From assembly GCA_963669155.1 (NCBI GenBank), contig OZ022588.1, forward strand, positions 14,962,835 to 15,026,834: DNA of 64,000 nt, given 5' to 3'. How positions within the stretch are numbered: the first letter of the stretch is position 1; the number at the start of each line of letters is the position of its first letter. The stretch comes from Arbacia lixula (lineage: Eukaryota > Echinodermata > Echinoidea > Arbacioida > Arbaciidae). This document shows positions 1 to 64,000 of the stretch, one piece after another. Made by a program: the position numbers and the translations under genes. Under the pieces are notes generated by a model, which was given only the letters and a program-made list of their open reading frames with translations, did no database searches and was not told the origin of the DNA.

Positions 1-118
1 GCTGTTCCAGTGCATGCATGTGACTCGCCGAGTGAAGCGTTTTCTTCGAAGTTCAATTCAGGAGGGAGAGAGCCATTACCTTACCAAGTGAAATTGCAGT
101 AGTTTAACCAGATATCAT
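1..118 (+). other. HSPA5: Non-coding first exon of HSPA5 (5' UTR), partial
   Basis: The sequence up to 118 is followed by a good donor (GTGAGT at 119-124). The next acceptor (CACAG ending at 555) lies 16 bases before the BiP start codon. This suggests a 5' UTR exon with an intron at 119-555. The promoter and the real transcription start lie left of the window, so the ER-stress elements expected for BiP cannot be seen. The assignment rests on splice signals only. Confidence 0.55.
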
Positions 119-571
119 GTGAGTATAATCAACCTTTCTTGTCTTAGATTGAGATAATTTACACGAAAAGTCTTGAGGATATTATTTGATTTGAGCAGAC
201 GAGGGAATAAACTCGGGAAACTGCGATTGCCCAGCCATGTCAGCTGTGGACTCTCACTCTCAAAGTTAAAAAACGCCTTATAATTATAAACCCCACTGTC
301 CATTGGCATTGTCCAGTCTCTCTATTTTTTAACCATGTTAACAGTTAACCAGTAGATCTGTTAACTAGTAGAGTAACAGTGGCGCAATAGTAGAGATTTG
401 CCACTGTACTGAATTGAATGAATGTTGACAGTGTCAGACTCAGAGTCTGCTCTGAATCTGATTATTAGTCGTCGAGATCTACACAGACATTGACAGACTT
501 TTAGATCTTGCTTGATCATCATGAATTGAGTCTGTTGGTTGTTTTTCCTTCACAGAAATCCAGCAAGCAAC

Positions 572-6840
<6,269 letters not shown>

Positions 6841-8720
6841 AGACTAGTGCCCTTTAACCTTCCTTTATCCACGTGTTGTTGCGACAGCCAGCATTATCAT
6901 CTTATGAACTGTTGCCAAAAAAATAACAAAAACAGGGAGTGTTCCGTTATATGAAAATTTAATTCCTTTTTTGTCCATGAAGGGTCACTGGGGTTGCAAT
7001 TGCATAAGTATTTTTTTTTTCAAATTGCCATTGTAATCCCTTTGCACCTTCTGCCAATTCAAAGAAAAAACACCTCTTATATGGAATATGAAAAGTGCCT
7101 TTACACTCACTCATTTCTTAGACTTTTATACTTGTAGTTAGCCCACTTAAATGTTATTTTTTGCCTTCATTTCTCTTTTGCTTTCTCAAAAATTTCCTGA
7201 GTGAGTGTAAAGTCACTTTTTATGCTGGCTATGTATGATTTTTTCAATTTTGTGATGAGCCTTGATAATTCTTTTCTTCTGAAGACGTGGGATTACTCTC
7301 TTGAAAATTTATATTAGCAATCTGGACATGGGTTAAATGAGTGCGACTTCCACTTCCACAGTGACAAACACTCAGTACCGGTACCCATTTGCCATTCTCT
7401 ATTTATGTGAAATATTATCATTCAGTTTACCAGCCAATGAGGTGTTGATTGGTTGACATTCTGCAGTGTATGAAAGATATCACAATAGTTTGGCATTGTT
7501 GTATTGTAATGTGATTGCAAAAGAAAATTCTTTACTCCGTGTTGGCATAATTCCTCTTCTGCCCAAGTCCAGCTAGATTGATAAACATCTGATTCTAGTT
7601 AAGCAATGGTATTGTATTGAATTACCGAGGTATATGTCAGAAATTTCTAGATTTATAGAGAGTTAGGACCATAGGAAATATGCTAACACTGACATTATGT
7701 CTCATTTTACAGTACATCATGCCAAAGGTCCACTTCATTATGCAAATATTTGAGACAGAATTTGACCTGGCACGCTGAGGTAGCTATGTTGATTAATCCC
7801 AGTGCGCAACTGTCTCACCCGAAATACACAGGAATTCTGCAGAGCAGCGCTTTGCATAAGTTACATGAAAGGTGCGTGAAAATGTGCTGACCAGTTATAT
7901 TGTTGGGTAGATCCTGAATCGTCACATATATCCGTATGCCAAAAATGCATATTATGCAATTATGCATTATTCTTGGGCTTTATAATATTTTGTCCAGCAT
8001 TCAATATGTTCATATTTCAAGTGAGTCTGAGTACAGTCAGCACTATATTTATAAGAAAGATACAAAAAATGAGCCACTGAATGTTTGGAAGATACAATTA
8101 CATGTATTTACCTGCAATACGGCCTGTTTCAACAATGCGTCGTTCGGTGCATTTTGGGTAGTAAAGAGTATCGCATTTTACCTGTTGAAAGAAATTTGCC
8201 AGGAAAATATAGAATTGGAGCACTTAGTTGAAATCGTTCCTAATCATGTGAATTGTGTTACGTGAATGTTCATCTTTCTCTATTCGTTGTATAATTTATT
8301 TTTGTGTGGAAATTGGAAAACAATATTTATTGTTGAAGTTTGAAGATTAAAATTATATGATTTAAATCTTTTCTTAAATGTTCCTAGAATCCGCAAGCAC
8401 TTCACTTTCTCTGCACAGATTCTATTTTGACTACCAAACAAAGTTGAACTAAACCATACCCATCCCTTCATCCTTTGCAATGGTGGTGGTTAAATGAAAA
8501 TGTTGACCCAAACCAATAGTTGATTCCACAACCTGTAGTTAAGTAGGCACATGTAGAAATAAGCAATCATTTCCTAGAGTTGAATAGTGCTACATGTATT
8601 TTGGTCGTTTTCTGTCCATTGCTTGTGTCTATACGTGTATGTATTCCTCGACTTTGTTTGTGTGGCACTTCTATGTCAATATTTTCTATGTCTGGGAATA
8701 AAAATTCATACATGAGAATA
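6841..8720 (+). other. HSPA5: Probable HSPA5 3' UTR
   Basis: No coding pattern follows the BiP stop codon. The first convincing polyadenylation signal is AATAAA at 8697-8702, which would give a 3' UTR of roughly 1.9 kb. A shorter UTR cannot be excluded. The boundary is inferred from the hexamer alone. Confidence 0.45.
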
Positions 8721-8903
8721 TGAAAATGTTATATAAATTTAATATCTGAGCCTGTGTTTTTTTTCTCCATGTTCCTCTGGTAGTTGCTCCCAGATAAATG
8801 ATTCCAACAAATTCTCTAAATTGCTTACACTTCCACACATGACATGTAGTTTACATCCGTTAAGACTGCACGCCTCATTTTCACTTTATTTTTGCCATCT
8901 AGA

Positions 8904-9275
8904 TTAAAGGGCATATACTGTACTGGGAAGGCAAAACAGCCTTCAAAATGTAATTGTTAGCAATCTTCTTGCCAATGGTCTTAAATTCATGTATTGTCTA
9001 TTTTAGAAGCTTGCTGAAATATATTTGCCCTCAAATGATCCACATATGGAGTAATTAATGATTAATGATTAAATCCTCAAAATGTTAGGCCCGAACATTT
9101 TGAGGATTTGTGATTTAAACACTCATTATTCTAAATGTAGATCATTTGAGGGCAAATAACTTTCAGCAAGCTTCTGAAATAGACAATACATGAATTTAAG
9201 ACCATTGACAAGAAGATTGCTAACAATTACATTTTGAAGGCTTTTTTGCCTTCCCAGTACAGTGTATGCCCTTTA
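8904..9275. mobile_element. Fold-back MITE flanked by TTAA (family A)
   Basis: The left arm (TTAAAGGGCATATACTGTAC onward) is the reverse complement of the right arm, which ends in GTATGCCCTTTAA, over almost the full 370 bases. The arms meet around 9085 at CCTCAAAATGTT/AACATTTTGAGG. TTAA sits at both ends, consistent with a TTAA target duplication. It is non-coding. A second copy, split by other insertions, occupies 26070-31086 in EXOSC2 intron 6. Confidence 0.85.
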
Positions 9276-9974
9276 ATGACTGAATCACATGTTTTTTCAT
9301 GTAGATATACATACAACGTCTATATGGTACTGAACATATACATATTTTGCATACACTTGTACTCTGTATACATCTCTGCAAACTTTCCAGAGCAGGAATT
9401 CAGAATATTGAGCATAATTTAGTAGCTTTTTGTGCACTTTTTTTTTAAGTGGAGGGTACATGTAAACATGTTGTGTTCATACCAAGTTTGAAGACCCAAA
9501 ATATGAACCATTTCTCCAAAATCAGCATGGTTAGCAGGTATGGTGAGAGCACAGAAACCTCACATAATGACATACATAAACAGTCATGCACACACATTTC
9601 AGCACAAAATCTACTCCATCAAAGATAATTGCATAAATAAACAAATCATAGAAACAGTACTATTTCTTTAATAACAAAATATGCATTTAACACAAGATTT
9701 ACATTGTTTACTGGTAATGAGGAAGGACACTGCCACTGCGAAACCTCTTAAAAGACACCACCATACTACATGTACATGTATTCCAAACCTAGACACCTGT
9801 ACTGCCAAACCTTTTCCCTTTTCAATAGTATAACTGCCATCTGAACTATAACATTATTCAATGCAAGACAAATTATACCTGGGTAACATATCTCTGTGAC
9901 TAACCTTAGTCCACATCTTATTTCACCTGTACTTCATTCCATGACAAGTGTGCATGGTGCTGAATGTAATCAAG
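9276..9974. other. Intergenic, nothing recognised
   Basis: AT-rich sequence with no coding pattern, no clear inverted repeats and no RNA gene that I can see. Confidence 0.5.
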
Positions 9975-10550
9975 TTAAAAGGGTTACTTACTAAATTAGA
10001 AAAATAAGTTCCCACTAATCTATGTAAAATTATCCACTAAAAACGAATTTCTCATTCTTTTGCCGCAATAAAGTCTCATTTTTACGAAAATTTGAAGAAA
10101 AAAAATGCACGCCTCCAGTGATGTATGAGAAGTCAAAATGCCATAAATGCCAACGGCGTATATAAAATGTTTTATTCACGCCATTCAAACAATACCTTAC
10201 CAATGGGAACCCCAAAGCTTGTCTGAGGTTTGTCTGAGTAACAACTAATAGATTCAAATTGCATTCCATCCATTGAATCTGAATGACAAGATACAGGTGA
10301 ATGCAATAACGCGTTACTTCCCAGTTAGGGGGATAATTGTGAATAGGCCTACATTACGAAAATGGTCTATTGTTGACTTATGTGCAATCTATGGAATATT
10401 GACTTCTCATACGTTACTGGAGGCGTGTGTTTTTTCAAATTTTCATCAAAATGAGACTTAATTGTGGCAAATGAAAGTGAAATTCGTTTTTAGTGGATAA
10501 TTTTACATAGATTAGTGGGAACCTATTTTTCTAATTTAGTAACCCTTTAA
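9975..10550. mobile_element. Fold-back element with about 130-bp inverted arms
   Basis: The left end (AAAAGGGTTACTTACTAAATTAG, then CTAATCTATGTAAAATTATCC) reappears inverted at the right end (GGATAATTTTACATAGATTAG, then AATTTAGTAACCCTT). TTAA lies at or next to both ends. The middle (about 10180-10320) contains one copy of a short dispersed repeat also found at about 31110-31255 and, inverted, 38100-38222. No coding capacity. Confidence 0.8.
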
Positions 10551-12349
10551 GCAAGACTATGGTGACATACCGGTAGTCATATTGCCAACTCCAAGTTCAG
10601 CTGCTTTTTCCACAGAAAAGTGCACCCTCTGTTGTTACATTCCATCAAGTTACATTTTCACTTGCATCATCTGACACATAAAATACACTTCACTGGACAT
10701 GAGTTGAAGCCTAGAACACAAAATTCCATGAATGTGATTATGATATTAACATACATATATATTCAAGTTATGAAAAATCAACAATAGATAAGCAATCAAG
10801 CATCATGAAGTAAAATAATATATCATCTGCAAAAAGAAATGTGTAAATTATGTCTGTGTAAATGGGATTCAAGAAGAGAGTTCCTGACACATTTACATGT
10901 CACAACTATAAAATTTTATGTAAGTCTCTATTGTCATTAAATGGGCCTAACAGTTTGTATACATTGTATTTGACATCATTGACAGTTTCTTGTCTGATAT
11001 CATACCAGTATGCTAGAATTGGAAAGACACCAGCATTCCAGCCATTTATGTGATGAATGTGATGTGAAGTTGAATATCCTTGATATGACAAAAAGACAAT
11101 GTTTTTTTCAACAGTACCTTTGTGGCCTTGATTGTAGAAAAGCTCTACGTTCCATGATACAGCGATTTATAAATAACATTGCCCACTAACCTGTATGTTC
11201 TGCCAGTGATATTACTTTTTTTTTGGGGGGGGGGGGGGAGTGGGGTAAATGGAGATCCACCATTTAAATGGACAGTTTTCAATTGACTTTTTTTTTTTAA
11301 GTAAACGATTACCTATCACAACTCTGATGAAAATTTTCTTGCAGTAAGATGCTGAATCTGTGAACATATATCTACTATAAAGACATCTTTCACAGAGCTG
11401 TCATAGTACTAATACTTCAGTTCACTTGCTTTGCACATAACTTTTTGATAGCAAATATAAACCAGTCTTGCTTGTTTTTGCTGTGCATTACAGAAAATTA
11501 CAGACAATCTTGCCTTTTTTCATTCAGGAAGTTTGCAGTATATCTAGAAATAAACAACAAAAAAGGTAAGTACCCCCTAAGCAAAATAGCAGAACTTGTT
11601 ATCAAAGAGGTTTTGAGCAACATAACTTTGGAGGATTGTATCTTGACTTATTGACTAACCTCCATGTGAAATTCACATTAATCCACTTGGTCATGCATGA
11701 GTGAGCACACATTAAAGGTAAAGGGTAATTTTGGGATTCTGTCATATGAATTTTGATAAATTCCATTTCTGGTGCATAATTTATGTCTTGTCATTGTTTA
11801 TCATCCATCTCTAGACGCACTAACACCTTTCCTGAAACTTAACCCATTGTTCTGGTTGAGTGAGCACAGCTAGTTTCACAAATATTCATCGATCCTCTTG
11901 AGTTTGAAACTTTTAAAAACCCTGTATTTTTTGTGAAAAAGTAAAACCCTGGATATTTTGACAAAGATGTAACATGACCTGTTATGTGAACAGCATATTA
12001 GGGTGCAAAAATGCTTGCTCAAGACACTCCTCTGGAGGGGATTTGCACCCCAAAAGGTGCAGAAATGAACCTTGGGGTGCACCTTTGCACCCTACAATGG
12101 GGTGCAACTTTGCACCCTATCTATAGGGTATAGCTATAGCGACAAAGCTGTGCACCCTATGGGATAGAGTTAATAAAATCTTATCTTATCTTATGGAGTG
12201 TAAAGTTGAATCTGTATTTCTTGGTGTGTAATCGCATCTTGGTGTGTTGTGCTCTTCACAATCTCTGTGAATCTGCAGGGGAAGACTGCATGCTGAAAAT
12301 GACAAACACATCCATGAAAATGCAGGGACAATCGGATATATATGAGGGT
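10551..12349. other. Intergenic, low-complexity tracts only
   Basis: No gene is recognised. A poly-G run lies near 11225-11240. Around 12040-12170 a short motif (GCACCC / GGGTGC) recurs several times in both orientations, making small hairpins. An apparent reading frame on the minus strand here is rich in rare residues, matches no known protein and partly overlaps these hairpins. Confidence 0.45.
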
Positions 12350-12352
12350 TAA

Positions 12353-13530
12353 TACCCCTTTCACGCTGGCGAAATTTTACCCGAGTACACCCGGGTACAC
12401 CAGGGGAATCTCTCAGCGTGAAAGGGAACTCGGATGGAACTCCCGGGGAACCTCTGATTAAATTTTCGAAAAATTTTACCCTAGAACCGTCCAGGGTAAA
12501 CTACCGGGTGTTCCCCGGGGAAAGTCTAGCATGAAAGGGCGTCTCGATGAATCACCGGGTGAAATGCAGATTAAAGATCAAAGGTTATGTTTTGTTTCCG
12601 GTCGATCATTGCCCAATTTCGCGCGCTTCCACGTGATTCCTACGTGCTTGCAAACAATAGCAAGCTTTAATTCGCCAGCTACGTGTTTGTTGTGTAATTT
12701 CCGTCGCACTGACGCACTCGCACATGTGCACATAGTTTCGTGATCATTTGTACTTTGTAGACACTGCATTCTAGTTGGATTTTTGTTCACCTGTCTCCAC
12801 TTCAGTTTGCAAATTACTTCGCGACAGTATTCGTTATCGATTATATTGACAACTGCGTACTTTTCGTGTCCGAGACCGTGTTATATAATATTCTACTCGT
12901 CAGTTTTCGTTAGATCATTTTAATCATCGCCATGGCTGGTGCGTGGAGCAAGGAGGAGAGGCTGCTCCTTCAGCTGCGTAGCGAGGCTACCGTTAACGAA
13001 GAATTGAGTGGGACCTCGTCTGACGCGGCCACCTACGACTTACTTCAGCAAAAACTTGCAGAACATGGCGTAGTTAAAACAAAATCGCAGATGCACAACA
13101 AACTCAAATACATAAAGTCAAAGTGGCTTAAGATTAAGTGCCACAACAAAACTAGTGGCAAGGGAAAGAAGACCATGCCAAACGAGGACTTGTGCTTCCT
13201 CATTTGGGGGCACAGGGCACTGACGGAGCCGGTGAATGTGATCTCTTCGATCTTGAGTAGACCTGCTGACGCTGACGTTGACATGGTTGAAGAACAACAA
13301 GGCGACGTGATCGAGACCGAACCCGAGCCTGAGCCTGAGGATGAAGTTGACAATATAGTGTCGGAGAACGCGATATTTTAATAACAGCTGGTAAAAACAG
13401 TCAATTACAAATTACGACGACTACGCTAGCTGGCGAGCGGAGGTGAGATAGATCAAATCAGTTGGATTCAACTGTGAATTCACCAGTGGTTCCCCTGTGG
13501 TTCCCCAGGGAAAGCAGCGTGAAAGGGGTA
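12353..13530 (+). mobile_element. Harbinger-like DNA element carrying only a Myb-like gene
   Basis: Terminal inverted repeats TACCCCTTTCACGCT (left) and AGCGTGAAAGGGGTA (right) match perfectly and are flanked by a TAA target duplication (12350-12352 and 13531-13533). The subterminal DNA is full of short CCCGGG and GGGGAAC palindromes. Three-base TAA/TTA duplications and a separate Myb-like DNA-binding protein are hallmarks of the PIF/Harbinger superfamily. The 1.18-kb element has no transposase frame, so it should need one supplied in trans. The family call is inference from the ends plus the protein type. Confidence 0.7.
12932..13381 (+). CDS. Myb/SANT-like DNA-binding protein of a Harbinger-like element
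   Basis: An uninterrupted 149-residue frame fills the centre of the element at 12353-13530. The start (ATGGCTGGTGCGTGGAGC) gives a W-S-K-E-E opening typical of Myb/SANT-like or trihelix domains: GAWSKEERLLLQLRSE, then an Ala/Leu helix and KSQMHNKLKYIKSKWLKIK, which looks like the recognition helix. The last 35 residues are highly acidic (repeated EPEPEP/EDE). In Harbinger transposons a Myb-like partner binds the element ends and helps bring the transposase into the nucleus; that role here is inferred from the family. The frame is intact although the element is non-autonomous. A domesticated host gene is possible but the perfect flanking ends argue against it. Confidence 0.7.
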   Translation: MAGAWSKEERLLLQLRSEATVNEELSGTSSDAATYDLLQQKLAEHGVVKTKSQMHNKLKYIKSKWLKIKCHNKTSGKGKKTMPNEDLCFLIWGHRALTEPVNVISSILSRPADADVDMVEEQQGDVIETEPEPEPEDEVDNIVSENAIF

Positions 13531-13952
13531 TAAGAAAGAGTGTGCCATTCTGCCCTACTCTGACAAAAGGAAGCAAGTGACAAATCACGCAAATCTGGGT
13601 TATTGGTATTCTTAGATTGTATCCAGCATTCCCTACATACAGCCAAAATCTGGACAAGAAATATTAATCTTTCTGCGAGATATTCAATATAAGATGATGC
13701 AGTGTTGCACTGATGCCAATGCAAGTGACAGTCACATTTTGCTCATTTACAAGAAAAGTCTCTTTTGTTAGTTGCTTCCTTTTTGTCAGATTAAGGCAGC
13801 ATTGGACACTACTTGTAACCCTGCGCAGGGACCCATATTGTTTGCCACCAAACGGATCAGCTGGACCTTACAATGGGGCTCCAAAAAAGGGCAGGTGCCA
13901 CCACTACCTGAGAGGTACAAAATACCTCCTGCTTTAATTATTTGGGATGTTG

Positions 13953-14510
13953 GATCACCTCTGGCCTCACATGTGAGGAGAATTGCAATGGCGAAGGACA
14001 CTTTTTCAAAGATTAGGGGTATCTTATGCAACTCAAAGATCACCATGGCAACTACACTGAGAGTGATCACCTCTGACCTCACATGTGAGGAGATAAAGAG
14101 AAGAACTGCAATGGCGAAGGACACTTTTTCAAAGATTAGGGGTATCTTATGCAATTCAAAGATCACCATGGCAACTACACTGAGAGTGTTAAGCTGCTAT
14201 TTACTACCCATATTGAAATACAAATGTGAGAGTTGGACAGTTTCAAAAGAAATAGAGAAAACGGATAAATGCATCAGAGGTGTGGCTCCTAAGAAGAATG
14301 ATGAGAATAAGATGAACAAGTCTTCATCAAATGAAAATGTTCTGATCAGAGCGAGAACCAGCATGAAGCTGCTGACAATAATTAGAACTCATCAACTTCA
14401 GTTACTTGGACACTGTCTATGAAAAGAAGGACTTGACAAAATTGACTCCTCACAGGTAAAATAGAGCAAGAGGAAGAGGAAGGAGTTATGGTTCCACACA
14501 ACACACAAGG
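13953..14510 (+). mobile_element. LINE (non-LTR retrotransposon) 3' fragment, broken
   Basis: The translated sequence has the end of a non-LTR reverse transcriptase: AMAKDTFSKIRGILCNSKIT, LSCYLLPILKYKCESWTVSK, then NENVLIRARTSMKLL and HQLQLLGH. These are typical of the C-terminal part of jockey/CR1/L2-type LINE proteins. The upstream catalytic domain is absent (5' truncation), and the frame is damaged by a loss after the WTVSKEIEK block and by a stop soon after LLGHCL. A direct duplication (13953-14064 and 14065-14190) repeats the first block. The clade is not resolved by eye. Confidence 0.75.
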
Positions 14511-15200
14511 GACATCATTGACCCAGCCGTGTGATCTGTCTATCAGGCTGAGACAATGGGCCAACCAAAAAAATACACGGGGGCGGCGGGCGAATTCGCC
14601 CCGGAAAGTCCCAAAAGAGCCCCGGTAAAAGGCTAAAAACATTCACACGAGGGCGACTGCAAAACTAGTAATCGCCCCCGTCAACACTGTGCCATTTCAT
14701 GCATATACGTACGCGATACATTACATTGCATATGTGTACTTGTTTGTATTTGCGTGTGACCGCTTTTATTACAATCCTGAGCTGTTTCCTACACGCGCAC
14801 CAATTGTGCTACAAAATCCCAAACTCATTGCCCGACTGCAGTTTCGAATATCACCTATATATGTACGTAAATCGCTGCAGAGCTGCCCGCTGAGACACGC
14901 GAGCAAATGCAAGATACAATAGCACAATAACATTGCTCATTTCAGCGCACGCGAGTCCATCATAGGATCGTGTCAGCTGTGAATCTTTACGGGCGTGAAT
15001 AGTGCATGTAATGTGTATGTGCCTATGAATTGGAGATGGTACTCGCTAGCTCGCGCCGCGCGCGCTGCTTCGAAGCTTCGTACACGTATTGGCTATACGC
15101 TACCGTGTGTATATACTGTAGCGTTGATATAAGCTCGATTAAGCTAGATAGATTCAACATACATAGATCGAAATCGCAACAGCTGGAATTCGCGTTTGGA
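14511..15200. other. Intergenic, mixed composition
   Basis: GC-rich around 14575-14690 (GGGGGCGGCGGGCG and related runs), then ordinary sequence. A weakly inverted match between about 14550 (AATGGGCCAACCAAAAAAAT) and 15835-15860 (ATTTTTTGGTTGCGATGGGC) could be the ends of a decayed element enclosing the zinc-finger exon at 15211, but the match is imperfect. Confidence 0.35.
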
Positions 15201-15210
15201 TTGAATCATT

Positions 15211-15577
15211 TTGGAAATTGGAATGGATCGATTTCTCATCCGGCCAGGTATGGAAACATCACCTGCCAGTCGTGCCAGAACTGCAGAAAGGCCAGCTGAA
15301 GTCGATGTCCCACAAGGCCCACAGGCTAAGAGGAAAAAAAAGCCAGTTGTCCATGAATCGACCGTTAAGTCGTGGGGCCTCGATTGGCTAAGAACGGCCC
15401 GTCCCGCCGGCGGAGCTCTGCAGGTGTTCTGCGTCGCCTGTCACGAGTATCATGAAAAAACTTCATCAAGCAACAGGGGTTCAGTCACGACAGATCCGTT
15501 CCTGGTCGGAACAAAGAATATCAAGAAGTATTCTGTTTTCAGACATGGACAGAGCGATGGACACAAAGCAGCATATG
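15211..15577 (+). CDS. First exon of a zinc-finger (TTF/BED-like) protein, fragment
   Basis: An open frame of about 120 residues ends at a good donor (CATATG|GTACGT, exon end 15577). After a basic Lys/Arg stretch it has VKSWGLDWLRT, an FCVAC pair, a spacer with TTDPFLVGTKNIKKYSVFRH and then GHKAA. That is the Trp-Leu, Cys-x2-Cys, His layout seen in TTF/BED-type fingers at the N-terminus of hAT-type transposases and of their domesticated relatives (ZNF862- or C17orf113-like). No downstream exon is identified; the next coding traces belong to a different family. Several in-frame ATGs make the start uncertain. The function is inferred only from the finger pattern. Confidence 0.45.
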
Positions 15578-15892
15578 GTACGTATGTTGTAGAAACTTGT
15601 TGAATAATGTCAACAAAATAGGCTATAAATCAGTACATTTTGATGATCTTGTTAAAGCAGAGCCTGCAGCAGAGCAGCCCTGCACTGCTGCCAGCATCCC
15701 TTCAATGTGGAACACACACACAAACACACACACACACAAAAAAAAAAAAACGCAAAAAACCCCGCGAAATAGCTCGAGAAATTGTAGCCCTGGAAAATTT
15801 TTAAGTTTCTCCAAAAAGAGCCCTGTAAAGAAAAAAAGTAATTTTTTGGTTGCGATGGGCCAGTCTTTGTGACTGATTGACTTGTTTATTGG

Positions 15893-16490
15893 TGCGCGTC
15901 GTCAACACCAGATGGAAATGGCCATGGGGAGGTGATGCTGGCCAAGTACTGAACCATATCCGGAACGTCCATGACCATGATGACACACCAGCAAAGTGTG
16001 AGCATGCAGAGGACTATCCTCAACGTGAATGGATGAAAGAGGGTTCCTGTAGCACCGTTAGAAACAAATATTTGGATTCATGCCCAAAACAGTGGACAAG
16101 TACATGGGAAGCATTACAAAGTTCATCGCAATGCTGCGGATAAGAATCAGCCAAAAGTTGTGATGGTTATGGCTGGACACCTGCTGCTGTCAACAATTCT
16201 TTTCGGAGGGGCCAACTCAACTAAGGTGCTAAGACTACTTAACCACATGAACCTTCAAGTTATTTTGACACAAACATTTATGGATCACCAGTCTGCATAT
16301 TTACAACCTGAGATCTGTAGGATTTTCACAAGGCAACAGCGGCAGCTCCTGGCCTAAATCCCAGAAGGGGAGGAGCGTGTTCTAGGCGGAGACAGGAGAT
16401 GCGACTCCCCGGGCCACTCAGCTAAATATGGCTCCTATGCCCTCATGGACATGAAAAGGGAAGAAAATCATCGACATCCAGCTTGTGCAG
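15893..16490 (+). pseudogene. DDE-transposase-like gene, broken copy 1, fragment a
   Basis: The translation shows YWCASSTPDGNG and NVHDHDDTPAKCEHAEDYPQ, then, in another frame, MVMAGHLLLS, ILFGGANSTKVLRLLNHMN and GDRRCDSPGHSAKYGSYALM. These blocks belong to a widespread animal family of single-domain transposase-like proteins (GDGRxDSPGHSAKFG ... SNEV ... TDRHxQxxKW ... NHxYWCAxSTPDG). From memory it may be Kolobok-related; that name is tentative. The block order here is reversed compared with the family, since the GDGR block should precede YWCA. Relative to the copy at 20040-20630 a short deletion shifts the frame near 15945, and an in-frame stop lies at about 16356. It cannot encode a working protein as it stands. 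Confidence 0.6.
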
Positions 16491-16639
16491 GAAATATATT
16501 TAAAAATTATTTTAGAAATTCAGTAATGCAGATTTTATAATAACTGGAAACAGACAAATGAATAACAAACAGATGTAGCTTTTAAGATCTTAAAAAAAGT
16601 GTGAAACAATTTGATGCTCTTCTGGTTGTTACATATGTG

Positions 16640-17085
16640 TTACATGTTAAATTAGTTTTATTATTAATATATTTGTTGAATCAAATTCCTCTTTAGCATT
16701 ACATAATGATTATTTTTAAAAAATGATAAATGGGACAAGAGCAATATATTTTGGATTTAAGCAGTGTCTTTTCCTTCATTTTTGCCATATTTTCCCCATC
16801 ACAGAGTAATGAGGTGAGCAGTTCAAATGCCATGGAGAAGGAGGGTCTTGCAAGAGGATTAGCCAAGATGCAAGAGATGGGGGTCAGGGTTGGCACTTTT
16901 ATCACAGACCGCCGTGTGAGTTGGCACAGCTCGATAGTAAATCATGTTTATTGGTGCGCGTCGTCAACACCAGATGGAAATGGGGAGGTGATGCTGGCCA
17001 AGTACAAGTCTGTGCTGATCCACATCCGGAACGTCCATGACCATGATGACACACCAGCAAAATGTGAGCATGCAGAGGACTTGTA
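16640..17085 (+). pseudogene. DDE-transposase-like gene, broken copy 1, fragment b
   Basis: After an acceptor-like CACAG near 16803 comes SNEVSSSNAMEKEGLARGLA, then GVRVGTFITDR, which holds the second catalytic Asp region of the family. The normal continuation (HGQVAKWMRDTHPDI...) is missing: the sequence jumps to VSWHSSIVNHVYWCASSTPD and the HDHDDTPAKCEHAED block. Bases 16640-16930 are nearly identical to 19310-19570, which include the upstream intron, so the two copies arose by duplication of genomic DNA and not by retroposition. Confidence 0.6.
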
Positions 17086-17259
17086 TTTTAAAGGTCCCCT
17101 GACGCCCAAAACATATAAGCATTTATTTAATGTAGTTTTTCATGGTGAATTCGAAAATGATAATTATTTCCCGCAATATTGATTCAGTTTAAAACAAAAT
17201 GGGAAAATCATTAAGATTTGGGAACGCCCCCTAAAATTGTTGACAATACCGGTTGCCAA

Positions 17260-17281
17260 TGACGTCATCACCATGACGTCA
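17260..17281. promoter_or_regulatory. Two perfect CRE sites (TGACGTCA)
   Basis: TGACGTCA occurs at 17260-17267 and 17274-17281, 14 bases apart, about 130 bases upstream of the ATG of the P2X7-like pseudogene (17409). The palindrome is the consensus for CREB/ATF bZIP factors. The spacing and position suggest a promoter; this is not tested. Confidence 0.5.
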
Positions 17282-17408
17282 TCATGGGAACACAAAGCAA
17301 AGGCGCAGTGAGCATGAACGTAAACAAACGTGTGCTTTTCATATGTTTTCACGTGTGAGTTTAGCGTTTGCTCCATGTGAGTTACTGTTCAAGAGAGATC
17401 AAATCAAG

Positions 17409-19230
17409 ATGGATGATTTGCTAGACAGCGACAACGAAGAAGAGCGGTATGCAGCTTCTGATTCTGAAGGAGAAATTGATGATTTTGATGAGGACGGAGA
17501 AGAAGAAGATCGTGAAATACCGCTACCGGCTGCTGCGCCTGGCCCAGCTACTGGCATATGAGCGTCGTGCGGAAGAAGAAGAAGATGGTGATAATAATGC
17601 TGCCGCTCGCTCTCATCGAGAAGACATTGATGGAAGACTTGGAAATAATCATTGGTGAGGATAACATGAAATGTTTTAGCTGTTTATTCATATAATTCAA
17701 TACTCTGTATTTTTAGGAGAAAGATAATCAAAAAGTAGCATGTACTCTTGTGCGTTGCGTTGGCTACGCGATTACTGCGACCAGCCCGCTCACGCAGGAG
17801 CAATCCTGGGGCTAGCTACACTGCCTCGGCTGCGGTGTTGTACTTGTAGTCGACCGGCCGAGGCCGCCCGTATTGCGTGGCGATGGGTGTATGATTGCGA
17901 CGGGCCGAGTTTGTTCCCACTCTATTTGTAATATCCTGTTGAGAATAAAGAAAAACGTCCTTAGTTTGTTCATTGTGTAAAGTTAGATTTTAAAGTATTA
18001 AAACCCAGCTCAGTGACATATAGAGCACCATTGTGGCAGCGTGTTTCAGCTCACAAAGTTCAAATCCCGGTATCAAGGCTATGGCATTAATCTAGACTCT
18101 AACTAACAAAAACAAAAAGACATATAAAACATCAAAAGTAACTATTTGTCTTTTCTTACAGCTCTGCTGCCTCATAGGCCTATAGGTACACCAAATTTTG
18201 TCGGGCCAGCCTTGAGCAAGTTTATGTATGTTTTCCTTTTACATTTGTTTACACTCTATCTTCCTCAGCGACTGGTGCTACGTTTGCTCCTCTACATCAT
18301 GTAAATATTGAGTGTAGTTGATACCTGTAGAAAGTGTTTAAAAAAATACTCTTTTACATAATCATTGATGCAGGTGTTCATGCAGTGGAGGGTGTACCCC
18401 AATGCCCAGAGTGGTCGAGTCGTACTGCTGTAAGGAGATGGACCAGGTTGTTGCAGTCATGGATGCCTACGAGGGTGCAGAGCTGGACTGTATTACAGAC
18501 CATCCTGGTTTTAATTCAGTTTGTCTTGACCGATGGGTGTTGGACACCGCCTATCTTCAATACCGTCAATAGCAGTATGGCCAAGACGCGAGGCAAGATG
18601 CCTCTGATAATGAGAATTTTTTTCATGTACAGTTGTATGAATTTTGTGTAATCAAATGGTATGAAGATATACCCTTATGCTCATTGTTAGGTTATTGGGC
18701 TCTACTAGTTTAATTATGTCAAAATTTGCCAAAGAGTTGTTGCACCCTATAAATAGTTTATTCAGAGTTTATAGTTAATAGTTTATTAATGAGAGGAGCC
18801 AGTATGCAAATCTATGGGCTCAGTGAAGAAAGAACCATACAACACTCAAATTGAGTGTGCAAGCATGAATGCTTTCACATTCAAATTGAAATTATATACA
18901 AGTAACAGTGTGGTATTGATATTTTATAGGGATACAATTTGAACTCAGTGATATTTATATTATACCAGGTTAATGATAATTGGGGATGGGTGTCTTGACT
19001 TACTCTGTCATACGTACTGTAGATGATAATTTGTTTTTCTAATAACTTGTGTTTTTCATTCATCTTCTTTTATCTACAGGAAATACAGACACGTTGGGTA
19101 TTGGCAGCTTGCAAGATGGTGCTGGGGTTTCCTTGGCCGATCTGTACATGTCCCGCTACCATCCTGTGCAGTAACACAGATACGGACAACTTTTCCTTCT
19201 GCTGTGTACAGAGGATTTGAGGAACCATAG
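17409..19230 (+). pseudogene. P2X7 ballast-domain-like protein, disrupted
   Basis: Exons read as 17409-17654, 18374-about 18596 and 19080-19230. Exon 1 encodes an acidic leader (MDDLLDSDNEEERYAASDSE) and ends in GNNHW. Exon 2 continues CSCSGGCTPMPR, ESYCCKEM, CITDHPGFNSVCLDRWVLDT and AYLQYRQ. Exon 3 has YRHVGYWQLARWCWGFLGR, VPLPSCAVTQIRTTFPSA and YRGFEEP. This Cys-rich order matches the zinc-binding cytosolic ballast domain of the P2X7 receptor, which in many marine invertebrates occurs in soluble proteins without the channel. It is broken: exon 1 needs a +1 shift between the acidic part and GNNHW, TAG interrupts exon 2 at 18570-18572, and the exon 2 donor lacks GT. No transmembrane segment is present. 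Transposase-like fragments flank it on both sides. Confidence 0.7.
17998..18085 (+). repeat. tRNA-derived SINE fragment
   Basis: AGCTCAGTGACATATAGAGC followed 30-40 bases later by AGTTCAAATCCCGG resembles the A- and B-box regions of a tRNA gene. The stems do not pair well and there is no proper acceptor stem, so it looks like a SINE head or a decayed tRNA pseudogene in the intron of the P2X7-like gene. Confidence 0.4.
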
Positions 19231-19309
19231 ATTTTTTTAAACGTAGATAGGATAACAATGCATTGATGTGTAATGACTTAATATTCGATTCGATTCGATA
19301 ATGTGAAAT

Positions 19310-20640
19310 TAGTTTTATTATAAATATATTTGTTGAATCAAATTCCTCTTTAGCATTACATAATAATTATTAAAAAAAATGATAAATGGGACAAGAGCAA
19401 TATATTTTGGATTAAAGCAGTTTCTTTTCCATATTTTTGCCATATTTTCCCCTACACAGAGTAATGAGGTGAGCAGTTCAAATGCCAGGGAGAAGGAGGG
19501 TCTTGCAAGAGGATTAGCCAAGATGCAAGAGATGGGGGTCAGGGTCGGCACTTTCATCACAGATCGCCATGGACAGGTGGCCAAGTGGATGCGCGATACC
19601 CATCCTGACATAACACATCAGTATGATGCGTGGCATATCGCCAAAGATTAATTCATTCTGTGTTGTGTATATTTCTATACATATATCATGCTGTGAATAG
19701 AATGCCTCACATATTTTTTTTAAAAAAAGCCTACCTGTATAGTTTTAGAAAAAAATTTTAGTCAGTGTTTGTCAATAACCGTTGAATCATTTAGATGACA
19801 TTGTTAGACTGCACTGCATGATTTTATGAAGATTGAATTATCCATTGATGATGGTTAAATATTTTTGCTTAACTCAATAATGGTCATCTTGAAAGTGAAT
19901 AAGTAATTACTGTCTAGATTAAAAATTAGGACTGCAATTTTATGTTTTTCAGACATAAAGAAGAAAATCACTGCAAGTTGGCACAGCTCTGGAAGCGCTC
20001 GATAGTAAATCATGTTTGTTGGTGCACGTTGTTAACACCAAATGGAAATGGGGAGGTGATGCTGGCCAAGTACAAGTCTGTGCTGAATCACATTCGGAGC
20101 GTCCATGACCATGATGACACACCAGCAAAATGTGAGCATGCAGAGGACTATCCTCAACGTGAATGGATAAAAGAGGGTTCGTGTAGCACCGTTAGAAACA
20201 AATATTTGGATTCATGCCCAAAACAGTGGACAGGTACATGGGAAGCATTACAAAGTTCATCGCAATGCTGCGGATTGGAGTCAGCCAAAAGTTGGGATGG
20301 TTATGGCTGGAAACCTGCTGCTGTTTGTAGCAATTCTTTTCGGAGGGGCCAGCTCAACAAAGGTGCTATGACTACTTAACCACATGAACCTTCAAGTTAT
20401 TTCAACACAAACATTTATGGATCACCAGTCTGCATACTTACAACCTGTGATCTGTAGGATTTTCACAAAGCAATAGCGGCAGCTCCAGGCCCAAATCCCA
20501 GAAGGGGAGGAGCTTGTTCTAGGCAGAGACGGGAGATGCGACTCCCCGGGCCACTCAGCTAAATATGGCTCTTATGCCCTCATGGACATGAAAAGAAAGA
20601 AAATCATCGACATCCAGCTTGTCCAGGTAAGAATAAGCTG
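19310..20640 (+). pseudogene. DDE-transposase-like gene, broken copy 2
   Basis: The blocks in genomic order are SNEVSSSNAREKEGLARGLA with GTFITDRHGQVAKWMRDTHP and YDAWHIAKD (19460-19651). Then come IVNHVCWCTLLTPNGNGEVM with HDHDDTPAKCEHAEDYPQRE (about 19945-20270), and MNLQVIST with GRDGRCDSPGHSAKYGSYAL and IIDIQLVQ, ending at a donor near 20626 (about 20390-20626). In the family the GDGR block comes first, so copy 2 is permuted in the same way as copy 1, as expected if neighbouring units were once tandem. A stop lies in the NLQVIST block near 20475. It differs from copy 1 by a few per cent. Confidence 0.6.
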
Positions 20641-20829
20641 ACTGGAAACCTCCCAGATCCCGGGGAGCTAAAGGAGCTGGATGGGGAATCCACTATTTGA
20701 AATTGGATCATATCTACAAAATATCGATGAGATTCCGCTCAGAAAAATACTAATTTCGGATTACAAGGACCAGAAGCTCAGAGCTTCTTTGTGTCTTTGT
20801 GTCACAACTAGACAAGCGACCCTCAGCAT

Positions 20830-21880
20830 ACCAAATGGCCCTGTTTCTACACACCAACGAAGGACACGACGGAGACATCGACATGAAACCTTACGAGCTA
20901 TCCATACAAAATGGATGCCTCCTGTGGGGAAATAGACTCGTAATCCCCAAACAAGGGCGGCAAAACATTCTCTAAGCCCTCCATGACGGTCATCCAGGCA
21001 TCGCGAGAATGAAAATTTTAGCGCGGGCTTTCACGTGGTGGCCCAAAATGCATGACGACATCGAAAGAGAATCAAAAACGTGCACTAGCTGCCAAGAAAG
21101 CCATGCAGTGCCGCCCAAAGAGGCACTCCACCCTTGGACCCAGCCATCGCGTCCATGGTCGCGGCTACATGTTGATCACGCGAAGTTTTTCTTGATCATG
21201 GTTGACGCACCCTCCAAATGGATGGAGGTGATTCCAGTCGCATCAACGAACGCGTTGACCACGATTGACAAGTAGCGTTTTCGCGACACACGGTCTGCCG
21301 GATAAGGTCGTGTCAGACGACGGGTCAGCGTTTTCGAGCAAGGCGTTTGGATAGTTCTTAAGGAAGAACGGGGTTTCGCACTCGATATCATCTCCATACC
21401 ACCCCTCATCGAATGGCCTCGCGGTGCGCACCGTCTGCACATTCAAAGACGCGATGAAATGGACGGAAGGATTTATCGACGCACACATTGCTCGATTTCT
21501 GTTGAAATATCGTACGACCCCCCCATACCACGACGGGTATTTCGCCGCCAGAATTGCTAATGGGTCGCCGATTGACGACCGCCCTGGATCGCATGCGACC
21601 AGATGCCGCATCCCGCCTTCATGATCAGCAGGGGAAGGAGAAAGCAGTGCATGGCTGACACGCTGATCACATAGGCAAGCGAACCAGCGAGCCCTGTGGT
21701 TCAGGCCGCCCGAAGCACAGCACACATGTGGGCGAGGTCGAGAACGCCGCGTTCACAGAGCCCCCACCCCCATGGCCGCGCCCGAGACCCTGAGCGAACC
21801 ACGAGGAGAGGACCGCACCGAACCTCACAAAAGCTACCCTGTTCGTGACCGGAGACCCAGATCGCTATGGGTTTTCATAT
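20830..21880 (+). mobile_element. Gypsy/Ty3 LTR retrotransposon fossil (integrase region)
   Basis: Remnant of a Gypsy-type pol gene covering the spacer before integrase, the integrase zinc-binding region, part of the catalytic core and the tail, of the K02A2.6-like type common in invertebrates. It is broken in several places. The gag, protease and reverse transcriptase parts are missing, and no pair of LTRs surrounds it. It lies directly downstream of the second transposase-like copy. Age cannot be judged without LTRs, but the degree of decay suggests it is not young. Confidence 0.75.
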
Positions 21881-22197
21881 TACCATTATTGTTGATATTC
21901 ATTGATTTTAAATACGGTTGAATTTGATATCATTGTAAAGTTTATGACTTGATGATCATTATAACGCTAATCCCAAACTTCAAAACAAACCAGGAGCGCA
22001 GAAATATCCAAACAAAAACTACTCAAATTCCCTCTCGAAATCTGCCCAATTTACGTCCATAAAATAGGCCACAATGCATGACGTAACTGAATGTCCATGA
22101 TTTCATTTGACAATCGGTCACGTGCAGCTAGTTTTCGTGTACGTACCTGAACAGCAAGTTACGTTTCGCGAACTGAACTATTTTTTAGACTTCAACA

Positions 22198-22529
22198 ATG
22201 GATGAGTTGGACCTCGATTTAGATTTTGAAATCGACAATTTTGAAGAAGAACTTGAAGACGAGAGTATTTGCTCTAGTAGTGGACCAGATAGTGAAATCG
22301 ATGAAGGTGAAGTGGGAGATTTTGATGATGAATCAAACGCTCCTCAGGCTCAAGCTGTGAGTACGAATGGTGTTGTTACGGACGCTGTAGAGATTGCTTA
22401 CCGGCATGAACCAGAACCTGAACTTCAAGAAGATGTCGATCTCGATCTACAAATGGAAAACTACGGGGATGCTAGGCCAAGGGGCAACCAGGATCATGTC
22501 AGGCTTGATCCAAACAGCACCGAAAATTG
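22198..22529 (+). CDS. Orphan first exon of a second P2X7-like protein
   Basis: ATG at 22198 opens a 110-residue acidic leader (MDELDLDLDFEIDNFEEELE...) ending DPNSTENW at a donor (TTG|GTATGT). The layout equals exon 1 of the pseudogene at 17409: acidic leader, a final Asn-x-x-Trp with the Trp codon split TG|G, and the same intron phase. Here the frame is intact, but I find no matching zinc-domain exon in the next 2.5 kb. TGACGTAA-like sequence near 22080 echoes the CRE pair upstream of the other copy. It may be a dead gene fragment or have a distant second exon. Confidence 0.5.
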
Positions 22530-24840
22530 GTATGTAGTTGAAATGATTTAGACTACAGGGTATTTATATTTTCCAAAACTTAGTGCGCGAGTTTGCAATA
22601 ACCGTGGGCCCGATCCATGCAGTAGCTCAGCGTAGCCGTAGCATGTAGCGCTATCGAGCTAGCGCTACCGGTCGGCCGGGACGAAACAGAAAAAAGAACA
22701 GGACTCGATTGTTCTGTCAACAATCCTGATGAAATTGTATAAGATTAAAACTACGATGCAGACATGTACATGTACATGTACTATGATACCGTTCATGTTG
22801 ACAAACCAGTTTATATTTTGCGCAATAAGAGACCACAAGTATAGTACACAATGTACGATGCGGGTGCCTCAAACCGGCCCCCTTGTTTTCTTTTGAATAT
22901 TTTCGTTCCAAGATAACCAAATAAAATTCTAAAATTTCACACACAAATCAGCAAAATAATGCTCTTTCAAAAACTGTTTTTGGATTGAAGATTAACGATA
23001 AAATTTCGGAGAAATTGCGCTTTGAATATCACTCGATAAATCGTCGCACATTCACATCACGTACTGAACCTTGAAACCGGCCCCTACCGAAAATGTGCGA
23101 TATCTCTGTCAGTCCGACGGGTACAGTGCCGACATTTCACCAGTATTGCGTCTCGATCATGCTCGTTCTTGTGCAGTGAAAAAATGACGGGAAAGTTTCG
23201 GCGATCAACGAGAAAATCACGGAAGTACGAACGCAAGTTGAAAAACGGAGATGTTTCGAACGAAAATGTGCAATTGCCAAATAAGTGCACATTTTGTCTA
23301 ATTTTGCTTCCGAAAATCTTGCATTTGGTTTACTCATGCGTAAATACATAATAAATCTCGCATCCAACCTTCGATAACGCGCACTGCGCACAAATACGCG
23401 GGGGCCGGTTTCAAGGCTAGGGGCCGGTTTGTGGACCACTTATGATACATACATGCAAAAGTTGTTGTCAGTTGATTGTCTTCCCTTTCCCTTGCGAGCA
23501 GAAATATCGAACGATGAGCAGAGAGTTGATGAAAGGAAAATGCGCAATACCCATACATGTGTACGTGTGCGATCGCGAGCATGCATTGTAATCATGGAAT
23601 GCGAATGCACCAGTAAAGCTATACCGTACGATATGCAGTCGTGATATGCATGGGCTATAATGACCTACGCGCGCGTGCATAATCGTACTGCAGTATGTAT
23701 GACGTTGAACGTCAACAAATCTTTCGTGAAAAATATAAATGGGTCTATAGAGTGTTTGATATCTAGATTATATTATCTCAAGTCTTCTATCAACATTATT
23801 TGAGATATCTGTAAGCCTTTATTGAAAGGTCGTTAGATGGCATAACCTCTACAAAACGTACAAGTGCAAGAAAACTAACTTTTCCAACGACAGCTCGTAT
23901 TAAATTCAGTAGACTCGACTTCGTATTTCAATGTAAAACCTCCCGATAAAGGTCAGAATATTTTAATTTTTCTTACTCTATTATTGCTGAGATTATTTTT
24001 CTTAGATTTGTGCAAGACTTACTCAAATGTTACTAACAAGAAAAATCTAAAAGACAGTGAAATATAGCCTTAAATGGTAAATTTAGTCAGGACGATATAC
24101 TAGAGCTATACGTATAAAACACGTAATGTAGCGGCTGGAGATGGCTTACGTGCCCATTCACCTTACGTCACCAAAAATCGCTCTTTTCGCGGACGGCAAA
24201 CGGCAGGGTTCGTAGCATTATGAGATGCGTTACAAAAACTGTTTTTATTTCTTTTGTGTTATTTCATAAGCGACATAATGAATAAATTTGACTTCTACAC
24301 ACTTTCAGCTTTCCATTGATATCTGGATCGCTATATTTTTGGATTTTCTATGAATATCAACTTTAAATAAACTCATGCTACATTCCCCATGATTCGACCA
24401 TGGAACTGAATTGGACTAGCGATAGTCATTGTTGTGTTATGCAATATTCTCTATTCAATCAATCATGTTGTTGAGATGTTGTTGTTATCTGTTCAGTTGC
24501 AAACAAGGAATGATGTATTGTGGTTCATCTGTATATTATCATTTTTGCTTGTCGCCTCAGTTCCATTGATTCAATTCTTCTGTCGTATACGTGTAGTGCA
24601 ACCAGGATTAAATGAAATAATTCATATGCATTTTTCTCAGTTATGGGGTATTAATAAGGAAGTACACTTTTACTTTAGACTCTGATCTTGCACAATGTTA
24701 ATCATTCAAAGACCATATTCTTTGGTCTGTAATATACTTGTGGTTTTATTTGTATCTCCATGGTTTAATTATTCTCCCTTCTGATAATAACAATACTGCG
24801 CTGTCTTACTTTGAATACACTACATGTATTTGTGAGCTAA
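22530..24840. other. Intergenic, unassigned
   Basis: No protein or RNA gene is recognised. Between about 22860 and 23430 the motif AAACCGGCCCC occurs in both orientations (22873, 23075, 23402 and 23420), with ACCACA/TGTGGT near the outer ones, suggesting a degraded element of about 600 bases with inverted ends. A frame at 24434-24685 encodes a hydrophobic 83-residue peptide with no recognised relatives. Confidence 0.4.
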
Positions 24841-24851
24841 GGGGGGAGGAA

Positions 24852-25176
24852 TGTAATGTATTGACCAGCCCCTCTTATCTTGTGCAAAGAAGGAGACGGA
24901 GGGCAACACATGGCCAGGCCATAAGGACCAACCAGGGTCTGGTTGGTGGGCTGACCACCCAGTTAGATCTTGATAAGATTCCGGCCACATGTTGTATCTA
25001 ATTATTGCTACAGTACACCACTGACCATCCCTTGGTCTGCATTCTTGTAAATATCCTTATGCTGACTCAGTCTGTAGCCAGCTTTCATTGGAGTAGTATT
25101 AAACTCAGTTTCACTCCTCACTTGAATTGTGTATGTTTCATTCATTTGGTGCCTCTACTTCAATATTGCGTTAACA
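24852..25176 (+). mobile_element. Candidate LTR (solo or 3' remnant), fossil
   Basis: A purine-rich run (AAGGGGGGAGGA) directly precedes TGTAATG, and about 325 bases later the sequence reads GCGTTAACA. This matches the polypurine tract plus TG...CA layout of a Gypsy-type 3' LTR. No second LTR copy is found in the window, so the call rests on layout only. It may or may not belong to the Gypsy fossil at 20.8-21.9 kb. Confidence 0.35.
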
Positions 25177-25644
25177 AAAAAAGGGAAGATGACATGTTTC
25201 ATTGCTGTCATTATGAAGTTGAATGGAACCGTTAAGCATTTCATTTGAGTATGTTCTAATCTTTGTCAGTTGAGTTAAGGTAATCCAAGTACTGGTCATT
25301 TTAATGGGTTTTTTTACATGAATTGAGAGTAAAAAAGCTGTAGGGCCAATGCAAATGAAACTTAGTTCTTGAAACGGCGTTTTGTGATAAATGTCTCAAC
25401 TATCTTCTTCAATTCCATTAATGCTGATGTCATATTAAGAATAGTATCACAATAACACATCACAAACATACACACTTTTCATGTTGCAGACTACTCTGAT
25501 TCATGATCCATAATTCATACCCCATATTAAATATTTCATATTTTCATAATCATACATGTTACTACATGAAATATTATGAAGGCAAGTCCAAATAAAAAAG
25601 GTTTTTCTTCAGATGTTTTAGCTTTTGAAGGGCTCCCTCCCTTG

Positions 25645-40132
<14,488 letters not shown>

Positions 40133-40675
40133 TTTTCTTTCCTGATATTGAAAACTGTAACTTCACGGAAAGGTTGAATGAACAGTGTTTGCAATCAGCA
40201 ATGGTGGTACGGTAGAAAACTTGATAGGAAATAAGCAACCATGCACCCCCATTAACGGCATTCGTAATGCCGTGCGAGCAAAAGATCTGAAAACTTCGGG
40301 AAGCCGATATCTACTGCTAAAAAATACAAGCCTAAAGTTGTGGTAAATACGTGGAAGTGGCTTACTTCGACGTCTGCTAGCACTTTCAAACGAGCCATGC
40401 AGCCACGTGCGGCGCGTGCAAATGAGTTACTCAGTATATGTAGGGTCAGTGGAGTCCCTGGTACAGTATTCAATTTTCGCTGAAGCTACTTGTTCGTGAC
40501 ACCACTGTGCTATAAACAGATGCATCGCACAGCTAGATTGAAATTCTAGATAGAGCTGTCCATGTGTCATATCAATTGTCATGTGTATGACCTCGAACAC
40601 TGCTTTATTTCAATCAAAGTCATGACATAAACTTCTGCCTGAACCAGTTTACAGAACCTGAATATTTTAGTGGTC
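40133..40675. promoter_or_regulatory. Divergent promoter region between EXOSC2 and GEMIN4
   Basis: The start codons of EXOSC2 (minus, 40130-40132) and GEMIN4 (plus, 40676) face away from each other across 543 bases free of repeats. The EXOSC2-proximal half has a locally GC-richer stretch around GCAGCCACGTGCGGCGCGTG (40400-40420), with a CACGTG E-box. No TATA box stands out. Both transcripts must start here unless one has an upstream non-coding exon. Confidence 0.6.
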
Positions 40676-43600
40676 ATGGTAATGGAGTTTGTTCAAAATC
40701 TACAATCGCTGGCACAAGCTGTGAGATGTGCAGAATCTCACATTTTGAGTCGAGGGGAAAAGATAAATTTTCTCAACCAGACAGTGTTAGCTGTGAGCAA
40801 TATTTTAGACATTGCAGTGGATTCAGGTAATGGAGAATATGGTCTTCATGCTGATAATGTCATGAATGTGGAAAATCAAAGACGGGGACAGAGTGGGGAG
40901 TTGACAACCAGTATCGTCCAACTCCACATGCAACGTCTTGCATTTAAAGGGAATGATGCAACCATTACAAGTTGGCCTCATTTCTCCATGGATGCACATC
41001 ATCACATCTCCAAAACTCTGCCAACATGTACATCTACTGATGAAAGGGTTGTTTCCAGAGCTTTTACTGACATGGCATCTGTTCTAGAAGATCTGTGTGT
41101 GGATGAGTGGATGCCGTGGTCTGTGACAAGTGATCACTCGTGTCAAGAGCAAGAAACAAATGTATGCAAGAGTGGATGTGAAGCAGGTGATCCGTTTCGG
41201 AAAGAGTGTGATGTTGACGAGCAGAAGATGATGCAGCAGCTGCGAGCTGTTAGAGACAGATGCAAGAAACTGGCAGAGTGTGACTCTGAGAGGGGCAAAC
41301 TGCGGTCTTGCAAAAGAAATCTCGAACAAACCAGAACTAATGAAAATCAGAGTGCAGGAATACAAGCTGAAACGAGAGCAGAGAGGAGAGAAAGTCTTGG
41401 CCATTGCACTGCTGACGAATGGATTTGGAGGGTTCAAGAAAGACTGAGTGGCTATGAAGGTGAATGCCAAACTTCACAGGGGGAAAGATGCAGAATTTAA
41501 AGGCATTTGGAATAGATTTGAAAGATTCTAGCCAGTGATAGTATGGGTGAATAGGGAAATGGGATAATACAAAAGTACAGCATGTATCAAAATAATCGAT
41601 GCCTACGAGCACTGAAAACACAGCCATCAAATTGTGTGGGGGGTTTTTTTGTGTGTATTATCAGCATTTGATATGACCTTCCATCACTTTGTTTTCCTCA
41701 CACACAGATGGTGTCAAGATGCTCTTGTCTGAGCAGAGGAACTGGCTGAATGACGAGTGGATTGAAACGTTAGAAGCGAATCAAGAAATGCTGGTAGATC
41801 ACAGGTACAAATGAATGTGTGGTTTACACTACAGCTAAAAGGAATTGGCATAGGGAAAGGGAAGGAGCCGCAGTTTTAAACAGCGGTATATTTTGTCCAG
41901 TTCAGCATGAAACACGATGCTTTATTAGCCTAAAAATCCTGTTCCATGCTGAACTGGACAAAACATACTGTGGTTTAAAACTGAGGCTCCTTCCCTTTCT
42001 TCCCTTTCCCTTTCTGCCAATTCCTATGAGCAGTAGTTTAATTGAAAATCTCCTTGTAAACTTATAGATTATGTCTCCATTGACATATGCCAAAAGTAAA
42101 AGCAGTATTTGTGCCAATTTGAAGAGTAATACCTTAATAGCAACATTTATAGTGCTTTGCCAATTTGACGAAATTACATTTTGTAAATATTTTTGGTTGA
42201 ATTCTTACTGGACGCTACAATTAAACTCAAAAGGAAGGATAACCTTTTTGGGGGAAATATGTATTTAAGTTAAAAAAAATGTTTGATACCTTGAACCTTC
42301 ATGGTGCTTCATCAATTGATTTAATGGATGGTTGAATTGCTTGATTGAATGATTAATTGATGGAGGGATTGGTACAATTTATAAGTTGACTGAAACTGGA
42401 CCTTTTCCTGAAACTTGATCCCAGAACAGTACAGAGGCTCTTTGAGACAGGATTGGAGTTCTTGGATGAAAGCGCAGCATCTAAAACCAAGAACAGTGAA
42501 ATGAATCACACAAGATTCCTGAAGGTATTTTTTATTTTAATTGAATGACTTGTCAGAGTTTTGTGTAATGCCTCCTCCATTGCCTGTTAGGCCTTTTATT
42601 TCAGGGGATATTGTTTTTTATTAAGTTGATTTAATCAAAATATTGAAAATCTTCTCTATAGGAAGTGATGTAATTATGATATGAAGAATGATTGATAAAT
42701 TACAATCGAAGTGTACCTGGAATCCCCATAATACTTGCATATTGATGGGAATTTTATTGATTGAAAGAATGTTGCATTACAATCATAGAATCAGATAATT
42801 CCACAAGGAAACTGATTTTGTTCTGCAATACAGTGAGAATATGGATGTTCTCAAAATATTTTAACCAAATTTTTGCATGATTCTAGCAGTTAATTTGTGG
42901 TTCACATAATTTCTGTTTCACTCATATTTTACATAATGTCTCTACAGCTTACTTCCCAGTGTTTTGCTGCTCTCCCTCTAACTCTACAATGCAAGCAATT
43001 CCAATGGTTGTGGGAGCAGCCAAATGGACCTGCATTGTTCCAGGGCAAAGGCATCGTGGACTACAAACAAGAGCTGACACAAATTTTCAACCGCCTGGTG
43101 ACAGGGTCTGAGGAGAGCCAAGTTATTGAGGTAGAGTGAGGATATGAGAGGTCATCAAAGATGAAAAGAATGATTGGTTGATGCATTAACCCTATCTAGC
43201 CCGGGGGGGGGGCAAAAACAGCCCCCCCCCCTCGACATTTTTCGCAATAAATTTGTAACGCGAAAAGATCACGCCGCGACGTTTCATGACTTTTTTCCTT
43301 CAAGTCTCACGCAACTTTTAAGACCAAATTTGCGACGCGGGGGTACACGGTTCCGAAGTTACGTAACATTTTGTACGTGCATGTCAGACCCAAAATTGCT
43401 CAAAAACGTGATTTCATGTACAAATCCAATGCAAATTCTGTATCTAGCCAAAATTCATAAATGTATCATTATATCTATTTTTACTGATGAAAAACAATAG
43501 ATTTCATGTTATTTATGACTGAAATAGTGTTGCTAACAATTTCCATCGAAAAAACAATGAAAAACATAAAGTCGAAAAAACAAAGAAATACAAAAGAAAT

Positions 43601-46600
43601 TCGAAAAACAATAAAATACATAAGAAAAACTTTGATATTGCCATTTTTTAAAAGCCTAATTTGATAATAATCCTAAGAAGAGTGTCTGGACTGATATCTA
43701 GCAGTTTTGGGGCTATATTTAAAGATTTACAACCAAATTATGATTTTTATGCATTTAATTAGCATAATTAATCAATTAAAAAAAAAATTGAATAATTTTG
43801 GTGCAAGTGACAATTGAATTGCGGAGATTACGGCATCGGTGACGTACGTGCCAATTTTCGTCGCGATCGCGCGATCAACGGTCGAGATCTTAGGGGGGGG
43901 CTGTTTTTGCCCCCCCCCCGGGCTATGCGATTTCAAAATAGCCCGGGCTATATAGGGTTAAGATTTGCTGTAATGTTAGGGGAAAATGAAAGACAAGGAA
44001 GTCTATGCTAACTACGCTAAGTGTCGAGGCCCCACTTATGACTTGATTTGTATGAGGTAATATATGAAACAATATATTTGAATGGAACAATGAAAAATAA
44101 ATAGAAACACAATTTTGCAGAATACAAACATACATATAGGATTTAGTTGTGACCCGAACTGACCCCAGAGCCTGCCTAAGACTGGCCCAATGTAGCAACA
44201 CAGTGTTTTGTGTGCAACAAAGTGTGTATTATTCCTGTAACAGTGCTGCAGAGCCCATGATCACAAGCATTGCTTCTTTTGAGTCCAACATATTTCTTAA
44301 TTTGACTCTGTTAATGATCTGAATATTACTGCTAAATATTTTGATTTATTTTAATGTTTTAACAAATGATATCTCCCTTGAAAATCACACAGAAAAATAA
44401 TTTCAAATAAACTGATGGACACACAACTAAATAATATAAGCTATAATATAAGCTAAATACTAGTAAGGGTACAATGTACATGCTTATTACACTTGTCCCC
44501 GTTTTCAGATAGCAGAGGAGCTATGTGGCATTGCTCTGCACAGTCCTGCCTGCACCCTCAAGAGGGCCATACAGGAAGGTGTCTCCAGCACTGATGCTGG
44601 TCTGATCATATGTAGGGTGAGTATGCTAGGAACTCTGCCAGCAATGCATTTTGAACATACACAACAGCTCCAAGGTATTGGCATAGGGACAGGGAAAGGG
44701 AAGGAGCCGCAAATTATACCACGGTATGTTTTGTCCTGTTCGGCATGAAACATGATGCTTTAGCCTAAAAAGCATAATGTTTCATGCTGAACTGAACAAA
44801 ATATACCGTGGTTTAAAACTGTGGATCCTTCCCTATCTTCCCTTTGCCTATGCCAGTTCCTTTGAGCTGTAGTGTATGATACACCCATTTTCCATTCATG
44901 AGCACTCTATTGGGCATACTTTTGTCGTGATAGGGTGGTTGTGAATTCAAATCTCACCGTGGAGCTTGTGTTCAACAGGAGCCTACATGTAAATTGACAC
45001 TACTGCTCTCCTCCCATGCTCAGCTCATATAGTTTACTTATGTGGCTCAATGGAGCAAGTGAAGGCACAGATCAATGCATTCAGGGCAAGGGATGAGAAT
45101 TTTAGAAAAATCATAACTTTGTCATCATTTGTGGAATTTTGCTGAAACTTTCCATCAATTTAGATACTCTTTTATATTTATGGTCTTATTCAGCCTTGTT
45201 TTTAGGGTTTTATTCTTAATTGATACAGGTGCTGAGTTTAGAGGAGGTCATAAATCCACAATCAAAAGCTTGAATTCTATGCAATACCCACTCAGGTGTT
45301 GCGGTGCATCCCTTTCCTGTTGCATCTAGGAGAGGGCGCCAGACCCTATTTCCTTGTGGAGCTGCAGAGATTTGTGACAGGCCTGGCTGATGAGAACCCC
45401 TCTGCTGCAGAGGAGCTCAATATACTCTCGTTCTTTGATGAGCTCTTGAAGGTACTGTCAGCAATTCTTGGACATTTTAAACTCCTCATGAAAGTGTATC
45501 ATTTTGTGAATTATGTCAGGGGTTAGTGCAGGTGCACTGAGTTTTTTTTTTATGTACTTGTATGAACAAAATTGCCACTGTATAATCAATCACTTTCTTG
45601 GAGAATAGCATCCGTGGTTAACTAATTTTTTTTTTTTTTACAACACTCCTTGTTTCTCACTTTTTTTTTCCTTCTTATTTTTATAATTTCATTGATCCAT
45701 TGTTCCTTATATGTGAGCTTTCTAAGTTGAACTTTGAATTTATTTGTATACTAATTATTAATTTTTCTTTGTTATGTAATGCTTAAAGGACCAAACCCTG
45801 GGCTTCTTTTTACTTAGTAATAATAATGCCCCCCCTCCCCCAAATTATTTTTTGGAATTCTTGAGACAAATGCGAATATTAAATTATTCCTCTTTTGACC
45901 TCGCCTTTGCTCTTGTCAGCCATATCCATTACCAAGACACCCCGGGTCCAATGTCACCTGCCCATCCCTCCTGACCCCTCTGGAGCTGGCTGGTTCCTGT
46001 ATCTGGCCCTTCCTCACCCCTACTGTGGACAATCACCCCCTGGTTGCCAAGGTTACGTCCCTCCATCCCCAGGAGCGCAACGGTTTGGGTGGAGGAGGAG
46101 AGAAGGATGCTCCACTGTATTTTGTGTTAAAGCTCCTTGATCTGGTGCTGGACTATGTGATTGTGTCAAGCAGCAAACAGGTGATTAGTCATGTGATTGT
46201 GTCAAACAGCAAACAGGTGATTAGTCATGTGATTGTGTCAAGCAGCAAACAGGTGATTAGTCATGTGATTGTGTCAAGCAGCAAACAGGTGATTGGTCAT
46301 GTGATTGTGTCAAGCAGCAAACAGGTGATTGGTCATGTGATTGTGTCAAACAGCAAACAGGTGATTAGTCATGTGATTGTATCAAGCAGTTAACAGGAGA
46401 TTGGTCATGCGATTGTGTCAAGCAGTTTACAGGTGATTAGTCATGTGATTGTGTCAAGCAGCAAACAGGTGATTAGTCATGTGATTGTGTCAAGCAGCAA
46501 ACAGGTGATTAGTCATGTGATTGTGTCAAGCAGCAAACAGGTGATTAGTCATGTGATTGTGTCAAGCAGCAAACAGGTGATTAGTCATGTGATTGTGTCA

Positions 46601-49600
46601 AGCAGCAAACAGGAGATTGGTCAGGTGATTGTGTCAAGCAGCAAACAGGTGATTAGTCATGTGATTGTGTCAAGTAGGACACAGGTGAGCAATCATGTGA
46701 GTGCATTAAGTAGAGAACAGGTGATTAATCATGTGATCATGTCAAGTAGTAAATAGATGGTTAGTTGTGATCATGTCAGGAAGAACCAGGTGATATATCA
46801 TGTGATTGTGCCACGAAGTGATTCCTTTGTGACACCCATCTCAAACTTGCCTGGTACTTCGACTACAGCCCGACTTGCCAGTCATGCACAGACCTGTAAA
46901 CTGTCTATGGCCATATTCAATACTCTCAGACACAGAGACCATCTGACAAGCGTCTGTGCTTTTGGACTAGTGACAAAAATACACAAGGGCTCAGGGCAAT
47001 GCCCCGTAGAGCAAAAATCCTTCCTCATTCAGACTATCTTTCCTAATTTTTGCATCTAGGGCTCATCGCTGTTCGGCCGCACCGACTGGGTGAGCACGAT
47101 GCTGTGCCTATGCCAGCTACTAGACCAGGGCAACAGTGTTGGTGAAGAGAGCAATGGGCGACATTCAGTGCCAGTCCAAGAGCTCATCACAGGGCTCGTA
47201 TGGAAGCTGGCCAACTTCACCAAGAATCTAGAGAAAGGTACACATCAGTGCAGCTCATGGCACAGGGCTCAGCTAAGCCATAAATCGGCTCACCTGGAGT
47301 AACCAAAATGCACCAATAAGCAAGCAACTGAAATTCCAACTTGTGATTCAGGTTTTTTTTAGTTGTGTTTTGACAAATGTTTGTACTGGAATTGAAGAGT
47401 TTGACATGCTCATTTAACCCTAATCAGGGCCATGTTGTATGTAGGTTTTCAATTATTGTAATACCGCATGTGCCTAATGAGGATGATGGGGTCAAATGTC
47501 ATCTAGGGGTCAAAAGGTCAAGTAATATGAGGCCATTTCATTACAAAAATGTTGAAGTTTCCATTTGACTTGCTCTCATTTTTTTCTATTTCTGCATCAA
47601 TTGTGATCACACTTGGTACAAATGATCCTTGGGTAATAGCATGTGTGTTGAGGATGATGAGGTCAAAGGTCATCTCGGCACCATTTTAAATATTTGAGAA
47701 AAAAAAACTTAGCATCCTTTATTTGTTGTTTGTTTTAAATGTTTTAGGCAAGTGTTTTTTAGATAAACGCATTTGACTTGAAGGGTAAGTGGAGGAAATT
47801 TTTCTCACACCCTGTAGCATGACAGTATGTACCCAATGAGGTATCTACATAGTTTACATAGAATAAATCTAAAATAGAACAGCAAGTGATCTCTCTGGCC
47901 ATGTATTTTAAACTTTACAGATGCTCTGATTTGTTTTCACTTTTTGAAAGCAGTCTCGTAATCAGGAGTTTACAGGAGGTAATAAAGTACCTAATATGGC
48001 TGCTTTACCTAAGACAGGATACTTGTAATGGGAAAAGCGCTTTATGAGAGGTTTTTATCGTTGACGTGCTAGAGAACCTGTCCCTCTGTGTGGCCTGGCT
48101 GCTAGAGGAGACGTCAGACATGCACTGGACCATCAGACTCACACTCGATGTGCTCTTCTCAGATGTCAGTGCCCGGTGTGTGGAGGTGAGTGGTACAGAT
48201 GGAGCGCAACATTGTCTCAAATTATCTCAACTTGCTAAATTCATTAAAGTCAAAATGGCGAAATTTAAGACATAAATGAATTCAAAACTTCTTATAGGCC
48301 TATGTTGTAAAATGCAATACGTAGCTTCCACGAATACTGGTAAATAAAGGAAAACATATGTGTATACTGTGTATACAAGTTACTACAGTGTGTATTTCTC
48401 ATACCGCGAAAGGGGCAGACAGAAATACTAGATAAACTTAAAACTTCAAATCATGTTAACCCTCATTGTGCAGCAGTGTCAACCGCTTCCTTATGAGTTT
48501 ACCTGTTGGTACAGGCTGCTTTTTGTCTCGCCCACCGGAGGTGAAGGCGAGACTAAGGGATCCAAATGGCGTCCGTCCGTCGTCCGTCCGTCGTCCGTCA
48601 CAAATGTTAAAGTTTACCTGCAAGACTCTCTTATGATCCATAACTTGGCAACTGTTACAGCAATGGCAGCCACACTTGGTTGATAGAAGCACTAGGGGTA
48701 TCTTCATGTTATGGTGTTGTCAGAGGTCATGTGATGATGTCAAAGGTCATTTGAGGTCATATATTAAAGAGTATGTGCAAGACTCTCTTTTTCTATGTTA
48801 AAGTTTACCTGCAAGACTCTCTTTTGACAAATAACTTCACATAGGTTGCTTGGATTACAACCTAACTTGGGTCATAGATGCACTGGGGGTACCTTCATGT
48901 TATGGTACCGTTGGAGGTCACAGGATAAGGTCAAAGGTCATTTGAGGTCATACGTTAAAGTTTACCTGCAAGACTCTCTTTTGACAAATAACTTCACATG
49001 GGTTGCTTGGATTACAACCTAACTTAGATCATAGATGCACAGGGGGTACCTGCATGTTATGGTACCGTTGGAGGTCACAGGATAAGGTCAAAGGTCATTT
49101 GAGGTCATACGTTAAAGTTTACCTGCAAGACTCTCTTTTGACAAATAACTTCACATGGGTTGCTTGGATTACAACCTAACTTGGGTCATAGATGCACTGG
49201 GGGTACCTTCATGTTATGGTGCCGTTGGAGGTCACAGGATAAGGTCAAAGGTCATTTGAGGTCATACGTTAAAGTTTACCTGCAGCCTCTATTGTGCAAC
49301 TGATTATCATCCTGTTTTGTCTTTGTCTAATCTAATAGAACTTGGTGGAGGCTTTTTATTCCATCTCAAAGAAGGGGGAAGGTGGGGGAGGGGGAGTAGA
49401 TAGAGGAAGTAGCATTGCGTGAAATAGCCCTTCTCATTTATGGAATGTTACATTCTATGGCAGATATTTCACAATCAGCCAGGGATACAATTCTTTTGCG
49501 TAGCAACGGAGATCGCGATATTTCTGGTTATTTTCGCAAGTGGGCGAGACACAATATTGCTAATGCCTTGTTTAAAAAAGCAAAAGCCGAGGAAGCATTG

Positions 49601-52600
49601 GAGATGCTATTGTAGCGCTGTACTTAGTTTCTAAAAGACAACTTTATGCTTCAGTCCGCCATGACACTGCAGGATATTTGCATACTTCTTTATTTCAAGG
49701 TTAGGCTTGAGAGAGTGTAACAAAAAACTGATGAACTTATAACATCTTTGATGACTAACCTGGTATTAAAACTTTCCAGCTCGAGCTCTGTCATTGAAGG
49801 GGATCGGAAAATGATACTTGGGGATCAAAAAGGCAGATTCATGAACTTCATCAAGACCTTTACAAATGTATGTCCCTGTATTAAAAAATGGTTGCATCAA
49901 ATTATCCTTATTGGTACAGGACATCAACACGTACATAGGGGAGATATATGGCTCCCTCAGCCAGCCTTCCTCCGTGCCACAGGCGACATCTGTACCCTTG
50001 CACCTGACGTGGGTGGCCTCATTAGTAGCCTCCTTCCAAGCTTTCCGGATATCTCCTCGGCTGACAAAGATTTTCATCCAGGTACATGCATGTAGGACCA
50101 GTACAGTTGTATGAGATTTGTGTGTCTAAGTCATGAACAAATGTGATTGGTACACGGAAGACATGGTAGCCCATTTGCAAAAGTCATGGAACTCAGCAGG
50201 TATCAGCGCTTTACCCAAAGATAACATGTATGAAATCTCACAGTCATAGTGTCATGCATGTGACTTTTTTTATGCCTCCGCCACGAAGTGGCCGGAGGCA
50301 TTATGTTTTCGGGTTGTCCGTCCGTCCGTCCGTCCGTCCGTACGTACGTATGTCCGTCCGTCCGTACGTACGTATGTCCGTCCGTCCGTCCGTCCGTCCC
50401 GAATCCGTTTAGGCAATATCTTGAGAGCCGTGAACTAGATTTGCTTCAAACTTGGTACATGTGTATATTGCATAAAACCAATGAAGTGTGTAAAATTGGG
50501 GTCAAATCTGATTGAGGTCAAAGGTCAAAGGTCAATGAACATTGTGAAAAATTGCCAAAATTGACCTTTTTCACAATAAATCCAAATCCAAGGATACAAT
50601 TCTCATCAAACATGGTACAAAGATGGATCACTACTTGGAGGTATACTGGTGATATTTTGGGTAAAATTCCTGAAAGTCTAGAGGTCAAAGGTCAATGAAC
50701 TTTGCCAAAATTGGCTAAAAACTGCCCCAAACTTTATATTTTTCACAATAAATCCAAATCCAATGGTACATTACCAACTAAACATGGTGCAAAGATGGAT
50801 CACTACTTAGGGTGAGACTGGTGACATTTTTGGTGCAATTTCTCAAAGGTCAAAGGTCAATGCACTTTGCAAAAAAATTACCTAAAAATTGCCCCCAAAG
50901 TGATATTTTTCAAAGTAATTCCAAATCCAATGGTACATTACCAACTAAACATGGTGCAAAGATGAATCACTACTTGGGGGTAGACTGGTGACATTTTTGG
51001 TGCAATTTCTCAAAGGTCATAGGTCAAAGGTCAATGCACTTTGCCAAAAAAATTACCTAAAAATTGCCCCCAAAGTGATGTTTTTCAAAGTAAATCCAAA
51101 TCCAATGGTACATTACCAACTAAACATGGTGCAAAGATGGATCACTACTTGGGGGTAGACTGATAACATTTTGGGGGAAATTTCTCAAAGGTCAGAAGTC
51201 AAAGGTCAATGCACTTTGCCAAAATTGGCCATTTTTCACATTGAATCCAAATCTAATGATTCAATTTAAACAAACATGGTACAGAGATGTGTCACTTCAT
51301 GAAGGTAGACTGGTGAAAGTTTGGGTAAAATTCCTGAAAGGTCAGAGGTCAAAGGTTTATGAACTTTGCCAAAATTTGCTGAAAATTGCCCCCAAATTGA
51401 TACTTTTCACAATAAATCCCAATCCAATTATGCATTTCAAGAAAACATGGTACTAGAATCACAAGGATACAGCGATGGTTTTAGACAGACTGGTTAGATT
51501 GGAAGTCAAAGAAGTAAGAGGTCAAAGGTCAAATGAACATTGCCAAACTTTGCTAAACATAGAAAGACAGAATAAATGGTATTTTCATTTCACATAGGAA
51601 CTGGAACATTTCCAACCAAACAGACAGATTTTCTGAAAATAATCTAAATAGAGCTAGCAAAGAGGCGGAGGCATATTTATCGACTGTGTGGCAGTCGAAT
51701 TGCTCTAGTTTTTTTTTACTCTGCTACTCTGACACAGAAAGAATCAACAATTGAAACGATATATAAAGCTATGTACAAGTTTAATCTTCAAATTTTTGCA
51801 GTTTGTTAACCACACAGAATCAATGCAATATAGAAACAAATTACAAATACGTAGCTTAATCATCTTTAGTGACTTGAAGGGTGATCGCTCTGGCGTAGCA
51901 TCGATGCTGCCTGCAATCCGCGTCGTCGTCGTCGTCATCCACCTGGTCCCTTGACTCGTCCCTCGGAATCCTTGACTTGGTCACTCAGCTAGACTCTACC
52001 ATACTGGCGGTCCTCCCAGCTCCCTGACCTTCATGAACAGTCCTTGCTCCCCCTGTAGACTTGACCAGCAATGCCCGACTCCACCCGACAGCGACTTGCA
52101 AAACCCCTTGAAGAAGTAATATGTGCTCTTAAGGTCTCTGGTCTATAGGCTACAGGAACCACTAGGATTTTGGAAGACCCGCTGAAAACCTGCTCAAAGG
52201 CAGTTTCCAGTTCTATCATTGGGAGGGAAGGTCGTACGCAGTATGGTCTTCCATCTTACGAGATTTTTACAACAAAAACTTACCTGCAAAAGGGCTTTAT
52301 GAGGGAGCTCTTTCTTTTCTTCATATATTATGGTATATTCAATAATGATAAATGTTGCTATTATTTTTAATGCAGAACTTGCCAAGAGACCTGCGTGCAA
52401 GACTGTCCTCCTCGTGTTGGGATTTCTACTGGGCCATCTGCTTGGCTCTGTCCCAGGTCCTCCCACATAGCACCAGCCACGAGTGGGAGAACGTCCAGCA
52501 GGCTGTGGAGCTGTTGGTGGGCGAGGGACTGCTGCACGTTTCATACACCTCTCGTTTCTTGACCAGCCTTCCCATGTGTGACTTGACCTGTAAGATTTGA

Positions 52601-55336
52601 TACCTGCAGCCTCAATCTGTGTTTGTTTGATGACAGTGTGCACAAAATGCTTCTCCTTTGTAATTACTCAAAGGATTTTCAATTGTTAAACCCTCTATGC
52701 GCCATTTGGGCACAATTAATACACGCAAATCCCATAGAGCAGCATTTTACCTCCCGCACAAGCGGTTAACATGGTGTAACTCTCCACTTGTATTGAACTT
52801 GTACACAGCAGTTTAAAACTTGATTTGCTTTACTTTGTATTTCAATTCATAAGTTATTATTTTTTGCATGATTCTCCAAAGTTGCCTTATTTTCAAAGTT
52901 GGCCATTTAATCATTCTGCTTGTTTTAAATATTACACTGAAAAAAATATCTGTACTCACTGAAAAAAAAAAAAAAATCTCTATTCACTGTGAAAGAATTA
53001 TCTGCTTTTTATTCATATTTTCAAGTTCTCATAAGTTTGTGATTCAAGATGACTTTCATTGAATTGATGTGATTCTCCATTTGTGAATGGTTTTGAGTTG
53101 ACTGATACTGTGAGATCTAATGAATTTGTACCCATTTTTATGCCCAAGATTCAGATGTTTTTGTTTACGCCCCCCCCCCCCCCCCCCCATTTCAGCCTTG
53201 CAGCACCCTTTACAGTTGAGTCAAGTCTTGCTGACGACCATCCAGCTGCTGAGCCGGCCAGAGTGTGTCAGTCAGCTGTCCGCAAAGAGATGGCAACACA
53301 TCACAAGAAATTATGCCCACATCACAAAGGTAGTCAGTCTAGGATTTGATGGTCTGGGCATTGACAGTCCAAAATTCCACATTCCAAATGTGTCTGCTGT
53401 TCTAAAATCTTTGTGAGAACAATAGAGGTCAACCTTTAACCTTTAACAACAGAGGTCAACCTTAGCTTTTAGTATAGATAGTGCGTGATACCCTGATGAG
53501 CTGCAGATCGAAAAGCTACCTTATCCAACATGTTACTTTGTAAAGCAATTTGGAATTTGGAAATTTGGAAAAATGCCGCCGCCAAGAAGTGGCCAGAGGC
53601 ATTTTGTTTTCGGGTTGTCGGTCTGTCCGTCTGTCCGGAATCCATTCACGCAATATCTTGAGAACTGTTAACCTGATTTTCCTCAAATTTGGTACATGTG
53701 AGTATTGCATGAAACCAATGAAGTGTGTAAAATAGGGGTCAATTCTGATTGAGGACAAAGGTCAAACATCAATGAAAATTGCCCAACCTTTTTCATAATA
53801 TATCCACATCCAAGGATGCAATTCTAATCAAACATGGCACAGAGGTGGATCACTACTTGGGGGTAGACTGGTGACATTTGTGGTAAAATTCCTGAAAGGT
53901 CAAATGGCAATGAACTTCACCCAACATTGGCTAATTTTACACAAACTTGATGCAAGGATGGATTTAGATGAGGTTAGATTGGAAGTCAAAGAAGTAATAG
54001 GTCAAAGGGCAATGAACATTGCCAAACTTGGCTAAACTTGGAAAAACAGAATAATATATTTTCATTTCACATCGGAATTCAATGATAAGTTGCCCACCAA
54101 ACATACAAGTTTTCTGAGAATAAATATAAAGATAGCTAGCAAAGAGGCAGAGGCATATTAATCAACTGCGTGGTAGTCAAATTGCTCTAGTTTAGGTCAT
54201 CAATCAATCAATCATCAATCAATCAATCAATCAATCAAAACCAATGCTTTGATGTTTTGGTACTAGAATTAGATATCTATCATCTTGTTGCGAGGTCTCA
54301 TGTTTCTGTAATTCGAGAAAAATGCAATTAATTAATCCATCGCACAAAACATTGGCTATCTCGTTGTTCTGCGCATTTGTTTTGCACGTCTGCAAGATCA
54401 ATACGCGTACGTTATAGCGATCTATCGTGATAGTTAGTATTGCTTCGCACGCTCGCTTGAAATTCCATGCTATAATGTGTACACATGAAGCTCGCGTGCT
54501 GCGTAGGGCTGCACAGTACATAGTACTTGCATTTTCATTATCCGCCATATTGAGAGTCACTCACGATAGATACTGTTTCCGAGTTCGAAGTTGCTATTTC
54601 ATTTGCTGCTTGTGCAGCTGAATTCTCGCAGTTTAGCACACATACACTGTATTACAGAAAATGTCTGCTCAGTGTGCAAGCCCCCCTTCTTGAACGAACT
54701 TCGCTGTTCAAGTTTTCAAGCTCTAATGATTCCCTAGCAATGTAGAAATAAATTCAGGATCTCAAACTTGTTTTGTATGTTCATTTGAGATATGTCTTTG
54801 ATATAAAGAGAGTTAAATTTCTGCCCGGTGGTACCCTTTAAGGCTATAATTTTTTTTATTATTTTATGTAGATATTTCGAATATTTGGTGCAAGGCTTAT
54901 TGAAGTTACCCTCTGATGAAACTATAAATGTTATGATTGTTACAACTGTGTCATTGATAAGAGTGTCGCTTTAAATGTTTTTCAATTTCAACAGGACATT
55001 CTCAATTCTGCAATGGAGTGTCAGGCAACCAGATCAACAGACTTTGCTGTACTCTTTCTGATTGGCCAGCTCTTCTGCCAATCATGTGAGGTCATCACCT
55101 GCATGCCCGTGGAGAGTGGGGAGCAGATGTTTGTGTGGTGCCTGGAACTCTTGATGAGAATGGATGACGTAGTCAATGACTGCGGCAATGTCGATGGTGG
55201 GGGCGAAGGCGATGCGCACAGAGAAAAGAAGACTAGCTTTGATACAACACACATGACCAGATCGGTCCAATCAGTCGCAAATCTGGAGCAGAAGAGAACA
55301 CTTGAGCAAAAAATAAGTGCATTGTCTTTACTGTAA
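40676..55336 (+). CDS. GEMIN4: Gem-associated protein 4 (SMN complex subunit)
   Basis: Exons: 40676-41459, 41708-41804, 42425-42524, 42948-43130, 44509-44616, 45296-45451, 45920-46180, 47060-47237, 48073-48185, 49920-50081, 52376-52589, 53196-53329, 54995-55336. They total 2832 bases, 943 residues (human 1058). Gemin4 is a helical scaffold of the SMN complex, which loads Sm proteins on snRNAs. Matches to remembered human sequence: LSEQRNWLNDEWIETL (human ASEKKWAFSDEWVACL), TVQRLFETGLEF, LCLCQLLDQ, CVAWLLEETSDMHWTIRL, FYWAICLALSQVLPHSTSHEW, GEGLLHVSYTSRFL, and the C-terminal RTLEQKISALSLL (human RQTLLQKMSSF). All exons keep one frame. The N-terminal 260 residues are diverged. The start could also be ATG 40682. 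Exon 7 may run on into the minisatellite that follows. The matches are dispersed but collinear from the centre to the last residues. Confidence 0.85.
41832..42032. mobile_element. Palindromic MITE (family P), copy 3
   Basis: Near-complete hairpin in GEMIN4 intron 2: CAGCTAAAAGGAATTGGCAT to GCCAATTCCTATGAGCA. The arms contain AGGGAAAGGGAAGGAGCCGC and its complement, with the turn at GATGCTTTATTAGCC. Confidence 0.85.
43186..43961. mobile_element. TTAA-flanked MITE with GC-run ends
   Basis: The ends TTAACCCTATCTAGCCCGGG and CCCGGGCTATATAGGGTTAA are complementary. Just inside, poly-G/poly-C runs around GGCAAAAACAG and CTGTTTTTGCC are also inverted. TTAA at both ends suggests a piggyBac- or Kolobok-type duplication. 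The interior is AT-rich and non-coding; part of it is shared with 5875-6060. Located in GEMIN4 intron 4. Confidence 0.8.
44665..44869. mobile_element. Palindromic MITE (family P), copy 4
   Basis: Hairpin from CAGCTCCAAGGTATTGGCAT to GCCAGTTCCTTTGAGCTG in GEMIN4 intron 5, with the same central GATGCTTTAGCCTAAAAAGC turn as copy 1. Confidence 0.85.
46157..46755 (+). repeat. 36-bp minisatellite seeded by the end of GEMIN4 exon 7
   Basis: The last coding bases of exon 7 (GTGATTGTGTCAAGCAGCAA then ACAG) plus the donor start GTGATTAGTCAT form a 36-base unit repeated about 17 times, with little variation in the first dozen and decay at the right end. Because 36 is a multiple of three, the frame continues as a 12-residue repeat (VIVSSSKQVISH) for about six more units, until TAA at about 46391. 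Every unit renews a CAG|GTGATT donor-like junction. Confidence 0.92.
47430..47690. repeat. Fragment of the GGTCAAAGGTCAT repeat family
   Basis: Two partial units containing ACTTGCTCTCATTTTTTTCT, CTTGGTACAAATGATCCTTG and GTCAAAGGTCAT match the array at 58946-59490. Located in GEMIN4 intron 8. Confidence 0.65.
48524..49572. mobile_element. TGTCTCGCCCAC element with 156-bp tandem array, copy 1
   Basis: It starts TGTCTCGCCCACCGGAGGTG, continues with a GTCCGTCC microsatellite and has about four units of a 156-base repeat (GTTAAAGTTTACCTGCAAGA ... AAGGTCAAAGGTCATTTGAG). It ends with a 290-base unique tail containing GTGGGCGAGACA, the complement of the start. The same structure recurs at 55427-56668. 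In GEMIN4 intron 9. Confidence 0.85.
50271..51712. mobile_element. ATGCCTCCGCC element with diverged internal repeats, copy 1
   Basis: It opens with a hairpin (TATGCCTCCGCCACGAAGTG then GCCGGAGGCAT) and a TCCG/TACG microsatellite. It continues as a series of about 150-170-base units with AATCCAAATCCAATGGTACA, AACATGGTGCAAAGATGGAT and AGGTCAAAGGTCAATG. It closes with GAGGCGGAGGCATA, the complement of the start. Non-coding; in GEMIN4 intron 10. Confidence 0.82.
53170..53188 (+). repeat. Poly-C run forming the acceptor tract of GEMIN4 exon 12
   Basis: Nineteen consecutive C bases are followed by ATTTCAG and the exon start at 53196. The run is the only pyrimidine tract for this acceptor. Confidence 0.85.
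53569..54194. mobile_element. ATGCCTCCGCC-type element, shorter copy 2
   Basis: The opening (GCCGCCGCCAAGAAGTGGCC then AGAGGCATTTTG) and closing (GAGGCAGAGGCATATTAATC) match 50271-51712, but the internal array is reduced and more decayed. In GEMIN4 intron 12. A short AATC microsatellite follows. Confidence 0.8.
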
Positions 55337-55426
55337 CTCGAGAACACTGTGCTAAAAGCCAAGTTTGATGGGACAGGTTAGTGGTTTCAAGAAGATGCGA
55401 GACATTGCCATTTCTCATTTATTCAT

Positions 55427-56668
55427 TGTCTCGCCCACCGGAGGTGAAGGCGAGACTAAGGGATCCAAATGGCGTCCGTCCGTCGTCCGTCCGTCGTCCG
55501 TCCGTCGTCCGTCGTCCGTCACAAATGTTAAAGTTTACCTGCAAGACTCTCTTTTGACAAATAACTTCACATGGGTTGCTTGGATTACAACCTAACTTGG
55601 GTCATAGATGCACTGGGGGTACCTTCATGTTATGGTACCGTTGGAGGTCACAGGATAAGGTCAAAGGTCATTTGAGGTCATACGTTAAAGTTTACCTGCA
55701 AGACTCTCTTTTGACAAATAACTTCACATGGGTTGCTTGGATTACAACCTAACTTGGGTCATAGATGCACTGGGGGTACCTTCATGTTATGGTGCCGTTG
55801 GAGGTCACAGGATAAGGTCAAAGGTCATTTGAGGTCATACATTAAAGTTTACCTGCAAGACTCTCTTTTGACAAATAACTTCACATAGGTTGCTTGGATT
55901 ACAACCTAACTTGGGTCATAGATGCACTGGGGGTACCTTCATGTTATGGTGCTGTTGGAGGTCACAGGATAAGGTCAAAGGTCATTTGAGGTCATACGTT
56001 AAAGTTTACCTGCAAGACTCTCTTTTGACAAATAACTTCACATAGGTTGCTTGGATTACAACCTAACTTGGGTCATAGATGGACTGGGGGTACCTTCATG
56101 TTATGGTACCGTTGGAGGTCACAGGATAAGGTCAAAGGTCATTTGAGGTCATACGTTAAAGTTTACTTGCAAGACTCTCTTATCACACATAACTCATCAC
56201 ATGTTGCTACAATGGCAATCAAACTTGGATGATGGATGCACTGGGGGCACCTGCATGTTATTGTGCTGTAAGAGGTCACATGATAAGGTCAAAGGTCATT
56301 TGAGGTCACACATTAAAGTTTACTTGCAAGACTCTTGGTGAAGGCTTCCTAACTTGTGCACAGAAGACAAAGTTTACTTCGCCTCTATTGTGCAACTGAT
56401 TATCATCCTGTTTTGTCTTTGTCTAATCTAATAGAACTTGGTGGAGGCTTTTTATTCCATCTCAAAGAAGGGGGAAGGTGGGGGAGGGGGAGTAGATAGA
56501 GGAAGTAGCATTGCGTGAAATAGCCCTTCTCATTTATGGAATGTTACATTCTATGGCAGATATTTCACAATCAGCCAGGGATACAATTCTTTTGCGTAGC
56601 AACGGAGATCGCGATATTTCTGGTTATTTTCGCAAGTGGGCGAGACACAATATTGCTAATGCCTTGTT
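55427..56668. mobile_element. TGTCTCGCCCAC element, copy 2
   Basis: Same start, GTCC microsatellite and 156-base units (about five), and same unique tail as 48524-49572; the tail is nearly identical between copies. It begins 90 bases after the GEMIN4 stop codon, so it probably lies in the GEMIN4 3' UTR or just after it. Confidence 0.85.
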
Positions 56669-57819
56669 TGTACATTTAAATATTCACTTATTTAAGTTAT
56701 AACCTTATTAACAACTCGACGGCAAACATGCATTTAGTTTTAAGGCTACAAGAGGTGTAGAAACATATTGAAATATAACAGCTTATATATGATGGTTTGA
56801 CAAGGTATTACACTTGCGGAGGTAGCATGCACAGAATGTTTGCCTGTATGACAATGTTGCCCTGATAGAAGTATTAAATCTGTATCACAAAGATGTAAGT
56901 TGCAGTAAGAATTAATCCTCATGTGAGTAGATATATGCCAATCTACTAAATTAATAAGTAACTTTCAATAGATACTTGCAGTGGTATGTTATATAAGAGA
57001 GCTGCAACACATTGCTGGCACATTTTGCAATCAAATTCATGGTTTCACACGTAGTTGTCCAAATCGTAACTTTTAACAGCCCTCTATCTTTTGAGCATGC
57101 AAATAAGCATATTTGCTAGTAGTGGTATTTTCGCACTGCAGATGTGAGTTGTGGTGAGGTGAAAAAGAACTGGGCAGCTTTCAAGTAGGCTAATCCAGCC
57201 AGACGTTTTTGCAGTCCACACTATAACTGTGCTTGTAGATTGTACATGTAGTTTGAAGTTTGGGTTATTATTCAAGACCATTTGGTTTATGGATGTTTTT
57301 ATTTTGTCTGCAGATTAGAATTGCTCGTTCGCTTTGAGAAGATTGATCATTGCCCATGCCTCTCTCAATGAAAGGCAGAGGGGAGTGGAAGCCCAAAACT
57401 GATGTATCGGTAAAATCATAATCTAACAATGATCATGTCCCATTTTTCATGGAAGGGCCAGTGATATTTGAAAATCTACAGATGGCACTAGATGATGGCA
57501 CAGATATGTATGTACATGCTACGGTATTAACTCTGGAACATAGTTTACTACCTACTGCATTTACAGCTGAACTTGAATGTCAAAACCCATGTACATGTAG
57601 ACCTTATAGAGTAGATGCTCTGAGCGCATTTTTGGAAACTTGAAAATTTCTTCCCAAATGGCCACTTCGACCCCCTTCCCCTTACAAACATCATTAGAGG
57701 GCCAAGTATGCCATACCCAGGTAGGATCTTGCATCCCCTCTCCCCCAATTCTTGTCTGCTTTGTGAGCACTGATGTGCACTTTGAATCGGTCAGATGCTC
57801 AAAGCACTGACTTTATGTA
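56669..57819. other. Intergenic, nothing recognised
   Basis: AT-rich sequence with only short, unsupported open frames and no clear repeats or RNA genes. Confidence 0.45.
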
Positions 57820-58920
57820 CAGCTTACTCTCGATACAACGAGCACGGATATAACGAGGTTTCGTTATAACGAGAGAAATATCTCGGTCCCAAAATTGTCT
57901 ACATGCAAACCTATGGTGCACTACGTCGCTTACAACGAGCACAGTTATAACGAGATTTCGTTATAACGAGCTTATCATGTTGACTCCAAGACAAAGAAAA
58001 ACATAACAATTGTGTCCGTTACGAGGAACGAAAAATTGAGAGCGAGCGGGGCGAAAGCAACCTTCTCACACATGTGTATTGCATTGGCAACGCGTGGAGC
58101 TCGGAGCCAGACACGCACCTCGTAATACACTGTACACACGATGCGAGCATGTACTCCTTCGCATAGCGTACGTGCATGTACATTGAAAGCACATGTATTG
58201 CATCGGCACTGCATGGAGCAAGACACACACCTCGTAATACACTGCACACACAACGCAAGCAGTACTCCTTCGCATAGCGTACGTACATACATTGAAAGCA
58301 CATGTATTGCATCGGCACCGCATGGAGCAAGACACACACCTCGTAATACACTGCACACACAACGCAAGCATACTTGTACTCCTTCGCATAGCGTACGTGC
58401 ATGTACATTGAAAGCACATGTATTGCATCGGCACCGCATGGAGCCAGACACACAACGCAAGCATGTACTCATTCGCATAGCGTACGTACATGTACATTGA
58501 AAGCGCATGTATCGCATCGGCAACGCATGGAGCCATTCACTGCACACATATGGGAGCATACTCCTTCGCACAGCGCGCGTACATTGAAAGCATGTGGTTT
58601 GCAAGTCCGATTCATGTCATGCAATGCAATTAGCTATTTAAACGGCTACAGTTTATCGAGGTCGGATGATGTGTTGAGCAAAAATATATCCTCTTTTCCA
58701 TTTGAAAGCGCATGTTTCCAATCCCCCTTTTCCCATTTGATAACGCATGTTTCCGAGGCGGCTATGGATATCAAAACATAGTAAAACACAAAGAACACAC
58801 AAGCACACATATTTCAATGTTTTTTTTATTGTTTTTCATTCTGTTTGGATATAACGAGGTTTCGTTATAACGAGGAAAAAGCCCTGGTCCCGACGACCTC
58901 GTTATATCGAGAGTAAGCTG
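57820..58920. mobile_element. Tigger/pogo-like MITE with internal minisatellite
   Basis: The ends CAGCTTACTCTCGATACAAC and GTTATATCGAGAGTAAGCTG are complementary and flanked by TA. Extra GATATAACGAGGTTTCGTTA motifs lie inside both ends. TA duplication plus CAG...TCTCGATATAACGA ends fit the pogo/Tigger branch of Tc1/mariner. No transposase is present. The middle is a tandem repeat (next entry). Confidence 0.82.
58060..58605. repeat. About five tandem units (89-114 bp) inside the Tigger-like MITE
   Basis: GCATAGCGTACGT recurs at 58161, 58272, 58386 and 58475, with a degenerate unit near 58568. Each is followed by ATTGAAAGCACATGTATTGC and GCATGGAGC. The units create long Cys/Met-rich reading frames on the minus strand in three registers, which are artefacts of the repeat. 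Confidence 0.88.
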
Positions 58921-58945
58921 TATAAGATCTTTTTTTTCTCGTTTT

Positions 58946-59490
58946 TGTCTCGCTTGAACAAAGTTCAGCAGAGACCGAGTACTGTAATCAATTTTCCTGC
59001 TAGTCAGTTAGTCTGTTGGTCTGTTACAAAAATGTTTTTTGTTTTTGTTTAACTTGCTCTCATTTCTTTATTTCTGCATCAAATGTGGTCACAGTTGGTG
59101 CAAATGATCCTTGGGTTATACCACATGTGTCCTCATGAGGCTGATGGGGTCAAAGGTCATGTAGGGGTCAAAAAGGTCAAATAATATGAGACCGTGTGCA
59201 TCATTTTTCTCAGTTTTCGTTTGACTTGCTCTCATTTCTTTATTTCTGCATCAATTGTGATCACACTTGGTACAAATCATCCTTGGATAATACCACATGT
59301 GTCTTCATGTGAATGATGGGGTCAAAGGTCATCTAAGGGTCAAAAGGTCAATTAATATGAGGCCATGTCCATCATTTTTTAAAGTTTTTTCTTAACTAAA
59401 TGACATTTCTTTATTTCAGGTATATACCTACAAAGGTTACATCAAAGGTCATATTGCATGTTTCATTGATAGCGAAATCAGGCGAGACTC
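58946..59490. mobile_element. TGTCTCGCTTG element with about 165-bp units
   Basis: It opens TGTCTCGCTTGAACAAAGTT and closes GGCGAGACTCG, weakly inverted. Inside are about two and a half units with ACTTGCTCTCATTTCTTTAT, TGATCACACTTGGTACAAAT and GGGGTCAAAGGTCAT. It resembles the other GGTCAAAGGTCA arrays in layout but not in detailed sequence. Confidence 0.7.
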
Positions 59491-60935
59491 GTTGTTCTTG
59501 TTTTGTGAAAGCCTCGGCCACCGATTCCTTATTGTTGCCATACCAAAACCAGGGTCCATGTTCATGACACCTTTACTAGCCTAGTTAGTTACCAGAAGTG
59601 CATGAAGCTGTATGCATTTTGTTATTTAAGCTTAGTATGGTTTTATGAATATATGCCCAGAAGCAAATTCTGTGTAGCGATGTTTATTTTCTAATAATGC
59701 AATAGGTTTTGCTCATCCAAATAAACATTTGTCAACTTAATAAATCTCAACTTTGTAATTTTTTGGATTTCAGACAAATATTAGGCACCTTACGGTAAGA
59801 AAGGACACTATACCCAAGATACATGCTGCATTTGTGTCGCGGCTTTTCATTCAAGGTGGCATGTAATACAATAGCTAGTGGTATACCAGGCATATACATT
59901 TGTATCATTCAACACAAAGAGTGAGAGGATGCAAAGAGAGAGCACAATATTGTAAAGGAATGAGGCAGAAGACAGAAAGAGAAAGAGATTAAAAGAAAGA
60001 TGGAAGACATAGATCACGCTACATCCACATACAGGTCATCATCATCACGTGCCGTCCTCGACTCAAAGGTTTGGCCACCATGGCTCTCCATTTAGGCAGG
60101 TTTTCTGCATCTCTCTTTGCTTCAGCTTAAGAAGTTGTTGAAATCCATTTCTTGATGTACAGGTACATCTCAATTGTGTTTTTTATTTAAGAAGCAAACA
60201 AAATGGAATAACTAGTAAACAATCACAGTGATTCTGAAATTCCATTCCTTCATAAACCAATACAAAAAGATTTTCTTTGATGTAAAAAATACATATTTTA
60301 TTAAGAATCTGGAACAATATTTTCACAAACTGGATCTTCATACCCAGTCTATTCATAACACAACAGAATAATAAAAGAAACAAAAAGTGTTTAAAACAAA
60401 GGTAAACATTGGTCCAGCCAATTATCTTATAATAAATATAATGTGCATACATTTCACTCCTAGTTTTAAAAAGAATTATATTATTTGGCAACATAAGAAA
60501 ATGGCTCATTTCTGCAGATATAATCGTGATGAGCTTCAAATGCATGGCATTTGACTCCCTTCTCCCTTCATGTCACATACAGTACATAATTTACACCTAC
60601 ACAGATGAATTACAATCATGTTTAGATATGTTTTTCTAACTCATTGTTTATTGTTTATTGTTTATATGTGTCTCAAGTATCGCTATATATTGTTGTGTTA
60701 TTGTGCTGGTGGAAAGCAAATTTCCATGATTTTGGACTGAATAAAATATCTTGTATCTTGTATGTTCAAAGGATTTAGAGCCCTTGACTTACAGGAAGAT
60801 TCTGGGTTCGAGCGCGGCCTGGTAACGTAAATAGGTACCTGGCAGGGGGAAAAAATACCCCTAGTGCATAATATGACGGCTTGTCTGAAGCTTTGAGCGG
60901 TACATTGTACTTTATTCATTCATGATTATCAGTAC
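59491..60935. other. Intergenic with a possible tRNA-derived SINE
   Basis: No gene is recognised. Around 60770-60835, TTTAGAGCCCTTGAC and GGGTTCGAGCGCGG resemble tRNA A- and B-box regions, so a SINE remnant is possible. A conserved-looking patch near 60030-60120 could be the tail of a LINE but is too short to call. Confidence 0.35.
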
Positions 60936-61555
60936 AGTCTACTCCCAATAATACAAGAATGGATACAAGTTTTCAATATAACGAGGCAATACACCAGTTC
61001 GTAGTTAGCTCTGGAGCAAGTTTGGTCACTATGACCTTTCCCTTTTTCATTAGGATAAGCAGTTGATTAATATATCATTTCAAAAGGAGATGTTACGTTA
61101 TGTGCTTACCCGACATAGCAATTTGCGATATTCAACCTCTAATAAAGGAACCATCTCAAATGAGGTGACAAGAATAGTAGGCTACGGTCTGTGAACAATT
61201 GGGAAAGCTTCTATTACATTGTTTATTGTAAACTAATTGTTGTCGTATGGCCTGTTGTCAAATACCCCATGATTGAACACCTTGGTGTTCTTTTATAAAT
61301 TGGATAACAAGCATATTCTAAAATAACTTATTAATGATGATGCTTATCTCAGTGATTTAAAAACCAACAAGCTGGTTTGGTCACTATGACCTTCATCTGC
61401 TCATGCGCAAATTGTAATTACGAACTGGCTTATTCTCCTGGTCCAATTTTCACATTTTGTGCATGTGTCAATGTGCCTTTATGTTTAGTGTAACAAGGAT
61501 ACTTTCTTGGTCTTGAGCACCTCGTTATAATGGAAGAGGAGTTTAATAAATGTAC
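60936..61555. mobile_element. Decayed pogo-like MITE enclosing a CCAGTTCG MITE
   Basis: CAGTCTACTCCCAATAATAC plus ATATAACGAGG on the left and CCTCGTTATAATGGAAGAGG plus ATGTACTG on the right, next to TA, look like decayed Tigger-type ends. Between them lies the uninterrupted 435-base CCAGTTCG element (60994-61428), the reference for the split copy at 34796-37563. Confidence 0.6.
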
Positions 61556-61826
61556 TGTATCATTATTTCTACTACTGCTTTCATTATTCCAGGTCTAATT
61601 TATCCCCGTCTGCTAGTGCAGAGCTACCAACATTAAAATTCAACAATCAGGAAGATTTCGGGAAATTTCATCAGGAATCGGGGAGATGTCTATCAAATGC
61701 ATGCAACCTAATGACAATAATCCATCAATAATCAGGGAGATTGGGTGATGTGATTAAATCCAATGCAGTAATATTGGTCTACTTTCAGGGAGTCTCCTGC
61801 GAAATCGGAGAGACTTGGCAGCTCTG

Positions 61827-63806
61827 CTAGTGATGTATAACTGCTTCATCCCAAGGCCCATGAATGTTGCTGAAATGAGAAAGGAAAAAGAAATAAACCT
61901 TGAAGAAAATACCTGCAAATGAAAAGTGGATTTTGCTTAAGAATTCTGTCATGTACAAGCATAGTATGATGGAAGAATTGAATAATGTAAATTCACTATT
62001 AACTTGTTCTTTACTGAGCCTGTGTATCTCAGTCTGATACAGAGCAGTGCGACTCCTGCATAATTTGCTGTACAAACAATAGACCACATGCTATACGCTA
62101 TGAATAAAATTCAAATTGGTAGCTGCAGTCCCATGACAAATGTTGATATCCTAGCTCGACCAGGGTCCAAAATGACCAAAAATCTAACTGTGAGAAATGG
62201 GTGAAAGCACTTCCCAATTTATTATCTTATTCTTTTTTTTTTCTTTTTTTTTCTTGGGGGGGGGGGGGGGGGTGTTAATGACAGATTTTCTGTAATACCT
62301 GCAAAATGACAATCTCCCCCTCCCCCATTCTCCTTTTGAGCTGTTAGTATTGATTGCTACAACTATCATCACACAGTTCGAGAGAAGAAATTAATCAACA
62401 TGTCTTAATAATCACAATTATGATTATCCCCATGTTACAATAATTTGGTGAAAATCACATTAGCAAAAACACTTCTCAGCTCCATATCACGGCTCTTGCC
62501 AGTGTTGATTTCACATCTTTACCATAGCCCTGATCACAACTTAACTGTTAACCTTATGCAATTTTACGAAAGAATGGAAGTAATAATTATTATATTTAGC
62601 ATTAATGTTGAGAATTCCCAGTTAAATGACAAACAAAAGCAACCATTTTTTTTTCAAAATTACAGGAAATAATTTTGAGATATCTGCAGTGAAATCATGA
62701 TAAACAGAAAGCAATACAAACAATCAATTCATAAAAAAGAAAATAAGTAAGAAATTGACCATTCAACTCACTTTTTGTATGGCTGTAGCCTGATCAAGAG
62801 GAATGGGCAGATGTATGTAATGAAGAGGTGTGTCAAGGCAAAACCAATGGCTGGAACAAGGCTGACAGAGAAAAGGGCCAGGAATGCTGCAGAGACACTC
62901 GACCACGTCATGACAAGGTGTGTTGCGGGAAGATCCTCCTAGTCACATACAGAATCATATTGTAATATGTGGCATTGGACCTTTCCGACAGTTGATCTAT
63001 ATCACATAAATCGAATCTTAACAATCTGCACTTTGTACAGCAAAGGAGAGATTAAAGGAGTATTTCACCCTGAAAACAAGTTATTTCTATCAAAGCAGAC
63101 ACATAAAAGATTGTTGAAAGTTAAGGACAGTACAAGGGTAATGAAAGTACCGGGCCAAGAAAACCCAGTGTAAAAAAGGGTATTTCATTCAATTAATCCA
63201 ATATATTTGACTATGATTGATAATCTGACTAGAGGATACATACCTTGAGACGCTTGCGAAGTGTGGGCCAGAGGGCAAAGAGCTGCATGGCAAGGATGAC
63301 AGTGGCAAACGCATGCAGCATTGAGGGCAGTCTTGAAGCCAGACACACTGAGGCAAAGATGGATGCGTTGAGAGACAGGTGCTGTGATGCTCTGTCAAAA
63401 ACAAGAGGACACATACTGAAAGTATTTTTCTATTTTTAAACTTGATATAAAAAAAATATAAATATATTATGAATAGCAGAAGAAGGGGGGGGGGGGGGGA
63501 ATGCCTTTAATGCGATGTACACTATGGCAATGGAATAAACTCTTATATTACCCTCATATATTCGAGGTACGACAAGGCCAATACACTGCAAAATAATCAT
63601 TATTGTATGTGAAATGAGGAAACCTAAATCACTGACGCAATACATGTATTTTGAAACCATCCTTTGTATTGAAGGTCAAGATTTTTTAAAAAAGATGTGC
63701 TTATCCTCAATTTTGACCAGCTCATTCAATAAATCATTACTTCAACTTACACAACTTTGGAAGTGCCATAGTCATAGAAGACCAGGTTGCTCAGCAGCAT
63801 GGAGGC
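61827..63806 (-). CDS. PIGC: PIG-C, GPI-GlcNAc transferase subunit (3' part)
   Basis: Exons in transcript order within the window: 63806-63751, 63391-63244, 62938-62772, 61869-61827, giving the last 137 residues; the human protein has 297. PIG-C is a multi-membrane-pass subunit of the ER enzyme that starts GPI-anchor synthesis by moving GlcNAc onto phosphatidylinositol. Strong matches to human: [63 protein letters not shown] and [11 protein letters not shown] at the end. The sequence is mostly hydrophobic helices, as expected. All junctions have GT-AG borders and keep frame. The 5' exons lie beyond 64000; 63807-64000 is intron with no recognisable exon. Confidence 0.93.
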
Positions 63807-64000
63807 CTGTCAAGTCAATAATAAATAAGTTATTGAATTAATAGCTGTTGGAAAATTTAACTTCATATTTCATCTGTTCTACTGAAGTAGACTCCAGTCA
63901 TTACCATCAAATGACACTGACCACTCTCGCCTTCGTCCTCCTTCTACATGTCCATGGGCCCTAGAGAGCCAAAGTGTGTGCCTTCGCTGATCATTCATTC

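Follow-up and report, generated by a model that had tools for sequence, protein, structure and literature searches.

Which of several identical splice donors is used when they follow each other at the end of an exon, and does such a row serve to vary the protein? This question is raised by the GEMIN4 gene of Arbacia lixula, which lies in the stretch of 64,000 nucleotides analysed here (the window). The original prediction had read the end of one GEMIN4 exon and the adjoining donor as a minisatellite whose copies could give Gemin4 isoforms of variable length. Gemin4 is a member of the SMN complex, which builds snRNPs. In flies and mice it is essential, as described in the available part of PMC6385987.

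The gene is GEMIN4, judged by a sequence similarity that runs along the protein. Using a provisional human GEMIN4 sequence, tblastn gave four collinear matches on the + strand with E values of 9e-5, 0.18, 0.30, and 3.4, of which only the first is significant by itself. The spliced downstream part of the gene scores 236 against the same provisional human sequence, and none of 300 shuffles scores above 64. The model begins at 42948, and candidate exons at 40.6-41.8 kb are not part of it. The predicted exons are given in the following lines, in which, as in the text, a slash marks the exon border:

42948-43130, 44509-44616, and 45296-45451, + strand: upstream exons, placed by splice sites and frame
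46073-46180, + strand: exon counted as exon 7 in the original prediction, assumed to end at the first array donor; acceptor CCCCAG/GAG, open frame, donor CAG/GTGATT
47060-47237, + strand: following exon (GSSLFGRTDW...), starting in phase 0; acceptor CATCTAG/GGC and match to the provisional human GEMIN4 sequence
48049-48185, 49920-50081, 52376-52589, 53196-53329, and 54995-55336, + strand: downstream exons, the last with the stop codon; placed by tblastn and the spliced model

The exon at 46073-46180 has 108 nucleotides and phase 0 at both ends, and its final 24 bases are the first unit of the array. Tandem Repeats Finder (TRF) reports a 36-bp minisatellite at 46155-46810 with 18.3 copies, period 36, 89% matches, and a score of 981. 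In the register of the original prediction there are 17 units starting at 46157, each composed of the 24 exon bases GTGATTGTGTCAAGCAGCAAACAG and the 12 intron bases GTGATTAGTCAT, and the array starts inside the 3' end of the GEMIN4 exon. There is hardly any difference among units 1-6 and 9-14, whereas units 7 and 8 have changes in common and units 15-17 are degenerate. The array is far beyond chance. Its sequence is present at a single place of the genome, according to an exact-pattern scan and a search that passes over very common words. For its downstream flank, the genome contains a single full-length match. The features of the array are:

46155-46810, + strand: 36-bp minisatellite, from TRF and the unit listing
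46178-46366, + strand: six identical in-frame donors CAG/GTGATT upstream of the stop, with last exon bases 46180, 46216, 46252, 46288, 46324, and 46360
46391-46393, + strand: in-frame TAA in unit 7, from translation; splicing at any later donor would include it as a premature stop
46430-46726, + strand: eight donors CAG/GTGATT downstream of the stop, with last exon bases 46432, 46468, 46504, 46540, 46576, 46624, 46648, and 46720
46682-46690, + strand: CAG/GTGAGC, the strongest donor of the array, downstream of the stop; PWM score 7.04, U1 pairing -11.1 kcal/mol

The donor scan found CAG/GTGATT 14 times in the array, always in the exon's phase, six times upstream and eight times downstream of the TAA. 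Thirteen of these copies stand in the unit register, the exception at 46624 being the other GTGATT of a unit. Further variant donors in the exon's phase are CAG/GTGAGC at 46684, CAT/GTGAGT at 46696, and CAG/GTGATA at 46789. In total, 14 of the 17 units carry a GT donor in register (13 CAG/GTGATT and one CAG/GTGAGC) that is predicted from the scores to be usable, and units 7, 13, and 17 have no GT at this place. With approximate donor frequencies and U1 duplex energies, CAG/GTGATT has a PWM score of 4.50 and pairs to U1 with -8.2 kcal/mol, compared to means of 2.72 and -7.3 kcal/mol for 14 comparison donors assigned manually in the GEMIN4 and BiP genes, four of which outscore it on PWM and three on U1 pairing. 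All eight U1 loci that were examined start with ATACTTACCTG. A PWM score of at least 4.50 is reached by 48 of the 3646 GT sites scanned on the + strand, and 16 of these 48 are inside the array. Ten of the 16 lie downstream of the TAA, including the two donors with the highest PWM scores (46684 and 46696), and the score of the former is reached by only four of the 3646 sites. The array of about 17 units, the division of the unit into exon and intron bases, the identity of the gene, the equivalent donors, the unchanged frame at the first six of them, and the stop near 46391 had all been described correctly in the original prediction. The array is probably an exon-end VNTR that has captured a donor, of the type known from human CBS, its unit spanning the start of an intron and the end of a coding exon that is predicted from splice sites and homology.

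If donors 2-6 were used, they would add 12-60 residues and keep the frame intact. The reading that splicing does take place at more than one of the first six donors, resulting in GEMIN4 isoforms in steps of 12 residues and in allele-length differences, accounts for the six identical in-frame donors, each of which is above the mean of the hand-placed donors. In addition, one extra unit improves the alignment to the provisional human sequence, with a score of 242 instead of 236. However, longer extensions lower this score, and the first twenty array residues are matched or beaten by 22 of 200 random 20-residue stretches, the first eight residues by 86 of 200. Substitutions among the units are spread evenly over the codon positions (12, 14, and 13), and the donor window of the units is not specially conserved, taking rank 13 among the 36 rotations. 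Neither the codon-position spread nor the donor-window rank nor the residue match indicates selection. An AlphaFold model of the contiguous exon and array reading frame consists of strands only and gave no PDB match at E <=0.001. It was built from a single repetitive sequence, and we do not trust it. The open frame across the array and the divisibility of its unit by three are not beyond chance: a unit length that is a multiple of three is a one-in-three event, and the frame is open because a single founder of 12 codons without stop gives exact copies that are likewise free of stops.

What does happen when donors are repeated at the ends of other exons? The genome was scanned for three donors in succession, with the same pattern read backward as control, and these scans are biased toward strong donors. 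Triples of CAGGTGATT gave 12 matches at four places, eight of them in the GEMIN4 array, and none in the backward control. The scans for CAGGTRAGT and MAGGTRAGT triples gave 18, 53, and 78 matches compared to 15, 110, and 96 in the control. Donor arrays as a class are therefore not in excess, because triples other than CAGGTGATT are not more common than the control. Simple repeats may inflate the control read backward. Combined, the four scans yielded 19 separate places and, in addition, five copies of a 57-bp repeat family, which looks mobile-element-like by three of its five flanks. Flanks were examined at 18 of the 19 places, counting the GEMIN4 window, and the remaining one (C4:4788k) was judged by its matched letters alone. 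At eight of the 19 places, GEMIN4 included, the first donor is the end of an exon with protein support. The seven others, whose use as exons is suggested by homology and splice-site sequence, are:

FH2 array: exon support E 1.2e-14 (Pfam); next donor 56 bp away, giving a frameshift
Pirin array: exon support E 1.3e-7 (Pfam); stop 9 intron bases in
LRR array: exon support E 2.6e-6 (Pfam); stop 15 intron bases in
fn3 array: E 7e-4, below the Pfam cut-off; spacing 52 bp, giving a frameshift; at least 31 donors (31 in the locus examined)
Guanylate cyclase beta-1 array: HNOB 2.1e-4, below the Pfam cut-off, and PDB match 1.7e-8; stop 1 intron base in
CYRI array: CYRIA-B E 2.3e-28; stop 42 intron bases in
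Torsin-1A array: PDB match E 1.5e-11; stop 1 intron base in

By script alignment, the repeat includes the exon end in the FH2 and LRR arrays (33 of 34 bases each) and, more poorly, in the guanylate cyclase array (25 of 34), and for the pirin, torsin, and fn3 arrays the unit was compared to the exon end by eye. Donor spacings of the pirin, torsin, fn3, and coiled coil arrays are taken from the positions of the scan matches. The 11 places without a supported exon comprise three that look like exon ends and were dropped for lack of family support (C12:1602k, C13:11048k, and C2:6048k), two that were dropped as unsure (C1:54413k and C10:18791k), four that are ambiguous (C3:9393k, C2:39175k, C29:174k, and C335), and two of low complexity (C10:20958k and C4:4788k).

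Use of the next donor would thus lead to a stop or a frameshift in seven of the eight supported arrays, GEMIN4 being the sole exception. One in-frame case in eight is within chance, and therefore an intact frame at GEMIN4 does not indicate that isoforms are designed. Together with the random-like match of the array residues to human GEMIN4 and the missing codon bias among the units, this speaks against the functional length isoforms of the original prediction, and we consider their regular production possible but rather unlikely. Seven comparable arrays are out of frame or run into a stop at the next donor, and therefore such arrays persist without in-frame use. Expression of those seven genes requires that the first donor dominates. 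Because the GEMIN4 case is within chance, the best reading of its array is that it is retained on account of being silent.

Most probably, the GEMIN4 array is a passive donor-capture minisatellite that is spliced mainly at its first donor. A minisatellite would have arisen at the 3' end of the GEMIN4 exon and taken the splice donor into its copies. The spliceosome would mostly pair the exon with the first donor at 46180, and the later copies would be removed together with the intron. Most donor copies would then probably be silent, and the near-silence of the duplication, making it close to neutral, would allow the array to survive. The same process would have acted at the exon ends of other genes in this genome. 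As minor products, in-frame extensions from donors 2-6 and forms with a premature stop from the donors past 46391 would be expected. Viability and the parallel arrays are the grounds on which we infer such a first-donor commitment. In a toy model of donor choice with six donors upstream and ten downstream of the stop and with varied occupancy, productive mRNA amounts to at most 8.2% at occupancies of 0.2 or higher when the last of the occupied donors wins, compared to 76-100% when the first one does. At occupancies of 0.02-0.1 the values are 20-34% and 41-58%, respectively. In this model, the output with downstream donors winning would be hard to reconcile with an essential gene. However, when competing donors are bound simultaneously the downstream one is preferred, according to the accessible text of PMC3798272, which is the opposite of what splicing at the first donor needs and counts against it. 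So does the stronger donor further downstream in the array (46684).

A further alternative is that the exon already ends at 46156 (TAT/GTGATT) and that the entire array is intronic. This end would be in phase, and the residues of 46157-46180 leave the alignment score to the provisional human sequence at 236. However, TAT/GTGATT has a PWM score of -0.47 and a pairing energy of -1.5 kcal/mol, which is below all 14 hand-placed donors on both measures, and thus this exon end is very improbable. It is equally hard to imagine that the array senses U1. In such a feedback, plentiful U1 would lead to the use of the donors behind the stop and to mRNA decay, and with scarce U1 the productive donors would win, which would fit the accumulation of strong donors past the TAA. 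However, the same kind of array is found in the pirin, torsin, CYRI, and guanylate cyclase genes, which are not known to have a role in snRNP biology. A U1-sensing loop is unlikely because of these genes, such as pirin and torsin, and the donor columns of the GEMIN4 array are, as described, not specially conserved. There is a precedent in the 5' splice-site cluster of U1-70K, which works via decay, and in the tandem minor-class sites of the U11-48K and U11/U12-65K pre-mRNAs, which activate a 3' splice site (PMC3798272, in the part available). Like the GEMIN4 array, the U1-70K cluster combines U1-binding donors, a gene of snRNP biology, and a stop that makes the alternative product a target of decay. 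Unlike it, the cluster consists of three sites with an activating effect on a 3' splice site, is conserved among vertebrates, and is not described as a minisatellite in that part of PMC3798272, whereas the GEMIN4 array is known here from one genome. The least credible proposal is that the array senses free U1 snRNP and is tunable by its copy number. In this proposal, occupancy of the ten strong donors behind the stop would lower Gemin4 and thereby snRNP assembly, a negative feedback with the array length as gain.

The architecture of the passive donor-capture array at GEMIN4 is already known from human CBS. The primary paper on CBS VNTR copies and CBS activity is reportedly that of Lievers 2001. 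The 31-bp VNTR at exon 13/intron 13, c.1444_1467+7(16_21), contains 24 coding and 7 intron bases in 16-21 copies (PMC2630376, as far as available), and higher copy numbers reportedly lower CBS activity (PMC5188458, likewise in part). Both arrays carry 24 exon-end bases and a donor in each copy, and their copy numbers are similar (16-21 and 17-18). They differ in the gene, in the number of intron bases (7 versus 12), and in the unit length, which at 31 bp is not a multiple of three, so that later CBS donors shift the frame. In addition, the polymorphism of the CBS array is proven. By analogy to CBS, the copy number at GEMIN4 is likely to vary between alleles and individuals, the array being known here from one copy in one assembly. 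The CBS 844ins68 allele is also a duplicated splice junction (intron 7/exon 8), with a strong preference for one of the two copies and a normal mRNA (PMC2630376, in the same partial text), but it is a single duplication and located at the exon start.

Sequences containing AGGT have a role in intron gain by tandem duplication. That process (described in the accessible part of PMC4974935) also involves tandem copies of a CAGGT sequence, but it creates a new intron, whereas at GEMIN4 an existing intron is lengthened. What is added here to the CBS type is the in-frame unit and the recurrence at seven other exon ends of one genome. In a narrow literature search, such a recurrence of donor arrays at several exon ends of one genome was not met in print.

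Where identical donors follow each other, nature has set up an experiment on the choice of the spliceosome between equivalent sites. Donor rows are present in at least seven other genes of this genome whose exons can be recognised, and in all seven the first donor alone keeps the protein. If the first donor is indeed used, this would mean a strong first-donor commitment in native genes, contrary to the downstream preference in the available part of PMC3798272. GEMIN4 is the case in which an alternative donor choice would appear as protein-length variants, and public RNA-seq data of A. lixula exist under PRJNA642021 and PRJNA302797 (PMC11310861).

The seven other protein-supported donor arrays at exon ends are located as follows (L numbers denote loci read from the genome, G000:Cn its contig n).

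L044 (G000:C7:21665000-21671000), locus positions 3155-3693, gene on minus strand: guanylate cyclase beta-1-like gene, donor array
L079 and G000:C13:23079152-23083444, minus strand: donor units after a torsin-1A-like exon
L072/L047 (G000:C5:172901-174931), plus strand: 52-bp donor array after an fn3-type exon
L075: FH2 gene, unit of 56 bp
L078: pirin gene, unit of 76 bp
L073: LRR gene, unit of 68 bp
L081: CYRI gene, unit irregular

The guanylate cyclase beta-1-like array comprises 12.6 copies with a period of 42, is located after the exon end, and is similar to the exon-end sequence. Judged by sequence, its first donor, CAA|GTAAGT, looks weaker than the later CAG|GTAAGT donors. In the torsin-1A-like gene, 68-bp units with AAG|GTGAGT occur within about 4 kb after the exon (two runs of pattern matches), and read-through of this exon would meet a stop one base into the intron. 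The fn3 array contains 31 donors within the locus read. One source of natural donors for comparison was a gene of the window that, from its translation, we take to be BiP/HSPA5-like.

1027-6837, plus strand: presumed BiP/HSPA5-like gene

Further tandem structures were found elsewhere in the genome.

L084/L074 (G000:C335:1693-2600): a longer segment repeated in tandem
L087 (G000:C17:6829480-6829870, array reaching 6830304), minus strand: TTTGCAG acceptor array
G000:C4:9425734-9470883: U1 snRNA matches in an extended tandem array

The C335 copies contain an exon-like stretch (MGFRGKTPEAHALCLIEVTFMNFAK) plus a donor, and a 41-bp donor array adjoins them. The acceptor array terminates at an exon that resembles an SRCR domain, and is an exon-start mirror of the exon-end donor arrays. 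The U1 snRNA matches on C4 are spaced at about 1.25 kb and account for 37 of the 42 matches scored among 8919 first-look candidates.

In and near GEMIN4, three other repeats are present.

48797-49284: tandem array, 157-bp unit, inside a GEMIN4 intron
55527-56335: tandem array, 157-bp unit, directly downstream of GEMIN4
47458-47728: dispersed repeat, inside a GEMIN4 intron

The 157-bp units are nearly identical between the two arrays, and CGTCCGT runs lie close to both. The dispersed repeat occurs at no fewer than about 39 further places in the genome with 85-88% identity (40 of 2166 candidates scored).
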